64,000 nucleotides of DNA from Meiothermus cerbereus DSM 11376. Its GTDB lineage: Bacteria > Deinococcota > Deinococci > Deinococcales > Thermaceae. A model generated the notes under the pieces. The model saw only the letters and a program-made list of their open reading frames with translations, did not search any database and was not told the origin of the DNA. Shown here in pieces: positions 1-64,000 of this stretch. The position numbers and the translations under genes are program-made. The stretch spans positions 1 through 64,000 of the forward strand of contig NZ_JHVI01000008.1 of NCBI RefSeq assembly GCF_000620065.1, written 5' to 3'. Every line of letters begins with the position of its first letter. Within the stretch, counting starts at the first letter, position 1.

Positions 1-287
1 TTCAGCAAGGCCCGCTTATCCCCTCCTGGGTTGTAGCGGTGCTTATCGATGAGCCCCTGGGGTCCCTCGGCGTTGTAGCGCCGGATGAGCTTGTAGACCC
101 AGTTCTGGCTAAACCCGGTGGCCTGGCTCACTGCCCGGGTGCTGGGGCGGTTCTCCCGGGTCTGCTGGGCGTACAACCAGATCACCTGCCAGCGGGTCTT
201 CTCCTTGGCATCCTTGCAGCTACGGTAGCGCTGTTCGAGTTCTTCCAGGCTCAGGTGGGCGTGTAGGGCTATGGCTTTGCTTGGCAT
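1..287 (-). CDS. IS630-family transposase, N-terminal part (runs off the window)
   Basis: The reverse strand reads from an ATG at 287 down to the window edge without a stop (about 95 residues). It starts MPSKAIALHAHLSLEELEQR and contains a helix-turn-helix of the type found at the N terminus of IS630/Tc1-like transposases (STRAVSQATGFSQNWVYKLI), followed by a GLIDKHR-like stretch. The DDE catalytic domain would lie outside the window. The gene points away from the pilin cluster, and its start lies about 25 bases from the place where the pilin reading frame resumes. The family is inferred from the HTH and from TA dinucleotides at the junction. Confidence 0.8.
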   Translation of the reverse strand, partial: MPSKAIALHAHLSLEELEQRYRSCKDAKEKTRWQVIWLYAQQTRENRPSTRAVSQATGFSQNWVYKLIRRYNAEGPQGLIDKHRYNPGGDKRALL

Positions 288-313
288 GAGTTATTATCTA
301 CATAGATTTGGTA
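1..313 (-). mobile_element. End of an IS630-like insertion sequence
   Basis: The transposase gene and the A+T-rich stretch 288-313 form one end of an insertion sequence. The pilin frame resumes at about 313. A TA dinucleotide at 312-313 is a possible target site, as expected for IS630-type elements, but the exact terminal inverted repeat cannot be fixed because the other end is outside the window. Confidence 0.6.
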
Positions 314-758
314 CTTGATTGCCCTGGGGGGTGGGTGGTTTAGCTCCGACCGGATGCGGGTTAACCAGGCCGCCCAGATTTTGAGCGCCGACGTAACCCG
401 GGCCCGCCTTGAGGCCCTTCGGCGCAACGTGCCGGTGGGGATTCGCTTCGATTTCAGGCCTGGCGCCAACCGTTACGAAATAGTTGCAGACGCCGACCAA
501 AACGGCCTGGACAGCAGCGACCCCGTCATCAGCCGTACCCAGTTTGGGGCCGGTGAGTGGGGCCGGGTGCAGGGCAGCTTGCGGCAGTGCACTAACGCTG
601 ACGCAGCCGCCGCCAGCAGCGCCGAGGTGGTTTTCGACGCGCGGGGGGTCTACCAGCTTGCCACCAGCCGCAGCGTGCAGCTTTCCATCGGCTCATATAG
701 CCGCTTTGTCAACATCAACCAACAGGGTCGTGCCCAGATTCGCACGTCCTGTCCATAG
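313..758 (+). pseudogene. GspH/FimT-like minor pilin, 5' end removed by the IS
   Basis: The open frame (TTG at 315, 147 residues) continues as a GspH/FimT-type pseudopilin body: LIALGGGWFSSDRMRVNQAA resembles the second half of a pilin N-terminal helix. The class III signal (G followed by FTLxE) that every neighbour carries is missing, and a stop (TAG, 303-305) lies just upstream in frame. The IS therefore replaced the leader peptide and about the first 12 mature residues. The product should not be processed by prepilin peptidase or assembled. It is the first gene of pilin set 1, 8 bases before the next one. Confidence 0.8.
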
Positions 759-766
759 GAGCAACC

Positions 767-1201
767 ATGCAGAACCGAGGCGTTACCTTAGTAGAGTTGC
801 TGATTGCCCTGGCCGTGATGGGGGTGGCCTTTGGGGTGCTGGTGTTCTCGCAAGCTACCAACTACCGTGTTACGGCTCGAGCGGGGGTGGTGAGCCAGGT
901 GAAGGACACCGCCACGCAAATTCTGGAAAACCAGGTGGGGGTTGTACTGGCCAACTTTACCCGCTACTACAATGGCTGCCCTACCGGGAGCGAAACCGGC
1001 TGTTTTGGAACCGGCTTTATCATCAACAGCGGTATCGACGAAGGCCTGGACGGCGAAGGGCAAATCCTGATTCAGTCCTCCGCAGCCAGCCAGGGCATTG
1101 TGGTCAATCTGACGACCAAGGTTTCGTGCTACGACAGCTTTGCTTCACGCACCGCTGCTATTGGGTCACGTAGCCTCGAGCCCTGCCCCCGTCCCAACTA
1201 G
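767..1201 (+). CDS. Minor pilin, GspI/PilV-like (set 1)
   Basis: This 144-residue prepilin has a five-residue leader MQNRG and then VTLVELLIALAVMG, the class III signal with Glu at mature position 5. A hydrophobic helix of about 20 residues is followed by a small Cys-containing C-terminal domain. Prepilin peptidase would cut after Gly5 and the protein would enter a pilus or pseudopilus at the inner membrane. A Shine-Dalgarno TAGGAG precedes the ATG by 5 bases. By position (after the GspH-like and before the GspJ-like gene) and size it corresponds to PilV/GspI. Sequence outside the N terminus is too variable to name it further. Confidence 0.8.
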   Translation: MQNRGVTLVELLIALAVMGVAFGVLVFSQATNYRVTARAGVVSQVKDTATQILENQVGVVLANFTRYYNGCPTGSETGCFGTGFIINSGIDEGLDGEGQILIQSSAASQGIVVNLTTKVSCYDSFASRTAAIGSRSLEPCPRPN

Positions 1202-1210
1202 GAGCCTGCT

Positions 1211-1891
1211 ATGCGAACCCAAGGTTTTACAATCCTCGAGCTACTGGTGGTGCTGGTCATTTTTACTGGGGTGCTGACCATCGCGACCCGTTTCCTGGCC
1301 AGCCAATCGCAGGATACCCGCATCGTGCAGGAGCGCAACGAGGTGCAAGACCGGGCCCGTCTGGTGCTGCAGATGGTAAGCCAGGACTTGATTTTGGCGG
1401 GCTCGAGCCGCTTCATCCGGGGCAACGAGGTGCGCTTTGATGAGGCCAACTGGGTTTCTTGTGCACCCGGAACCCCCTGCCTGACCGGTGACGATCACAG
1501 CGAGCGCGATACCTTTATCACCCGTTACCACACCAGCCTTTATCCCAACGGTCAGGAATGCCGCGCTGTGGGCTATGCCTTCAGCGGAACCACCCTTTTG
1601 CGGGCGGATGTGCCGTGCAGTAGTCAGGATCCGACTGGGGCCATTCCGGCCAGCAGCTACCGCGAGTTTGCTGCCAATATCACCCAGCTCAACATTAGCT
1701 ATGTCTGCGGGGATGCGGCAGCTACCGAAGTGGGGCGGCCCAGCGATTGTGTTAGGGTGGTCAACCTCACCGAACGTTTTGTGCGGGCTGCACTGGTTAC
1801 CGTTACGGCAGCCTCGCCTCAGGGTACCTACACCTACACCATTGCCCAGCGCGTACCGATCCGCAACCTGAAAACCGACGAGGTGCTGTGA
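1211..1891 (+). CDS. Minor pilin, GspJ/PilW-like (set 1)
   Basis: This 226-residue prepilin has leader MRTQG and mature start FTILELLVVLVIFTG with Glu5. The length and the sequence after the helix (RARLVLQMVSQDLILAG) are typical of PilW/GspJ proteins, which carry a larger beta-rich C-terminal domain. Four Cys residues around 80-105 could form disulfides outside the cell. TAGGAG precedes the start, and the stop overlaps the start of the next gene (TGATG), so the two are translationally coupled. It is a predicted part of the priming or tip complex of a type IV pilus. Confidence 0.82.
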   Translation: MRTQGFTILELLVVLVIFTGVLTIATRFLASQSQDTRIVQERNEVQDRARLVLQMVSQDLILAGSSRFIRGNEVRFDEANWVSCAPGTPCLTGDDHSERDTFITRYHTSLYPNGQECRAVGYAFSGTTLLRADVPCSSQDPTGAIPASSYREFAANITQLNISYVCGDAAATEVGRPSDCVRVVNLTERFVRAALVTVTAASPQGTYTYTIAQRVPIRNLKTDEVL

Positions 1892-3561
1892 TGAGACAAC
1901 CCCAAGGAATTGCCCTGGTCGTCACGCTGGCCATCCTGGTAGCAGTTGCGCTGCTGGCTTTTGCTACCTCGGTGACCACCATGCTCAGCCAGTGGAGTGC
2001 CCGCAACGAGCGCGGTGCGACCGAAGCCTACTATGTGGCTGAAACTGGCCTGCAGGAGTGGAAAACCCGCCTGTTCCAGGCCTACCGCTGGCAGCTTTAC
2101 CAGACTGTTAGTAATGCCAATAGAAGCCGTATCCCCGGCCGCAGTGAGTGCGGCAACGTGCTGGCGGGCGGGGTGGACTGGAACCGTAACGGAACCATCG
2201 AAAGCAACGAGACCCTGCCCACCACCCGTACCGGAACCGTTCCTATGGGTGCCAGCACCGGCACCTACACCATCACGGTAGCCCAGGACCCCACCCGCCC
2301 ACGCTTCATGCTGGTGCGCTCGGTAGGCCGCTTCAATGGCTCCCAGGCCATAGTCCAGGCTACCTTCGACCTCTCCAACACCGGCCCCTGGAACTACGCC
2401 ATCTTTAGCGGAGCTGGGGCTGCCAACCGGCACCTCAACGGGGGTGCCACGATTCGGGGTGGCCTTTATGTGCAGGGCCAGAGCAGCGACCCCAACCGGG
2501 TTGTGATTGATTCCCGCGGCGATTTTGAAATGCTCAACGAATATAGCTATAGCTCCGATACTGTGCCGGGTAGCCGACTCAACAGCGACATGCGCAGCCT
2601 TTCCAACCTCTGTGCAACCCTGCGGGTGCAGTATGGCCGGGTGGAGGTGGGGGGTAGCGCGAGCTTTGGCAAACCCACCAACAAGCTCCTGGGTGCTTAT
2701 GTAGGAGATGCTGCCGACGATATTTACGGCAATACCTCTGGTGTATGCGCTGCCAACCGGGGTATCTGCACCGACGACCGGGGGGCCTTCGACCTTCCCC
2801 CTGCCCTGGCCCCCAAATTTCCCGAGTTCAACACCACCCGCTGCACCACCGACCCCAGCAAGACCTGGGCCGCCTGCGTGCGCGACGAGGCGGCGGCTCG
2901 AGGGCTTCGCATAACCAGTACAGCAGTTCTTTTCCCTGTGGGCGCAATTCCAACCAGCCCGCTGTCATGCGTGTTGGGTAACCTGCTCAGTAGCGGTGAA
3001 CTGCGTTTTGGCAGTACCAGCGTGGACTGCCGCTATACCCTGAACGGCAAGACCGGCGGTTTCCGCTATACGGGTGGCAACCCGGGTACGCTGGAAATTT
3101 ATGGAACTTTACATACCAGTGGCATTAACGTGAGATTTAGCAATGCGGTAAACTACCGCGCGTTCGACTTTACCGACCCCACCGAGCGCAACGCCTCGAT
3201 ATTTGTGGAGGGGGGCAGCATTACCCTGAGCGGCGACCTTCTGCCCGATGCCAGCTCGGCCACCTTCCCTGATCAGGTGTTGGGTCTGCTGGCGCAGAAC
3301 AACATAGAACAGCTCACCAACAACGCCATGGGCATCTTTTATGCTGGCAACCGCTTCCGCACCCAAAGAGGACAGCACACCCTGGGTACTGTGGTGGCCA
3401 ATGAGTTCTGCACCACCAGTGCGGGCGGTAACCAGTGCAATGCCGGCCAGAAGGCCAACGTGACCTACATTCCAACCATGGGGAACCTCCCGGTAGCGGC
3501 TCAAATCCCCGAAGACACCATTATCGCCTCCTTTAAGATTATGTCTTACGAACGGCGTTAG
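1891..3561 (+). CDS. Giant minor pilin, GspK/PilX/ComZ-like (set 1)
   Basis: The product has 556 residues: leader MRQPQG, then IALVVTLAILVAVALLAF. There is no Glu at mature position 5, the hallmark of GspK/PilX-type tip pilins. After the helix (to about residue 45, including AYYVAETGLQEW) come long stretches rich in Gly, Asn and Ser, compatible with the beta-solenoid known for Thermus ComZ, a minor pilin needed for DNA uptake. The ATG at 1891 overlaps the upstream stop; an earlier GTG at 1888 is possible. A strong terminator follows at 3574-3610. The relation to ComZ rests on architecture and gene order, not on an alignment. Confidence 0.78.
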   Translation: MRQPQGIALVVTLAILVAVALLAFATSVTTMLSQWSARNERGATEAYYVAETGLQEWKTRLFQAYRWQLYQTVSNANRSRIPGRSECGNVLAGGVDWNRNGTIESNETLPTTRTGTVPMGASTGTYTITVAQDPTRPRFMLVRSVGRFNGSQAIVQATFDLSNTGPWNYAIFSGAGAANRHLNGGATIRGGLYVQGQSSDPNRVVIDSRGDFEMLNEYSYSSDTVPGSRLNSDMRSLSNLCATLRVQYGRVEVGGSASFGKPTNKLLGAYVGDAADDIYGNTSGVCAANRGICTDDRGAFDLPPALAPKFPEFNTTRCTTDPSKTWAACVRDEAAARGLRITSTAVLFPVGAIPTSPLSCVLGNLLSSGELRFGSTSVDCRYTLNGKTGGFRYTGGNPGTLEIYGTLHTSGINVRFSNAVNYRAFDFTDPTERNASIFVEGGSITLSGDLLPDASSATFPDQVLGLLAQNNIEQLTNNAMGIFYAGNRFRTQRGQHTLGTVVANEFCTTSAGGNQCNAGQKANVTYIPTMGNLPVAAQIPEDTIIASFKIMSYERR

Positions 3562-3573
3562 ACCGATGCGCTC

Positions 3574-3610
3574 ACCAGACCCCCAGGCCCTGCCTGGGGG
3601 TTGTTCTGGT
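3574..3610 (+). terminator. Terminator of pilin set 1
   Basis: A 9-bp stem CCCCCAGGC/GCCTGGGGG with a 3-base loop is extended by an outer ACCAGA/TCTGGT pairing; TTGTT follows the inner stem. It lies 13 bases after the stop of the giant pilin. Confidence 0.8.
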
Positions 3611-3645
3611 GGTTGCCAGAAAGCCTAGCCCTGTTGGGGCAAGCG

Positions 3646-3651
3646 TAGACT
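3646..3651 (+). promoter_or_regulatory. -10 box TAGACT of the histidine kinase (leaderless)
   Basis: TAGACT ends 6 bases before the ATG at 3658, so transcription should start at or next to the start codon. No convincing -35 box or Shine-Dalgarno is visible. Confidence 0.6.
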
Positions 3652-3657
3652 GAGACT

Positions 3658-4647
3658 ATGCCGCTCAAGCATCAACTGGCCTGGGTGATTGGTTTATTGG
3701 CTTTTATACCCAACCTGGTGATTGTGCTGACCTTTTGGGCCTCGGCCCGCGGGCAGTCGTTGGAAACCTCGCTCTTCTTGCTGGTCTGGGTGCTGGTGCT
3801 GGCCCTAATTGCCGCTGGCGTGGGTTACATCCTGGCCAGCACCCTCCTAAGGCCTATGGACGAACTCACCCGTAGCCTCTACTACCTGCGGGGAGCGGGC
3901 CGTACCCTGGCTGAGCTTTCCCTGCCCTCGCCCAAACAACGCCCGCCTGCCGAGATAGAGCAGCTTCGTGAGGGCTTCGAGGAGCTGCTCGATTACCTGC
4001 GGGAGCTGCTGGAGGCACGAGAGGCCACCTATGCTGCCCTGACCCACGACCTCAAAACCCCCCTGCTGGCCAGTCTACGGGCGCTGGAATACCTGGAAGA
4101 AGCCGACAAAATTGGGCCGGAAAAGCGCAAGGAGATGTTGCGTAACTTGCGGGATGAATTGAACCGGAGCTATCTGCTGGTGGAAAACCTGCTCACGGCC
4201 AGCCGCCTCGAGGCCCAGCGCATCCAGCCCGAAAACCTCAACCTGCGCTCGATTCTGGAGGACTTTCGCCTGCGCTACGCCCAGCAGGCCCAAAAGCGTG
4301 GCCTGCGCCTTGAGATTGAAGGGGCCGGACAGGTTCGGGCCGAGCGGCTCTTGCTGGAGCGGGCCCTGGCCAACCTGACCGAAAACGCCCTGCGCCATGC
4401 AAAGAGCTGGGTGGTGCTGCGGGCGGGGGATGGCTGGCTCGAGGTCGAGGACGACGGGCCGGGCCTGCCCGACAGCTTGGAAGCCCTTACCCAGCCTTTT
4501 CGCAGCCAGCGTCTGCGGGGGGTGCGGGCTGGCAGCGCCGGGCTGGGCCTGTATGTGGCCCGGCGGGTAGCCGAGGTGCACGGGGGGCAGCTAGAAAACC
4601 TGGCTTTGCCAGGGCAGGGAACCCGGCTCCGCATTCGGGTGTCATGA
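3658..4647 (+). CDS. Membrane sensor histidine kinase
   Basis: The 329-residue protein has two membrane helices (about 8-28 and 38-60) with almost no loop between them, so sensing is probably intramembrane. A HAMP-like linker follows (62-115), then a HisKA dimerisation helix with the phosphate acceptor His130 in LTHDLKTPL, then a HATPase_c domain with N box (NLTENALRHA), EVEDDGPGLPD and GLGLYVARRVAEVHGG. All core kinase motifs are intact. It sits between pilin sets 1 and 2. The nearest response regulator is at 8728, beyond set 2, and is its likely but unproven partner. Confidence 0.88.
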   Translation: MPLKHQLAWVIGLLAFIPNLVIVLTFWASARGQSLETSLFLLVWVLVLALIAAGVGYILASTLLRPMDELTRSLYYLRGAGRTLAELSLPSPKQRPPAEIEQLREGFEELLDYLRELLEAREATYAALTHDLKTPLLASLRALEYLEEADKIGPEKRKEMLRNLRDELNRSYLLVENLLTASRLEAQRIQPENLNLRSILEDFRLRYAQQAQKRGLRLEIEGAGQVRAERLLLERALANLTENALRHAKSWVVLRAGDGWLEVEDDGPGLPDSLEALTQPFRSQRLRGVRAGSAGLGLYVARRVAEVHGGQLENLALPGQGTRLRIRVS

Positions 4648-4952
4648 AGTCCTAGCTTTCCTGCGAATACTCTGTAAATCGGTTTACTTTGTACAGAGTC
4701 TGTTGGGTGGTAGAACCCGCAGGTTGCAGAAAGAACGCTTGTATTTGTGGACGATTGCTCTCAACAGGGCAGGATTGTGATTTTTGACCAAAAGCAAAGT
4801 GGTCTTGAAGAGAAGCGTAAAACCCGCACTGGTGCGCATCAACATCCACTAACCGCAATCTGAGACTGCGTATTAACAACTTATTAACGTAACGCCGAAG
4901 CCCCCAAATGGGGGTGCAACGACAGGCTGGGCCAGCTCAAACTCGAGGCACT
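4648..4952 (+). other. Intergenic region before pilin set 2, with inverted repeats
   Basis: These 305 bases hold no gene. At 4669-4699 there is a perfect 8-bp inverted repeat ACTCTGTA/TACAGAGT around a 15-base spacer that itself contains GTAAA/TTTAC. A second hairpin CCCCCA-AA-TGGGGG lies at 4901-4914, about 40 bases before the first pilin start. The stretch 4780-4890 is locally A+T-rich (TTGACC at 4784; TATTAA near 4871) and probably holds the promoter of set 2, but no pair of boxes with proper spacing stands out. Confidence 0.5.
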
Positions 4953-5426
4953 ATGACCAGATTCTCGCAGCCTGGTGTTTGGCAAATAAGAAAGCCCATG
5001 GGTTTTACCCTGTTGGAGCTCATAGTGGTGATGGCGGTTCTGGGAGTAGCTGCAGGTATTGGTATAGCGCAGCTACGTAATCTGGGTCAACGCCAACAGG
5101 CAGCCGCAACAGTTGACCAGATTCGCCAGCTTTTTTGGCAGGGAGCTACAGCGGCGGCGAGTCGAGGAGGTACTAATTTTCTTCTGGTGCGAAGTGGCAA
5201 CACCCTTCGGGTTCAATCCCAGAATGACGCAAGCGTCCTGCGCAGCGTGACCTTGCCTTCCGGGGTCTCCTGCAGTTTGGGCGAAGGTACACTGGCAACT
5301 TTTACCTCTCCGGGCAAGGTTATTTTTTCGAGCTCATTTCCGGCGAATCGCCAGTTTACCATCTCGGTCAATGGGCAAAGCGTTACCCTGACAGCAACAC
5401 TCATAGGAGAGGTGAGGCGGCAATGA
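4953..5426 (+). CDS. Minor pilin, GspH/FimT-like (set 2)
   Basis: This 157-residue prepilin has leader MTRFSQPGVWQIRKPMG and mature start FTLLELIVVMAVLG with Glu5. The body (QQAAATVDQIRQLFWQGATA) is GspH/FimT-like and corresponds to the intact form of the broken gene at 313-758. I chose the ATG at 4953 because it gives a basic 17-residue leader; an upstream ATG at 4908 would make the leader unusually long, and the ATG at 4998 would leave only Met-Gly. The stop overlaps the next start (ATGA). Confidence 0.8.
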   Translation: MTRFSQPGVWQIRKPMGFTLLELIVVMAVLGVAAGIGIAQLRNLGQRQQAAATVDQIRQLFWQGATAAASRGGTNFLLVRSGNTLRVQSQNDASVLRSVTLPSGVSCSLGEGTLATFTSPGKVIFSSSFPANRQFTISVNGQSVTLTATLIGEVRRQ

Positions 5427-5899
5427 GAAACCAGGGCCTGACTTTTGTAGAAGTAATCGTGGCGACGGGTGCTTTGGCTATTGTGCTGGGCCTGTTCACG
5501 ACTCTGCTGGTAGGCAACATGCGCCAGACCAGCATTACGGGTGGCCGCGTCCAGGCCAACCAAATTGGCATCTTTTTGGGGCGGCAGATCCTCGAGGCCG
5601 ATGACCGCGCTTTGCCCACAGTGGGCAACAGCCTAAGCTGGGGTTATGGTCAACTAAACAGCTCCAGCACCGGTTTCCCTAGCCTTACGTCTGAACAGCA
5701 GTTCGGCAACATTGCGCTCTACCGGGCCAGCGTCGCTAACCAGGGGGTTCCATCCTGGGCAGGTAGCGGCTGGCAGGTTAGCCAGTACCGCATCGAGGTT
5801 TGCTGGCAAAGCCCAGAGGGCGAAAGGTGCGTGCGACAGAGCATTATCGGCCCATCGCCCGCCCTGGCCGGTAGCGAGATAGTTACCAACATCAACTAG
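5423..5899 (+). CDS. Minor pilin, GspI/PilV-like (set 2)
   Basis: This 158-residue prepilin has leader MRNQG and mature start LTFVEVIVATGALAIVLG with Glu5. It matches the GspI/PilV class by size, position and the FVEV core. Two Cys residues close together near the C terminus (EVCWQSPEGERCVRQ) could form a disulfide. The start overlaps the previous stop by 4 bases, so translation is coupled. It is the second member of the H-I-J-K-like quartet of set 2. Confidence 0.8.
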   Translation: MRNQGLTFVEVIVATGALAIVLGLFTTLLVGNMRQTSITGGRVQANQIGIFLGRQILEADDRALPTVGNSLSWGYGQLNSSSTGFPSLTSEQQFGNIALYRASVANQGVPSWAGSGWQVSQYRIEVCWQSPEGERCVRQSIIGPSPALAGSEIVTNIN

Positions 5900-5908
5900 G
5901 AGGTTGCC

Positions 5909-6775
5909 TTGCGTCCCCAAGCGTTTACCCTGATCGAGTTGCTGCTGGCGCTGGCAGTGCTGATTGTTGTGATGAGCATGGCTTTTAACACCAGCATTCA
6001 GGGATTACAGCTCAACCAGTCCAACGAGGCGATCAGTGCAGCTCAAAACAAAGCCCGGCGGGTGCTTGAAGTGCTAAGCCAGGATTTGCGTACGGCCGCT
6101 TTTGCCATCATCACCCACTCCCCGTTCAACTCCAACACCACCGCCATCTCCTTTGCCCAGGTTGCAGGGGGTGCGGGCTATACCGTCACTGCGGTGGCCG
6201 GTAACACGCTTACCATAACAAGCAATTCGACTACCCTTAGCAGCGAGGTTCCAGTGGGTAGCCGACTGGTGGTAGTAGATGGCAACGGTAACACTGTACT
6301 AACCCGAACCACCGGATTGCCTGTATCCAGTGGTTTAAATACCTACACCATAACCACCACCTGCGCCGTGCTGCCGGTGAGTGCAACCTCACAAACCCTG
6401 GCCTCTGTGGTTAACCTGATGGGCTACGGCTACGACGCGAGCAACCGGAAGCTGGTTTATCGTGAGCAAGGTGATGCGGCCAGTACCGATGTGGCCTTTG
6501 ATGTCAGCAACTTCCGCATTGACTATGTGTATCAGCGTCGTGCAAACGGTGCGGTGAGCGAAGAACGCAACCCCAGTGGCTATTTGGTAAGCGGGCAGGT
6601 TCGGCCCTACTTTACCAGCGGGGGAGCCGAGTTCGCCTTGCGTCGGGTGCAGTTCACCCTGGGTGTTCAGGTGCCCTTGCGCGGGCGTAATGTTGAACGA
6701 ACCTACACAGGCCAGGTAGATATGATCAACACCCTCTATTACCAAGTTAAGGCGGTGAACCTATGCAACCCATGA
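5909..6775 (+). CDS. Minor pilin, GspJ/PilW-like (set 2), Ala at the cleavage site
   Basis: This 288-residue prepilin has leader MRPQA and mature start FTLIELLLALAVL with Glu5. Position -1 of the prepilin peptidase site is Ala instead of the Gly seen in all the other pilins here; PilD-type enzymes tolerate Ala at this place but often cut it more slowly. It starts with TTG behind a strong TAGGAGG, the only gene of the three sets with a TTG start. The body (QNKARRVLEVLSQDLRTAAF) is typical of PilW/GspJ. The stop overlaps the start region of the next gene. Confidence 0.82.
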   Translation: MRPQAFTLIELLLALAVLIVVMSMAFNTSIQGLQLNQSNEAISAAQNKARRVLEVLSQDLRTAAFAIITHSPFNSNTTAISFAQVAGGAGYTVTAVAGNTLTITSNSTTLSSEVPVGSRLVVVDGNGNTVLTRTTGLPVSSGLNTYTITTTCAVLPVSATSQTLASVVNLMGYGYDASNRKLVYREQGDAASTDVAFDVSNFRIDYVYQRRANGAVSEERNPSGYLVSGQVRPYFTSGGAEFALRRVQFTLGVQVPLRGRNVERTYTGQVDMINTLYYQVKAVNLCNP

Positions 6776-8676
6776 AACGCCCCCAGGGCATTGCGATTGT
6801 GGTGGCTCTGACGGTAATTCTGCTACTGAGCGTGATCAGCGGCTTAATCTTTAGCCGTACCATGAATGACCTTCGTACCAGCCGCGACAACACCGCGATG
6901 GCCCAAGCGGTTAACCTGGCTCGAGGTGGGGCGGTGGCGGCCTCGGCGCTTCTATCCAACGAGGTGAGGGCGAGTCTGGAGAGTATCGTTCGTTCGGCCA
7001 ATCCCAGCATGGGAGGGATTAGCACCAGCGATGTCTGGTACTACGGGGGCAACAGCACCCAGCCCATTCCTTCTACGGTTGCTACCCGTTTGGCCTTGTT
7101 GGCCTCGAGCTTGCAGACCAGTGTGAATACCCTGATTTGCAGCCGAAACTTTGCTCCAGATGGTTCGGGTGCCACTGTGCAGGTACGTATCTTTTTCACC
7201 ACCGCAGCCGCTTGCGGCCAGGCCTTTCCTTCCGCTGCTCGACTGCCAACGGGATATGTGGTAGACAACGACAACAACCCTTCGACCCCTCTTACCCGCC
7301 AGGTGCAAGGGTATGCGCTGCCCTATGTGATGGTTGTTACCGCCTCGCCCGGCACGCCCTATCAGCGCAACGTCTTGATTCAGGGCGAGTATCGCTTTTT
7401 GCTGACCAATGGTAGCTTTGCCCGCTACGCGCTGTTTACCAACCAGCACCGCACCCGCTCCAATACCGGGGTCTGGTTTACCGGCCAAACTTTGTTTGAC
7501 GGGCCGGTACATACCAACGAGCGTTTTCGGTTTTCCTTTAACCCCTGGTTTGGGGGCTATGTCACCAGCGCGGGCTGTACCAACGCTGGTGTAAGCAGTT
7601 GCAGTGGTTCTATAAGCCCTGGAGCCTTTTTTGGCTCGGGGAGTAACACCACCTTCCTTTCCCCTTCCCAGATGGCAAACCCCAACGCCCCGAGCTGGAC
7701 CAGCGGGGGCAATACCCATGCCCCCGTATTCGATGGCACGCCTAAGGTTAACTGGCAGGAGTCGTTTATCCCCATGCCGCCCAATGCCCAAGACCAGCGC
7801 AACGCTGCGACTTCGGGAGGGCTTTACCTTAACTTCAACGTGACCCGTCTGACCCTCTACGCGGGTGATGCTGCTGGGGTACGCCCGAGTTGCAACAGCG
7901 CTGGGGTTTGTACCCCTGCAACCTCGACCCATCAGTACATTGAGGTATGCCGCACATCGGCCTGCACGGGCAGCGATCGCATTCTGTACCGTTATGCTGC
8001 AGATGGCATCCTCTACCGCCACAACGGAAGCTGGCCGGGGGTGGTGGAGCGGGTCGGCTTTAACGGGATGATTTTTGCAGAAGGGAGTATAGACAACCTC
8101 ACCGGACCATCCCGAACCGACAGCAGCAACCCCAACACTGCTCCTCCAGCTCTGACCTCTTTCTCTCAACTGACTGTGGCCAACGCAGGCACTGGGCGGA
8201 ACATCCAGATCCGCGGCGACCTGAAGTACCAGAATCCGGCATGTAGCGGTACTCCAACGCGAACGGGCAGCACTGTTTCCCGCCCTACCTGCAATAACCT
8301 CTCGGCAGACAACATCTTGGGGGTTTATAGCCAGGATGGCGATATTCTGTTGGGGGATGGCACCAACAGTTCCCTGCAAGATTTAACCGTTCATGGGGTC
8401 CTGATGACCTCGAGGGGGGAAGTCTCGGTTCAAAATTTCAACACCATCCAACCGCGGGGTTCCATCCGGCTGCAAGGCGGAATTATTCAATACGCCTATG
8501 GTGCTTTTGGGTTGTTTAACAGCTCTACTGGCCAGATGACACAGGGCTATGCCCGCCAGTTTACCTACGACCCCCGGATGCAAGACCGGGCGCCGCCCTA
8601 CTTCCCGACTACGGGTGTGGTGCAGGTCAGTGTGGCGACTCCCCTGAGCTTTGGTCAGCGTGAACAGGTTTACTAG
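6763..8676 (+). CDS. Giant minor pilin, GspK/PilX/ComZ-like (set 2)
   Basis: The 637-residue product has leader MQPMKRPQG and mature start IAIVVALTVILLLSVISG, without Glu5. Its body is rich in Gly, Ser, Thr and Asn and carries many Cys (among them SAGCTNAGVSSCSG), typical of a large exported beta-rich domain; a central part (RYALFTNQHRTRSNTGVWFTGQTLFDGPVHTNERF) resembles the DUF4900 region of Thermus/Deinococcus PilX-like proteins, and the last third repeats short beta motifs. An alternative ATG at 6772 overlaps the previous stop (ATGA) and would match the leader length of set 1; the ATG at 6763 has the better ribosome site (AAGGCGG). Confidence 0.78.
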   Translation: MQPMKRPQGIAIVVALTVILLLSVISGLIFSRTMNDLRTSRDNTAMAQAVNLARGGAVAASALLSNEVRASLESIVRSANPSMGGISTSDVWYYGGNSTQPIPSTVATRLALLASSLQTSVNTLICSRNFAPDGSGATVQVRIFFTTAAACGQAFPSAARLPTGYVVDNDNNPSTPLTRQVQGYALPYVMVVTASPGTPYQRNVLIQGEYRFLLTNGSFARYALFTNQHRTRSNTGVWFTGQTLFDGPVHTNERFRFSFNPWFGGYVTSAGCTNAGVSSCSGSISPGAFFGSGSNTTFLSPSQMANPNAPSWTSGGNTHAPVFDGTPKVNWQESFIPMPPNAQDQRNAATSGGLYLNFNVTRLTLYAGDAAGVRPSCNSAGVCTPATSTHQYIEVCRTSACTGSDRILYRYAADGILYRHNGSWPGVVERVGFNGMIFAEGSIDNLTGPSRTDSSNPNTAPPALTSFSQLTVANAGTGRNIQIRGDLKYQNPACSGTPTRTGSTVSRPTCNNLSADNILGVYSQDGDILLGDGTNSSLQDLTVHGVLMTSRGEVSVQNFNTIQPRGSIRLQGGIIQYAYGAFGLFNSSTGQMTQGYARQFTYDPRMQDRAPPYFPTTGVVQVSVATPLSFGQREQVY

Positions 8677-8711
8677 CACTGGTCCGGCCTCTTAGGAAGG
8701 AATAAGAGGGC

Positions 8712-8717
8712 TATAGT
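8712..8717 (+). promoter_or_regulatory. -10 box TATAGT of the response regulator (leaderless)
   Basis: TATAGT ends 10 bases before the ATG at 8728. Just upstream an inverted repeat CCTCTTA/TAAGAGG (8688-8709) lies between the giant pilin and this promoter and could be an operator or a weak terminator. Confidence 0.5.
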
Positions 8718-8727
8718 TGTATAGAAG

Positions 8728-9312
8728 ATGCACCTCCTTATCGCCGACGACCACCCCCTGTTTCGTATGGGCCTGCGGGCTGCCCTCGAGCGCGAAGGAT
8801 TTGAGATAGTGGGGGAGGCCAGCGACGGCCAGGAGGCCCTGAAGCTGTGCCTGCAACTGTTGCCGGATGGGGTGGTGCTGGATGTGCGGATGCCTCATAT
8901 GGACGGCATTACCGCAGCGCGACTGTTGCGAGAGCAGCGCTACAGGGGCCTGATTACCCTTTTGACCACCTTCAACGAGCCGGTTTTGCTGCAGCAGGCC
9001 GCCCTTGCCGGGGCCGATGCCTACTGGTCGAAAGAACTGCCCCCCGAGGCCCTGGCGGAGCGCCTGCGCCGGCTTAGCCAGGGACTGGAGCCCCGCCTGC
9101 GCGCCCCTGAGTTGCCCAAGCTCACCACCCGCGAGCAGGAGGTGTTGCAGTGGATGGCCCAGGGGCTCTCCACCAAAGAAATTGCCCGCCGCCTACGCAT
9201 CTCGCCCGAGACGGTCAAGGATCACCTGGTGCGGATATATGAGAAGCTCGAGGCCCGCAACCGCGTCGAGGCCCTCGAGCGGGCCCGAAGCCTGGGCTTG
9301 TTAAGTGCATAG
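8728..9312 (+). CDS. NarL/LuxR-type response regulator
   Basis: This 194-residue protein has a receiver domain with acidic pair Asp7/Asp8, phosphate acceptor Asp52 (LDVRMPHMDG), Thr at about 80 and Lys102, then a LuxR/NarL helix-turn-helix (LTTREQEVLQWMAQGLSTKE, then SPETVKDHLVRIYEKL). All phosphorylation residues are present. It lies between pilin sets 2 and 3 on the same strand, so a role in controlling one or more pilin sets is a fair inference. NarL-type regulators usually pair with HisKA_3 kinases, whereas the kinase at 3658 is of the HisKA class. Confidence 0.88.
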   Translation: MHLLIADDHPLFRMGLRAALEREGFEIVGEASDGQEALKLCLQLLPDGVVLDVRMPHMDGITAARLLREQRYRGLITLLTTFNEPVLLQQAALAGADAYWSKELPPEALAERLRRLSQGLEPRLRAPELPKLTTREQEVLQWMAQGLSTKEIARRLRISPETVKDHLVRIYEKLEARNRVEALERARSLGLLSA

Positions 9313-9424
9313 GGCCGCATTTGCTCCAGACCTTTTCTAGCGGTGGGGGAAAGCGGACGGAAAGCCAGCTGGCCACCGGAGCGTTTAGGGTATTTAGGGT
9401 ATGTCCTGTCCTTCGATTAGGGGC

Positions 9425-9430
9425 TATAAT
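9425..9430 (+). promoter_or_regulatory. -10 box TATAAT of pilin set 3
   Basis: A perfect TATAAT lies about 50 bases before the start at 9481. The predicted leader contains CCTAC/GTAGG, a 5-bp hairpin (9436-9459), and GGGGGG before the ATG. The -35 region (about 9402-9407) is weak. Two copies of TTTAGGGTAT-like sequence precede it (9384-9402), a possible regulator site. Confidence 0.55.
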
Positions 9431-9480
9431 ACAAGCCTACTTCACATCACTCGAGTAGGTCTGTTAGTGGGGGGCATTTC

Positions 9481-11577
9481 ATGTCAAATAAGAGGGGAAT
9501 TGCGTTGGTATCCACCCTGGTATTTATGTTCATCGTCATTATTCTGGTTAGTATTGCCACGCTTACCTCGCTCTCCAACCGTCGCAATGCCCAGGATGCC
9601 CTGCGCACCTCGCAGGCCCAGTTCGCCGCCGAGGCAGGCCTCGAGCGGGCCGTAGCCCGGCTGTGGCACCAGGTGCTGGCCAGTGCGGCCTCTCCCAGCG
9701 TAACCGCTTATGCCATTGAACTAAACCGCATGGGTCTGACCAACGGCGCCACCATTGCCAGCCTGTTTGGCGAGCCGCAAAGCCTGGGAGATGGCTCCAG
9801 CTTTGTGGTACGGGTCTCGCGCCAGGACGATACCAGTACCGACCCCGATGCCATCGTGCTCACCCTCACCTCCACCGGCACCCTGGCCGATGGAACCACC
9901 CGGCGCCTGCGGCAGGTTTTCCGGGTGGAGCGGGCTTTCTTCCCGTTCGACTATGCCCTGCTGACCAACAATGCCGAGTGCATCTTCTGCCATCTAGATG
10001 TGAAAAGTATGGATGCCTTGCGCGGCCCGCCCACCAGCGATCCCAGCACCTGGTGGCGGCGGGCCAAGGTGGGGGTGCTGGAAAGCCTGATCATGCGCGA
10101 CGACGAAGAAGCGGGTGTGGTGCACGGCTCGCTGGTAGCCCGGGGTACCGTTAGCCAGCAGTACAGCGGCACCATTGGCCCCTCCAACCGCTACCGCACC
10201 ACCATGAACCCCGGCGATACCCGCATACGCTCCACGGATCCGATCAGTGCCACCCCCGCCGACTGCTCGATTCCCAGCAACTGCACTACCCCGCAGAACC
10301 TGTACTACAACTACCCCGATAGCAACAACCTCTCGGCTTTTGGCAACCGTTTCCCCGATGGTGAACTGCCGGATAGCTTCCCTTTGCCCATCCCAGACAC
10401 CAACAACAACCGCCTCATTGACGATGCCGAGTGGAACGCCGAGGTGAGCTCGAGCCTGGCCGGAACCAACGAGAGCTACAGTGCGGGCTCTATCACGGCT
10501 GCCATGCGCATCAACCCTTTGGGTAGCATTGCCTGGCCTGGCGGTGGTTCGTTGCAGACCCAGACCTCGGCCGATCTGGGCCAGAACCCGAGCAATGTGA
10601 TCCTGGACGGTTCGGTTGTGCCCATCAGCCTGAGGGGTACGGTTTTCATCAATGGGGATGTGGTGATTCGGGGCCGTGTTCGTGGTAATGGAACCATCCT
10701 GGCCCGTAACAACCTCTACGTGATGGGCGACCTGACCTATGACTGCGGTACCGAGGGTACCCTGGCCGCCTGTGACTACAGCAACCCCAGCCGCCTGCCC
10801 CAGCTCCACCTGATTGCGGGTGGGAATATTGTGGTGGGCGACTATATGACCATTCAGAGTGACATCGAAAGCCTCACCCCCGAGGACATGCTCAGCACCA
10901 ACTACAACCAACCCCCCATCAGCTTCTGCCGAGCAAACCCCAGCAATACCGCCTGCGCCCTGCGCCCAAGGCCCAACCTGCCCCTCACCGAGATCACCAA
11001 CTTCAACCGCCGGGAGCTTCGGCGCTACCTGAGTGATAACACTTACCGACCGCGCTTCTACACCTTTGGCGAGGACGTGGTCTATTTCTCCCCGGGCTGT
11101 AGCCACCAGCCGCAACCATACCAGGACTACAGCACCATTGCGGCAGGGGCTAAGGTCTCCTTTTGTCAGGGGGATAGGGAGTTGAGTGCCACCACCCTAA
11201 CGGCGAACCAGGTCGGCAGCATCCTGGCCCGCGCTGCCCGCTACGAGGTAACTTCCAGTACCTTCAACAACGCCGTCCTCAAAAACCTCTGGGCCAGTTC
11301 GATGAACGCTCGAGGTACGGATGCCCTACGTACCGACGGGCTGCTCTACTCAGCCAACGCCATCTTTGGCATTGCGCAGCGCAAATACCCCAAGCTCAAC
11401 GGGCGTTGGGATCTGCGCGGGGCCCTGGTGGCTGCCGATACCGGCATCTTGGTGCCGGGGCCTGGAGGCAGCGCACCGGGCCTGACCATCTACCACGACA
11501 ACCGCCTGCGCCCGCGGCTTCCGGGTGGGCAGCAGGCCCAGCTTAGAAGGGGTATATGGGAAGTGGTGGGCCAGTGA
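9481..11577 (+). CDS. Giant minor pilin, GspK/PilX-like, with a CxxCH motif (set 3)
   Basis: The 698-residue product has leader MSNKRG and mature start IALVSTLVFMFIVIILVS, without Glu5. An N-terminal helix with AQFAAEAGLERAVARLW, the PilX/GspK signature, is followed by a large beta-rich body. Residues 167-171 (CIFCH, in LLTNNAECIFCHLDVKSMD) match the c-type heme attachment motif; the giant pilins of sets 1 and 2 lack it. Later parts are Asn/Asp-rich, including TNNNRLIDDAEW, which resembles a calcium-binding loop. In set 3 the giant pilin comes first instead of last. Confidence 0.8.
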   Translation: MSNKRGIALVSTLVFMFIVIILVSIATLTSLSNRRNAQDALRTSQAQFAAEAGLERAVARLWHQVLASAASPSVTAYAIELNRMGLTNGATIASLFGEPQSLGDGSSFVVRVSRQDDTSTDPDAIVLTLTSTGTLADGTTRRLRQVFRVERAFFPFDYALLTNNAECIFCHLDVKSMDALRGPPTSDPSTWWRRAKVGVLESLIMRDDEEAGVVHGSLVARGTVSQQYSGTIGPSNRYRTTMNPGDTRIRSTDPISATPADCSIPSNCTTPQNLYYNYPDSNNLSAFGNRFPDGELPDSFPLPIPDTNNNRLIDDAEWNAEVSSSLAGTNESYSAGSITAAMRINPLGSIAWPGGGSLQTQTSADLGQNPSNVILDGSVVPISLRGTVFINGDVVIRGRVRGNGTILARNNLYVMGDLTYDCGTEGTLAACDYSNPSRLPQLHLIAGGNIVVGDYMTIQSDIESLTPEDMLSTNYNQPPISFCRANPSNTACALRPRPNLPLTEITNFNRRELRRYLSDNTYRPRFYTFGEDVVYFSPGCSHQPQPYQDYSTIAAGAKVSFCQGDRELSATTLTANQVGSILARAARYEVTSSTFNNAVLKNLWASSMNARGTDALRTDGLLYSANAIFGIAQRKYPKLNGRWDLRGALVAADTGILVPGPGGSAPGLTIYHDNRLRPRLPGGQQAQLRRGIWEVVGQ

Positions 11578-12029
11578 ACAGACCTTTGCCAAAGGGCATC
11601 AGCCTGCTGGAGCTTCTGATCGTGCTTGCAGTGCTGGGCATTCTGCTGGGGGTGGGTTTTGTTTCGCTGCGCTCCTACCAAGAGAGCCTGGCCATCCGCG
11701 AGGCGGCTACACAAGTCGCAACCGAACTCCTGAACATTCGCCAGCAAGCCCGGCGGCAGTCGGTCAACTTTACCTTTCAGGCCACTGCCAGCAGCAGTAC
11801 CTACAAAGCAGGCCGCACCAGTGATCTGGCCTCTCTGGCCGACAAGTCGCTGCCTCGAGGCGTGGTCTTTCAAAGCGTGCCTGCGGGTGGGGGCAGCATA
11901 ACCTTCCTGGCTCCGTATGGCATCGTCAATGCAGCCAACCGTACCTTCGCGTTGCAGGGGCCGGGCGGCCGGGTGCTCAACGTGCATATCGTGGGCAGCA
12001 CCGGCAAGGTGGTGGTGCGTGCGCCGTAG
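11574..12029 (+). CDS. Minor pilin, GspH/FimT-like (set 3)
   Basis: This 151-residue prepilin starts with GTG at 11574, which overlaps the previous stop (GTGA). Leader MNRPLPKG, then ISLLELLIVLAVLGILLG with Glu5, and a GspH/FimT-like body (REAATQVATELLNIRQQARR). An upstream ATG at 11556 is possible but would add six residues to an already complete leader. The overlap suggests translational coupling to the giant pilin. Confidence 0.8.
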   Translation: MNRPLPKGISLLELLIVLAVLGILLGVGFVSLRSYQESLAIREAATQVATELLNIRQQARRQSVNFTFQATASSSTYKAGRTSDLASLADKSLPRGVVFQSVPAGGGSITFLAPYGIVNAANRTFALQGPGGRVLNVHIVGSTGKVVVRAP

Positions 12030-12393
12030 TGGATTCTCCTTTGTAGAGGTGATGGTGGCGCTGGCCATCCTCTCCCTGGCGATTCTCATACTGACCTACT
12101 TTGGCTCGAGCTTTTCCCTTACCCGCAACGCCCAGATCGACACCCAGGCCCAGGCCTACGCCCGCAGCTACTTCGACAACCTGCGGGCCAGCTGGTCCAC
12201 CAGAGCCACCTACAATGCGGCAGTACTCCCATCGGTAACGCCCCCCAGCGGCTTTAGCAGCCCCACCGTTGCGGTGGAAAACATCCAGCGCATCGGAACC
12301 CAGGTGGTCTTGCGCCGGGTTACCCTGCGCTTCACCGGCCCCCAGAACCGACCCTACCGTTTTGCCACCGAGGTGGCCCTTCCGCCCCAGTAG
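12019..12393 (+). CDS. Minor pilin, GspI/PilV-like (set 3)
   Basis: The GTG at 12019 gives leader MRRSG and mature start FSFVEVMVALAILSLAIL with Glu5 (124 residues in all). The start lies inside the end of the previous gene (11-base overlap) with AAGGTGG as ribosome site. It is a short PilV/GspI-type pilin and matches the gene at 5423 in the FVEV core. The longer in-frame opening upstream (from 11917) belongs to the overlapping gene's other frame and is not used here. Confidence 0.8.
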   Translation: MRRSGFSFVEVMVALAILSLAILILTYFGSSFSLTRNAQIDTQAQAYARSYFDNLRASWSTRATYNAAVLPSVTPPSGFSSPTVAVENIQRIGTQVVLRRVTLRFTGPQNRPYRFATEVALPPQ

Positions 12394-12400
12394 AGGCCTT

Positions 12401-13222
12401 ATGCGTAGAGCTGGCATCACCCTCATCGAAATGCTGATTGCAGCCGTCATTGGGGTGGCGATCCTGGGTCTGATTGCCGCCGGTCTTCGCAGCAGCAGCG
12501 ACAGCCTGCGCTTCGTGCAAAACTCCCAGATTCTTACCGAAGACCTGCGCAACGCGGGCAATCTGGTGAGCGACTACCTCTCCACCGCCGCGTTTATTTA
12601 CCCCCCTGGCACAACCCTTACCATTGGCAGCGCAGGCGGCTATACCGTGCGAAATCCACGGAATGGCACGAACACCTGGCAGATTGGCCAGGATCCCGCC
12701 ATTGCCCTGCTCCAGCCCCCCCGGATGGAAGGGGGAGTGGAGGTGGTGAAGTTTGTGATGATCTACCCCCTCAACCGGGGCTGGGTGGTGTCGCGGGCTA
12801 GTGGCGCCGAGAACCCTGGCCCCGACCCTGCCAACAACGACAAGTGGCTGCTGTACATCTACGAGCGCAACCTGGCGGTGGGCAGCAACCGCCTGCCCAA
12901 CGGGCTACCGGCTACCATTCCCACCACCATTCCAGGCAGCAGCGGTAACCTGCTGGCCGACTATGTGCAGCCGGGTGGCTTTGTGGTCAGCTACCCCGAC
13001 TGTCTGGGTTTCGACGAGGGAGGCCTGGCTACCCTGATCCCCTGTCCCAGCGCCCCCCCGCTGCCCCTTCGGGCTGAACATAGCGCAGGGCGGGTGCGTT
13101 TTTCGCTGCAAGGCGAAATAAGGCAGGGTGGGCGCGACTCCCGCGTGCCCGCCAATCCCTTGCGCTTCGAGGTGGCCCCCCGCAACCTGCCCCAGCGGCT
13201 CACCGAAATAAGCCCGAACTAG
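12401..13222 (+). CDS. Minor pilin, GspJ/PilW-like (set 3)
   Basis: This 273-residue prepilin has leader MRRAG and mature start [18 protein letters not shown] with Glu5. The body ([20 protein letters not shown]) is PilW/GspJ-like. The ATG at 12401 is 7 bases after the previous stop. It completes the third quartet. Its stop overlaps the stop of the convergent lepA gene by 4 bases, so no terminator fits between them. Confidence 0.82.
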
Positions 13223-15018
13223 TCGCGCCCGGCCGACAACACCGCCAGGAAAGCCTCTTGTGGCACGTCCACCTTGCCGATGGCTTTCATGCGCTTTTTG
13301 CCCTCTTTTTGTTTTTCTAAGAGCTTTTTCTTGCGGGTGATGTCGCCCCCGTAGCACTTGGCCAGCACGTCTTTACGCAGGGCCTTGACGGTGGCTCGAG
13401 CGATAATCTTGCCCCCTATGGCGGCCTGGATGGGCACTGCGAACTGCTGTCGGGGAATGACTTCGGCCAGCTTGTCCACAATTTCGCGTCCAATGCTATA
13501 GGCTTTGTCCTTGTGGGCGATGAAGGCCAGCGCATCTACCGGCTCTTCGTTGACCAGGATGCTCACCTTGACCAGCTCGCCTTCCTGATAGCCAATTTGC
13601 TCGTAGTCCATGGAGGCATAGCCCCGGCTGATGGACTTTAGGCGGTCGTGGAAGTCGTAGAGGATCTCGCCGAAGGGCACCTCGTACACCAGTTCCACGC
13701 GCTTGCCGATGTAGTGCATGTTGCCCATCTTGCCGCGCTTTTCCTGCAAGAGCTGCATGATGGAACCCACGTATTCCTCGGGGGTATAGACGGTGAGCTT
13801 GACGTAGGGCTCGTAGATGGCCTCGATTTTGTCGGGGTTGGGTAACTCAGAGGGGTTATGAATCTCGATTTCCGAGCCGCTGGTGAGCTTAACCCGGTAA
13901 ATCACGCTGGGGGCGGTGGAGATCAGGTCGAGGTCGAACTCGCGCTCGAGCCGCTCCTGCACAATCTCGGCGTGCAACAGCCCCAGGAAGCCGCAGCGGA
14001 AACCGAATCCCAAAGCCTCTGAGGTTTCCGGTTCAAAGGAAAGCGCGGCGTCGTTGAGCTTGAGTTTTTCCAGGGCCTCGCGCAGCCGGTTATAGTCCTG
14101 GGTGTCGGTAGGGTAGAGGCCAGCAAACACCACCGGCTTGGCGGGTTGGAAGCCCGGATAGGGAGCCTGGCAGGGGTTTTTGGCCGAGGTGATGGTGTCG
14201 CCTACCTGGGCGTCGCCGATTTCGCGGATGGAGGCGGTAATCCAGCCCACCTCGCCGGGGCCGAGCTGGGTTACGGGTTCCAAGAGACCCGGTCGGAAGA
14301 CCCCCACCTTGTCCACTTCAAACTCCTTGCCGGTAGACCAGATGCGGATGGTGTCGCCGGGCTTGATGCTGCCGTCCATCACCCGCACATAGGGGATTAC
14401 CCCCTGGTAGGCATCGAATATCGAATCGAAGATGAGGGCCTGGGTGGGGTTTTCGGGGCGGCCCTTGGGGGCTGGGATGCGGGCCACGATGGCCTCGAGG
14501 ATCTCGTCTACCCCCTGCCCGGTCTTGCCGGAGGCGAACACGCACTCATCGGCAGGAATGCCCAGTACCTCCTCCACTTCCAGGGCCACCTCGAGGGGCT
14601 GGGCACCGGGCAGGTCGATCTTGTTAATCACCGGGATGATGGTGTGCTCGTGCTCCATGGCCAGGTAAAAGTTGGCGATGGTCTGGGCCTCTACCCCCTG
14701 CGAGGCGTCTACCACCAGCAAGACCCCCTCCACCGCCGCCAGGGCCCGGCTCACCTCGTAGCCAAAGTCCACGTGGCCGGGGGTATCGATCAGGTTGAAG
14801 ATGTAGGTTTCTCCGGCTTTGCTCTGGTAAAAAAGCCGCACCGCGCTGGCCTTGATGGTAATGCCGCGCTCGCGCTCGAGCTCCAGTGAATCCAAAAACT
14901 GCTCGCGCATCTGTCGCTCCGAGACCGCTTTGGTCATCTGGAGAATGCGGTCGGCCAGCGTAGACTTACCGTGGTCTACGTGCGCGATGATGGAAAAATT
15001 GCGAATCCGTTCCTGCAC
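13219..15018 (-). CDS. lepA: Elongation factor 4 (LepA), back-translocating GTPase
   Basis: The 599-residue protein is of normal LepA length. G-domain motifs are complete: AHVDHGKST (G1), RGITIKA (G2), DTPGHVDF (G3) and NKIDLPGA (G4). Domain II, the EF-G-like domains III and V and the LepA-specific C-terminal domain follow, ending in [20 protein letters not shown]. LepA acts on stalled ribosomes and back-translocates tRNAs. The start codon is GTG; TACAAT lies 9 bases before it, so the mRNA is probably leaderless. It is transcribed toward the pilin sets. Confidence 0.97.
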
Positions 15019-15102
15019 AGCCTACCTATTGTAGCCGATGCCGCAGGAAAGTCTGTAATCACTGCGGGCGCTTGAGTATGGGGTATAACCAAGCTATATC
15101 CC

Positions 15103-15339
15103 ATGAAGACGGCCATTTCGCTGGCGGACAAGACCTTCCAGGAGGCCGAGAAGCTGGCCAAGCGCCTGCGCATTTCGCGCAGCGAACTGTATGCCAGAAC
15201 CCTCGAGCACTTCTTGCGCGCACACGGCGAATAGGCCGAGATTGAAGCCTTCAACCGCGTTTACGAGAAGGTGGGCAGCCAGCTCGACCCGGTCCTGCAG
15301 CAGGCTATCAAGCGCCGCCTCGAGGCCAGCGAGTGGTAG
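15103..15339 (+). pseudogene. MazE-like ribbon-helix-helix antitoxin, split by an in-frame TAG
   Basis: The ATG at 15103 opens a frame that reads MKTAISLADKTFQEAEKLAK and on to RAHGE, a ribbon-helix-helix DNA-binding domain of 43 residues, then hits TAG at 15232-15234. In the same frame it continues with AEIEAFNRVYEKVGSQLDPV to a TAG at 15337, overlapping the toxin start by 7 bases. The joined frame (about 78 residues) has the size and layout of a MazE-like antitoxin, and the part after the stop is the expected toxin-binding tail. Either the tail is lost, the stop is read through, or the base is a sequence error. Confidence 0.75.
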
Positions 15340-15680
15340 AGCTTCGGCGAGGCCAGATCTGGTGGGCCGACCTGGGCGAGCCGAAGGGCTCGAGGCCAGG
15401 TTTGTGCCGTCCGGTGCTGGTAGTCCAGCGGAACACCGCCAACCAAAGCTGCCTGGCCACCACCATCGTGGTGGTCATCACCTCCAACCTGGCCTTGCGT
15501 CAGGCCCCAGGAAATGTCTTTCTGGCCTCGAGCGACTCAGGCCTGGAGCGCGACTCGGTCATCAACGTCTCGCAGCTATATACCCTCGATAAGAACAACC
15601 TCGAGGGCTACGTGGGCCCGGTACCGCCTGGGGTCATGTCCCAGGTAGACGAAGGCCTGCGGTACCTACTCTCGCTTTAG
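15333..15680 (+). CDS. mazF: MazF/PemK-type endoribonuclease toxin
   Basis: This 115-residue protein starts with GTG at 15333, inside the end of the antitoxin frame. It carries the MazF fold motifs RGQIWWADLG, RPVLVVQRN and VVVIT, with the catalytic Arg26 and Thr50 that correspond to Arg25 and Thr48 of Bacillus MazF. ERDSVINVSQLYTLDK matches the conserved C-terminal half. It cuts single-stranded mRNA when not bound by antitoxin. The gene looks intact although the antitoxin frame is interrupted. Confidence 0.88.
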   Translation: MVELRRGQIWWADLGEPKGSRPGLCRPVLVVQRNTANQSCLATTIVVVITSNLALRQAPGNVFLASSDSGLERDSVINVSQLYTLDKNNLEGYVGPVPPGVMSQVDEGLRYLLSL

Positions 15681-15782
15681 AGCGCTCTTCACGATTATTG
15701 AGCCGTTCGCAACTGGATTGCTTTGTCCTGCATAGCAAATGAGAAAAGTGCAAAGGTTGGTGATGCCAAAAGACGTCCGCCG

Positions 15783-15811
15783 TTGACACCCTCCTTGGGG
15801 TTCAGTAATGT
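15783..15811 (+). promoter_or_regulatory. Promoter of the binding-protein gene
   Basis: TTGACA at 15783-15788 is a perfect -35 box. With a 17-base spacer the -10 is TAATGT (15806-15811), which is weak; AGTAAT with a 15-base spacer is an alternative. A leader of about 35 bases with AAGGAGG follows. Confidence 0.55.
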
Positions 15812-15849
15812 TGAGGACAACGTTCAGATGCAACCGTAAGGAGGTTCCC

Positions 15850-16689
15850 ATGAAAAGAATTTGGATTTTGGGTTTGGTGGTGCTGGCCTCGCTAGGGATG
15901 GCCCAGAGCAAAATTGGCAACTGTGAGGTAACCGGCCCTAAAGGCCAGTTTCCCATCCGCCCGGCCATAGCGGGCCAGCTCACGGTGCAGACCAACCTGC
16001 CGGGGCCGGGTTTCTGGAACGGTGACAGCCCCGCCACCATCAAAGACGGCTTCGAGTACTGCCTGGCGGCCAACATTGCCCACCGCGCCGGGCTGGACAA
16101 AGTGGTGGTGCAGAATGTGGCCTGGGATGCCCTGATCGCCGGCCAGACCCGCAACTTCGACTTTGCCCTCTCGCAAATCACCATCACCGAGGCCCGCAAA
16201 AAGGTGGTGGACTTCTCGAGGCCCTATTTCTCCTCGGATATCGGCGTGCTGGTGCGTGCTGCCGATAAGGCCAAATATAACTCGCCAGCCAGCCTCAAGA
16301 CGGCGCGTCTGGGCATCCAACAGGCCACCACGGCCGCCAAGTTCCTGAGCGATACCCTCAAGCATCCCCAGAACCTGACCCGGGTCTTCCCCGATGTCGC
16401 ATCTGGCTTCACTGCCCTTCGGGCCGGACAGATAGATGCTTTCATCATAGATACCTCCATCGTGCTCTCGGAAGCGGCCAAGTCGGGTGGGGCTTTGGCT
16501 GTGGTGGGCCAGTTCAGAACCGGTGAGAACTACGGGGCGCTTTTTTCTAAGGGTAACCCCAACCGGGCCCAGGTAGACAAGATTTTGGAAGCGCTGGAAA
16601 AGGACGGTACCCTCAAAAAGCTTTCCCAGACCTACCTGGCCAAGGCATGGGGCATTGACCCCACCACCGTGCCGCTCTGGCAGCCCTAG
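15850..16689 (+). CDS. Periplasmic amino-acid binding protein (SBP family 3)
   Basis: The 279-residue protein begins with a signal peptide (MKRIWILGLVVLASLGMAQS). The mature part is a family 3 solute-binding protein: DGFEYCLAANIAHRAGLDKV, then RNFDFALSQITITEARKKVV with the DFSRPYF strand, then the IDAFIIDTSIVL hinge. Such proteins deliver polar amino acids to an ABC importer. The ATG at 15850 has AAGGAGG 5 bases upstream; an upstream in-frame ATG at 15808 overlaps the promoter and is unlikely. No permease or ATPase gene is adjacent. Confidence 0.9.
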   Translation: MKRIWILGLVVLASLGMAQSKIGNCEVTGPKGQFPIRPAIAGQLTVQTNLPGPGFWNGDSPATIKDGFEYCLAANIAHRAGLDKVVVQNVAWDALIAGQTRNFDFALSQITITEARKKVVDFSRPYFSSDIGVLVRAADKAKYNSPASLKTARLGIQQATTAAKFLSDTLKHPQNLTRVFPDVASGFTALRAGQIDAFIIDTSIVLSEAAKSGGALAVVGQFRTGENYGALFSKGNPNRAQVDKILEALEKDGTLKKLSQTYLAKAWGIDPTTVPLWQP

Positions 16690-16756
16690 CGAGCAGGTTT
16701 TTGGCGGGGCTTTAACAACCCCATAGGCTGGGGTTGGGAGTGCCGATCTATAGGTA

Positions 16757-16787
16757 AACACCCGCCGTTTTCGGAGGGTGTTTTTTT
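16757..16787 (+). terminator. Terminator of the binding-protein gene
   Basis: AACACCC/GGGTGTT stem, extended through GCCG/CGG, followed by seven T. Confidence 0.85.
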
Positions 16788-16891
16788 ATTGTGGGAGCTA
16801 TTTTGCCACCAGGATTGGTAGAAAAATAAGCCTGAAACAGCACTTCTCCTAAAGGGAATTGCAATGTTCTTTCGGAAAAACACTCATAAGC

Positions 16892-16921
16892 TAGACACGA
16901 ATCGCCTGATGATGCTATCTT
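16892..16921 (+). promoter_or_regulatory. Promoter of the cold-shock gene
   Basis: TAGACA (16892-16897) and TATCTT (16916-16921) are separated by 18 bases. The predicted start near 16928 gives a leader of about 160 bases, as in the cspA family. Confidence 0.55.
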
Positions 16922-16951
16922 GAGGCGTCTGGGAGTTTTCTGAGGTGGCCC

Positions 16952-17014
16952 ATGCTGTTTCGTCCACGGTTTGGCTATGGCTGGTTTTTACCATGGCTGG
17001 CGGTGGTCAGATGA
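16952..17014 (+). CDS. Short ORF (20 codons) in the cold-shock leader
   Basis: GAGGTGG precedes an ATG that opens [20 protein letters not shown] followed by TGA. It is aromatic and hydrophobic at the C-terminal half. It could be a regulatory upstream ORF, or the remnant of a small membrane protein whose frame is lost after VV. Nothing else supports translation. Confidence 0.3.
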
Positions 17015-17090
17015 TGTTTGGGTAGTTCAGCGCCTTGGTCCTGGGCCGGGTTACGTTCTGTTGCAGGGGTTGCCCGTGATAAGGAGCAGT

Positions 17091-17318
17091 ATGCAAAAAG
17101 GCAAAGTGAAGTGGTTCAATGCAGAGAAGGGCTATGGCTTTATTCAGCGTGAAGAAGGGGAGCCGGACGTATTTGTACACTACAGCGCCATCCAGTCCCG
17201 TGGCTTTCGCACCCTGAATGAAGGTGATGTGGTTACCTTCGAAATCGAGCCGGGTAAGAACGGTAAAGGCCCGCAGGCTGCCAATGTCAATGTGGTAGAA
17301 GCAGCCAAGCGCTTTTAG
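17091..17318 (+). CDS. csp: Cold-shock domain RNA chaperone
   Basis: The 75-residue protein has the CSD with both RNA-binding motifs: KGYGFI (RNP1) and DVFVHY (RNP2), preceded by GKVKWFN. It binds single-stranded nucleic acid and melts RNA structure. The ATG at 17091 has AAGGAG 5 bases upstream. An in-frame ATG at 16971 would add 40 residues that do not belong to the family and is rejected. AGCGC/GCGCT pairing around the stop may help 3'-end formation. Confidence 0.95.
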
Positions 17319-17346
17319 AGCGCTCTTTACAAATGTGAAGAGTAGG

Positions 17347-17377
17347 ACAAAAAAGCACCCGCGGGGGCGGGTGCTTT
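17347..17377 (-). terminator. Terminator of the fab operon (acpP end)
   Basis: An 11-bp stem AAAGCACCCGC/GCGGGTGCTTT with a GGGG loop. On the minus strand the stem is followed by five T, so it mainly stops transcription coming from acpP; it may also stop the convergent cold-shock transcript. Confidence 0.85.
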
Positions 17378-17408
17378 GCGATTACCAGGCTGGCGCAAAA
17401 GAGCAGTT

Positions 17409-17642
17409 TCAGGCTTGCTTGCTCTGGATGAAGTTGATGGCATCCTGCACGGTGCGAATCTTTTCTGCCTCTTCATCCGAGATTTCCAGGCCAAACTTGT
17501 CCTCCAGGCCCATGATCAGCTCTACGGTATCGAGGCTGTCGGCGCCCAGGTCTTCGATAAAGCGGGCTTCGGGTACTACTTTGTCGGCATCAACGCCCAG
17601 TTTGTCTACGATTACTTCTCTTACATCGTCCAGGATTGCCAT
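17409..17642 (-). CDS. acpP: Acyl carrier protein
   Basis: The 77-residue acidic protein carries the [16 protein letters not shown] helix; the Ser of GADSLD takes the 4'-phosphopantetheine arm. It holds the growing acyl chain during type II fatty acid synthesis. It is the last gene of the fabH-fabD-fabG-acpP operon, 63 bases after fabG, with GGAGG before the start and its own -10 box (TAGAAT) in the gap, which fits the high ACP demand of the cell. Confidence 0.97.
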
Positions 17643-17678
17643 ATTTTAACCTCCATAGGGTTTGCTCTACCGTGCGGG

Positions 17679-17684
17679 ATTCTA
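17679..17684 (-). promoter_or_regulatory. -10 box TAGAAT of acpP
   Basis: On the minus strand TAGAAT lies 36 bases before the acpP ATG, in the gap after fabG. The matching -35 would fall in the last codons of fabG and is weak. Confidence 0.45.
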
Positions 17685-17705
17685 CCACATCAAAACCCGC
17701 TTGAT

Positions 17706-18443
17706 TCAGTGTGGGGTCATGCCCCCATCCACGCATAGGGTTTGCCCGTTGATGTAGGCCGCGTCGTCGGAGGCCAGAAAAGCTACCACCTTGGCGACCT
17801 CCTCGGGTTTGCCCAGGCGCCCCGCTGGAATCTGTTTGAGGTACTCGGCCACTATGTTCTCGGGCAGTTTGGCGGTCATGTCCGACTCGATAAACCCTGG
17901 CGCCACCGCATTTACGGTGATGCCGCGGGTGGCGTACTCTTTAGCAACCGATTTGGTAAAGCCAATCAGGCCTGCCTTGGCAGCCACGTAGTTGGCCTGA
18001 CCGGGGTTACCCAGAATGCCCACCACGCTGCTAATGTTGATGACACGGCCCCACTTGGCCCGCATCATGATTTTGATAGCCTCGCGGGTGGTGTGGAAGA
18101 TGGCGCTCAGGTTAGTGGCAATCACCGTATCCCAGTCGTCGTCCTTCATTCGAATCAAAAGGGTATCGCGGGTGACGCCAGCGTTGTTGACCAGAACCTC
18201 GAGCCCCCCTAGGGCTCTGCTGGCATCGGCCACTAGCTGTTGGGCGGCCTGTGGGCTACTCAGATCGGCCCCCAGAACCACCACCTGGCTTGCGCCCAGG
18301 GCCTGGGCCTCAGCGGCGGTTGCCTCAGCGGCCGCCTGGTTACCGGCATAATGTACAGCCAGCGCATAGCCCCGCCGGGCCAGCTCCAGCGCGATGGCCC
18401 TGCCAATTCCCCTCGAAGAACCCGTTACCAGTGCTTTCCGCAT
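17706..18443 (-). CDS. fabG: 3-oxoacyl-ACP reductase
   Basis: The 245-residue short-chain dehydrogenase has the NADPH site TGSSRGIGRAIA, the NNAG motif, catalytic Ser in NISSVVG and the Tyr/Lys pair in NYVAAKAG. It reduces 3-oxoacyl-ACP in each elongation cycle. It lies 14 bases after fabD in the operon. CVDGGMTPH at the C terminus is typical of FabG. Confidence 0.96.
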   Translation of the reverse strand: MRKALVTGSSRGIGRAIALELARRGYALAVHYAGNQAAAEATAAEAQALGASQVVVLGADLSSPQAAQQLVADASRALGGLEVLVNNAGVTRDTLLIRMKDDDWDTVIATNLSAIFHTTREAIKIMMRAKWGRVINISSVVGILGNPGQANYVAAKAGLIGFTKSVAKEYATRGITVNAVAPGFIESDMTAKLPENIVAEYLKQIPAGRLGKPEEVAKVVAFLASDDAAYINGQTLCVDGGMTPH

Positions 18444-18457
18444 GCTACCTCCAGACT

Positions 18458-19378
18458 TTAGCCCTGCGCCACCCTACCCAGGCTCTCGGCAATCTCCTGG
18501 GGGTTGGTAAGGGCGCGGGCCTCGACCCCCTCCAGTGTTCGCCCCACCAGGCCGGTCAGTACCCGCCCCGAGCCAAACTCGAGGTAGGTCTTTACGCCTT
18601 TTTCCTTCAGGTGCTGCAAAATCTCCACCCAGCGCACCGCATGGGTAATCTGCTCCAGCAGCAACTCCCGGATCATGGAAGGGCGGGCTTCGGGCTGGGC
18701 CAGCACGTTGGAGTATACCGGAAAACGGGGGGGGTGCAGCTCAACCTGGGCGAGGTCGGCGCGCAACCGCTCCCGTGCTGGTTGCATCAGCGAGGAATGA
18801 AAGGGGGCCGAAACCGCCAATGGAATTACCCGGGCTTTGTGGCTTTTCAACACCTCGGTGGCCTGGGCCACCCCCGCAGCGGTACCAGAGATGACCGTCT
18901 GTTCGGGGGAGTTGTAGTTGGCTACTTCGACCCCGGCAATGCCGGCGATGAGCTCCTGGATGGTCTGGGCCGGAACCTTCAGGACGGCGGCCATGGCCCC
19001 TGCCCCCACCGGCACGGCTTCCTGCATGTACAGGCCGCGTTTGCGTACCAGACGCAGGCCGTCCTCTAAGCGGAGGGTTTCGGCGGCCACATGGGCCGTC
19101 CACTCGCCCAGGCTGTGCCCTGCTGCAAAGCTGGGGAGCGGCCCACCCGCTTCCAAATAGGCCTGGAAGGCCGCATAGCCCACAGCCAGCAGAGCCGGCT
19201 GCTGATTGGCGGTGAGCTTGAGCTCTTCTTCGGGGCCTTCCCACATTAGCTGGAGCAGGCCCGGCAGGGTGGCCTCGGCCTGCTCGAGGGCCTCGCGAGC
19301 AGCCCTCGAGCCTTCGTACAGCGCCTTGCCCATGCCAATTTCTTGCGACCCCTGTCCGGGGAACAAAGCTGCAATCAT
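18458..19378 (-). CDS. fabD: Malonyl-CoA:ACP transacylase
   Basis: The 306-residue acyltransferase has FPGQGSQ near the N terminus, catalytic Ser89 in GHSLGEW and the His of SAPFHSSLM. It loads malonyl groups on ACP. GGAGGCG precedes the ATG. A 172-base gap separates it from fabH and contains a 17-bp palindrome (19405-19421), so it may have its own regulation. Confidence 0.96.
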   Translation of the reverse strand: MIAALFPGQGSQEIGMGKALYEGSRAAREALEQAEATLPGLLQLMWEGPEEELKLTANQQPALLAVGYAAFQAYLEAGGPLPSFAAGHSLGEWTAHVAAETLRLEDGLRLVRKRGLYMQEAVPVGAGAMAAVLKVPAQTIQELIAGIAGVEVANYNSPEQTVISGTAAGVAQATEVLKSHKARVIPLAVSAPFHSSLMQPARERLRADLAQVELHPPRFPVYSNVLAQPEARPSMIRELLLEQITHAVRWVEILQHLKEKGVKTYLEFGSGRVLTGLVGRTLEGVEARALTNPQEIAESLGRVAQG

Positions 19379-19404
19379 CCAGTCGCCTCCAGTATCACAG
19401 GGTT

Positions 19405-19421
19405 TTGCTTATCATAAGCAA
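19405..19421. promoter_or_regulatory. 17-bp palindrome upstream of fabD
   Basis: TTGCTTAT-C-ATAAGCAA is a perfect 8-bp inverted repeat with a one-base centre, 26 bases before the fabD start. It has the shape of a dimeric repressor operator. No regulator gene is adjacent. Confidence 0.5.
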
Positions 19422-19550
19422 TCTTCTCGATTGGTTTTGCTTGCTGGGGTTCCCACCTGAAGCCCTGGCGTTTGATTTTGACCTGACCTGCACCGAAAGC
19501 TTCAGACGGGGTTCTTAGATGCGTCTGTTCGTGCCTGGCTGCTTGCTGTC

Positions 19551-20528
19551 TTAATCTGGCTGCCACCAGGTCATCACGCTGGCTGCCCAGGTGAGCCCAG
19601 CGCCAAAAGTAACAAAGAGGATATGGTCGCCGTTGTGGATTTTCCCTGCGTCCAGGGCTTCCTGCAGGGCGATGGGCATGGAGGCTGTGGAGGTGTTGCC
19701 ATAACGGTCTACGTTGACCCAAACCTGTTCGGGGGGCAGTTGCAAACGCTCACGGGCGGCCTCAATGATACGGGCGTTGGCCTGGTGGGGAATCAGGTAC
19801 TTGATGTCTTCGGGCTTGAGGCCCGCTTTTTCGATGGCCTCGAGGGTCGCGGTGTTCATAACCCGCACCGCAAACTTGAAGACCTCCCGCCCGTTCATGT
19901 AGGCATGCTGGCTCATGGGGCTGCCATCGGGCAGCCTGTCGGCGATGCAGCGCAGCATGAGCTCCTTACCGCCAGAGCCGTCAGCCCCCAGCACAAACGA
20001 CTTGAAGCCATAACCCTCCGGTACCGGCCCGATTACTGCCGCCCCAGCCCCATCACCAAACAGCACCGCGGTTGAACGGTCGGTGTAGTCGAGGATTTTA
20101 GATAGGGTCTCGGAGCCAATGGTCAGCACCTTGCGGGCCAGGCCACTGTGCACCATGGCGTGCGCCTGTGCGATGGCATACCCCCACCCGGGGCAGCCTG
20201 CCAGCAGGTCGTAGGCGCCGGCTTTCAGACCGAAGCGGTTCTGTACCAACGCTGCCGTGGCAGGAAAGAGGGCATCGGGGGTATTTGTGGCCACAATCAC
20301 CAGATCTACGCCGTCCAGGGCACCTTGGCCGTGGCGGCGAATCAGGTCTTCTACCGCTTTAAAGGCCAGGTGCGAAGTGAACTCCCCCTCGGCGGCCAGG
20401 CGCCGCTCGCGGATGCCGGTGCGGCTGACAATCCACTCGTCGGATGTGTCCAGGATCTTTTCGAAATCGTGGTTGGTCATCACGCGCGCGGGGGCGTAGG
20501 TGCCAAGGGCAAGGATACCGATATTCAA
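19551..20528 (-). CDS. fabH: 3-oxoacyl-ACP synthase III
   Basis: The 325-residue thiolase-fold enzyme has active-site Cys112 in LLAGCPGWGYA, the His of LIPHQANARII and the Asn of YGNTSTAS. It condenses acetyl-CoA or a branched starter with malonyl-ACP and so starts fatty acid synthesis. In Thermaceae the starters are mostly branched, an inference from family knowledge. The start codon is TTG with AGGAGG upstream. It is the first gene of the fab operon. Confidence 0.96.
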   Translation of the reverse strand: MNIGILALGTYAPARVMTNHDFEKILDTSDEWIVSRTGIRERRLAAEGEFTSHLAFKAVEDLIRRHGQGALDGVDLVIVATNTPDALFPATAALVQNRFGLKAGAYDLLAGCPGWGYAIAQAHAMVHSGLARKVLTIGSETLSKILDYTDRSTAVLFGDGAGAAVIGPVPEGYGFKSFVLGADGSGGKELMLRCIADRLPDGSPMSQHAYMNGREVFKFAVRVMNTATLEAIEKAGLKPEDIKYLIPHQANARIIEAARERLQLPPEQVWVNVDRYGNTSTASMPIALQEALDAGKIHNGDHILFVTFGAGLTWAASVMTWWQPD

Positions 20529-20552
20529 CTTTGCCTCCTAAAGCTGCCCAAA

Positions 20553-20558
20553 AGTATA
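20553..20558 (-). promoter_or_regulatory. -10 box TATACT of fabH
   Basis: On the minus strand TATACT lies 24 bases before the fabH TTG, with TAGGAGG between them. The -35 region is weak. Confidence 0.5.
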
Positions 20559-20650
20559 GGGCACTTCAACAAAGATAACACCCCCTTGTGTCCGAATGCA
20601 GCTTGAACCAAGTTCAGATGCCAGCCCTTGGGGTTCATATAACCCCGCCA

Positions 20651-20690
20651 AAAAAACAACCCCAGACGACAAGCCCTGTCGGTCTGGGGT
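20651..20690 (-). terminator. Terminator of rpmF
   Basis: A stem CCCCAGAC/GTCTGGGG with an inner GACA/TGTC pairing is followed on the minus strand by TTGTTTTTTT. It separates rpmF from the fab operon. Confidence 0.85.
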
Positions 20691-20705
20691 GAGGAGCAGC
20701 AAGGC

Positions 20706-20897
20706 TCAGGCCTTGACTTCCAGTATTTTCTTCCCGGCGTAATAGCCGCAGCTATCGCAGACGGTGTGGGGCGGGATCATGGTCCCACAGTTGGCGCACT
20801 TGGTGAGGGTGGGGGCCGTAAGGGTGGAAACGGCAGCCCGGCGGATGTCCCGACGGGACTTGGATACTTTTTTCTTAGGTACGGGGTGCTTGGCCAT
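20706..20897 (-). CDS. rpmF: 50S ribosomal protein L32
   Basis: The 63-residue basic protein starts MAKHPVPKKKVSKSRRDIRR and has a zinc ribbon made of CANC and CDSC, as in C+ type L32. It sits upstream of the fab operon, a common arrangement in bacteria, but the terminator at 20651-20690 cuts the two apart here and plsX is absent between them. Confidence 0.97.
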   Translation of the reverse strand: MAKHPVPKKKVSKSRRDIRRAAVSTLTAPTLTKCANCGTMIPPHTVCDSCGYYAGKKILEVKA

Positions 20898-20986
20898 CTT
20901 GGGTCACTTCCTTTTGGAATATCAACCCCTCGGTGGGGTTGTGCTCGGCAAACCGCTCTCCAATCTACAGGCTGAAGGCCAAAAGG

Positions 20987-21748
20987 TCAACCCAAAAGCT
21001 CCACCCGGTCGCCCTGCTTCAGGCCAAGCTGTTCGTGGGCATTGCCCAGGTGTATGGCAACCTCCAGCAGTCCGGCGCTGCCCACATAGGCCAAAGCGCT
21101 TCCCACCGGAACCTCGGCATAATGGGAGGCTACCGGAACGCGGTGGTAGCGGATACGTACGGTCTTGCCACGTATCTGGGCGGGAGTAGCCAGCAGGGTG
21201 GTAATGGCATTGCCGAAGCGGTCGAAGGTCAGAATCTCGCCGTGGGTGCCAAAGTTCAGGTGAATGGGCAGGCGTACTAGCTGGGAAACCGGCAGCTCGG
21301 GGCCAAAGTGGGCGGGTTCGACCCCCGATGCCAGGTGGGCGGCGACGGGCCCAAACACATCGCGCCCGTGGAAGGTGGCCGATTTTCGGGGCAGGTGGTA
21401 GGTAGGGTTCTCGAGCAGGTACGCTTTACGGGGTGGGTCTTGCAAATAGGCCAGGGTGAGCAGGCCATTGTCCGGGGCCACATAGCAAAGCCGCTGTCCA
21501 ATTACCAGCACGGCCCGGCGGCTCGAGCCCACCCCAGGGTCTACCACTGCCAGTACCACCGATTGCCGCGGCAGATAAGGTACCGATTCGTACAAAATGT
21601 AGCTGGCGCGGTTGAGGTCGCCGGGAGGAAGGTTGTGGGCCAGGTCGTGAATCATCACCCCTGGTGCGATTTGCCGCATGACTGCCTTGACTACCGCAGC
21701 GTAGGGATCGGCTAGGCCAAAGTCGGAAAGGAAGAAGATTTCCTGCAT
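20987..21748 (-). CDS. SAM hydroxide adenosyltransferase (DUF62 family)
   Basis: The 253-residue protein has the DUF62/fluorinase-like fold motifs: SDFGLADPYAAVVKAVM at the N terminus, VVDPGVGSSRRAVL, APDNGLLT, TFHGRDVFGPVAAHLA and FGNAITTL. These enzymes split S-adenosylmethionine with water to adenosine and methionine. The Asp-Arg-His set typical of the hydroxide enzymes is consistent with what is seen. TAGACT ends 8 bases before the ATG, so the gene is leaderless and transcribed alone. Confidence 0.85.
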   Translation of the reverse strand: MQEIFFLSDFGLADPYAAVVKAVMRQIAPGVMIHDLAHNLPPGDLNRASYILYESVPYLPRQSVVLAVVDPGVGSSRRAVLVIGQRLCYVAPDNGLLTLAYLQDPPRKAYLLENPTYHLPRKSATFHGRDVFGPVAAHLASGVEPAHFGPELPVSQLVRLPIHLNFGTHGEILTFDRFGNAITTLLATPAQIRGKTVRIRYHRVPVASHYAEVPVGSALAYVGSAGLLEVAIHLGNAHEQLGLKQGDRVELLG

Positions 21749-21756
21749 CTGTAAGC

Positions 21757-21762
21757 AGTCTA
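21757..21762 (-). promoter_or_regulatory. -10 box TAGACT of the DUF62 gene (leaderless)
   Basis: On the minus strand TAGACT ends 8 bases before the ATG at 21748. Confidence 0.55.
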
Positions 21763-21921
21763 TACAAAAAGGGATTGCTGCACAGCCCGCATGAGCGCCT
21801 TCAGGGTATGGGTGTTGCTGCCATCAGCAACGCGAACCCTGCCCCGGAATCTTTTTTGCGCTTGGCGGGAAGGTGCAGCACAGAGGCTTGCTCGCACAGC
21901 GATTCTTTGGGTACAGCAGGG

Positions 21922-23418
21922 TCAGCCAACCAGCAGGGTTCGTACAAAAGGCATATTGGCTACCAGCGCCAGAATCAACCCAGCCAGTACCCAGGCTGTA
22001 GCCCCAGCCAAAGCACCCTTTGTACGCATATACAGCCACCCCAGAAAGAAACTCGCCGCCAGCAGGAAAACTGTAGGCCCAGGGATTGCCAGAGCAAACA
22101 GCAGCGAAACCATAAAGGCGCTTAGCTCCTTGTAGCGCTCCTTAAAAATCGGATAACCCACCCCCCGGATGACCACCTCGAGCAAAGCCAGTCCAAAAAA
22201 GATGGTGTACACGGTGCCGAGCCCGCTCAGGCCCAGGGGCTTGGCCAGGTAGGAGTACAGGCCCAGCAAGGCCAGCAAGACCAGACCCGCCCACGTACCT
22301 TCAACCCAGCTCGACCTTGGCCCCAGTGCCCGCATCATGCCTTCCTGCCCTACCATCTGATAGGCAATCAGCAAGGCAAAAGACCCCAGCAAGAAATAAA
22401 AAACCGGACGTACAACCTGACCCTGGAAGGGGGTAAATGCGGCCAGCAAGTTCTGATAAAGCACCTGTCCGATTCCCACACTGGCCAGGCCTGCTAAAAC
22501 AAGGGCCAGTATTAGCCACAGGTGGAGGGAGCCAGGCCCAAAGCGCCGCTCATTGCCCATCTCTACAGTACGCATGGGCTCAATGCGGCTCTCGCCGTAC
22601 AGCAAAAGTGCCAGATAAAGCAAAAACACCAGCAACCAGGGCCAGACCTTGCTTAATAAGCTGCTGGGCAGGCTTATCCTCGAGGAGAGCTGGCGCAAAA
22701 CCAAAGAGCCTTTATCAAACTCTCCCAGGCCGTAGTAGACCATTGCCAGCAAGCCCAGGGTTTGGGTGTAGTCCCCCTCCAAGGGTCCCAGGCGGGGCAA
22801 AACCTCCTCGAGGGCCTCCGCTGCGGCGCGGGTGTCGCCCGAAAGCCACATCAAACGGGCTTTTGCGAGCTGTTCTTTGGGGCTGTTGCCCAGCAAACCC
22901 AGGGCTTCCTGAGGCCGTCCCAGCCGCTCTGCTAAGCGGGCTGCGCCCAGGCGGGCCTCTTCCGAGGCGGTTATCCGCCGGTAGGTGGCATAGGCCTCCT
23001 CGTAGCGGCCCAGCGCTTCGTTAATCCGCGCCCGTAAAAGTACCGCTTCGGTGTTCAAGCCACTGGGCAGACGCTGTAGCGCTTCGGAAGGTCGGCCCAG
23101 CGATAGCAAATAACGAGCTTCTAACAGGGCTACCTCGGGATCTTGTGGCTCGAGCTGCTTCATTTGCTGGAGGAAGGGCTGGGCTGCGCCAAGGTTGTTT
23201 TCCTCCAGGTAAATGCGCCCAAGCAATTTGATGCTGGGCAGATGGTTGGGGTTGGCTACCAGCGCCAGTTGGCAGGTGGCCCGGGCGCTATCGCGCACGC
23301 CCTGGTCGTAGAGGGCCTTGCACTGGGCATAATAGCCCTCGGCGCCAAGTTGAGCACTGGCCGTGAACGCAAATAAGGCGATTCCCACGGCAAAAGGAAT
23401 CGCTCGTAACGCTAACAT
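21922..23418 (-). CDS. TPR protein fused to a degenerate CPBP (CAAX protease-like) membrane domain
   Basis: The 498-residue product has a signal peptide (MLALRAIPFAVGIALFAFTASAQ), about six TPR-like helical pairs (25-250), then about eight membrane helices. The last 90 residues resemble the CPBP/Abi intramembrane protease fold: EVVIRG for EExxxRG, FALAIPG for FxxxH, and GWLYMRTKGAL for the third motif. The second Glu and the His residues are missing, so it is probably not a protease. The ATG at 23418 is preceded by TACACT with a 6-base gap (leaderless); an in-frame ATG at 23457 lies upstream of that promoter. Function unknown. Confidence 0.65.
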   Translation of the reverse strand: MLALRAIPFAVGIALFAFTASAQLGAEGYYAQCKALYDQGVRDSARATCQLALVANPNHLPSIKLLGRIYLEENNLGAAQPFLQQMKQLEPQDPEVALLEARYLLSLGRPSEALQRLPSGLNTEAVLLRARINEALGRYEEAYATYRRITASEEARLGAARLAERLGRPQEALGLLGNSPKEQLAKARLMWLSGDTRAAAEALEEVLPRLGPLEGDYTQTLGLLAMVYYGLGEFDKGSLVLRQLSSRISLPSSLLSKVWPWLLVFLLYLALLLYGESRIEPMRTVEMGNERRFGPGSLHLWLILALVLAGLASVGIGQVLYQNLLAAFTPFQGQVVRPVFYFLLGSFALLIAYQMVGQEGMMRALGPRSSWVEGTWAGLVLLALLGLYSYLAKPLGLSGLGTVYTIFFGLALLEVVIRGVGYPIFKERYKELSAFMVSLLFALAIPGPTVFLLAASFFLGWLYMRTKGALAGATAWVLAGLILALVANMPFVRTLLVG

Positions 23419-23424
23419 GGGGGT

Positions 23425-23430
23425 AGTGTA
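23425..23430 (-). promoter_or_regulatory. -10 box TACACT of the TPR-CPBP gene (leaderless)
   Basis: On the minus strand TACACT ends 6 bases before the ATG at 23418. It decides the start against the upstream ATG at 23457. Confidence 0.55.
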
Positions 23431-23449
23431 ACATGCCCGTTCGGAGTTG

Positions 23450-23477
23450 TTGTCCACAGATGCACATCAGGTAAAAT
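23450..23477 (+). promoter_or_regulatory. Promoter of the TPR secretory protein
   Basis: TTGTCC (23450-23455), a 16-base spacer and TAAAAT (23472-23477). It is divergent from the promoter of the TPR-CPBP gene, only about 20 bases away. Confidence 0.55.
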
Positions 23478-23524
23478 CCATCGCGGTATCGTGGTGATTC
23501 ATGAGCCGTTATAAGGAGGAATCT

Positions 23525-24214
23525 GTGAGGAATATGCTACTGGGGCTGGTGTTGTTGCTTTCCATGGGTTTGTCCCAGAATGTTGCATCGGTGGACAAAT
23601 TGCTGGATGACGGAAAGTTTCAGGAAGCCTACGAGGCAGGATTGCGATTGGGCAACGCCGAAGGATTTGTCCTGGCTGCCAAAGCCGCCAGCTACTTTGC
23701 GGGTTATCAGGCCAAGGACAGCGAAAAAGCCGACTGGTTTGGCCGGGCCGAGTCTGCCGCCCGCCGTGCGATTCAAGCCGATGCCGACAACGCCGAGGCC
23801 TATTTTGAGCTGGCTCGAGCCCAGGGTCGCCTCTCGCAGTACCGGGGCATTCTGGAAAGCCTAGGGCTGGCCAGCAGCATCAAGGAGAACCTGGACAAGA
23901 CCCTGCGCCTGAACCCCCGCCATGCCGGGGCCAAAGTGGCGCTGGCGCTGTGGCACCACTCGCTCATTTCCAAAAACGTGGGCTGGTTGTACGGGGCCAA
24001 CGGCAACCAGATTATGCCGCTGTTCAACGAAGCTATCCAGCTCGAGCCCCAGGCCATCATCCACAAAGTAGAACTGGCCGGGGTGCTGGCCGCCCAGGGG
24101 AAGAAAGAGGAGGCCCGCAAGCAGTACGAGGCGGCCCTGGCCATCGCCCCTAAAACCGCCGCCGACCGCTATGACCTCGAGCGGGCCCGCCGGGAACTGG
24201 CCGCTTTGCGCTGA
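23525..24214 (+). CDS. Secreted TPR protein of unknown function
   Basis: The 229-residue protein starts with GTG at 23525 behind AAGGAGGA, which gives signal peptide MRNMLLGLVLLLSMGLSQ. The rest is helical with TPR-like pairs: EKADWFGRAESAARRAIQAD, YFELARAQGRLSQYRG and a final KKEEARKQYEAALAIAPKTA. It is probably periplasmic and protein-binding. It is divergent from the TPR-CPBP membrane protein with a shared control region, so the two may act together. Confidence 0.7.
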   Translation: MRNMLLGLVLLLSMGLSQNVASVDKLLDDGKFQEAYEAGLRLGNAEGFVLAAKAASYFAGYQAKDSEKADWFGRAESAARRAIQADADNAEAYFELARAQGRLSQYRGILESLGLASSIKENLDKTLRLNPRHAGAKVALALWHHSLISKNVGWLYGANGNQIMPLFNEAIQLEPQAIIHKVELAGVLAAQGKKEEARKQYEAALAIAPKTAADRYDLERARRELAALR

Positions 24215-24317
24215 GGAGCCAGGCCAACCGGGTATACACACCCTGCGCGGTGGGTTTGATACAATTCACCGGGCGACTGGCCCAGGTTTTTAAACCCAAC
24301 TTTCAAAAGGAGCTTTT

Positions 24318-24893
24318 ATGAACGACCCTTTTGGCCGTATCCCTGGTTGGAACCCCCAGCAGCGCGTAGGCCTGTTTGTGGATACCCAAAACCTCTATCA
24401 TTCGGCCCGCGACTACTACGGACAGAACGTCAACTTTGAAAGCCTGATGCGCTTTGCTATTGGCAACCGCCAGTTGGTACGGGCCACGGCCTATGTGGTC
24501 GAGCGCGAGCACGACACTTCGGCCTGGCCCTTCATCTACAAGCTTTCTACCATCGGCTTTCGGGTGCGGCGGATGAACCTGACCCTCAAGGAAACCACCG
24601 ACGAAGGCAAACCCATCTACGAGGGCAACTGGGACATGGGCATTGCTGCCGACATGGTGCGGCTGATGCACACCCTGGATGTGGTGGTGCTGGGCAGCGG
24701 CGACGGCGACTTTGTGGACATTGTAGAGGTGCTGATGGAGCGCGGCATCCGGGTAGAGGTCATTGCCTTCAAGGAGACCACCTCGCAGAAGCTGATTGAC
24801 GCGGTAGACCGTTTTATTCACCTACCCGAGATCGAGAATGCCTTTGTACCGAGCAAAGAGCGGGAACGTACGGTGATACCGCGAACGGAGTGA
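24318..24893 (+). CDS. NYN/LabA-type (PIN-like) nuclease domain protein
   Basis: The 191-residue protein has a NYN domain: VGLFVDTQNLYHSARD with the first acidic residue, GNWDMGIAADMVRLMH with central Asp residues, and VVVLGSGDGDFVDIVEVLME with the conserved SGDGDF. The acidic cluster suggests a metal-dependent RNase of the LabA/DUF88 family. AAAGGAG precedes the ATG. The substrate is unknown. The last 25 residues are charged and probably disordered. Confidence 0.82.
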   Translation: MNDPFGRIPGWNPQQRVGLFVDTQNLYHSARDYYGQNVNFESLMRFAIGNRQLVRATAYVVEREHDTSAWPFIYKLSTIGFRVRRMNLTLKETTDEGKPIYEGNWDMGIAADMVRLMHTLDVVVLGSGDGDFVDIVEVLMERGIRVEVIAFKETTSQKLIDAVDRFIHLPEIENAFVPSKERERTVIPRTE

Positions 24894-24993
24894 AAGGTTT
24901 CCAGGAGATGCTCGTCCGCCTGATGGCACCGGTGCCGGACAGGCTGGCTAAAGCTCGAGATCCAAACCACCTGAAGTCGGCTAGCCCTTATCT

Positions 24994-26004
24994 ATGAACC
25001 TCGAGGACTTTGACTACCACCTACCACCCGAACTCATTGCCCAGAGCGGCGCCGAACCCCGGGATGCGTCGCGCCTGATGGTGGTTGACCGCAAGAGGGG
25101 TGAAATCGAGCACCGCATCTTCCGTGACCTGCCCCAGTACCTTCGGGCGGGCGACGTGCTGGTGCTCAACGAGAGCAAGGTCATTCCGGCCCGCACCTTT
25201 GCCACCAACCCCCACGGGACGGGGCTCGAGGTTCTGCTGGTGCGGGAAGTCCCCACGAGCCAAGGGCTATGGGAGGCCCTGCTCAAGCCCGCCAAACGGG
25301 CCAGGGTGGGCTCCCGGCTGACCTTTGCCGATGGGCTCACCGCCACCGTAGAGGCGATTGAAGAAGACGGAACCCGCTTGCTGCGTTTTTCCGGCAATGT
25401 GTGGGAACACCTGGAAAACATCGGAAAAACTCCTCTTCCGCCCTATATTCATGCCTCGGTAGACCCCGCCCGCTACCAGACCGTGTACGCCAAAACCCCC
25501 GGCTCGGTGGCAGCGCCCACCGCAGGGCTACACTTCACCCCCGAACTGATGAACAAGATCGGAGGGCTGGGGGTGGAGATTCACTACGTCACCCTGCACG
25601 TAGGCCCCGGCACCTTCAAGCCCGTACAGGGCGACCCCAACCAGCATGTGATGCACCTGGAACCATACGAAGTTTCGCCCGAAACCGCTACAGCCATAAA
25701 CCGCGCCAAGGCCGAGGGGCGGCGCGTGATTGCGGTGGGAACTACCGTGGTGCGGACGCTCGAGACCGCCTGGGATGGAACCCAGCTTCAAGCAGGCCAG
25801 GGCGAAACCCAGCTTTTTATTCGTCCAGGCTTCCAGTACCACGTGGTAGATGCCCTCATCACCAACTTTCACCTGCCCAAATCCACCCTGCTGATGCTGG
25901 TCTCGGCCTTTATGGGGCATGGGCTGATGCAGCGGGCCTACCAGACCGCCGTGGCGGAGCGGTACCGCTTCTATAGCCTGGGCGATGCCATGCTGATTTT
26001 GTAA
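24994..26004 (+). CDS. queA: S-adenosylmethionine:tRNA ribosyltransferase-isomerase
   Basis: The 336-residue protein starts MNLEDFDYHLPPELIAQ and has the QueA motifs DASRLMVVDR, VLNESKVIPAR, AAPTAGLHFT and TNFHLPKSTLLMLVSAFMG. It moves the ribosyl group of SAM to 7-aminomethyl-7-deazaguanine in tRNA, forming epoxyqueuosine. The length is normal. Other queuosine genes are not in the window. Confidence 0.96.
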   Translation: MNLEDFDYHLPPELIAQSGAEPRDASRLMVVDRKRGEIEHRIFRDLPQYLRAGDVLVLNESKVIPARTFATNPHGTGLEVLLVREVPTSQGLWEALLKPAKRARVGSRLTFADGLTATVEAIEEDGTRLLRFSGNVWEHLENIGKTPLPPYIHASVDPARYQTVYAKTPGSVAAPTAGLHFTPELMNKIGGLGVEIHYVTLHVGPGTFKPVQGDPNQHVMHLEPYEVSPETATAINRAKAEGRRVIAVGTTVVRTLETAWDGTQLQAGQGETQLFIRPGFQYHVVDALITNFHLPKSTLLMLVSAFMGHGLMQRAYQTAVAERYRFYSLGDAMLIL

Positions 26005-26009
26005 CCAAG

Positions 26010-26558
26010 TTAGGCTTCCACGGGCTCGAGCGGCCTCTCCCGCACGACAATCTGCGCGGGATTGCCAATGGCGGTTGCGCCGGGGGGTACGGGCTTGGTC
26101 ACCACCGCCCCTGCGCCCACCTTGGCATCGTCTCCTACCACAATCGGTCCCAGCACCACCGCATGCGCCCCCAGCAACACCCGGTTGCCAATGGTGGGGT
26201 GGCGCTTCTCGCGGGTGAAGCCCGTACCCCCCAGGGTCACGCCGTGGTACATCAGCACATCGTCGCCTATCTCGGCGGTTTCGCCAATCACGATGCCCAT
26301 CCCGTGGTCTATGACCACCCGGCGGCCAATGCGGGCCCCAGGGTGTATCTCTACCCCCGTCAGCATACGTGTGAAGTGGGCGAGAATGCGCGCCAGTAGC
26401 TTGAAATTGGCCTGCCAGAGCCAGTGGTTGAGCCGGTGCATCCACAAAGCATGCATCCCAGGGCTGAAAAGAACAGCCTCGAGGGCTCCCCTGGCCGCCG
26501 GATCTCGATCCAACACAGCCTTCACATCCTCTTTAAACCGTTCCACTATGGATACCAT
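26010..26558 (-). CDS. cysE: Serine O-acetyltransferase
   Basis: The 182-residue protein is the short CysE type: an N-terminal helical part (MVSIVERFKEDVKAVLDRDP, then MHALWMHRLNHWLW) followed by a left-handed beta-helix of hexapeptide repeats with GIEIHPGARIG-like turns, IDHGMGIVIGETAEIG and MYHGVTLGG. It makes O-acetylserine for cysteine synthesis. It converges with queA, 5 bases apart. No cysK lies near. Confidence 0.93.
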   Translation of the reverse strand: MVSIVERFKEDVKAVLDRDPAARGALEAVLFSPGMHALWMHRLNHWLWQANFKLLARILAHFTRMLTGVEIHPGARIGRRVVIDHGMGIVIGETAEIGDDVLMYHGVTLGGTGFTREKRHPTIGNRVLLGAHAVVLGPIVVGDDAKVGAGAVVTKPVPPGATAIGNPAQIVVRERPLEPVEA

Positions 26559-26677
26559 TCTGGGACACTCGAGGCAAAGCCAACCCTTTGCGCCTCCTGG
26601 TTAAGATTAGCCAGTTTTCCTTCGGTTGAGCTGTGAGCTTACATCCTATTGGGTCTTGAAGTATGCGGTAAACCCTG

Positions 26678-27229
26678 CTAGGGTTTAGCCCGGTTCTGTT
26701 CTCGAATGGTGGCTATCTGATCGGTCTGGAAACCAGTTTGAGCCAGCATAGACAGAATCAGATCGCTTTTAGCCTCGATATAGGCCTCGATGTCGTGGGC
26801 GTGTTCCTGGGCTAGACGCTTCTTTAGGGCTCCATAAACCTGCATCGCCTCTGGATGAGACCGCAGATAGTCCCGCAAGGCGAGGTGGTTGCGCAGGCTT
26901 ACGCTGTCCTGCAGGCAAACATACAGGTGATGCGCCGGCAAGTGGGCCGGTTGTTGGAAGGCTTCCCGACCCTCGATACCCAGGTTGCCCCGGTGCACAT
27001 AGCCCAGAGTTCCCAGTCGCTCGATGGCTAGGGGAATCTGTGCAGGAGAGGCAACGATCACGTCCATATCTATGATGGGCTTGGCGGCCAACCCCGGAAC
27101 CGAGGTACTGCCCACGTGCTCAATTCCCAGGGCAAAATCCTGTACAACTGGCCAAATCAGAGCCCGAAGCCGTTCAAAGACTTTGGGCCAGGAAGGGTCA
27201 TAGTCCACCACCACTATGGGTTGGGGCAT
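26678..27229 (-). CDS. GrpB family protein (nucleotidyltransferase fold)
   Basis: The 183-residue protein has the UPF0157/GrpB pattern: VVDYDPSWPKVFERLRA, IEHVGSTSVPGLAAKPIIDM with the GST..D.D signature, then a HLYVCLQDSVSLRNHLALRD block. The fold belongs to the nucleotidyltransferase superfamily; the reaction is unknown. It starts 2 bases after yebC and is in the same operon. Confidence 0.88.
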   Translation of the reverse strand: MPQPIVVVDYDPSWPKVFERLRALIWPVVQDFALGIEHVGSTSVPGLAAKPIIDMDVIVASPAQIPLAIERLGTLGYVHRGNLGIEGREAFQQPAHLPAHHLYVCLQDSVSLRNHLALRDYLRSHPEAMQVYGALKKRLAQEHAHDIEAYIEAKSDLILSMLAQTGFQTDQIATIREQNRAKP

Positions 27230-27231
27230 GT

Positions 27232-27969
27232 TTAAGCTCCAATACTAACGTTGTCGAGGTTCAGGTTAGTGTATACGTTTTGCACGTCCTCGAGCTCTTC
27301 TAATGCTTCTACCATCCGGAGCACTTTTTCGGCTTCCTCCTGGCTCAGGCGCATGGTGTTTTGTGGCACCAGGGTGATTTCGGTATCCTCGGGCTTAAAG
27401 CCTTTGGCCTTGAGGGTGTTGGCTACGGCGTAGACTTCGTGGGGGTCGGTGTAGATTTCCAGGCCTTCTTCGCTCTCCTGGAAGTCCAGCGCCCCGGCCT
27501 CGATGGCGGCTTCTTGGGCGGCCTCGCTGTTGGGTGTAATCCAGATGTAACCCCGCCGGTCAAACTGCCACGAGACCGAGCCAGTGGCCCCCAGACTCCC
27601 CCCATGCTTGTTGAATACGTGGCGTACCTCAGAGGCCGTGCGGTTGCGGTTGTCGGAAAGGGCTTGCACGATGATGGCTACCCCACCCGGCGCATAACCT
27701 TCGTAGACCACCTCTTCGTAGTGGCTGCCTTCGTCATCGCCGCCGGCCAGGCGTTTCAAGAGGCGCTCGATGTTGTCGTTGGGAACGTCTGCATCCCTGG
27801 CAGCTTCGATCAGGTTGCGCAGGTTGACGTTTGCGGCTGGGTCTGCACTACCGCCAGCCCTGGCCGCGGCTGCAATCAGACGCAGGTACTTGCTGACAAT
27901 CTTTCCCTTTTTGAGGTCGTTAGCGGCTTTTTTGCGCTTAATTTGAGCCCATTTGCTATGGCCAGCCAT
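27232..27969 (-). CDS. yebC: YebC/PmpR family protein (TACO1-like)
   Basis: The 245-residue protein starts MAGHSKWAQIKRKKAANDLK and continues with RDADVPNDNIERLLKR and YEGYAPGGVAIIVQALSDN, all hallmarks of the family. It has been described as a transcription regulator and, more recently, as a helper for translation of difficult sequences such as polyproline. TATACT lies 15 bases before the ATG. Confidence 0.95.
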   Translation of the reverse strand: MAGHSKWAQIKRKKAANDLKKGKIVSKYLRLIAAAARAGGSADPAANVNLRNLIEAARDADVPNDNIERLLKRLAGGDDEGSHYEEVVYEGYAPGGVAIIVQALSDNRNRTASEVRHVFNKHGGSLGATGSVSWQFDRRGYIWITPNSEAAQEAAIEAGALDFQESEEGLEIYTDPHEVYAVANTLKAKGFKPEDTEITLVPQNTMRLSQEEAEKVLRMVEALEELEDVQNVYTNLNLDNVSIGA

Positions 27970-28121
27970 AAGTCACCGTTTTTTAGTATACGCGAGCAAC
28001 GATAACCCAGAAAAGCGCTCGATGGTCTGGCCGGAGCGGGATTTTGCTTTTCTGAACGAGGCGGTGCTGTGCCCAAAGGTGGCCAAACGTAAGTAGGGCT
28101 CCCAGGAGATAAAGGTTGGAC

Positions 28122-28150
28122 TTAGACCAATTTTGGCGGTGGTCTATAAT
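28122..28150 (+). promoter_or_regulatory. Promoter of fabF, leaderless
   Basis: TTAGAC (28122-28127), a 17-base spacer and a perfect TATAAT (28145-28150). The predicted start site falls on the ATG at 28158. Confidence 0.7.
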
Positions 28151-28157
28151 GGCCTGT

Positions 28158-29387
28158 ATGCGTCGCGTCGTTGTTACTGGAATCGGCCCGATTGCTCCCA
28201 ATGGCATCGGGGCTGAAGCCTTCCATAAAGCCCAGCTCGAGGGTAAATCTGGCATCCGTAGGATTACCCAGTTTGATGCCTCGAGCTACCCGGTTCAGAT
28301 TGCGGGGGAGGTGGACATCAACCCTGAAGCCTACATTGACCGGCGTGAGCTGCGCCGTCTGGATCGCTTCACCCAGCTAGCCCTGATCGCCGGACATCTG
28401 GCCTTACAGGATGCGGGCCTCGAGCCCGAAAAAGAAGACCCCACCCGCATCGGTACCCTTATCGGAACGGGCATCGGGGGCATGATTACCTGGCAGGAGC
28501 AGAGCAGGGTGCTGTTTGAAAAAGGCGGTACCCGCCTTTCGCCTTTCTTTATTCCCATGATGATTGCCAACATGGCCTCGGCCCATCTGGCCATGAAATA
28601 TGGCTTCATGGGGCCTTCGTCTACCGTGGTGACGGCCTGTGCCACTGGCTCAGACGCCATCGGTAATGCGTTTCGGGTTGTACAGCTAGGCGAGGCCGAT
28701 GTAATGCTCACCGGCGGCACCGAGGCGGTGGTTACCGAGATGGCCATTGGCAGCTTTGGGGTGATGCGGGCCCTTTCGACCCGTAACCATGAGCCTGAAA
28801 AAGCCAGCCGCCCCTTTACCAAAAGCCGCGACGGCTTTGTGCTCTCGGAAGGGGCTGCGGTCTTGGTGTTGGAAGAGTACGAGCGAGCCAGGGCCCGCGG
28901 GGCCAGAATATACGCCGAGCTGGTCGGTTTTGGCCGCAGCGCCGATGCCCACCACATCACCGAGCCTCATCCGGAAGGTAAGGGGGCTGCTCTCGCTATG
29001 AAAGCCGCCCTCAAGGACGCAAAAATCAGCCCTGAGCAGGTGGGTTACATCAACGCCCACGGCACCTCGACGCCAGTTGGGGATAAAGCCGAGACCCTGG
29101 CCATCAAAAATGTTTTTGGCGAGCACGCCTACAAGCTTGCGGTCTCGTCCACCAAGAGCATGATTGGACACCTGCTGGGCGCGGCGGGGGCCATTGAGGC
29201 CATTGCAAGCGTTCAGGCCCTGGCGAGCGGAATTCTGCCCCCCACCATTAACCTCGACGACCCTGACCCCGAACTCGACCTCGACTATGTGCCCAACACC
29301 CCTCGAGAAAAGCAGGTGGACTACGCCCTTTCGAACTCCTTTGCTTTTGGGGGCATGAACGCGACCCTGTTGTTTAAGCGGGTGTAG
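28158..29387 (+). CDS. fabF: 3-oxoacyl-ACP synthase II
   Basis: The 409-residue enzyme has active-site Cys in VTACATGSDAIG and the His residues of INAHGTSTP and SMIGHLLGAAG. It elongates acyl-ACP and controls chain length. I chose the ATG at 28158 (MRRVVVTGIGPIAPNG), because a perfect TATAAT ends 7 bases upstream; in-frame ATGs at 28116 and 28149 lie upstream of or inside the promoter. It is separate from the fabH-acpP operon, 8 kb away. Confidence 0.96.
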   Translation: MRRVVVTGIGPIAPNGIGAEAFHKAQLEGKSGIRRITQFDASSYPVQIAGEVDINPEAYIDRRELRRLDRFTQLALIAGHLALQDAGLEPEKEDPTRIGTLIGTGIGGMITWQEQSRVLFEKGGTRLSPFFIPMMIANMASAHLAMKYGFMGPSSTVVTACATGSDAIGNAFRVVQLGEADVMLTGGTEAVVTEMAIGSFGVMRALSTRNHEPEKASRPFTKSRDGFVLSEGAAVLVLEEYERARARGARIYAELVGFGRSADAHHITEPHPEGKGAALAMKAALKDAKISPEQVGYINAHGTSTPVGDKAETLAIKNVFGEHAYKLAVSSTKSMIGHLLGAAGAIEAIASVQALASGILPPTINLDDPDPELDLDYVPNTPREKQVDYALSNSFAFGGMNATLLFKRV

Positions 29388-29572
29388 CACCCCCGCCTTG
29401 CAACCTCGAGCGCCTTGTCGTGCCTGGGCCTTCCCAGGTGGCGAAAGCCCTCTTTGGTGAGGTACGCGTTTTGCTGGATGTGGGCAAACGTAGGCGGCTG
29501 GGTGACCCCTTGGCTGTGACTGTTCAGCCAAACTCGGAGACCATCCTACCATTTGCTTATCATTTTCTTGCT

Positions 29573-29578
29573 TATATT
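29573..29578 (+). promoter_or_regulatory. -10 box TATATT of the first S41-like gene (leaderless)
   Basis: TATATT ends 5 bases before the ATG at 29584. The sequence before it holds TTGCTTAT twice (29553 and 29569), which shares 12 bases (TTTGCTTATCAT) with the palindrome upstream of fabD. Confidence 0.5.
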
Positions 29579-29583
29579 GAAGT

Positions 29584-30831
29584 ATGACCCTGCGTCAAGC
29601 GTTGTTGAGCGGTTTGGCGGTGCTCGGAATGGCCGGTTCGGCGCTGGCCTCTCCTGCCCAGGATTTATTCGACCAGGCCACCTTTCTGATAGGTTTCTAT
29701 TACAACGGCCCGGCTAAAGTCCCCCACTTTAGGGAGCTCCGGCGGCAGTATCAGCCAGAACTCCAGCGGCTTTGCGCTACCGAAGGGGATCGCTGCGGCT
29801 TCGATAAGGCCAGACGGGTTATCGAACGCATTGTGCAGGACATTGCCGACCCTTTTACAATGCTGCTTACCAGAGACCAGCTCATTGACGACCAGCGCTA
29901 TGGGGCGGGCCTGGGGCCGGCTGCCCCCTGGGTGGGGGTCTGGGTGCGGGAGACCCCCAGGGGGCTGGTGGTGAGCGAGGCCTTTCCTGGCGAGCCTGCT
30001 TATGAGGCAGGGCTGCGCCGGGGCGACCTGATTACCCAGGTTGCAGGCCAGCCCGCAACCCTGGCCCGCCTGAGTGCGGCTGAGGCAGCCCGCAATGCCT
30101 TTAGCCTGAGCTACACCCGCCAGGGGACGGCCCGCACGGTCACCCTTACCCCTCGGGTCGCCGGGGCCACCATGCAGCCCCGGCTCGAGATCAACAACAA
30201 CACGGCCTATCTGCGCGTCTATCACCTGTACAGCTCCGAAAACTACTCCACGGCCCAGCGCATTCACGATGCCGCACGCCAGGCGGAGCAAGCCGGTGCT
30301 CGAGGGATGATAGTCGATCTCCGTGACGCCCTTACCGGCTACGATTCGGAAGCCCTGCTGAGTGCGGCGGCCTTTATCGGCAGGGGTGGGTTTATCTACG
30401 ACCGCCGCTTTGAAGGTCAGGACGAGACCCACACGGTGGAAAACGGTAAGCTCTATGTGCAGCCCGAAGGCGAGGAGAAGGAAGAACAAAGCGCCCTCGA
30501 GCGGCCCTACCTGGCCCGTATACCACTGGTGGTGCTGGTCAACCGAAACACCTTCAACTCCGCGGAGATGCTGGCCTATTTCCTGCAGGCCGCGGGCCGG
30601 GCCAGGGTGGTGGGCGAGCCTACGGCCGGCGCCCTGGGGATGTCCGGGAGCGCTGAAGGCCCCCTCATCAACGGCGAGTTTATTGCGGTTTCCTCACTCA
30701 GAATGCGCAACCTGGACGGCTCGCCCTTCCCCCTAAAAGTCAGCCCCGACGTGGTGATGGAAGACGACCTCGAGGCCCTCGTTACAGGGCGCGACCGGAT
30801 ACTGGAGCGTGCCCTGGAAATGCTGCGGTAG
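29584..30831 (+). CDS. S41-family (CtpA/tail-specific protease-like) protein, paralog 1
   Basis: The 415-residue protein has a signal peptide (MTLRQALLSGLAVLGMAGSALA), a helical N-terminal part, a PDZ-like domain (GLVVSEAFPGEPAYEAGLRR), then an S41 core. The nucleophile Ser is present in NTFNSAEMLAYFL, but the general-base Lys expected about 25 residues later is replaced (VGEPTAGALG), and the DLRGNxGG strand is changed to DLRDALTGYD. It may be inactive or use other residues. It is followed 9 bases later by a paralog with the same SPAQDLFDQA start of the mature protein. Confidence 0.8.
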   Translation: MTLRQALLSGLAVLGMAGSALASPAQDLFDQATFLIGFYYNGPAKVPHFRELRRQYQPELQRLCATEGDRCGFDKARRVIERIVQDIADPFTMLLTRDQLIDDQRYGAGLGPAAPWVGVWVRETPRGLVVSEAFPGEPAYEAGLRRGDLITQVAGQPATLARLSAAEAARNAFSLSYTRQGTARTVTLTPRVAGATMQPRLEINNNTAYLRVYHLYSSENYSTAQRIHDAARQAEQAGARGMIVDLRDALTGYDSEALLSAAAFIGRGGFIYDRRFEGQDETHTVENGKLYVQPEGEEKEEQSALERPYLARIPLVVLVNRNTFNSAEMLAYFLQAAGRARVVGEPTAGALGMSGSAEGPLINGEFIAVSSLRMRNLDGSPFPLKVSPDVVMEDDLEALVTGRDRILERALEMLR

Positions 30832-30840
30832 GTGGATACT

Positions 30841-32121
30841 ATGCGCAAACTGTTTGCAACCCTGGCCCTGCTGCTCGGCTCGCTTTCGCTGGCCTCTCCT
30901 GCCCAGGATTTATTCGACCAGGCCAGCTTCTATGTGGAATTCTATTACTACGGCCCCGCTGCCCTGAACCTCAAGGAGCTTACGGCCCGCTACCAAAGTG
31001 CGCTGGATCGCGCCTGTGCACCCCAAAAAGACACCTGCTCCTATAGCCAGGCGGTGCCCATCATCCAGCAGATGGTGGAGGAGTTGAACGACAACCACAC
31101 CTATTACCTGAGCCCCGAAGCCCTGCGCAGCACCCGTGAGAGTCGCCAGGGCAACGCACCTTCCCGCACGCTGCGTATCGGCGTAACCCACCTGCCCATA
31201 CCCGGCTCCCGTGACCGCCTGATTGTGGATGTGGTAGAGGGAGGGCCTGCCGACGAGGCTGGTTTGGCCTATGGTGACCGCATCATTGCCATCAACGGTC
31301 GGCCCCTAAGCGAGTTACCCGACGACAACCAGGTCGTGCAGTTTTTGACGCAATCGGTGCAGTCAGGGCGTCCGGTGGTTCTCAGTATTTTGCGGGGCCC
31401 TGAACGCCAGCGCCTCGAGATCACCCTTACGGGCCGCGAGATCAACCTGGCCCGCTTCCCCTCGCTCAAAATTAGGCCGGACGGGGTGGCGGTGCTCAAA
31501 ATCCCCGACTTCGACGCTCAGGGTCAGGTGGGGCGGCGGGTGCACGAGCTTGTGCGCGAAGCCCAGCAGAAAAACGCACGGGCCATGATACTGGAATTGC
31601 GGGGTAATAGCGGCGGATTGCTCACCGAGATGATCGTTTCGGCGGCTGCTTTCCTGGATGAAGCTTATGTGGCCCTGGTGGATCGCTACCAGACCGAGCG
31701 CAACGAGTTCCGCGTCCGCGATGGACGGCTTACTGTTACCCGCAATGGTCAAGCTGAGAGCGCCAACCTGCCTTTTCTGACCCGCTGGCGTGGCCCACTG
31801 GTGGTGTTGGTAGACGGAAATACCGCCTCGGGCGGGGAGTACCTGGCCTCGGCCCTCCAGAAGGCCAGGGTGGCACCTCTGGTAGGCGTGCCCACCCTGG
31901 GCATCGGCAATACCACCACCCGCCCCTTCAACCTGATTAACGGAGGGGCCCTGAGCATCTCCTACAACCGGGCCTTTTTTGCTGATGGAACACCTTTCCC
32001 AGCTCGAGCCACCCCGGATTTTGTGGTGGAGAGTTCCCTCGAGCAGCTCGCCAACACCGGGCGCGACCTCCCTTTCGAGAAGGCCCTGGAGGCGCTGGGC
32101 ATTAGGTCTACAGGCCGCTAG
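30841..32121 (+). CDS. S41-family protein, paralog 2
   Basis: The 426-residue protein has signal peptide MRKLFATLALLLGSLSLA and the same layout as its neighbour: SPAQDLFDQASFYVEFYYYG, a PDZ domain (VVEGGPADEAGLAYGDRIIA), then the S41 core with ELRGNSGGLLTEM and Ser in NTASGGEYLASAL. The catalytic Lys place reads GVPTLGIGNTT, again without Lys. Two Cys pairs near the N terminus (CAPQKDTC) match the first paralog (CATEGDRC). The ATG at 30841 gives a proper signal peptide; an ATG at 30832 is also open. Confidence 0.8.
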   Translation: MRKLFATLALLLGSLSLASPAQDLFDQASFYVEFYYYGPAALNLKELTARYQSALDRACAPQKDTCSYSQAVPIIQQMVEELNDNHTYYLSPEALRSTRESRQGNAPSRTLRIGVTHLPIPGSRDRLIVDVVEGGPADEAGLAYGDRIIAINGRPLSELPDDNQVVQFLTQSVQSGRPVVLSILRGPERQRLEITLTGREINLARFPSLKIRPDGVAVLKIPDFDAQGQVGRRVHELVREAQQKNARAMILELRGNSGGLLTEMIVSAAAFLDEAYVALVDRYQTERNEFRVRDGRLTVTRNGQAESANLPFLTRWRGPLVVLVDGNTASGGEYLASALQKARVAPLVGVPTLGIGNTTTRPFNLINGGALSISYNRAFFADGTPFPARATPDFVVESSLEQLANTGRDLPFEKALEALGIRSTGR

Positions 32122-32207
32122 CAGGAGGTTCTGGGTGGGGTTCAGCCCAGTGTGGGTTGAAAATTACATCCCAGCTGGGCGCTTTTGCTTACAATCTGAG
32201 TGAAGCT

Positions 32208-32681
32208 ATGAAAGTTTCTACGCGCCTCGACTTCCTGCCTGTTACAAGTGATTCAGCTACAGTCGTGCACAGTTTGTATCTGAATTGCCCCACCTATATC
32301 TCGCTTATCGGGGGCGACATGCCCTCCCTGAACGACATTCAACGTGAGCTCGATACCCTTCGCCATGACACCCGGCGTCAGGCGGTTTTGCTTTTGCACC
32401 AAGACCGGGCCGTGGGTTTTCTGGACTACAAAGTGGCCTACCCCGACCTGCACTCGGCAACCATCAGCCTGTTGCTCATCGAAGAGAAACTTCAGGGCCA
32501 GGGCCTGGGCAAAGCTGCAGTGGAGCAGCTCGAGGCCCTGCTGCGAAGCCGTATGGATCGGTTATACGCAGTGGTGTATGGCAACAACCAGCAGGCCAAA
32601 CGCTTCTGGGAGCGGCTGGGCTTTGAGCACCTGCGCGATAGTGGCCCTACCTTAAGCTGGTACTTGAAAGCCCTGAAGTAA
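32208..32681 (+). CDS. GNAT-family N-acetyltransferase
   Basis: The 157-residue protein has the GNAT acetyl-CoA site: SLLLIEEKLQGQGLGKAAVE (motif A, Q-x-x-G-x-G/A) and NNQQAKRFWERLGFEHLR (motif B). The start at 32208 follows TACAAT (32190-32195) after 12 bases; a longer in-frame opening from 32157 overlaps this promoter. The substrate is unknown. Confidence 0.85.
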   Translation: MKVSTRLDFLPVTSDSATVVHSLYLNCPTYISLIGGDMPSLNDIQRELDTLRHDTRRQAVLLLHQDRAVGFLDYKVAYPDLHSATISLLLIEEKLQGQGLGKAAVEQLEALLRSRMDRLYAVVYGNNQQAKRFWERLGFEHLRDSGPTLSWYLKALK

Positions 32682-32773
32682 TTTTGGGGGCAAAATCTGG
32701 GTATTGCGGGCAAGCTGGCCCTGGAGACGGGGCTTAGCAAAAACCGCTGGACAGGGCATTCCTGGGAACCGCT

Positions 32774-33349
32774 CTAGGCGGGCTCGAGCTCGACCACCCG
32801 GTCTACCAACGGAAGCCAGCTTTTGTCGTGGGTAGCGACTACCACCCCTCCGAACGACCGGGCGTAGCTCACCAGGTTTTCTAGCAAGCCCCGTCCTTCT
32901 GCATCCAGGGCTGCTTCGGGCTCGTCCAGCAGCCAGATATCTGGGTTTTGCAGGCGCAGCCTTGCCATGGCCAGTCGCTTTTTCATGCCGCTGCTGTAAC
33001 TCAACACGGGCTTATCGAAGGGAAGCCCAACCTGGGCCAAGGCTGCCTGAATCTCGCTGCGGCTGTCGGCTCGCCCATCGAGTCGCAAGGCGTAATGCAG
33101 GTTTTCGGCTCCGGTAAAGTGCCGATGAAAAGCCGGTGGATTGGCCAGAAACCCCACCCTGCCGCCAAGCCGAACCGAGCCCTGGGTGGGGCGCACCAGC
33201 CCGGCCAGCACCCGCAGCAAAGTGGTTTTACCCACACCGTTGGGCCCTACCAGGGCTAGGGCTTCGTGTTTAGCCAGTTGGAAATCCAGGTTGCGTAGCA
33301 CCCAGTCCCGCCCGTAGCGCTTGGAAACCGATACCGCCTCGATCAGCAT
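32774..33349 (-). CDS. ABC transporter ATPase, CcmA-like
   Basis: The 191-residue ATPase is as short as the heme-exporter subunit CcmA. It has Walker A GPNGVGKTT, the signature YSSGMKKRLAMARL, Walker B IWLLDEPEAALDAEG and the switch His in VVATHDK. TATTAT ends 7 bases before the ATG at 33349, which decides against the ATG at 33358. It follows ccdA by 21 bases. Because CcdA belongs to cytochrome c maturation, CcmA is a fair guess, but no ccmB or ccmC is next to it. Confidence 0.8.
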   Translation of the reverse strand: MLIEAVSVSKRYGRDWVLRNLDFQLAKHEALALVGPNGVGKTTLLRVLAGLVRPTQGSVRLGGRVGFLANPPAFHRHFTGAENLHYALRLDGRADSRSEIQAALAQVGLPFDKPVLSYSSGMKKRLAMARLRLQNPDIWLLDEPEAALDAEGRGLLENLVSYARSFGGVVVATHDKSWLPLVDRVVELEPA

Positions 33350-33356
33350 AGAACTC

Positions 33357-33362
33357 ATAATA
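33357..33362 (-). promoter_or_regulatory. -10 box TATTAT of the CcmA-like gene (leaderless)
   Basis: On the minus strand TATTAT ends 7 bases before the ATG at 33349. Confidence 0.5.
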
Positions 33363-33370
33363 CGCGCAAA

Positions 33371-34051
33371 TTACTGGCCCAGCAGGCTCTTCTCCAGGTT
33401 CAGCAGCCACTCGGGGGTAATTTTTAGGAAGAAGCTGTTGAGCTGCGTGAAAGAGCCGGTAAGCATCAGTATCCCCACTGCAACCAGAACCACCCCAGCC
33501 GCCACTTCGGCCCCATGAGAAAAGCGGGCTGCCCTGCGCAGCGCGGGGCGGATGCGGTCGGCAAAAAGGGCCACCAGCAAAAACGGGACGGCCAGCCCCA
33601 GGATATAAGCCAGGAGAAAGCCGACCCCGCCACCTGTGGCCGTGAGGGTTAGAATACCCCCTAGAATCGGGCCAATACAGGGTGTCCAGCCCAGTCCCAG
33701 AACCATGCCTAGCATAAAGGCCCCCCAGGGGCGGCTGGTATCTCCCTGGTAGCGCAAATTAACCCCCCACCTGGGCTTCAGGCCCAACATGTACAACCCA
33801 AACAGCGCCAAAACTACCCCGCCCACCTGCCCCAGCAACTGCCGATGCTCGGACAGCAGCCCTCCCAGGATGGTGAAGGGCAGCCCCAACAACAAGAACA
33901 CCAGCGAGAACCCACCCACAAAGAAGAAGGCGTTGAAAAGGGGCCGCCCCCGCTCTCCGCTCAAATAAAGCAAATAGGTGGGCACCAGCGGTAATACGCA
34001 GGGGGACAAAAAAGATAGAATGCCGGCCAGAAAAGCGGCGATCAGGCTCAT
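33371..34051 (-). CDS. ccdA: CcdA-type thiol/disulfide membrane transporter
   Basis: The 226-residue protein has six membrane helices and the family motifs SFLSPCVLPLVPTYLLYL with the first redox Cys and GLGWTPCIGPILGGIL with the second. It moves reducing power from thioredoxin across the membrane, among other uses for apocytochrome c reduction, which fits the caa3 oxidase genes further on. TATCCT ends 7 bases before the ATG. Confidence 0.93.
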   Translation of the reverse strand: MSLIAAFLAGILSFLSPCVLPLVPTYLLYLSGERGRPLFNAFFFVGGFSLVFLLLGLPFTILGGLLSEHRQLLGQVGGVVLALFGLYMLGLKPRWGVNLRYQGDTSRPWGAFMLGMVLGLGWTPCIGPILGGILTLTATGGGVGFLLAYILGLAVPFLLVALFADRIRPALRRAARFSHGAEVAAGVVLVAVGILMLTGSFTQLNSFFLKITPEWLLNLEKSLLGQ

Positions 34052-34058
34052 GTAAGTC

Positions 34059-34064
34059 AGGATA
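34059..34064 (-). promoter_or_regulatory. -10 box TATCCT of ccdA (leaderless)
   Basis: On the minus strand TATCCT ends 7 bases before the ATG at 34051. It is divergent from the histidine kinase promoter at 34111. Confidence 0.5.
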
Positions 34065-34110
34065 GACCAGAAGGATTAGGACATTCGTAATTCTTTCAAG
34101 GGTTGCTGGG

Positions 34111-34116
34111 TAAGAT
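34111..34116 (+). promoter_or_regulatory. -10 box TAAGAT of the PAS histidine kinase (leaderless)
   Basis: TAAGAT ends 7 bases before the ATG at 34124 and rules out the upstream in-frame ATG at 34103. Confidence 0.55.
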
Positions 34117-34123
34117 TTTAAAG

Positions 34124-35149
34124 ATGCAAGACAGCATACAGGAATATCAGCGTGAGCAGCGTATTCGCACCATATTGGAGGCTATTCCGGACGATATGAT
34201 GCTGGTGGATTCGGAGGGCAACATCCGCGAGTACAAGGCGGGTAAGAGTTCCAGCCATCTGCCTATGGATCGCTTCCTAGGGACAACCCTGGGTGAGCTT
34301 TTTGTTCAAGATGTGGCCCAGGCGCTTCAACGGGCAGTTCGGGCGGTGCTGGCAGGTGAGCAGGCCGAGGAGCTAGAGCTTAACCTGGAGGGGCGAGACT
34401 TTGAGGCCCGGATTGTCCCCATGGAAAGCGACACCGCTCTGATTCTTTTTCGGGACGTTACGCATGAACGCGAGGCCGAGCGGCTAAAGTCGGAGTTTAT
34501 TGCGGCGGTTTCACACGAACTTAAGACGCCGCTGGCTTCCATTCTGGGTTTTAGCGAGCTGCTGCTTGGCGGTAACTATAGCCCTTCGGAGCTCGAGGGT
34601 TTTTTGGAGAACATTCAGCACAGCAGCCTGCGGCTGAAGGATATGGTCAACAACCTGCTGGACACCTCGCGCCTGGAAGCTGGCCGGTTTAGCATTGGCA
34701 AGCAGCCGGTAGACCTGCAGGCTACCCTGGCCCAGATTGCCCATAGCTTTGCCGGGGTAGCCAAGCTCAGCCAGATTCAATTCACCCTCGAGCTCGACAC
34801 ACTGCCCATCATCGAGGCCGACCCAGAGCGCATTGGTCAGGTGGTAGGCAATCTGCTTTCCAATGCCTTTAAGTTCTGTCCACGCCAGGGTGCCATCTGG
34901 TTGCGGGCCAGGCCGCAGGATGGGGTGTTAATTGAGGTCGAAGATACTGGCCCCGGCATCCCGCTGGAGGAGCAGGGCCAGCTTTTTCAGCGCTACAGCC
35001 GCACCAGAAGCGCCATCGCCAGGGGCATTGTGGGTACGGGTCTGGGGCTTTACATTTCCAAGGCCATCGTGGAGGCCCACCAGGGGCGCATCTGGGTAGA
35101 GTCGCAGGAGGGCCGAGGAGCCAAATTTTGCGTCTGGTTGCCCATGTAG
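34124..35149 (+). CDS. Soluble PAS-domain histidine kinase
   Basis: The 341-residue protein has no membrane helix. A PAS domain (about 12-115, EAIPDDMMLVDSEGNIREY) is followed by HisKA with His131 in AAVSHELKTPLASILGFSELL and HATPase_c with the N box (NLLSNAFKFCPR), EVEDTGPGIP and GTGLGLYISKAIVEAH. All kinase motifs are intact. No response regulator is adjacent, so it is an orphan. It is leaderless, divergent from ccdA. Confidence 0.92.
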   Translation: MQDSIQEYQREQRIRTILEAIPDDMMLVDSEGNIREYKAGKSSSHLPMDRFLGTTLGELFVQDVAQALQRAVRAVLAGEQAEELELNLEGRDFEARIVPMESDTALILFRDVTHEREAERLKSEFIAAVSHELKTPLASILGFSELLLGGNYSPSELEGFLENIQHSSLRLKDMVNNLLDTSRLEAGRFSIGKQPVDLQATLAQIAHSFAGVAKLSQIQFTLELDTLPIIEADPERIGQVVGNLLSNAFKFCPRQGAIWLRARPQDGVLIEVEDTGPGIPLEEQGQLFQRYSRTRSAIARGIVGTGLGLYISKAIVEAHQGRIWVESQEGRGAKFCVWLPM

Positions 35150-35177
35150 CGATGAATGGCACATAACGCTGCTTGTG

Positions 35178-35329
35178 ATACCGGATTCAAAAAGATAATC
35201 TTCAAACAAAAAGCGCTAAGAGGCTATCTTTTTGAATCTAGAGCACACCCCTCGCTGCGCTCGGCGAAGAAAGCGTATCCCTTCGGTCGGGTTAGTTCGT
35301 CACCGTTCGGTGACGACCGAATCTGGTAT
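35178..35329. repeat. MITE-like palindromic repeat, copy 1 (152 bp)
   Basis: The element starts ATACCGGATTC and ends GAATCTGGTAT, imperfect terminal inverted repeats. Inside is a hairpin with arms GATTCAAAAAGATA/TATCTTTTTGAATC (14 bp, 35184-35238) and, at the other end, GTCACCG/CGGTGAC (about 35299-35314). Copy 2 lies at 50939-51065 in opposite orientation and lacks about 30 bases of the middle. No coding capacity. It fills the gap between the PAS kinase and the ABC ATPase. Confidence 0.85.
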
Positions 35330-35354
35330 GAAATACTCCATCGTCCACTTGCTG

Positions 35355-35360
35355 TAGGCT
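35355..35360 (+). promoter_or_regulatory. -10 box TAGGCT of the ABC ATPase (leaderless)
   Basis: TAGGCT ends 6 bases before the ATG at 35367. The MITE-like repeat ends 25 bases upstream and may supply or alter the -35 region. Confidence 0.45.
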
Positions 35361-35366
35361 AAGGCT

Positions 35367-36389
35367 ATGCTGCGCTTGGTCGGGCTCGCTAAAGGCTATC
35401 CGGGCTTCAGGCTCGTGCTTTCACTCGAGGTCAGCCCAGGGCAAACCCTGGCCTTGCTGGGGCCTTCGGGCAGCGGCAAAAGCACGCTCTTGCGGCTGGT
35501 TGCCGGTCTGGAAATGCCAGAGGCGGGTCAGGTGTGGCTGGACGAGACCGAGATCACGCCGCTGGCGCCTGAAGCGCGTCGGGTGGGGTTCGTGTTCCAG
35601 GACTATGCCCTATTCCCACACCTGACGGTATGGGAAAACATCGCTTTTGGCTTACAGGAGGCCCGCTGGAATATGGCTAGAATCCGGGAGCGGGTGGCTT
35701 TTTTGCTGGAGTTGACCCACCTGGAGCCCCATGCCCAAAAGCGCCCCGACCAGCTCTCGGGTGGCGAACGTCAGCGGGTTGCGCTGGCTCGAGCCCTGGC
35801 CAACCAGCCCCGCTTGCTGCTGCTGGACGAGCCGCTGGGGGCGTTGGATTTGAAGCTGCGGCAGGAACTGTTGTCGGAGCTGCGGGCCATCCTGCGGCAG
35901 ATCGAGGTACCGACCATTGTGGTCACGCACGACCAGTCCGAAGCGTTTGTGTTGGCCGAGCAGGTGGCCTTGCTGCGGGGGGGCTCTATTGTGCAGATGG
36001 GCTCGCCCGAAAGGCTTTTTCGCCAGCCCAGGAACTACTGGGTAGCTAGTTTTCTGGGCCACCGCAATTTGTTCTCCGCGGAGCAGAGCCGTCAGCTAGG
36101 CCTCCCAGCCCGGCCACACCTGCTGCCACCAGAGGCTATAATGCTGGGCCAGGGAGAGGAAGCGCTTGTGCGAGAGCGCATTTTCAAGGGTTTTGTGGTG
36201 GCCCTCGAGCTGGCCTGGCGGGGCCAGAGGCTATACCTGGAAGGCCCGGAGCAGGGGCTTTACCCTGGCGACACTACCCGGATAAAGGTAGATTGGTCGA
36301 AGGTGGTTGCGCTGGAAGAAGAGCCGGAGCATGGGCAAGCGCAGCCAGGACAACCCCTGGCAGGCCCGGCGGCTCGAAACCATAGCTGA
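35367..36389 (+). CDS. ABC importer ATPase, probably for thiamine or a precursor
   Basis: The 340-residue ATPase has Walker A GPSGSGKST, the signature LSGGERQRVALARAL, Walker B LLLLDEPLGALD and switch VVTHDQSEAF, then a C-terminal TOBE-like domain from about 240. This is the spermidine/iron/thiamine importer class. It lies 12 bases before a thiamine pyrophosphokinase gene, which suggests thiamine or a precursor as substrate. The permease and binding protein are not in the window. Confidence 0.85.
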   Translation: MLRLVGLAKGYPGFRLVLSLEVSPGQTLALLGPSGSGKSTLLRLVAGLEMPEAGQVWLDETEITPLAPEARRVGFVFQDYALFPHLTVWENIAFGLQEARWNMARIRERVAFLLELTHLEPHAQKRPDQLSGGERQRVALARALANQPRLLLLDEPLGALDLKLRQELLSELRAILRQIEVPTIVVTHDQSEAFVLAEQVALLRGGSIVQMGSPERLFRQPRNYWVASFLGHRNLFSAEQSRQLGLPARPHLLPPEAIMLGQGEEALVRERIFKGFVVALELAWRGQRLYLEGPEQGLYPGDTTRIKVDWSKVVALEEEPEHGQAQPGQPLAGPAARNHS

Positions 36390-36401
36390 ACCTTACCCCA
36401 C

Positions 36402-37040
36402 ATGCACCCGTTTACCATTCTCTTAAACGGTTCAATCGTTGTAACCCCGCGGCTCAAGGCCCAGGTGAGGGGGAGCCGGGTGATTGTGGCGGATGGCGGT
36501 ATGGTTCATGCCCAATCTCTGGGGCTCCAGCCGGAGTTGTGGGTGGGCGACTTCGACTCGGCCTCGCCGGAACTCCAGCAAGCCTATCACCACATACCAC
36601 GTGAAGAACATCCCGTGAACAAGGACTTTACCGATGGGGAACTGGCCATCGAGGCGGCCCTGGCCCGGGGGGCCGATAAGCTGATTCTGGTAGGGGCCCT
36701 GGGGGGTCAGACCGACCAGACCATGGCCCATCTGCTGCTGGGCATCCGGCTGGCCCGCCAGGGCATTGCCACCCTGCTGACTTCAGGTAGCGAAGAGGCC
36801 CATCCCCTGGTGCCGGGGACGCTGCAGCTGGATCTACCGCACTACTCCAGGCTCAGCTTGTTGCCGCTGGGTGGCTTTATCGGCCTGAGTATCCGTGGTG
36901 TCCGCTGGCCGTTGCAAAAAGCCGAGGTGCACTTAGGCAGCACCCGCACCCTTTCCAATGTGGTTTTGGGACGGGTGGAAATTGAGCTCGAGGCCGGCTA
37001 TGGGGTGGTATTTGTTTATCCGGAACCTGCAACTTTGTGA
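36402..37040 (+). CDS. thiN: Thiamine pyrophosphokinase
   Basis: The 212-residue protein has VIVADGGMVHAQSLGLQPEL, WVGDFDSAS, KDFTDGELAIEAAL and GGQTDQTMAHLLLG, the TPK catalytic and thiamine-binding motifs. It makes thiamine diphosphate from thiamine and ATP. It is in an operon with the ABC ATPase upstream. Its 3' end overlaps the convergent gene by 25 bases. Confidence 0.9.
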   Translation: MHPFTILLNGSIVVTPRLKAQVRGSRVIVADGGMVHAQSLGLQPELWVGDFDSASPELQQAYHHIPREEHPVNKDFTDGELAIEAALARGADKLILVGALGGQTDQTMAHLLLGIRLARQGIATLLTSGSEEAHPLVPGTLQLDLPHYSRLSLLPLGGFIGLSIRGVRWPLQKAEVHLGSTRTLSNVVLGRVEIELEAGYGVVFVYPEPATL

Positions 37041-37531
37041 AACTCGTCCAAAAACAACCCTAGTTCTTCGGCCAGGCGCTCTTGCTCGAGCATGGCCTGC
37101 CCAAAAACCGCAGGGTCGTCCAGCAAGCTGGGCAAGCGTAGCCAGCCCAGGTAATACCGGCCCGCCAAACCCGGCTCCTTTAGCCGCAGCCGCTCGGTGT
37201 GCGAGAGAAGGGTCTCGAAGGCTTCGGGGCTACCAAGCACCGGGCACTGCTGCGGGGATAAACGCTTTAGAAAGGCTTTGAGCAAGCCAGGGTTCGACCA
37301 GAAACCATAGTTGAGGTCGTCGGTGATTTGCTCGATGCGCGATAAAAGCGCAGGATCGCCCTGGCGGCCTAACAGCCTGCGCACGAGCTCACTGCGCCGC
37401 AGGCGTAAGGTCGCATACTCGCTTAGCGAGTAGAGTCTGCCGGGAAAAAAGTCCAGGGCCTCGCGCAGGCGGTGCGCTATTACGTAGTCCTGGTATTCCC
37501 TGAAGGGATCCACGACCCTATTGTGCGACAA
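37016..37531 (-). CDS. Unknown protein, 171 residues
   Basis: I do not recognise this family. The product is soluble, rich in Leu, Arg and Glu, and mainly helical (RLREALDFFPGRLYSLSEYA, then LRRSELVRRLLGRQGDPALL). The TTG start at 37531 is supported by TAATCT ending 6 bases upstream. It overlaps the end of the thiamine pyrophosphokinase gene on the other strand by 25 bases. Confidence 0.7.
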   Translation of the reverse strand: MSHNRVVDPFREYQDYVIAHRLREALDFFPGRLYSLSEYATLRLRRSELVRRLLGRQGDPALLSRIEQITDDLNYGFWSNPGLLKAFLKRLSPQQCPVLGSPEAFETLLSHTERLRLKEPGLAGRYYLGWLRLPSLLDDPAVFGQAMLEQERLAEELGLFLDEFHKVAGSG

Positions 37532-37537
37532 GGCCCC

Positions 37538-37543
37538 AGATTA
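37538..37543 (-). promoter_or_regulatory. -10 box TAATCT of the 171-residue protein (leaderless)
   Basis: On the minus strand TAATCT ends 6 bases before the TTG at 37531, evidence for this unusual start codon in a leaderless mRNA. Confidence 0.45.
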
Positions 37544-37602
37544 ATGGAAGATGACCAGGGTTTGTGGCGCGCTTCTCATGACGGATTCACAGTGGCTCAC
37601 GG

Positions 37603-37608
37603 TATATT
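37603..37608 (+). promoter_or_regulatory. -10 box TATATT of the small winged-helix gene (leaderless)
   Basis: TATATT ends 5 bases before the ATG at 37614. Confidence 0.55.
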
Positions 37609-37613
37609 CAGGT

Positions 37614-37844
37614 ATGGACACCCGGGGCTGGGTTCTCAAAGCCATCCAGACACTGCAGTTTGCCAGCGAAAAGGATATTGTGCGTTGGTTGGATGAAGAG
37701 GGTGAAAGCCTTTCCAGAGACGAGCTGCGGCGCACCCTCGAGCTTCTGCTCAAAGAAGGGGCGCTCGAGCTAAAAAACGACCTCTTTCGCCTCAAGCGCA
37801 AGAACAGCAACCAGCAGGCCTTTGACAAGCTATTCAAGGATTAA
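37614..37844 (+). CDS. Small winged-helix-like protein
   Basis: The 76-residue protein reads as one winged helix: three helices (VLKAIQTLQFASEKDIVRWL, SRDELRRTLELLLKEG) and a short wing (ALELKNDLFRLKRK), with a basic tail. It is probably a DNA-binding regulator or a small scaffold. The ATG at 37614 is chosen because of TATATT 5 bases upstream; in-frame ATGs further up are in front of the promoter. A 57-base nested inverted repeat follows directly. Confidence 0.65.
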   Translation: MDTRGWVLKAIQTLQFASEKDIVRWLDEEGESLSRDELRRTLELLLKEGALELKNDLFRLKRKNSNQQAFDKLFKD

Positions 37845-37845
37845 G

Positions 37846-37902
37846 TTGCGCCAGGGCAGATTGGCAAAACCAGCGGAATGAGCCAATGCATACCTGGCGC
37901 AA
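37846..37902. repeat. Nested inverted repeat after the winged-helix gene
   Basis: TTGCGCCAGG and CCTGGCGCAA (10 bp, perfect) enclose a second pair TTGGC/GCCAA. The whole could fold as a 57-base two-storey stem. It has no T tract, so it is not a standard terminator; it may be an RNA processing signal, a small RNA or an operator. Confidence 0.5.
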
Positions 37903-38025
37903 TTCCTAAAGCGAACTTTCGGTACGGCATCTTGCATTTCGCTTATGGAGACACTTAGGCATCTTCGCATGCTGTTTTCGCCCTGCTACCCACCCAACTC
38001 ATGTGCTGGATGGCAAGATTGAGAT

Positions 38026-39198
38026 ATGGGTAAAAACGTGTTCTTGCGGGCGGCTTTAGGCCTGGTGGCTTTTGCGCTACTGGCGCTGGCCCAGGCCTTT
38101 TCCCTCGAGCGAATGCAGGCCGACCTGCAGGCCTTGCTAGCGCAGGGGCCGCGGGTAGCGGGCACCCCGGCGGTGGCGGCGGCGGGCGAGTACCTGGCCG
38201 CAGAACTCCGCAAGGTGGGCTACACTGTGGAGTTTTTTCCCTTCACCTACAGCCGCACCCACGACCAGGGCTCGAGCCTTCAGGTGGGAGGGGTCAGTTT
38301 TCCGGTCAGCAGCGTGGCGGGCAGCCCTGGTCGGCGGGTTGAAGGGCCGCTGGTGGTGGTACCGGGTGCGGGCCTGGCCGCAGACTTTGCCAACCTGAAC
38401 CTGCAAAATAGCATTGTGGTGGTGCGCCGGGGTGGAATTCCAGGCCTGGAGAAGGCCCGATTGGCTGCCCAGCGGGGGGCCCTGGGCGTTATCCTGGTGA
38501 CCGAAGAACCCAGCGGCACCCGTTTTAGCTTTGGGGGCAACAGCCCCATCCCGGGCGTGACCATCTCCTCTAGCGACGGGGAGGCGCTTTTTGGCCTGAC
38601 GGGAAGTCGGGCCGTACTGGATGCGCGCATCGTGACCGAGGAGGTGCAGGGCCGCAATGTGATCGCCAAGCGGGGCCAGAACCCCCTGGCCATCGTGGGG
38701 GCCCACTACGACTCGGTGCCTGGCAGCCCGGGCGCCAACGACAACGCCTCGGGTACCGTGACGGTGCTCGAGCTGGCCCGCCAGCTGGCAAATAGCCCCC
38801 TCTCCGAGCGCATCTGGTTCATGTTTTTCGATGGGGAAGAGGATGGCCTGTGGGGCTCGAGGCGCTTTGTGGAACAGAACCTCGAGCTTGTGCGGGGGTT
38901 GAAGGCCATGCTCAACTTGGACATGGTGGGGGTGGATGTGAACGTCAGCCTGGGAATAGGCGGCAGCCAGGAACTGCGGGCCTTGGCCGACTGTAACGCC
39001 CTGCAGGTGGCCTGTGGTAGCGCACCGGGGGGTGGCAGCGACCACGTGCCTTTTGCCCAGGCCGGGGTGCCGGTGCTCTTCTTCTTCCGGGGCCTGGACC
39101 CCAACTACCACCGCCCCACCGACACCGTGGCCGACCCGCTGCTCATGGCCCAGACCGGCCAGCTGGTGCAGGGGATTTTGCAGCGCTTGCTGCGCTAA
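38026..39198 (+). CDS. Secreted M28-family metallopeptidase with PA domain
   Basis: The 390-residue protein has a signal peptide (to about residue 25), a PA domain in the middle (ENL-type: NSIVVVRRGGIPGLEKARLA) and an M28 zinc peptidase domain: VGAHYDSVPGSPGANDNASG (His and bridging Asp), FFDGEEDGLWGS (catalytic Glu and zinc Glu), LNLDMVG and SDHVPFAQAGVP (last zinc His). It is an aminopeptidase-like enzyme acting outside the cytoplasm. All metal ligands are present. Confidence 0.9.
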   Translation: MGKNVFLRAALGLVAFALLALAQAFSLERMQADLQALLAQGPRVAGTPAVAAAGEYLAAELRKVGYTVEFFPFTYSRTHDQGSSLQVGGVSFPVSSVAGSPGRRVEGPLVVVPGAGLAADFANLNLQNSIVVVRRGGIPGLEKARLAAQRGALGVILVTEEPSGTRFSFGGNSPIPGVTISSSDGEALFGLTGSRAVLDARIVTEEVQGRNVIAKRGQNPLAIVGAHYDSVPGSPGANDNASGTVTVLELARQLANSPLSERIWFMFFDGEEDGLWGSRRFVEQNLELVRGLKAMLNLDMVGVDVNVSLGIGGSQELRALADCNALQVACGSAPGGGSDHVPFAQAGVPVLFFFRGLDPNYHRPTDTVADPLLMAQTGQLVQGILQRLLR

Positions 39199-40856
39199 AA
39201 CAAGCCGCGAATCTGTCCTGTCTCGTCCAGCCCAATGCGAAGGGCCGCGGGTTCTTTGGGCAGGCCCGGCATGGTCATAATCTCACCCATATAGGCCACC
39301 ACAAAGCCAGCCCCGCACTTGGGCTTGAGGTCGGTTACGGTCACGCTAAAGCCCTCCGGGCGGCCCCGCAGCCTGGGGTTGTCGGACAGGGAGCTGGCGG
39401 CTTTGGCAATAATGACCGGCAGGCCGCCCTGGCCTTCTTTTTCCAGCCGCTTGAGGGCTTTGCGGGCCTCCTGGGTGTACTCGACCCTGGCCGCGCCGTA
39501 GACCTGAAGGGCCACCTGGGCAATCTTTTCTTCCAAGGGCTGCTCCAGCGCATAGGTAAACCTGGGCTGACCGGGGTTTTCCAGGGCCTTCAAGACCATC
39601 TGGGCCAGCTCCACCCCACCAGCTCCCCCGCGGGCGTGTACCTCGCTGAAGGAGACTGGCACGCCCTGCTGAGCTGCAAATTCTTGTACCAGGCGGAGTT
39701 CTTGTGGGGTATCGTTGGGAAAACGGTTGAAGGCCAGCACCGGCTCGTAGCCCAGGAGCCGCACATTTTCCAGGTGCTTGGCCAGGTTGGCCAGCCCCCT
39801 GCGCACAGCCTCCGGGTTGGGCTGGGCGTACTCGTCGTGTCCACCGTGGAAACGCAGGGCTCGCATGGTAGCCACCAGTACCACCGCCTGTGGTGCGAAA
39901 CCCGCCTGACGGCAGACCAGGTTGATGTATTTCTCGGCCCCCAGGTCGGAGCCAAATCCGGCTTCGGTTACCACATAGTCGGCATACCCCAGGGCCATGC
40001 GGGTCGCCGCTACCGAGTTGGTGCCGTGGGCAATGTTGCCAAAGGGCCCCATGTGCACAAAGGCGGGCTGGTGCTCGAGGGTCTGCACCAGGTTGGGGAA
40101 AAAGGCCTGCTTTAGCAGTACGGTCATGGCCCCCTCGGCGCCCAGGTCGCGGGCGAACACGGGCTGCCCCCCCAGGTTGTAACCGATGCGGATGCGCCCC
40201 AGGCGTTCTTGCAGGTCGGCCAGGCTGGTGGCCAGGCTCATGATGGCCATTACCTCGCTGGCCACCGTGATCTCAAATCCGGCCTCGCGGGGTATGCCCT
40301 GGCTGGGCCCACCCAACCCCACAATGACCTGCCGCAAAGCCCTATCGTTCATATCCAGGGCGCGCTTGACCTCGATGCGGCGCACATCCAGTCCCAGTGC
40401 GTTGCCCTGGTGCAGGTGGTTGTCTACCAGGGCCGAAAGCAGGTTGACTGCGCTGGTAACGGCATGAAAATCGCCGGTGAAGTGCAGGTTGATCTCCTCC
40501 ATGGGCAGCACCTGGGCATACCCGCCGCCGGTGGCCCCGCCCTTGATGCCAAACACCGGCCCCAGGGAAGGCTCCCGCAGGGCCACCGCTACCTTTTTCC
40601 CCAGCTTGCCCAGGGCCTGGGTCAGGCCTATCGCCACGGTGGTCTTGCCTTCGCCTGCCGGCGTCGGGGTCATGGCCGTAACCAGGATGAGCCTGCCCTT
40701 AGGTGCGGGCGGCGCACCCAGCACTTTGGCCATGTGGGGGCCATAGTGGAACAGCGCCTGGGAGGGGATGCCCAGACTGGCGGCCACTTCTTCGATGGGT
40801 TTGAGTCTGGTCTGACGGGCGATCTCGAGGTCGCTCGGTGTGGCAGTGGTTTCCAT
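39195..40856 (-). CDS. fhs: Formate-tetrahydrofolate ligase
   Basis: The 553-residue protein has the ATP site TPAGEGKTTVAIGLTQALGK and the family motifs REPSLGPVFGIKGGATGGGY, NLHFTGDFHAVTSA and LGYADYVVTEAGFGSDLGAE. It makes 10-formyl-THF from formate and ATP for one-carbon metabolism. TACCCT ends 6 bases before the ATG. Its end overlaps the M28 peptidase gene by 4 bases. Confidence 0.97.
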   Translation of the reverse strand: METTATPSDLEIARQTRLKPIEEVAASLGIPSQALFHYGPHMAKVLGAPPAPKGRLILVTAMTPTPAGEGKTTVAIGLTQALGKLGKKVAVALREPSLGPVFGIKGGATGGGYAQVLPMEEINLHFTGDFHAVTSAVNLLSALVDNHLHQGNALGLDVRRIEVKRALDMNDRALRQVIVGLGGPSQGIPREAGFEITVASEVMAIMSLATSLADLQERLGRIRIGYNLGGQPVFARDLGAEGAMTVLLKQAFFPNLVQTLEHQPAFVHMGPFGNIAHGTNSVAATRMALGYADYVVTEAGFGSDLGAEKYINLVCRQAGFAPQAVVLVATMRALRFHGGHDEYAQPNPEAVRRGLANLAKHLENVRLLGYEPVLAFNRFPNDTPQELRLVQEFAAQQGVPVSFSEVHARGGAGGVELAQMVLKALENPGQPRFTYALEQPLEEKIAQVALQVYGAARVEYTQEARKALKRLEKEGQGGLPVIIAKAASSLSDNPRLRGRPEGFSVTVTDLKPKCGAGFVVAYMGEIMTMPGLPKEPAALRIGLDETGQIRGLF

Positions 40857-40862
40857 GCCTCT

Positions 40863-40868
40863 AGGGTA
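40863..40868 (-). promoter_or_regulatory. -10 box TACCCT of fhs (leaderless)
   Basis: On the minus strand TACCCT ends 6 bases before the ATG at 40856. Confidence 0.45.
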
Positions 40869-40940
40869 CGCCCAGAAGCTGGCGATAAAAGTCCCTTGCA
40901 GGGCAAGCGGTCAATACTTTTTGAACCTGGCATTTAGGGA

Positions 40941-41855
40941 TCAGGGCATCCAGTTACCGCCACACACGACCACTGCGACACGCTCGGGCAGGTCGTAGCG
41001 CATGAGCAGGGGCCCTAAAGCCAGCCCGGCGGTGGGCTCCACCACCTGTTTGAGCCGCTGCATCATCAGGCGCTGGGCCTGCAGGGTTACCTCGTCGGGT
41101 ACGGTAAGGATGCGGTCTACATGGCTCTGCATGACCGGGAAGGTTTTTTCCCCAACCACCAGCGTGCGCACCCCATCGGCCACGGTCTGGGGGGCCTGCG
41201 TTAGCTTGACCCGCACGCCCGCCCGGAGGCTTTGCTGGGCATCGTTGGCGCCCTCGGGTTCCACCCCAATCACCTCGCACTCCGGGCGCAGGCTTTTGAC
41301 TGCGGTAGCAATGCCGGAAATCAGCCCCCCGCCCCCTACCGCTACCAGCACAGCCTCCAGCTCAGGCACCTGCTCTAAGAGCTCGAGGGCCTGCGTACCC
41401 TGCCCGGCCATGACCCGCAGGTCGTCAAAGGGATGGATAACCTCGTAGCCGGTCTGCTCGGCCAGCCTTCGCATCACCTGCTCGCGGTTCTCCACCGTTA
41501 CCCCCTGGTCGAAGACCTCGGCCCCATAGGCGCGGGTGGCGGCTTTTTTGATGGGGGAGGCCTCCTCCGGCATCACCACCAGGGCGGGAACCCCAATCAC
41601 CTGGGCCGCATAGGCCACCCCCTGGGCGTGATTGCCCGACGAGACCGCAATCAGGCCCCTGGGATTTTTCAACTGAAGGGCCGCGTTGAGGGCGCCCCGG
41701 GCCTTGAAACTGCCGGTTTTTTGCAGGTGTTCGGCCTTAAAGAAAAGGGTCTTGCCCAGCAGCGCATTGAGCCCCCGGCTGCTAAAAACCGGGGTTTGGT
41801 GAATGTAAGGGGCAATGCGGCGGGCGGCGCATTGGATGTCTTCCAGGGTTAGCAC
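40941..41855 (-). CDS. Threonine/serine dehydratase (PLP, catabolic type)
   Basis: The 304-residue PLP enzyme has Lys in KTGSFKARGALNAAL, the phosphate loop AVGGGGLISGIATA and SSGNHAQGVAYAAQ. It lacks the C-terminal regulatory ACT domain of biosynthetic IlvA, so it is the short type acting on threonine or serine; serine racemase is a possible alternative. The GTG start at 41855 is supported by TAGCAT ending 6 bases upstream. Confidence 0.9.
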   Translation of the reverse strand: MLTLEDIQCAARRIAPYIHQTPVFSSRGLNALLGKTLFFKAEHLQKTGSFKARGALNAALQLKNPRGLIAVSSGNHAQGVAYAAQVIGVPALVVMPEEASPIKKAATRAYGAEVFDQGVTVENREQVMRRLAEQTGYEVIHPFDDLRVMAGQGTQALELLEQVPELEAVLVAVGGGGLISGIATAVKSLRPECEVIGVEPEGANDAQQSLRAGVRVKLTQAPQTVADGVRTLVVGEKTFPVMQSHVDRILTVPDEVTLQAQRLMMQRLKQVVEPTAGLALGPLLMRYDLPERVAVVVCGGNWMP

Positions 41856-41861
41856 AGCCCC

Positions 41862-41867
41862 ATGCTA
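41862..41867 (-). promoter_or_regulatory. -10 box TAGCAT of the dehydratase (leaderless)
   Basis: On the minus strand TAGCAT ends 6 bases before the GTG at 41855. Confidence 0.5.
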
Positions 41868-41937
41868 ACAGGAGGGTACGTAACGCCCAAGGCTTTTGTA
41901 ACGCTCAGAAGGCCCCTTGCAAGAAGGCGGTTTGCCC

Positions 41938-41943
41938 TACAGT
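41938..41943 (+). promoter_or_regulatory. -10 box TACAGT of the unknown gene at 41950 (leaderless)
   Basis: TACAGT ends 6 bases before the ATG at 41950, which decides the start against the upstream ATG at 41917. Confidence 0.5.
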
Positions 41944-41949
41944 GATTCC

Positions 41950-42426
41950 ATGCGGATGCTTGCCGAGGCTATTTACCAGCTCGAGCCCGGTCAAATGCTG
42001 GTCGGTCAAACCCCCACCGCGCGGGAACTACTCAAGCTCTGGATTCGCCGGCACCAGACAGGCTTCGACCTGTACGTGACCAGCATTTTAGAAGCCCGGG
42101 AATCCCCCACCGAGCGGCCGCGCAACATAGTGAGTAACGACCTGGTCTCCTGTGCAGAAGTGCTGGAGGCATTGCACTACCTCGAGGACGTGTACCCGGT
42201 TGCATTTCATGTACTAAAGAACCTTCCCGTGACGCTGCGCGAGGCCACCCCCGAACTTTTGCAGATGCTCGAGGAGCAGATGTTGCGCGTGGCCCGGAGC
42301 ACCGTAACGGGCGAGTCTGGCCCCGACGACCCCCCGGCCCAGGTGGTGCGCTTAAAACCACTGTGCGTGCTGGAGGAACACGAGTCTGATGACGACTTCG
42401 CCGCGCTCGTCCTCACCGACCCTTGA
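41950..42426 (+). CDS. Unknown protein, 158 residues
   Basis: I do not recognise this family. The product is acidic and soluble. It begins MRMLAEAIYQLEPGQMLVGQ and has a helical middle part (EVLEALHYLEDVYPVAFHVL) and an acidic C-terminal tail (EEHESDDDFAALVLTDP). It is probably co-transcribed with mtaB, which starts 24 bases later. Confidence 0.7.
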   Translation: MRMLAEAIYQLEPGQMLVGQTPTARELLKLWIRRHQTGFDLYVTSILEARESPTERPRNIVSNDLVSCAEVLEALHYLEDVYPVAFHVLKNLPVTLREATPELLQMLEEQMLRVARSTVTGESGPDDPPAQVVRLKPLCVLEEHESDDDFAALVLTDP

Positions 42427-42450
42427 CCGAACCTCCCCCACTGCCCCACA

Positions 42451-43773
42451 ATGCCCCTGATGGAAGGGGTGCGGCTGGCAGTAAAAACCCTGGGCTGCAA
42501 GGTTAACCAGGTGGAATCGGATGCCCTGGTGGGCCTGCTCAAACCTTTGCACCCGGTGGTGGTGCCCCTGGAAAGCGGTGCCGACCTGGTGGTTATCAAC
42601 ACCTGTGCTGTAACCACCAGCGCCGAGGCCGACGCCCGCAAGGAGGTGCGTCGGGCCCGCCGGGCCAACCCGGCGGCTTTTATCGTGGTTACGGGCTGCT
42701 ATGCCGAGCTGGCCCCCGAGCAACTGGCCGAGCTGGGGGCCGATGCGGTGCTGCCCAACAGCCGCAAAGCCGAGCTTCCCGGCGTCATCCTGCAACACTT
42801 CGGCCTTCCCGCCGACCCCATCACCACACCCCCCAACGAGTTCTGGGGAGCGGGCGAGCGGGGCCTTTTGAACAACTATGTGCGGGCTTTCCTCAAGGTG
42901 CAGGATGGCTGTAACGTGGGCTGCGCCTACTGTATCATTCCCCGCCTGCGTGGGCGCGAACGCCACCGGGGGCACCAGGAGGCCCTGCGGGAAGCCGAGG
43001 CCTTGCTGCAAGCAGGGGTTCAGGAAATTGTGCTTACCGGCGTTCGTCTGGGCTCCTACAAGGGCCATCCCCGCGGGATTGCCGGGCTGATAGAAGAGCT
43101 GGCCCTGATGGGCGCTAAGGTGCGCCTGTCTTCCATCGAGCCCGAGGACACCGGGGAAGAGCTGCTCCAGGTGATGGGCCGCTTTGCGCCCCAGGTGCGC
43201 CCCCACCTGCACCTTAGCCTGCAAACGGGGTCGGCCCGCTTGCTGGCCCTGATGGGCCGTCGCTACGATAAAAACTACTACCGTGCCCTGGTAGAGCGGG
43301 CTTCTTTGCTTATCCCCGGCTTCGCCCTCACCACCGATGTGATTGCCGGTCTACCCACCGAGACCGAGGAGGAACACCAGGAAACCCTGGCCTTCCTGGA
43401 GGAAGTACGGCCCAGCCGCGTTCATGTGTTCACCTACACCCCCCGCCCCAAAACCCGTGCAGCCGCGCTACCTCAGGTGCCCATCGAGGTGCGCAAGCGC
43501 CGCAATAGGGAGCTTCAGGCCCTCGCGGCCCGCCTGGCCGAAGCGCGGGTGCAGCCCAAGCTGGGCCACCGGCTCGAGGTGCTGGTGGAAAGCTTTCGCG
43601 GGGGCCGGGCCTACGGCCACACCCCGGACTACTACGAGGCCGAGTTTACCGGGCCGGTACGGGTGGGCCAGACCGTCTGGGTCAGGGTAGAGGCCATTGC
43701 GGGTTATACCCTGCAGGGCAGGCTGGAAGCCATTAAGGAAGAGCCTGCCCGTCTGCTGCTACCGGTGCTTTAG
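42451..43773 (+). CDS. mtaB: tRNA t6A37 methylthiotransferase
   Basis: The 440-residue radical SAM enzyme has the UPF0004 domain with Cys residues in TLGCKVNQ, INTCAVT and TGCYAEL, the radical SAM cluster site CNVGCAYC, and a C-terminal TRAM domain (RLEVLVESFRGGRAYGHTPD). It adds a methylthio group to t6A at position 37 of tRNA. TLGCKVNQVE and the absence of MiaB-specific features favour MtaB. Other possible starts are ATG 42460 and GTG 42469. Confidence 0.93.
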   Translation: MPLMEGVRLAVKTLGCKVNQVESDALVGLLKPLHPVVVPLESGADLVVINTCAVTTSAEADARKEVRRARRANPAAFIVVTGCYAELAPEQLAELGADAVLPNSRKAELPGVILQHFGLPADPITTPPNEFWGAGERGLLNNYVRAFLKVQDGCNVGCAYCIIPRLRGRERHRGHQEALREAEALLQAGVQEIVLTGVRLGSYKGHPRGIAGLIEELALMGAKVRLSSIEPEDTGEELLQVMGRFAPQVRPHLHLSLQTGSARLLALMGRRYDKNYYRALVERASLLIPGFALTTDVIAGLPTETEEEHQETLAFLEEVRPSRVHVFTYTPRPKTRAAALPQVPIEVRKRRNRELQALAARLAEARVQPKLGHRLEVLVESFRGGRAYGHTPDYYEAEFTGPVRVGQTVWVRVEAIAGYTLQGRLEAIKEEPARLLLPVL

Positions 43774-44135
43774 ATCTTGCGCCGGCGCTCTACCCAAAAG
43801 CGCACCACAAACCCCAAGCAGATGAATAAGGTGGCAAACTGGGCCATAACTGCGATGGGGCGTTCTACCGTGCCGCCGCCCAGGATGGTAATGAAGCCGG
43901 GAATGCCCTGCAGCGAACCCAGGATGCCCAGCACTGCCAGACCCAGGGCAATATTCATGGCAAGTTTTTGATTGGGGGACTTATCGGCCCAGATGCCCAA
44001 CAGGGCAATGGCCAGGCCCAACGCCCCCGGAATCAGGGCGGTAGGGGTGAGGCTGGTGCTCATGACGGCCAGGGTGGAAACCAGAATCAGAAAAACGCCG
44101 GTCCAAAGAGCTCTGGCTGGCAGACTGCTACCCAT
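43770..44135 (-). CDS. Small membrane protein of unknown function
   Basis: The 121-residue protein has four predicted membrane helices: about 10-30, 33-48, 58-77 and 92-113, with a basic C terminus (RRRKI). No enzymatic motif is seen. Its stop overlaps that of mtaB by 4 bases. AGGAGG stands before the ATG. Confidence 0.7.
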   Translation of the reverse strand: MGSSLPARALWTGVFLILVSTLAVMSTSLTPTALIPGALGLAIALLGIWADKSPNQKLAMNIALGLAVLGILGSLQGIPGFITILGGGTVERPIAVMAQFATLFICLGFVVRFWVERRRKI

Positions 44136-44312
44136 CTGAAACCTCCTGGTGTTTCCCGAAAAGCCGGGGGCTTATATGCAGGCTAGGAGTTGGCATGGCC
44201 CAAGCCTAAACGGGGTGGCGAGAAAATACTGTAACCGCACCGGCCATGGGCAGGGGCTTCCCAGGGGCTGGGTGGTGGCGCTTTGATGTGGCCTGTACCT
44301 CGGCCACTGCGG

Positions 44313-44318
44313 TAGATT
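44313..44318 (+). promoter_or_regulatory. -10 box TAGATT of the HIT gene (leaderless)
   Basis: TAGATT ends 7 bases before the ATG at 44326. Confidence 0.55.
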
Positions 44319-44325
44319 ATGCCCC

Positions 44326-44652
44326 ATGGAGAACCCTACCGTTTTTGGCAAAATCATCCGCCGGGAACTGCCAGCCAGCATCGTCTACGAGGACGAAGAA
44401 TTCATCGCTTTCAAGGATATCAATCCGCGTTCGAAGGTGCACATCCTGGTCTGCCCCAAAGAGTACATCCCCACCCTGGCCGACTACCCCGACACCGAGG
44501 AGGGCGCCCTCAAGCTGGGCAGGCTGATGCTCACGGCCAACCGGATCGCCAAGCAGATGGGCCTCGAGGGCTACTTCATCCGTATTCACGTGGGGGAGAA
44601 GGGCGGGCAGGAGGTTTTTCACGTACACGTGCACCTGCGCTCGGATGCCTGA
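44326..44652 (+). CDS. HIT-family nucleotide hydrolase
   Basis: The 108-residue protein has the histidine triad HVHVHLRSD at the C terminus and the HIT fold (TVFGKIIRRELPASIVYEDE, then KVHILVCPKEYIPTL). It resembles HinT, which hydrolyses adenosine phosphoramidates. Its length is normal. The mRNA is probably leaderless. Confidence 0.94.
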   Translation: MENPTVFGKIIRRELPASIVYEDEEFIAFKDINPRSKVHILVCPKEYIPTLADYPDTEEGALKLGRLMLTANRIAKQMGLEGYFIRIHVGEKGGQEVFHVHVHLRSDA

Positions 44653-44727
44653 GGTGGGGGCAGGCAGGAGCGATGGAACTTGCTACGGCTTCCTGAGCTC
44701 TACCTGGTCTATGACCCAGCAGCAGCC

Positions 44728-45159
44728 TCATGCCTTGGGGGGTTCTCCCTGACGGGTCAGCTGCGACTCTTTTATCCCGGCCTGCTCGAGGACCTCTTCA
44801 GCAATCAGGATGGGCGCTCCAGCCCGGATGGCCAGGGCGATGCCATCGGAGGGGCGGCAGTCTATCTCGTATTCCAGGCCGCGCTGTTCCAGCACCAGCC
44901 TCCCGTAAAAGGTGCCGTCTTTCAGTTCGACAATCTCGAGCCTCAGTACCTTTACCCCGAGGAGCTCGAGGGTGTTGTAGAACAGGTCGGGGCCCAATGG
45001 GCGGGGCGGTTTCTCACCCGAGAGGTGCACCATGATGTTCTGGGTTTCCAGAGCCCCGATCACCACAGGTAGGAGCAGGTCGTTCTCGGCCTTGAGCATC
45101 ACGATCAGGTTGCCGTTTCCTGGGTCTACCCCCATACCTTCGATACGTGCGGGTACCAT
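44728..45159 (-). CDS. Bifunctional nuclease (DUF151) family protein
   Basis: The 143-residue protein has the DUF151 pattern: LIVMLKAENDLLLPVVIGAL, then YNTLELLGVKVLRLEIVELK and DCRPSDGIALAIRAGAPILI. Members are known as nucleases in plants and as conserved single-domain proteins in bacteria. The ATG at 45159 is chosen because TATACT ends 6 bases upstream; an upstream ATG at 45207 lies before this promoter. Confidence 0.85.
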   Translation of the reverse strand: MVPARIEGMGVDPGNGNLIVMLKAENDLLLPVVIGALETQNIMVHLSGEKPPRPLGPDLFYNTLELLGVKVLRLEIVELKDGTFYGRLVLEQRGLEYEIDCRPSDGIALAIRAGAPILIAEEVLEQAGIKESQLTRQGEPPKA

Positions 45160-45165
45160 ACTTTG

Positions 45166-45171
45166 AGTATA
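45166..45171 (-). promoter_or_regulatory. -10 box TATACT of the DUF151 gene (leaderless)
   Basis: On the minus strand TATACT ends 6 bases before the ATG at 45159. Confidence 0.6.
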
Positions 45172-45243
45172 CGCACCTGGCCCTGGGGCATATGTGCCGC
45201 AGGTCATGCGTAATGCACAACGTTTGCCAATCTCGAATAACCC

Positions 45244-45249
45244 TATAAA
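45244..45249 (+). promoter_or_regulatory. -10 box TATAAA of the first phosphoribosyltransferase (leaderless)
   Basis: TATAAA ends 8 bases before the GTG at 45258 but only 2 bases before the ATG at 45252. Spacing therefore supports the GTG. Confidence 0.5.
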
Positions 45250-45257
45250 CTATGACC

Positions 45258-45794
45258 GTGAAAACCTATGTTGTGGAAGTGGCCGGGGTTCGTCGTGAAC
45301 TACCGGTAGTACAGGTGGGCCCCGATGTGGCGGTGGCCTTGTTTAACATGCTGGGCGATACCGAGGTGGTCGAGCAGGCGGCGGCCGAGCTGGCCAAGCG
45401 GATGCCTGCCGATGTAGATACCCTGGTTACGCCGGAGGTCAAAGCGGTGCCATTGGCCCATGCCCTCTCGCGCCTCACCGGAAAGCCCTATGTGGTGGCC
45501 CGTAAGACCGAGAAACCCTATATGATTAGCCCGGTCTCGCGTACGGTAATTTCCATTACCACAGGCAAGCCCCAGCTGCTGGTGCTGGATGGAACCGACG
45601 TACCCCTCATCAAAGACAAAAAGGTGGCCATTGTAGACGACGTGGTCTCGACGGGCAGTACCCTCAAAGGCCTTTCCGACCTGATTACCGATGTGGGAGG
45701 ACATGTGGCCGCGGTAATGGCCGTCTTCACTGAGGGTTCCCCCCGTGATGACGTCATCGCCCTGGGGCACCTACCGCTGTTCAAGCCAGCTTGA
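45258..45794 (+). CDS. Phosphoribosyltransferase, adenine PRTase-like (paralog 1)
   Basis: The 178-residue type I phosphoribosyltransferase has the PRPP motif [17 protein letters not shown] with both acidic residues, [20 protein letters not shown] and [12 protein letters not shown]. It resembles adenine/xanthine PRTases. The GTG at 45258 is preferred over the ATG at 45252 because of promoter spacing and because KTYVVEV then lines up with ETYPITI of its paralog at 45903. Purine salvage is a likely but unproven role. Confidence 0.82.
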
Positions 45795-45902
45795 TACTTG
45801 CCGAAAAACGGCCTTGTTCATCGAGGCACAGATAACCTTTGCTATGCTCAGTTCACACCTAAGCCCATGGCTATGCCCTTGGTGTAAGAAAGAGAGCCCG
45901 AT

Positions 45903-46439
45903 ATGGAAACTTACCCCATCACGATAGGTAAAATTACCCGCCATGTACCGGTGGTCGAGACCCTGCCCGGGGTGCACATCCCCTTGATCGAAATTATGGG
46001 CGATGTGGAACTGGTGCAGGCAGCTGCTGAGGGGCTGGTCAAGCACCTGCCCCCCGAGACCGATGCCCTGCTGACCCTCGAGACCTCCCCCATTGTGCTG
46101 GCCCACGCCATGAGCGCCATTTGCGGCAAACCCTATGTGGTGGTGCGCCGCAAGCGCCGCCCCTATATGCAAGACCCCATCATCCAGGAGGTGGAGTCGC
46201 TTACTTTGGGCGTCACCGAGACCCTCTGGCTGGACAGCCGCATGGCCGAAAAGCTGATGGGCCAGAATGTGGCCCTGGTCTTCGATGTGGTCTCCTCGGG
46301 TGGCACCATGAACGCGCTTGAGAAGGTGGCCAAAAAGGCCGGGGCCAACGTGGTAGCCCGCCTGGCCGCTTTCCACCAGGGCAACAGCAAACTGCCCATC
46401 ACCTTCCTTTCGGAGATCCCTATCCTGCAGACGGCTTGA
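45903..46439 (+). CDS. Phosphoribosyltransferase-like protein with altered PRPP motif (paralog 2)
   Basis: The 178-residue protein matches the upstream paralog over its whole length (METYPITIGKITRHVPVVE, then LAHAMSAICGKPYVVVRRKR). Its PRPP loop reads ALVFDVVSSGGTMNAL, so the first of the two acidic residues is Phe. Activity may be lost or changed, and a regulatory role like that of PurR is possible. It starts 108 bases after paralog 1, with GAGAG before the ATG. Confidence 0.78.
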   Translation: METYPITIGKITRHVPVVETLPGVHIPLIEIMGDVELVQAAAEGLVKHLPPETDALLTLETSPIVLAHAMSAICGKPYVVVRRKRRPYMQDPIIQEVESLTLGVTETLWLDSRMAEKLMGQNVALVFDVVSSGGTMNALEKVAKKAGANVVARLAAFHQGNSKLPITFLSEIPILQTA

Positions 46440-46450
46440 GGATCGTCCCA

Positions 46451-46497
46451 TTGGTCGGGGTGAACAGTCCCCGCTGTAGGAGACTGTTCACCCAGGC
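46451..46497. repeat. Inverted repeat between convergent genes
   Basis: GGGTGAACAGTC and GACTGTTCACCC (12 bp, perfect, 46458-46493) flank a 12-base loop. It lies between the phosphoribosyltransferase and the mutase, which converge here. It lacks a T tract on either strand but probably ends both transcripts. Confidence 0.6.
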
Positions 46498-46503
46498 CTG
46501 GTA

Positions 46504-48159
46504 TCACACCAGCACTGGTTCCTCGTAGACCCCGTAGACGGCCCTCAGCTCGTCCATCATCTCGCCCAGGGTGCAGTAGGCCAGGGCGCACTCGACGAAG
46601 TAGGGCATGGTGTTGCGCCCCTCCCTGGCGGCCTGCCGCAGGGCCGCTAAAGCCCGCTGTACGGCCTCGGGGTTGCGTTCGCGCCGCACCTGGGCCAACC
46701 GCTCGGCCTGTACGCGCTCCACCGCGGGGTCGATGAGCTGGATGGGCACGTTGAGCCCTTCGTCCTGGAAGGCGTTTACCCCCACGATAATCCGCTCACC
46801 CCGCTCCACCTCTTGCTGGAAGCGGTAGCTGGCATCGGCAATTTCGCGCAGGAAGTAGCCTTCTTCGATGGCCCGTACCACCCCGCCCATGCGGCGTATT
46901 TCCTCGATGATCTGCATGGCCTGGGTTTCCATCTGATCGGTGAGCCACTCCACGTAGTAGCTGCCCCCCAGGGGGTCGGCGGTGTGGGTTACGCCCGACT
47001 CGTAGGCGATAATCTGCTGGGTGCGCAAGGCAATCTTGGCCGATTCCTCGGTGGGCAGGGCCAGGGCCTCGTCGTAGGCGTCAGTGTGCAGGCTGTTGGT
47101 GCCGCCCAGCACCGCGGCCAGAGCCTGAATAGCCACTCGAGCGATGTTGATGAGGGGTTGCTGCGCGGTGAGCGAGACCCCAGCAGTCTGGGCATGGGTG
47201 CGGAGCATCCAGCTCTGGGGGTTTTTGGCCCCGTAGCGGTGCCGCATCTCTTTAGCCCAGATGCGCCGGGCGGCCCGGAACTTGCAGATTTCCTCGAAAA
47301 AGTCGTTGTGGGCGTTGAAGAAAAAGGATATGCGGGGGGCGAACTCGTCCACATCCAGGCCCCGCTTTAAGGCCCACTCCACGTACTCGAAGCCGTCGGC
47401 CAGGGTGTAGGCCAGCTCCTGTACGGCGGTGGAGCCCGCTTCGCGGATGTGATACCCCGATACCGAGATGAAGTTCCACCTGGGCACGTTTTTGGGCCCC
47501 CACTCAAAGGTATCTATGACCAGCTTGGTGGAGGGCTCGGGGGGGAAGATGAACTCTTTTTGGGCGATAAATTCCTTCAGGATATCGTTCTGTATGGTGC
47601 CGCCCAGCTTATTCCAGTCGTAGCCCTTTTTCTTGGCGGCGGCCAGGTACATGGCCCAGATGGCGTTGGCCGGGGAGTTGATGGTCATGGAGGTGGTGAC
47701 CTGTTCGAGGTTGATCCCCTCAAACAGAAGCTCCATGTCGGCCAGGCTGCTCACCGCTACCCCGCACTTGCCCACCTCGCCCCTGGAAAGCGGATGGTCG
47801 GAGTCGTAGCCCATCAGGGTGGGCAGGTCGAAGGCGGTGGAAAGTCCGTTCTGTCCAGCGGCCAGCAGCTTTTTGAAGCGCTCGTTGGTCTGTTCGGCGG
47901 TGCCAAACCCAGCAAACATCCGCATGGTCCACAGGCGGCTGCGGTACATGGAGCCGTACACCCCGCGGGTGTAGGGGTACTCACCGGGATACCCCAGCTT
48001 TTCCGCGTAGTTGAAGTCCTTCAGGTCTTCGGGGGTATACAGCGGCTCGGGGGCAATGTCCGAGAGGGTCTTGTGGGCGACCCTACGCTCGGGCATCTTG
48101 GCCAGCGACTTTTGGTAGGTTTCGCGCATCCAGGCGTGCTTGGGTCTGGGCTGTGACAT
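46504..48159 (-). CDS. Methylmalonyl-CoA mutase family, large subunit without B12 domain
   Basis: The 551-residue protein covers the TIM-barrel part of acyl-CoA mutases: [58 protein letters not shown] and [20 protein letters not shown]. It ends before the cobalamin-binding domain, so it needs a separate small subunit that is not in the window. Methylmalonyl-CoA or isobutyryl-CoA is the likely substrate. A perfect TATAAT ends 6 bases before the ATG. Confidence 0.93.
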
Positions 48160-48165
48160 GGCGCA

Positions 48166-48171
48166 ATTATA
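48166..48171 (-). promoter_or_regulatory. -10 box TATAAT of the mutase gene (leaderless)
   Basis: On the minus strand TATAAT ends 6 bases before the ATG at 48159. Confidence 0.6.
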
Positions 48172-48209
48172 TAACGCATTTGTGGCAGTGGATTGTCATT
48201 CCGTTAGAT

Positions 48210-49703
48210 TCAGGGCCGCGCCGGGCTTAGCAGGGTGCCGGGGTAAAAGTGCTCGAGGATCTCGCGGTAGCGGTACCCTTGCCGGGCTAGGCCCAGCGCA
48301 CCATACTGGCTCATCCCCACCCCGTGCCCAAAGCCCCCGCCCCAGAACGTGAGGCGCTTCAGATTGCCCAGGGCATCGCGCTCCTCTTGCAGGGCAAAAG
48401 CTGTGCTGGGAAGGCTGGGGAAATTCAGACGGGGCTCACCTCGCCAGAGCTCCAGCACCACATCGCCACCTCCGGTGAAGGCCTTGTCCGGGCGCAGCAG
48501 GCTGCGGATGTTGGACTCGCGCCGAACCCGGTAGCGTCCGGTAGAGCTCTGGATTTCCAGCTCGCTGACATATCCGCTGCTGGTTCGGGTGATGACCCGG
48601 AGCTGCTGCAAGGTGCCCAGCAAAAACCCCGGTGTGTCCGGCGAAAGGGGGCCTTCAGGGGTTTGCACGAAAGCGGGGGCGCTCTGGGCCCTCTGGGGGA
48701 GGGTGCGGCTCAGGAGAGCCTCGAGCTCCTCGCGGCTAAGGCTCAGCTTCCACCGCCAGAAGGGCGATTCGGCCTCGTAAAAGCCCTGGGGGTTCCGGAT
48801 TTGAAAAAAGGCCAGGGCTTCGGCCTCACTACGGATCGAAACGCTGATGGGATTGCTCAGAGCCCGCGCTTTCAGGTAGGGTGCCGCAGGCCGATCCATC
48901 CAGACTTCCTCGATGCTGGCGGTTGCGCCGGGACTGGTGGAAAAGAAAAAGCTCTGAATGGGGGCGCCCGCAAAAGTCAGAATCTGGTTTTGGGTGGCCT
49001 CTACTGCGGCGTCGGTGGCGGGATGGGTGCGGGTGTGGTTATAGACTTGCTCGTTTACCGAGTCGTCCACGTCGGCCCCCAACTGTTTCCAGAAAGTCTT
49101 GGCCTGTTGCCTGGCGAAGGCATAGGTGCGGGCCGCTACGGCCTGGGCTTTTAGGGCCTCGGGGTGGAAGCTGGCGGGCATCTCGCTGGGCAGTACCCGC
49201 TTGAGGTAGTCCTGAAAATCGACCCTATTGATGAGCAAAAGCCCGTTGCCGCGGTTTTCCAGCCATAGCTCGCCCGGGTACTCGGGGGGGCTTTGTCGGG
49301 GGGTGTTGAGCAGACGGTAGCGCACAGGCTGGGCTGGGTCGGCTGGCTTGAGCAAAACCAAGCTGTCCAGGGCAAACGTCAGGCCCTCGAAACTAGCCAC
49401 CAGGCTGCCATTTTGCAGCTTGAAGGCCAGGGGCTTCCCGGCAAATAGGCTCACCACGGGTCGAAGGTTTTCGCTCTGCTCTCCGCTAAGAAGCTGCACA
49501 CTGCCCCCCTGGGGCAAAAGCGACAGCTCCGGGAAAAGATACTGCCCCTCGAATGTCCCTGCGCCCTGCCGGTAGGACAGCAGTACCCGGATGTGCTGCT
49601 GGCTGGGTTGGGCGGGCTGGGGTGGGTTTTGTGGCCGGGAAGTCGCCAGCAAACCCACGCCCAGGGTAAAAACCAAGACCAGCGCCCATTGCATCTTGGT
49701 CAT
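48210..49703 (-). CDS. SpoIID/LytB domain protein
   Basis: The 497-residue protein has an N-terminal signal or anchor (ALVLVFTLGVGLLATS), then the SpoIID domain: GNGLLLINRVDFQDYLKRVL, PSEMPASFHPEALKAQAVAA, SVNEQVYNHTRTHPATDAAV and FFSTSPGATASIEEVW. The C-terminal GGGFGHGVGMSQYGALGLAR is the family's last motif. In Bacillus SpoIID is a lytic transglycosylase in engulfment; in non-sporing bacteria the domain acts on the cell wall. It starts 2 bases after recO and is coupled to it. Confidence 0.9.
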   Translation of the reverse strand: MTKMQWALVLVFTLGVGLLATSRPQNPPQPAQPSQQHIRVLLSYRQGAGTFEGQYLFPELSLLPQGGSVQLLSGEQSENLRPVVSLFAGKPLAFKLQNGSLVASFEGLTFALDSLVLLKPADPAQPVRYRLLNTPRQSPPEYPGELWLENRGNGLLLINRVDFQDYLKRVLPSEMPASFHPEALKAQAVAARTYAFARQQAKTFWKQLGADVDDSVNEQVYNHTRTHPATDAAVEATQNQILTFAGAPIQSFFFSTSPGATASIEEVWMDRPAAPYLKARALSNPISVSIRSEAEALAFFQIRNPQGFYEAESPFWRWKLSLSREELEALLSRTLPQRAQSAPAFVQTPEGPLSPDTPGFLLGTLQQLRVITRTSSGYVSELEIQSSTGRYRVRRESNIRSLLRPDKAFTGGGDVVLELWRGEPRLNFPSLPSTAFALQEERDALGNLKRLTFWGGGFGHGVGMSQYGALGLARQGYRYREILEHFYPGTLLSPARP

Positions 49704-49705
49704 TT

Positions 49706-50404
49706 TTACTCCCTGGCATGAGAAAAAGCCAGCAGCTGGGCTGAGCCAGGCTCACCTACGACATAGCGCACATGCGCCAGCAGGGCTTTTTGCAAGCGAT
49801 CCAGGGGTGGGCCTGCTTCCAGGCGTGCAATGGCCTCGCTGCCGGGTAGCTGCAGGATGGCGGCCAGGGCTTCCGTCCCGTCTGGCCCCAGATAAACCCC
49901 GCCTTGTTCCACCCGCTCGCCATCCAGCAGGTAGACCCCCGCGCCGCTCAGGTTGGGGGCCAGGCCAGCGGCTTTGAGCACCCGCCAGCTGGCCCACAGA
50001 AAAGCGATCTGGGGGTTTGGGTGCTTGGCAACTCCCTTCAGGCCCGAGGTGAGCAGGGGCCAGATTCTACCTGCAACCTCGGGCGAGGCAAGGCGAAAGG
50101 CCAGCTCAGCCAGGTAGCTGGCATAGGGAAAGCGTCCGGGGGCTTCCAGACCCTCGAGCCGCCCCACCAGCTCGACCTGGGTGAGGGTGGGCAGGTCGTT
50201 GCCGGGTTTCTGGTAGACCTGGTACCGGAGGTGATGAAAAAGCGAGAGCCTGCCGCTGCGCCCGGTGGGTCGCAGGGCCTTGCGGGCGATGGCCTGGGCC
50301 GCCCCTTGTGGCCCCACGAACGAGAGGATTACGTCGCCTGCCGGGAGCGATTTGCGCCCCACCACCAGCCCTTCGCTTAGCCGATAACGTTCCACTACCC
50401 TCAT
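49706..50404 (-). CDS. recO: DNA repair protein RecO
   Basis: The 232-residue protein has the OB fold start MRVVERYRLSEGLVVGRKSL and SLFHHLRYQVYQKPGNDLPT, then the helical RecO domain (YASYLAELAFRLASPEVAGR). It helps load RecA with RecR. The zinc-finger Cys residues found in many RecO proteins are absent. The ATG at 50404 is chosen because it starts the OB fold; 10 more residues upstream are in frame. Similarity is weak, as usual for RecO. Confidence 0.75.
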   Translation of the reverse strand: MRVVERYRLSEGLVVGRKSLPAGDVILSFVGPQGAAQAIARKALRPTGRSGRLSLFHHLRYQVYQKPGNDLPTLTQVELVGRLEGLEAPGRFPYASYLAELAFRLASPEVAGRIWPLLTSGLKGVAKHPNPQIAFLWASWRVLKAAGLAPNLSGAGVYLLDGERVEQGGVYLGPDGTEALAAILQLPGSEAIARLEAGPPLDRLQKALLAHVRYVVGEPGSAQLLAFSHARE

Positions 50405-50543
50405 GGTACGCGAGCATGGCGCCGATTTGGACAAGCCCAGTTTCGCCGCAACCAGGACTACCAGCTTTGTCCAGGGTTTTGGCAGCCGGTAATGCCCGCT
50501 GCGGATTCATCCGAAAGGGGGATGAATCCCGGGGGCGTTGTGC

Positions 50544-50549
50544 TATCCT
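50544..50549 (+). promoter_or_regulatory. -10 box TATCCT of the small membrane protein (leaderless)
   Basis: TATCCT ends 7 bases before the ATG at 50557. A hairpin GGATTCATCC/GGATGAATCC lies just upstream at about 50502-50529. Confidence 0.55.
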
Positions 50550-50556
50550 GAATTTT

Positions 50557-50793
50557 ATGAACGAGCGTTCGCTGCAGGACATCCTCGAGTGGGTGGTGTT
50601 GGGCCTCTTGATTGCCGTAGCGGTACTGGTGGTGCTGTGGGTGGGGGGCTGGCTCTTTACGTTCCTGGGTGCCCTTCTCAAGGGGTTGGCCGGCCTTATC
50701 TGGGCACTGTTGCGCGTGCTGGTTCCGGTACTGATTGTGGCTGCGGTAGTTTATTTTGTGTTGCGCTTCGTACAAAAACCCAAAACTGCCTAG
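50557..50793 (+). CDS. Small membrane protein, 78 residues
   Basis: The protein starts MNERSLQDILEWVVLGLLIA and has two long membrane stretches (about 12-38 and 44-68), then a short basic tail QKPKTA. No motif is recognised. It has its own promoter and a strong terminator, so it is a single-gene unit. Confidence 0.65.
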   Translation: MNERSLQDILEWVVLGLLIAVAVLVVLWVGGWLFTFLGALLKGLAGLIWALLRVLVPVLIVAAVVYFVLRFVQKPKTA

Positions 50794-50812
50794 AACCTCC
50801 GCGCCGGATTAT

Positions 50813-50844
50813 CCGGCAGGGCGGGCCTGACCCTGCCGGTTTTT
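50813..50844 (+). terminator. Terminator of the small membrane protein gene
   Basis: 9-bp stem CCGGCAGGG/CCCTGCCGG with a 9-base loop, followed by TTTTT. Confidence 0.88.
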
Positions 50845-50938
50845 GCTTGTGGCGGCCATGCCGTCTTCATAGAAACGAGGGGGTGTGGGGGAGCTATAAA
50901 ACCCAGCGCCTTTAGTCGTGGGAGTGCCAAGGGGTTTT

Positions 50939-51065
50939 ATACCAGATTCGGTTAGTTCGTCGCCGAACGGTGACGAACTAACCCGACCGAAGGGAGTGCT
51001 CTAGGATTCAAAAAGATAGCCTCTTAGCGCTTTTTGTTTGAAGATTATCTTTTTGAATCCGGTAT
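50939..51065. repeat. MITE-like palindromic repeat, copy 2 (127 bp)
   Basis: It is the reverse complement of the element at 35178-35329, starting ATACCAGATTC and ending GAATCCGGTAT. The 14-bp hairpin arms (GATTCAAAAAGATA/TATCTTTTTGAATC) are unchanged. The other hairpin is longer here: GTTAGTTCGTC/GACGAACTAAC, 11 bp. About 30 bases of the middle of copy 1 are missing. It lies upstream of ctaA. Confidence 0.85.
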
Positions 51066-51214
51066 TACATAGCGGGCTCTTTGTTATGAATGTGGCGCCA
51101 GGATGGCGCTGGCGGGTAGCCGAGGCAATTGCCACTGGGACATTTGTCCTAATGGTGCACTCCCGGCGCTTCTGGCAAAATGGGTACGGTTACCCCAGGG
51201 GGGGTCTTTTTCTT

Positions 51215-52168
51215 ATGTCGAGCCGACGGTTTACCTTCTACGCTTGGGGGGTGGTGGTTTTTACCCTCATGGTCATTTTATGGGGGGACGTGGTGCAGGC
51301 CACCGGTTCTGGCGATGGCTGTGGTGCCCACTGGCCTACCTGCAACGGCGAGGTGTTGCCTCTGTTCAGGGGCCTCGAGACCTTCATAGAGTTCTTCCAC
51401 CGCATCACCAGTGGGCTTTCGATGCTCCTGACTGTTGGACTTTTGGTCTGGTCGCGCCGGATCTTCCCCAAAGGCCACCTTGCCCGACTGGGGGCCGGTC
51501 TTTCCATGTTCTTCATGATTACTGAAAGCCTGGTGGGGGCCGGCCTGGTGCTTTTTCGCCTGGTAGGGGAGGATGCCAGCATCGCCAGAGCTATTGTGGC
51601 CCCTATTCACCTGATCAACACCCTTTTCCTGATTGGCTCGCTGACCCTTACCGCGTGGTGGTCGAGCCACCCCGAACATCGCCCGGTCTGGAAAGGCCAG
51701 GGCCTGGTGGGCTGGGCCTTGGGCCTTGGCCTGGGGGGGATTTTGCTGGTTGCGGCTGCGGGGGCCCTGACCTCGCTGGGCGATGCCTTGTTTCCAGTTC
51801 GCAATACGGCTGAAGCAGTGGGCCGGGCCCTGACGCCGGGTGAGCATTTTTTGGTACAGCTTCGCATCTATCACCCCTTTATCGCTGTTTTGGTAAGCGT
51901 GTACGTGGTTTTGGTAGCCAACATGGTTGCGTTGCTGCGCCCTAGCCGCTACACCAGGCTGTTCGCCCGCATGGTCGGGGCTTTGTTTATTGTGCAGCTT
52001 GGGGTGGGCTATCTTAATGTGCTGCAGGCAGCCCCGCTTTACACGCAGCTTCCTCATCTTTTGCTTTCCGACCTGATTTGGGTTACCTGGTTGTTGCTTC
52101 TGGTCTCGGCCCTCAGCCAGGCCTACCGCGCAGGGTCGGTGGTGTCTGAAGTGGCCAGGGCGAGGTAA
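51215..52168 (+). CDS. ctaA: Heme A synthase (CtaA/Cox15)
   Basis: The 317-residue protein has eight membrane helices in two similar halves, with heme-ligand His residues in FIEFFHRITSGLSMLL, APIHLINTLFLIGSL, RIYHPFIAVLVSVY and LPHLLLSDLIWVTWL. CGAHWPTCNG near the N terminus holds the Cys pair of the first loop. It oxidises heme O to heme A for the caa3 oxidase. The ATG at 51215 (MSSRRFTFYAWGVVVF) starts the first helix; the upstream in-frame ATG at 51038 lies inside the repeat and is rejected. Confidence 0.92.
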   Translation: MSSRRFTFYAWGVVVFTLMVILWGDVVQATGSGDGCGAHWPTCNGEVLPLFRGLETFIEFFHRITSGLSMLLTVGLLVWSRRIFPKGHLARLGAGLSMFFMITESLVGAGLVLFRLVGEDASIARAIVAPIHLINTLFLIGSLTLTAWWSSHPEHRPVWKGQGLVGWALGLGLGGILLVAAAGALTSLGDALFPVRNTAEAVGRALTPGEHFLVQLRIYHPFIAVLVSVYVVLVANMVALLRPSRYTRLFARMVGALFIVQLGVGYLNVLQAAPLYTQLPHLLLSDLIWVTWLLLLVSALSQAYRAGSVVSEVARAR

Positions 52169-52174
52169 ACTGCT

Positions 52175-53065
52175 ATGGTGGTTCCTGTTGCTAATCCCGA
52201 GCGCGCAACCTGGCGCGACTATTTCTGGTTGACCAAGCCTCGCGTCATCAGCTTGCTGCTTTTTACCACCCTTATGGCTATGTTCATCGCAGCAGGCGGA
52301 TGGCCTGGCCTGGGTTTGTTTGTGGTGGTATTTGTGGGCGGATATATGGCTGCTGGCTCGGCCAACGCCTTCAATATGGTCATCGACCGCGACATTGACG
52401 GCCGCATGAAGCGTACCGCGCAGAGGCCAACCGTCACCGACAGGATCAGCACCCGCGATGCAAGCATTTTTGCAACAGCCTTAATGGTTTGTTCCTTTTT
52501 GCTGCTGTGGTGGGGCGCCAACCTGACCACCGCCCTCCTGGCCATGGCTGGGTTGGGCTGGTATGTGCTGATCTACACCCTCTACATGAAGCGCCGTTTC
52601 TGGAGCAACATTGTGATTGGGGGGGCGGCGGGGGCCTTCCCGCCTTTGGTGGGCTGGGCTGCGGTAACGGGGGAGTTGAGCCTGTTTGCCTGGTACCTCT
52701 TCCTGATCATATTTTTCTGGACGCCCGTACACTTTTGGGCTCTGGCCCTGATGATCAAAGACGACTACGCGGCTGTGAGCATTCCCATGCTGCCGGTGGT
52801 GCGGGGCGAACGCCAGACCGCCTATCAGGTAGTACTGTATGCCATTCTTACCGTTGTCATTTCACTGATTCCGGTGCTGATGGGCGAGCTGCGCTGGTTT
52901 TACCTGATTGCAGCGGTTTTGCTGGGGGGGGTATTGCTGGTGCGCAGCGTGCGGCTTTACCAAACCTTGAACCCCTCCTGGACGCTGTCGCTGTACAAAT
53001 ACTCCATGTTATACCTGGCATTACTTTTTGTTGCCATGGCTATAGACCGAGCGATGTGGATGTAG
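52175..53065 (+). CDS. ctaB: Protoheme IX farnesyltransferase (heme O synthase)
   Basis: The 296-residue UbiA-type prenyltransferase has the two acidic motifs [19 protein letters not shown] and [15 protein letters not shown], and about nine membrane helices. It adds the farnesyl group to heme B, the step before CtaA. It starts 6 bases after ctaA. In Thermus a fused ctaA/B gene is known; here the two are separate. Confidence 0.95.
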
Positions 53066-53173
53066 CTAGAATACCTTATCTGGATAGGGTATTTTACGCC
53101 TCGAGTAGCATACCCTAAAATGGCTCCAACTAATGTGCGTTAGAATGCCCCAAGACCAAGGGAGGATGTAGGA

Positions 53174-56714
<3,541 letters not shown>

Positions 56715-56728
56715 GTTTGCCTGGGCCT

Positions 56729-56762
56729 GGGGGCCAGCAGGGTTCTGGCCCCCGGCTTTTTT
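56729..56762 (+). terminator. Terminator of the caa3 operon
   Basis: 9-bp stem GGGGGCCAG/CTGGCCCCC with a 7-base loop, followed by GGCTTTTTT. Confidence 0.9.
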
Positions 56763-56776
56763 CCAGCCATTCGCTA

Positions 56777-56805
56777 TAGACAACTTTGGGCCGTTTGCCT
56801 ATAAT
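56777..56805 (+). promoter_or_regulatory. Promoter of the tRNA-Lys gene
   Basis: TAGACA (56777-56782), a 17-base spacer and a perfect TATAAT (56800-56805). A small hairpin GGGAG/CTCCC lies in the leader before the tRNA. Confidence 0.8.
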
Positions 56806-56849
56806 CTCTAAGGCTGCTGGGAGTTTTTTGCTCCCAAGGCTCAAAAACT

Positions 56850-56925
56850 GGACCGCTAGCTCAGTTGGTAGAGCAACCGACTTTTAATCGGTTGGTCACA
56901 GGTTCGAGTCCTGTGCGGTCCACCA
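56850..56925 (+). tRNA. trnK: tRNA-Lys (anticodon TTT)
   Basis: 76 nt with a full cloverleaf: acceptor GGACCGC/GCGGTCC, D arm with AGCTCAGTTGGTAGAGC, anticodon loop around TTT (GACTTTTAATC), T arm GGTTCGAGTC, discriminator A and an encoded CCA. Confidence 0.98.
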
Positions 56926-56929
56926 AAAG

Positions 56930-56951
56930 ACCCCCGGCGAAATCCGGGGGT
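56930..56951 (+). terminator. Terminator after tRNA-Lys
   Basis: 8-bp stem ACCCCCGG/CCGGGGGT with a 6-base loop, followed by TCGTCTTT. Confidence 0.65.
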
Positions 56952-56956
56952 TCGTC

Positions 56957-56985
56957 TTTACGAATGGGCGACCCTGTGCTACCCT
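56957..56985 (+). promoter_or_regulatory. Probable promoter of tRNA-Glu and tRNA-Val
   Basis: TTTACG and TACCCT with a 17-base spacer, 55 bases before tRNA-Glu. The boxes are imperfect; the presence of a terminator just before makes a promoter here likely. Confidence 0.45.
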
Positions 56986-57039
56986 TATGGACGGTCTAGT
57001 TTGTGGGCCCATTCCCACAGACCTAATAAAGGCTCCAGC

Positions 57040-57115
57040 GGCCCCATCGTCTAGTGGCCTAGGACGCCGCCCTCTCACGGCGGTAACAGGGGTTCGAATC
57101 CCCTTGGGGTCACCA
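57040..57115 (+). tRNA. trnE: tRNA-Glu (anticodon CTC)
   Basis: 76 nt: acceptor GGCCCCA/TGGGGTC, anticodon stem CCGCC/GGCGG around CTCTCAC (anticodon CTC), T arm GGTTCGAATC, discriminator A, encoded CCA. Confidence 0.97.
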
Positions 57116-57119
57116 AAAC

Positions 57120-57195
57120 GGGCGACTAACTCAGCTGGTAGAGTGCATCCCTTACAAGGATGAAGTCGGGGGTTCGAGTCCCTCGTCGCCCACCA
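57120..57195 (+). tRNA. trnV: tRNA-Val (anticodon TAC)
   Basis: 76 nt: acceptor GGGCGAC/GTCGCCC, anticodon stem CATCC/GGATG around CTTACAA (anticodon TAC), T arm GGTTCGAGTC, discriminator A, encoded CCA. It starts 4 bases after tRNA-Glu, so both are cut from one transcript. Confidence 0.98.
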
Positions 57196-57209
57196 AATTG
57201 CAGACGAAA

Positions 57210-57245
57210 AAACCCTTTATGCTGCTCTTGCATAAAGGGTTTTAT
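57210..57245 (+). terminator. Terminator of the tRNA-Glu/tRNA-Val unit
   Basis: 13-bp stem AAACCCTTTATGC/GCATAAAGGGTTT with a 7-base loop and a short T tract. A-rich on the other side, so it may work in both directions. Confidence 0.88.
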
Positions 57246-57309
57246 CTTGCTGCCAGGGCAAAGTCCTGCCGATTCGTATACCGGGAGGCAGGCCTATGGC
57301 TAAATTGTG

Positions 57310-57338
57310 TTGACCAAATTCACGCTACAGCTTAGGAT
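57310..57338 (+). promoter_or_regulatory. Promoter of the subtilase gene
   Basis: TTGACC (57310-57315), a 17-base spacer and TAGGAT (57333-57338). A leader of about 35 bases with TGGAGG follows, one of the few clear non-leaderless promoters here. Confidence 0.7.
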
Positions 57339-57379
57339 TTTCCACGGGCTTCAAATCCCAATCTCTTCTGGAGGCTGAT

Positions 57380-58915
57380 ATGCGCCGATTTACGCTGTTG
57401 GCAATGATCTTACTGTTTCTGGCTGCCTGCACGTCCAGTCCCCAAGCAACCGAGGAAGTGGGCGTCCCAGTTTTGGGGTTGGACAATCCTCGAGCGATTC
57501 AGGGGCAGTACATTGTGGTTTACAAGAAGGACGCAGGAGTGCTGCCCGCGCTGCAAAGCCTGAAGGCTGGCTTGAGCATGGGTGTGGTGCAGGGCCAGAC
57601 GTTGCAGAGCCTGGGGCTCGAGGGGGCTCAGGTGCGCCAGGCCTATACCACTGCCTTACAGGGTGTGGCTGTTCGCCTGTCTGCCGAACAGCTCAGTCGT
57701 CTGCGACAGGATGACCGCATTGCCTATATTGAGGCTGACCAGATCATGGAGGCTTGGGCTACCCAAAGCCCGGCCACCTGGGGCCTTGACCGCATTGATC
57801 AACGTGACCTTCCGCTGTCGAACAGCTACACCTATAACTACACAGGCACCGGGGTTCGCGCCTACATCATTGACTCCGGTATCCGCCGCACCCATGTTGA
57901 GTTTAGTGGGCGTATGGACAACGGATACGACGCGGTGACACCGGGGGGTACTGCGGATGATTGCAACGGCCACGGTACCCATGTGGCGGGCACTGTAGGT
58001 GGCAGCACCTATGGCGTTGCCAAGGGTGTAATCTTGCACCCGGTACGGGTACTCGATTGCAACGGCTCGGGTTCCAATTCGGGCGTAATTGCTGGAGTGG
58101 ATTGGGTTGCCCAGAACCACCGCAAGCCTGCTGTTGCCAACATGAGTCTGGGCGGTGGGGCATCCAGCGCGCTTGACACTGCGGTCAACAATGCCATTGG
58201 GGCTGGTGTAACCTTTGTTGTGGCCGCAGGCAACTCCAACGCCAACGCCTGCAACTATTCGCCTGCCCGTGTAGGCAATGCCATTACTGTGGGCTCGAGC
58301 ACCTCTTCCGATGCCCGCTCCTCCTTCTCCAACTACGGCAGCTGTCTCGACCTATTCGCTCCAGGCTCTTCCATCACCTCGGCCTGGCACACCTCCGATA
58401 CCGCCACCAACACCATCAACGGTACCTCGATGGCAGCACCGCACGTCGCAGGCGCGGCAGCGCTTTACCTGCAGGCCAACCCCAGCGCTACCCCCAGCGC
58501 TGTGGCCAGCGCTATTATCGGTAGTGCTACCTCGGGCCGCCTCTCGAGCGTGGGCAGTGGTTCGCCCAACCTGCTGCTCTATTCTCTGCTTGGCAGCACC
58601 CCGCCCCCCCCGTCCTCGGGGGAGACCTACACCGGTACCCTCAGCAGCACCGGCCAGTCCAGCTACCACCCTGGCACCGCTGGCTTTAGCTACGCTGGCG
58701 GCACCCTCAGGGGCACCCTTACCGGCCCCTCAAATGCAGACTTCGATCTTTATTTGCAAAGACGCAACAGCTTGGGGAGCTGGACTACGGTAGCCCGTTC
58801 GGAGAGCGCTACCTCCAACGAGAGCATCACCTACTCGGCCAGTGCAGGTACTTATCGCTGGTGGGTCTACTCCTACAGCGGTTCGGGTTCTTACACCCTG
58901 ACCGTACAGAGATAG
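57380..58915 (+). CDS. Aqualysin I-like subtilisin protease with lipobox
   Basis: The 511-residue precursor has a signal ending in a lipobox (LAAC, Cys17), an I9 inhibitor propeptide (about 40-120), an S8 domain with the triad Asp165 (IIDSG), His198 (NGHGTHVAG) and Ser350 (GTSMAAPH), and a C-terminal PPC-like domain (about 415-511). Cys195/Cys227 and Cys291/Cys322 have the same spacing as the two disulfides of aqualysin I (67-99 and 163-194). The lipobox suggests that the precursor is membrane-anchored before self-cleavage frees it. Confidence 0.95.
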
Positions 58916-58936
58916 CAAAGAGATAACAAACTTACT

Positions 58937-58967
58937 CCCCCTCGAGCGCCGTTCTCGAGGGGGTTTT
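58937..58967 (+). terminator. Terminator of the subtilase gene
   Basis: 10-bp stem CCCCCTCGAG/CTCGAGGGGG with a 7-base loop, followed by TTTT. Confidence 0.88.
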
Positions 58968-59263
58968 CACAACCCTGTGCTCCCTGGTCAAGATGCAGCT
59001 ATGGTCTGAGTGCCTACGTCTGTCCTGGAGGGGATCGTCCCATTGGTGAACAGGTGCAGTAGCGGTCTGTCCCAAAGGGGATTGTTCTATTCTCGTTTTC
59101 GTGTAGCAGCAAAAATAGCGAAGACCGCGATACTCAAAACCCCTGCCCACTTTGACGAAACAAGATCGGTAAAGAATCGCTCAAGGTGAAAGTTAAGTTT
59201 TGCTGACGCTGGCTTCATGGCAGCGGGCTTTTTCTTTCCTACCCTGGGGCTAGGAGGAAAGCG
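58968..59263 (+). other. Non-coding stretch before the DUF4384 gene
   Basis: No gene is seen. GGATCGTCCCATTGGT at 59032-59047 is identical to 46440-46455; both are followed within a few bases by GAACAG, so they could be remnants of the same element. TTGACG at 59152 is a possible -35 box without a well-spaced -10. AGGAGGAAAG stands before the next start. Confidence 0.4.
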
Positions 59264-60139
59264 ATGAAGCGACTCGCAACATGCATCGCCGGACTGTTGA
59301 GCCTGATGGCCTATGCCACGCCAGTTCTAAGCCCCCAGGGCATTATCGTCAACCCAATACCCACCGACCTCGAGGTGCAGACCTGGGTAGACCGCGACCC
59401 TTCGGGGTTGGGTAACTCGACCTACTTCTTTGGCGACAAAATCCAGATTTACACCCGCGTCAACCAGAGCGCTTATGTCTACTTGTTCAACATCAACGCC
59501 GATGGCCAGATTGATCTGATCCTGCCCAACGCCTTCAACCCCAACAACTATCTGCGGGCAGGGGAGACCCGGGTATTCCCCGAGAACGGGGCTCGCTACG
59601 AGTTCACCATCAGCGGGCCGGCGGGGGTAGATCAGGTGTTGGCGGTGGCCAGCCGGACTCCGCTCTCGCTCGCGCAGATTGCCGACATTCGCAGCGGGCA
59701 GATGCGGGTGCAGGGGGCCAGCAACCTGGCCAGGGCGCTCTCGATTGTGGTCACCCCACTGCCTGAGCGCGACTGGGTGAGCGATGTGGTGCGCTACAAC
59801 GTGCAGCCCCGCCTGTCCAGCAACCCCCAGCCACCGGTGGTAACGCCCAGGCCGCCCATCTTCTTCATCACCCCCATGCCAGGCTACTGGGTGGTATGGG
59901 AGGATCGTGAAGACACCGAGTACCGCGTGGCCTACCGGGGGGGCGATGTGGAGCAGATTTTCAGCTACTACCACCGCGACCTTATGTCCAAGGGCTGGGT
60001 CAGGGTGAACTTTAAGTCCAAAGGGGGTAAGAAGAACCAGGCCTATGAAGCCGAGTACCGCCGGGGAGGGGACAGGCTCGAGGTGAGCGTGGCCCCTCGA
60101 GGGGGCGAGCTGGTGGTCAAGCTGGAATGGGGTAGATAG
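59264..60139 (+). CDS. Secreted DUF4384 domain protein
   Basis: The 291-residue protein has a signal peptide (MKRLATCIAGLLSLMAYA). Residues 25-170 form a DUF4384-like beta domain (VNQSAYVYLFNINADGQIDL, then FPENGARYEFTISGPAGVDQ), described in proteins of the cell surface. The Pro-rich linker (NPQPPVVTPRPP) leads to a second beta domain (about 205-291). Function unknown; an envelope location is likely. Confidence 0.78.
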   Translation: MKRLATCIAGLLSLMAYATPVLSPQGIIVNPIPTDLEVQTWVDRDPSGLGNSTYFFGDKIQIYTRVNQSAYVYLFNINADGQIDLILPNAFNPNNYLRAGETRVFPENGARYEFTISGPAGVDQVLAVASRTPLSLAQIADIRSGQMRVQGASNLARALSIVVTPLPERDWVSDVVRYNVQPRLSSNPQPPVVTPRPPIFFITPMPGYWVVWEDREDTEYRVAYRGGDVEQIFSYYHRDLMSKGWVRVNFKSKGGKKNQAYEAEYRRGGDRLEVSVAPRGGELVVKLEWGR

Positions 60140-60157
60140 CACACCCATCCTGTTGAG

Positions 60158-60186
60158 GCTCCCCGCTGGAGGCGCGGGGGGCTTTA
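60158..60186 (+). terminator. Terminator of the DUF4384 gene
   Basis: 9-bp stem GCTCCCCGC/GCGGGGGGC (one G-T pair), followed by TTTATAA. Its T tract overlaps the next promoter. Confidence 0.75.
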
Positions 60187-60190
60187 TAAT
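60185..60190 (+). promoter_or_regulatory. -10 box TATAAT of the Rieske gene leader
   Basis: A perfect TATAAT that ends 8 bases before the ATG of a 23-codon ORF at 60199. The -35 would fall in the terminator and is not seen. Confidence 0.55.
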
Positions 60191-60198
60191 TGGGGCAA

Positions 60199-60270
60199 AT
60201 GCACTCCTGGCCTGACACACACACCAAGCTCCTGCGTTTTGCCAGGGCCATTGTTGCCGCAGGCAAATAG
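60199..60270 (+). CDS. Leader peptide candidate, 23 residues
   Basis: It reads MHSWPDTHTKLLRFARAIVA and ends AGK, then TAG. The start is leaderless behind TATAAT. It is followed after 15 bases by a terminator-like hairpin, and the coding stretch contains the segments that could form alternative RNA pairings. It shows no run of one amino acid, which argues against simple amino-acid attenuation. Confidence 0.4.
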   Translation: MHSWPDTHTKLLRFARAIVAAGK

Positions 60271-60325
60271 CAGCATTTTTGTTTTCGTACAGTCGAACCC
60301 TGGCTGTACGGGTTTTGTTTTTTTT
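60206..60325 (+). promoter_or_regulatory. Attenuator-like leader of the Rieske oxygenase
   Basis: GCCAGG (60241-60246) can pair with CCTGGC (60206-60211) upstream, or, as GCCAGGG (60241-60247), with CCCTGGC (60298-60304) downstream. The second pairing takes in the loop and the first base of the right arm of a terminator hairpin CGTACAG/CTGTACG (60286-60310) followed by a T-rich run (60313-60325). TTGCC/GGCAA (60254-60266) is a further hairpin. The set fits a switch between terminator and antiterminator, ending 33 bases before the structural gene. Confidence 0.5.
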
Positions 60326-60357
60326 GGTCCTCACCCCCTGATGCCAAAGGAGTAAAC

Positions 60358-61446
60358 ATGAACAACCTCGAGGTTCACCCCGACATTGCCCAGGCCTCAA
60401 CCCTTCCAGCCCGTTTTTATCAGGATCCCCAGGTGTATGAAGCGGTAAAGGAGAAGGTTTTTGCCCAGAGCTGGCAGTGGGTGGGCGACACCGACGACCT
60501 CAAAGCCCCCGGCACGGTTAAGCCTTTTATCCTGCTGGAGGGCTGCCTGGACGAGCCATTGGTGCTTACCCGCGACCACGACGACCAGCTTCACCTTCTG
60601 TCCAACGTCTGCACCCACCGGGGCATGCTGGTGGCCGAGACCGGGGGCAGCGCCCGCTACCTGCGCTGCCGCTACCACGGGCGGCGATTTGCGCTGGATG
60701 GCTGCTTCCAGGCCATGCCGGAGTTCGAAGAGGTACAGGGCTTTCCCAGCCCCAGGGACGACCTGCCCAAAGTGGCTTTCGAGACCTGGGGCAAGGGCAA
60801 GTTTCTTTTAGCCAGCTTGAACCCCAGGGTTTCGCTGCAGGAGGTGCTGCGGCCTGTCCAGGAGCGGGTGGGCTGGATGCCCTTCGAGCAGTTTTACTTC
60901 GAGCCCTCCCGCGCCCGCGACTACCTGGTGCGGGCCAACTGGGCGCTTTACTGCGACAACTACCTCGAGGGCTTTCACATCCCCTATATCCACGCCTCAC
61001 TCAACACTGCCATCGACTACGGCAGTTATACCACCGAGGTGTATGACTGGTGCAACCTGCAGCTCGGCGTAGCTGCGCCGGGTGAGCCATGTTTCGACCT
61101 GCCCAAGGACTCTCCCGACTTTGGCCAGCGCATCGCGGCCTACTACTACTGGGTCTTCCCCAACCTGATGCTAAACTTCTACCCCTGGGGCCTCTCGGTC
61201 AATGTGGTGCGTCCGCTGGGACCCGAGCTCACCAAGGTCTCGTTTTTGCCCTATGTCTGGGATGCCAGCAAGCTGGATGCCGGTGCGGGCGCAGCCCTCG
61301 ACCGGGTGGAGCGCGAAGACGAAGTGGTCGTCGAGGCTGTGCAGAAGGGGGTCAGGTCCCGCTTTTACGACCGGGGGCGCTTCAGCGTCAGGCGGGAGCA
61401 GGGGGTGCACCATTTCCACCGACTACTGGCGCAGGCCTTGAAGTAG
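60358..61446 (+). CDS. Rieske non-heme iron oxygenase, alpha subunit type
   Basis: The 362-residue protein has a Rieske [2Fe-2S] site CTHRG (Cys87/His89) and CRYHGRRF (Cys/His), then a catalytic domain with the mononuclear iron site DNYLEGFHIPYIHASL (two His after the bridging Asp) and a later Asp ligand in the VEREDEVVVEAVQKGV region. It resembles choline monooxygenase and GbcA/carnitine-type alpha subunits rather than aromatic dioxygenases. No reductase or ferredoxin gene is adjacent. AAAGGAG precedes the ATG. Confidence 0.87.
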   Translation: MNNLEVHPDIAQASTLPARFYQDPQVYEAVKEKVFAQSWQWVGDTDDLKAPGTVKPFILLEGCLDEPLVLTRDHDDQLHLLSNVCTHRGMLVAETGGSARYLRCRYHGRRFALDGCFQAMPEFEEVQGFPSPRDDLPKVAFETWGKGKFLLASLNPRVSLQEVLRPVQERVGWMPFEQFYFEPSRARDYLVRANWALYCDNYLEGFHIPYIHASLNTAIDYGSYTTEVYDWCNLQLGVAAPGEPCFDLPKDSPDFGQRIAAYYYWVFPNLMLNFYPWGLSVNVVRPLGPELTKVSFLPYVWDASKLDAGAGAALDRVEREDEVVVEAVQKGVRSRFYDRGRFSVRREQGVHHFHRLLAQALK

Positions 61447-61447
61447 G

Positions 61448-61474
61448 TGAGGGGTTTGCGGAAAGAACCCCTCA
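61448..61474 (+). terminator. Hairpin after the Rieske gene
   Basis: 9-bp stem TGAGGGGTT/AACCCCTCA, 2 bases after the stop, followed by only a short T stretch (TTCTT). Confidence 0.6.
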
Positions 61475-61665
61475 TTCTTGCCTGGAGGCGGTTGTCACAA
61501 TTTTTTCGAAAAAACCAAACTGAAGACCCGGAGGCTATTTTTTATGAACCCCTGTGCCCAAAGATGCCTGTCTTGCTTCTTGATGCCGGATCAGGGCATT
61601 GTCCAGCATGGGTCGTTATGCGGTGTCGGGCTGCCCTGTTATGATGGGGCAGACTTGGAGGAGCT

Positions 61666-62181
61666 ATGAAGCGAGTGTTTGCCTTGTTGGTCCTGGTGGT
61701 GGGTTTCGCCTTTGCTCAAGCCCCGGCCTACCCCGAGAACACCGTGGGGGTGGGTTTTGGGATTGGACGCGGGTTGATGCTGCAGGGCAGCCTGGGTCTG
61801 CCCTTTAGCCCGCTGGGGATAGATACCGGGCTGGACATAGAGGTTATCGTACCCACCAGTTTTGACAATGTAGAGGTCTGGGCGCTCTTGAAAGCCAATC
61901 TGCTGCCTGCCCTTACCGTGGGCGACCTCTCGCTGTCGGCGGGTCTGGGCCTGGATTTGAGCTACAACACTGCGGGCAGCATATTTGGCCTGCACCTGGG
62001 GCCGGTGGCCAGCCTCGAGATTCCCGGTGGGGCCATATCGGGCTATCTGGGCCTGGGCGTTGAAGGGGGCTTCAACCTGGCTTATGGCCTGGGGGGCCGG
62101 CTCTACCTCGACCCGGTGGCCCTCGAGGTCGGCATTTCCGACCGCTACAATTTCAAGGTTGCGTTGCTGTACCTCTGGTAG
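61666..62181 (+). CDS. Small outer-membrane beta-barrel-like protein
   Basis: The 171-residue protein has a signal peptide (MKRVFALLVLVVGFAFAQ), then alternating hydrophobic strands with Gly-rich turns (GVGFGIGRGLMLQGSLGLPF, then LSLSAGLGLDLSYNTAGSIF) and a C terminus LLYLW ending in an aromatic residue, as in outer-membrane barrels. About eight strands can be drawn. GGAGGAG precedes the ATG; TATGAT at 61640 is a possible -10. Function unknown. Confidence 0.72.
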   Translation: MKRVFALLVLVVGFAFAQAPAYPENTVGVGFGIGRGLMLQGSLGLPFSPLGIDTGLDIEVIVPTSFDNVEVWALLKANLLPALTVGDLSLSAGLGLDLSYNTAGSIFGLHLGPVASLEIPGGAISGYLGLGVEGGFNLAYGLGGRLYLDPVALEVGISDRYNFKVALLYLW

Positions 62182-62192
62182 CGTGTGTAGCT

Positions 62193-62216
62193 CAGAAGGC
62201 TGAGGTAAGCCTTCTG
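62193..62216 (+). terminator. Hairpin after the beta-barrel gene
   Basis: 9-bp stem CAGAAGGCT/AGCCTTCTG with a 6-base loop and no T tract. Confidence 0.5.
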
Positions 62217-62325
62217 GCACTTAGAGGCTGCCAAGCCTGCTCTTGAACCCGAGCTTCCCGGCAAGCCCCCTGCTTTGGGCTCTAGCACACAGGCAAAAAT
62301 CCTTTAGCTGCGCCACACTACACCT

Positions 62326-63852
62326 ATGCGCTGGATGCTGGTTCTGGCGGTTCTGCTGGGAATTGCTCACGGGCATGCGGTTTTTGTGCTCACCCCCCAG
62401 GGACGCTTGCAGGGAGGCCTCAACCAAAAAGCCCAGGTGGCCTATTTTCTGGGCATTCCATATGCCCAGGCCGGGCGCTGGAAAGCGCCACATCCGGTGT
62501 TGCGCCTGCAGGGCGTATTCAAGGCCACGCAGCCAGGGTACGCCTGTCCCCAGCGCGGCGTCTTTACCACCCGGCTGGGTGGCTATATTCCTCCGCAGAG
62601 CGAAGACTGCCTGAACCTGGGGGTTTGGATGCCGCTGGCCCCGCCCCCACCGGAGGGCTACCCGGTAATGGTCTGGGTTCACGGGGGCAGCTACACCGGG
62701 GGGAGCTGGGCCGAGCCGCTCTACGATGGCACCGCGCTGGCCTCCCAGGGCGTGGTGGTGGTGGGCTTCAACTACCGCCTGGGCTCGCTGGGCTGGCTGG
62801 CCTTGCCCGGGCTGCAAAGGGAAGACCCCCGCGGTTCCACAGGCAACTACGGGCTTTTGGATATGCTCGAGGCCCTGCGCTGGGTAGCGCGAAACATTGC
62901 TGCCTTTGGTGGTAACCCGGACAACGTAACCCTCTTTGGACACTCGGCGGGGGGGATGGCGGTTTGTACCCTGCTGGCTGTTCCTGAGGCCCGGGAACTC
63001 TTCCACAAGGCCATCATCCAGTCGGGAGGTTGCGAATATGTGCGAACCCTGCAACAGGGCTTTGCCTGGGGTGAGCGTTGGGCCACCCAGATGGGCTGCC
63101 CTGCGGGGGATCTGGCCTGCTTACGCCAGATTCCCCTCGAGCGGCTCTTTCCTCCCGAAGACCGCAGTATCGGGGCGCTGCTGCAGCGGGTCGAAGCTGG
63201 GGAGTTCGCCGAGGAGCCCTGGAAACCTCACCTGGATGGGGTTTGGCTCCACAAAACACCCTTGCAGGCCCTGCGGGAAGGTGTAGCAGCGGGGATTCCC
63301 CTCATCGTGGGCGCCGCCACCCAGGAGACCTGGGGCGATCGCCTGTCAGGCCCTTCCGACTGGGCGGGCTTTGCCAGGCTGGTCGAGACCAGACTGCCCG
63401 GGCGGGGGGTGCGGGCCCGCCAGCTTTACCAGGCCCGCTATGCTTCCCCTGCCGAAGCCTGGGCCTACTTTCAGACCGACCGTACTCTGCTGTGTCCCAC
63501 GCTGGCTGCTGGGGCGGCCCAGGCCGAACACGCCCCCACCTACAGCTACCTGGTGGGCTGGGTATCGCCGGTGCTGGAAGTGCTGGGCAGTTTTCATGGA
63601 ATCGAGCTGCCCCTCCTGTTTGGCACCGAGCTAAGCTGGCCCTCGCTGGTGCTGTTCCTGAGTGCAGAGGCCATGGACACCTCCCGGCCCCTGGCCCGGG
63701 CGCTCCAGTCGCAGTGGATCAACTTTGCCCGCACCGGCGAGCCATTTTTGCAGGGCTGGCCCGAAACCAGAAGCGGCTATGCGATGGGTTTTGAGGCCCG
63801 GCCCGGCCTGATACCCGACCCCTACCGGGAGCGCTGCGGGTTGTTTCGCTAA
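62326..63852 (+). CDS. Type-B carboxylesterase (para-nitrobenzyl esterase family)
   Basis: The 508-residue protein has an N-terminal signal ([18 protein letters not shown]), the oxyanion motif [11 protein letters not shown] (119-121), nucleophile Ser207 in [11 protein letters not shown], and the His region [27 protein letters not shown] is the family's EDCLxLN signature. The substrate is probably a carboxylic ester outside the cytoplasm. All three catalytic regions are present. Confidence 0.92.
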
Positions 63853-63863
63853 ACCGGACTGAA

Positions 63864-63869
63864 TAGCAT
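63864..63869 (+). promoter_or_regulatory. -10 box TAGCAT of the last gene (leaderless)
   Basis: TAGCAT ends 6 bases before the GTG at 63876. Confidence 0.5.
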
Positions 63870-63875
63870 AGAAGG

Positions 63876-64000
63876 GTGCCGGTTCTCAAGGTTTCCGCTG
63901 CCGACCAGTACCTCATAGCTACCGGCGATACGTCGTTGCTCGAGGTTTGGGAGGCCCTTCCCGATGGGCTTTTTCCGCCATTTCCTCCGGTCGAACTACC
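63876..64000 (+). CDS. Start of an unknown gene (runs off the window)
   Basis: A GTG at 63876 opens a frame without stop to the window end (41 codons), starting [20 protein letters not shown] and containing [10 protein letters not shown]. The family is not recognised from this piece. The start rests on the TANNNT box 6 bases upstream. Confidence 0.5.

Follow-up and report, generated by a model that had tools for sequence, protein, structure and literature searches.

What controls transcription of the Rieske non-heme iron oxygenase gene of Meiothermus cerbereus DSM 11376, and what part does the short ORF in front of it play? The window, i.e. the whole stretch of 64,000 nt analysed here (contig NZ_JHVI01000008.1, positions 1-64,000, forward strand), contains the presumed controlled gene at 60358-61446 (+ strand, 362 aa), identified by Pfam matches to Rieske (4.4e-14) and Ring_hydroxyl_A (3.3e-26). 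It is preceded by a Shine-Dalgarno sequence AGGAG (60348-60352, + strand) that is conserved among the leader-bearing loci. The leader ORF (60199-60270, + strand) consists of 23 codons and a TAG stop (ATG at 60199, TAG at 60268-60270) and encodes the peptide MHSWPDTHTKLLRFARAIVAAGK. Its C-terminal motif LRFARAI[VI]AAGK-stop (60232-60270, + strand), with residues invariant across 17 sequences, is the presumed ribosome-interacting part. A -10 box TATAAT (60185-60190, + strand) lies before the leader, with the consensus -35 element absent, and an intrinsic terminator (60284-60325, + strand) lies after it, with its stem at 60284-60294/60302-60312 and its T-run at 60313-60325, recognised by a consensus scan and by covariation. 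The upstream neighbour of the leader is a DUF4384 gene (59264-60139) with a GC-rich probable intrinsic terminator of its own, as judged from sequence (60158-60182, + strand, stem 60158-60166/60174-60182), the T-rich tail of which merges into the TATAAT of the leader promoter. Three consecutive tRNA genes are also found in the window, at 56850-57192 on the + strand.

On its own, the window sequence gives nothing above chance, since single-sequence folding of the leader is no better than that of shuffled sequences (z = -0.44), and four terminator-like sites are found in 3.2 kb where 3.0 are expected by chance. Leaders were found in relatives by reading upstream of each Rieske ortholog on its correct strand. 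Close orthologs of the Rieske gene (81-94% identity) occur in 21 further genomes from this family, with three others (70-76% identity) in another family of the same order. The leader ORF is found upstream of the Rieske gene in 18 genomes, 16 from Meiothermus and two from a sister genus, making a comparison set of the window plus 17 relatives (18 leaders, 17 distinct peptide sequences); seven Rieske orthologs have no leader. In the Rieske protein tree, in which several forks are unresolved, the presence of the leader needs two state changes. A search with a peptide profile finds the leader as a single copy per genome, directly before the Rieske ortholog in 18/18 cases, and gives no hit at any other place with a credible E-value among 111 Deinococcota genomes. 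A degenerate DNA pattern scanned across approximately 85,000 species genomes matches Meiothermus records only, and no leader motif was found by DNA pattern scan in viral contigs. Genes farther upstream vary by species, and upstream of the TATAAT many relatives have homologous GC-rich hairpins and others unrelated sequence, while the leader remains linked to the Rieske gene. By this comparison, the linkage of the leader to the Rieske gene is strict.

The initial annotation had described a leaderless 23-codon ORF and an intrinsic terminator before the Rieske gene, both of which are indeed found, and among relatives the conservation of the ORF as a peptide, of the -10 box and of the hairpin goes well beyond chance. 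It had also proposed regulation through translation of the short ORF, which gains support from the substitution pattern of the 17 distinct sequences: in the last 12 codons pN is 0.052 and pS is 0.597 (pN/pS 0.087), as befits a translated ORF. The N-terminal part is far less constrained (pN/pS 0.47), and the two other frames, taken as out-of-frame controls, give the reversed pattern. Leu12, Phe14, Ala15, Ile18, Ala21, Gly22, Lys23 and the position of the stop are invariant in the 17 distinct sequences, and the stop codon itself varies, with TAA, TAG and TGA all occurring. Conservation of the leader thus tracks codons and not bases. On the evidence of this substitution pattern, the leader ORF is truly translated and its C-terminus is under selection at the peptide level. 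Searches of NCBIfam and Pfam that allowed E values up to 10 gave no match, and no likeness of the peptide to a known arrest peptide family was found, which counts against an arrest mechanism.

Two leaders provide a natural test of which part of the leader matters. In L006 and L009 (genomes G020 and G012), a palindromic dispersed element of approximately 81 nt interrupts the N-terminal half of the leader ORF while keeping its frame, and the peptide is 54 aa long, with an insertion of 31 aa and the last 18 aa intact. The element is present in nine copies in G012, nine in G020, 16 in G006 and at least 40 in G015, with zero copies in the genome of the window.

Peptide conservation of this strength would also be expected of a small trans-acting protein, for example one that lies in the membrane or partners the oxygenase, in which case the hairpin would be the normal terminator of its gene and the Rieske gene would be expressed by leak-through. 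The net positive charge of the peptide, and an amphipathic moment above that of shuffled sequences in some members, are in keeping with such a role. However, amphipathicity is lost in half of the members tested, and an amphipathic membrane peptide was rejected as a candidate because the moment is not conserved among members. Furthermore, the conservation is C-terminal and anchored at the stop codon while the free N-terminus tolerates the 31-aa insertion, no copy of the leader was found apart from the Rieske gene in the genomes searched, and seven genomes carry the Rieske gene with no leader. We therefore consider a trans-acting protein unlikely. A leader peptide that is conserved in its last residues as far as the stop, and that lies in cis to a single gene, bears the signature of a nascent chain acting within the ribosome, as TnaC does (PMC8429421).

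The position of the promoter bears on how the Rieske gene is reached. In leaderless genes of Deinococcus-Thermus, a TANNNT box precedes the start codon by a few bases (PMC12340547). All 16 Meiothermus leaders have TA[TG]AAT 5-8 nt ahead of their start codon and so share the TANNNT spacing of this group (16/16), and the two sister-genus leaders have TATGAT 11 nt before the leader start. The likeness to the Deinococcus-Thermus pattern is the TANNNT near the start; the difference is that here the 23-codon leader, and not the enzyme gene, appears to be leaderless. Where the leader is missing, it is the enzyme gene that follows the leaderless pattern, six of the seven orthologs having TANNNT 5-8 nt ahead of the Rieske start codon. 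At the leader-bearing loci no TANNNT is found at leaderless spacing before the Rieske ATG, and a Shine-Dalgarno sequence is found there instead. A second promoter before the Rieske gene was rejected on this ground, and TACAGT inside the hairpin was rejected as a promoter because it is absent from several species. Since the box sits before the leader, or before the Rieske start where the leader is absent, expression of the Rieske gene would be by readthrough, and the most economical view is that, where a leader is present, transcription through it appears to be the only way to reach the gene.

The hairpin after the leader is supported by covariation. Across the aligned leaders 84.8% of the cells of the stem are paired, 8/11 pairs are changed on both sides, and 0/500 shuffles equal this; in the consensus fold the terminator hairpin alone has clear covariation. 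Across species the loop ranges in length between 4 and 7 nt, so the hairpin acts as RNA and not as a DNA operator. A GTACAG...CTGTAC repeat was considered as an operator and rejected, as a change in loop length alters the spacing of its half-sites by 3 nt, and some of the pairs are G-U. The covarying hairpin is present in 16/18 leaders, followed by a strong T-rich tract in approximately 10 and by a weak U-tract in six; in the remaining two no clear hairpin is seen. The six weak-tract species have a longer stem followed by only a weak TTTGTT tract. In L017 and L018, both of the sister genus, the peptide is conserved and no clear hairpin follows the leader. The spacers of species with a weak or absent terminator, including those of L017 and L018, have much C and little G. 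For those two leaders, such a spacer could fit Rho-dependent termination.

Where the U-tract is weak or no clear hairpin follows, termination must depend on Rho, be weak or give way to another step, and this counts against the attenuation mechanism favoured below. Carried over to the leaders as a whole, Rho dependence becomes a control like that of TnaC, in which a ribosome at the stop codon would hide a site for Rho loading. The rho gene is present in the genome of the window, and the C-rich, G-poor spacers are found where such a control would call for them; against this, the hairpin and T-rich tract of the window and of nine other leaders would make Rho unnecessary, and we give Rho-dependent control a small chance. 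The same U-tracts, which fit transcription termination in 10/18 leaders, speak against translational attenuation, where a stalled ribosome would free the Rieske Shine-Dalgarno sequence from RNA just past the leader stop. C- or U-rich RNA past the stop can pair partly with the Shine-Dalgarno sequence in L007, L012, L016 and L003, but in most species pairing with the first 14 nt past the stop is near zero, so that for this mechanism the chance is slim.

The initial annotation had drawn attention to mutually exclusive pairings of GCCAGG, either with CCTGGC upstream or with CCCTGGC in the terminator loop, and had proposed a switch between them or the binding of a small molecule. The complementary stretches exist in the window (CCTGGC at 60206-60211, GCCAGGG at 60241-60247 and CCCTGGC at 60298-60304), and part of the GCC/GGC complementarity recurs among leaders, but the pairings are not conserved among the 18 leaders. 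The upstream pairing is equal to its shuffles in this set. For the downstream pairing 75% of cells are paired, with weak covariation, outer pairs broken in many species and the loop shortened in four. GCC AGG is an Ala-Arg codon pair that is written GCT CGA in other species, and the alternative pairings are lost because such synonymous AGG to CGA changes and the shortened loops break them. Thus, covariation in the ortholog leaders, which the annotation had named as its own check, gives no support to the switch. The idea of a riboswitch fares no better, since no conserved aptamer-like structure is seen and an Rfam search of the leader gives no match at gathering level (best E 0.33, far below cut-off), placing the leader outside the Rfam riboswitches. 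The annotation was right that the peptide has no run of a repeated codon, while overlooking the peptide itself as the conserved element. With no codon run and no conserved alternative pairing, the leader is also set apart from attenuators of the trp/his type. Although the pairings are present in the window, a switch made of RNA only, whether riboswitch or alternative pairing, is largely refuted already by the missing covariation, the Rfam result and conservation by codon rather than by base, and is hardly credible. As judged by these comparisons, this is a conserved regulatory leader, the functional element of which is the peptide and not an alternative RNA pairing.

We lean, by a modest degree, towards a leader peptide acting in cis: by slowing, at the stop codon, the ribosome that makes it, the peptide would block folding of the terminator and so let the Rieske gene be transcribed. 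In this mechanism, transcription would begin at or beside the leader ATG, making the ORF leaderless, and most transcripts would stop at the hairpin terminator just beyond the leader stop codon, leaving the Rieske gene to be expressed by readthrough only. The motif LRFARAI[VI]AAGK would be selected for its behaviour inside the ribosome and, under a particular condition, would slow release at the stop codon. A ribosome held there, near the terminator, would hinder folding of the hairpin, and RNA polymerase would proceed into the Rieske gene; readthrough, stalling and terminator occlusion are the steps that we infer. No antiterminator would be needed, as a ribosome lingering at the leader stop could alone raise readthrough. 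In E. coli, a terminator less than approximately 27 nt from a stop codon can be repressed by the ribosome there, to an extent set by sequence (PMC4824070): terminator efficiency was approximately 0.12 at 17 bp in one series and, less favourably to this mechanism, already approximately 0.8 at 18 bp in the other. The leader stop codon of the window is followed after 15 nt by the core stem of the terminator. A special stop-to-hairpin spacing was rejected as an explanation, as ordinary Meiothermus genes also show terminators approximately 16 nt past the stop. Because the spacing is ordinary, the special feature would be a dwell time set by the peptide.

As for the condition that might be sensed, the closest solved structure to the Rieske protein is the oxygenase subunit of carnitine monooxygenase, a weak match (1.6e-24), and the protein lies far under every NCBIfam cut-off. 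In L069, L070, L071, L072, L073 and L080, the Rieske gene adjoins genes of an ABC transporter of the polar-amino-acid type, with adjacency taken from gene order and the families identified on one representative (L069). This set comprises genomes of both sister genera, two leader-less Meiothermus genomes and one more distant genome. In the genome of the window, the ortholog of the binding protein stands apart from the Rieske gene, at 15808-16689, and a different contig carries the permease. Together these comparisons suggest, without proving, that the substrate of the Rieske enzyme is an imported, zwitterionic, amino-acid-like compound, and our guess is that the inducer of the leader is this substrate or a related zwitterionic metabolite. 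The leader may thus point to the substrate of a conserved Rieske oxygenase.

The locus is also a case in which an enzyme gene whose own promoter is of the leaderless kind can acquire or lose a putatively leaderless regulatory ORF. To our knowledge, few metabolite-sensing arrest peptides are known, and a literature search found none for Deinococcota or for Rieske oxygenases. Thermus ribosomes are standard structural material, and Meiothermus is related to Thermus. The leader, being natural, short, strongly conserved and derived from a thermophile, could be tested and solved structurally.

Among known systems, control of pyrBI in E. coli depends on nucleotide-dependent pausing of polymerase and not on a conserved peptide. 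The Meiothermus leaders differ in conserving the peptide and not the U-rich stretch ahead of the hairpin. The likeness is that a ribosome near an intrinsic terminator blocks its folding with no antiterminator, as pyrBI is cited in PMC4824070 and PMC5021804. SpeFL, as cited within PMC8429421, is likewise a short leader, proposed to sense a metabolite (ornithine), that activates a metabolic gene (speF), but its peptide and the class of its gene are different. In TnaC, the 24-aa leader of tnaCAB in E. coli, a ribosome held at the stop codon keeps transcription from terminating (PMC8429421). Here too a short ORF with C-terminal peptide selection lies upstream of a metabolic gene, as in arrest leaders of the TnaC type, where the key residues lie toward the C-terminus (PMC8429421). 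A stall in which the last residue occupies the P site and a stop codon the A site, with readthrough as the output, is shared with TnaC only putatively (PMC8429421). TnaC uses W12, D16, P24 and Rho, and is unrelated in sequence to the Meiothermus leader, which has a leaderless start, any of the stop codons and usually a putative intrinsic hairpin as its terminator; it lacks the W12, D16 and final Pro of TnaC homologs proper, its final residue being Lys in all members. On sequence evidence, the leader would thus belong to a known class, the leader-peptide attenuators, as a member with a putative arrest step and a sequence of its own, unrelated to that of any known member.
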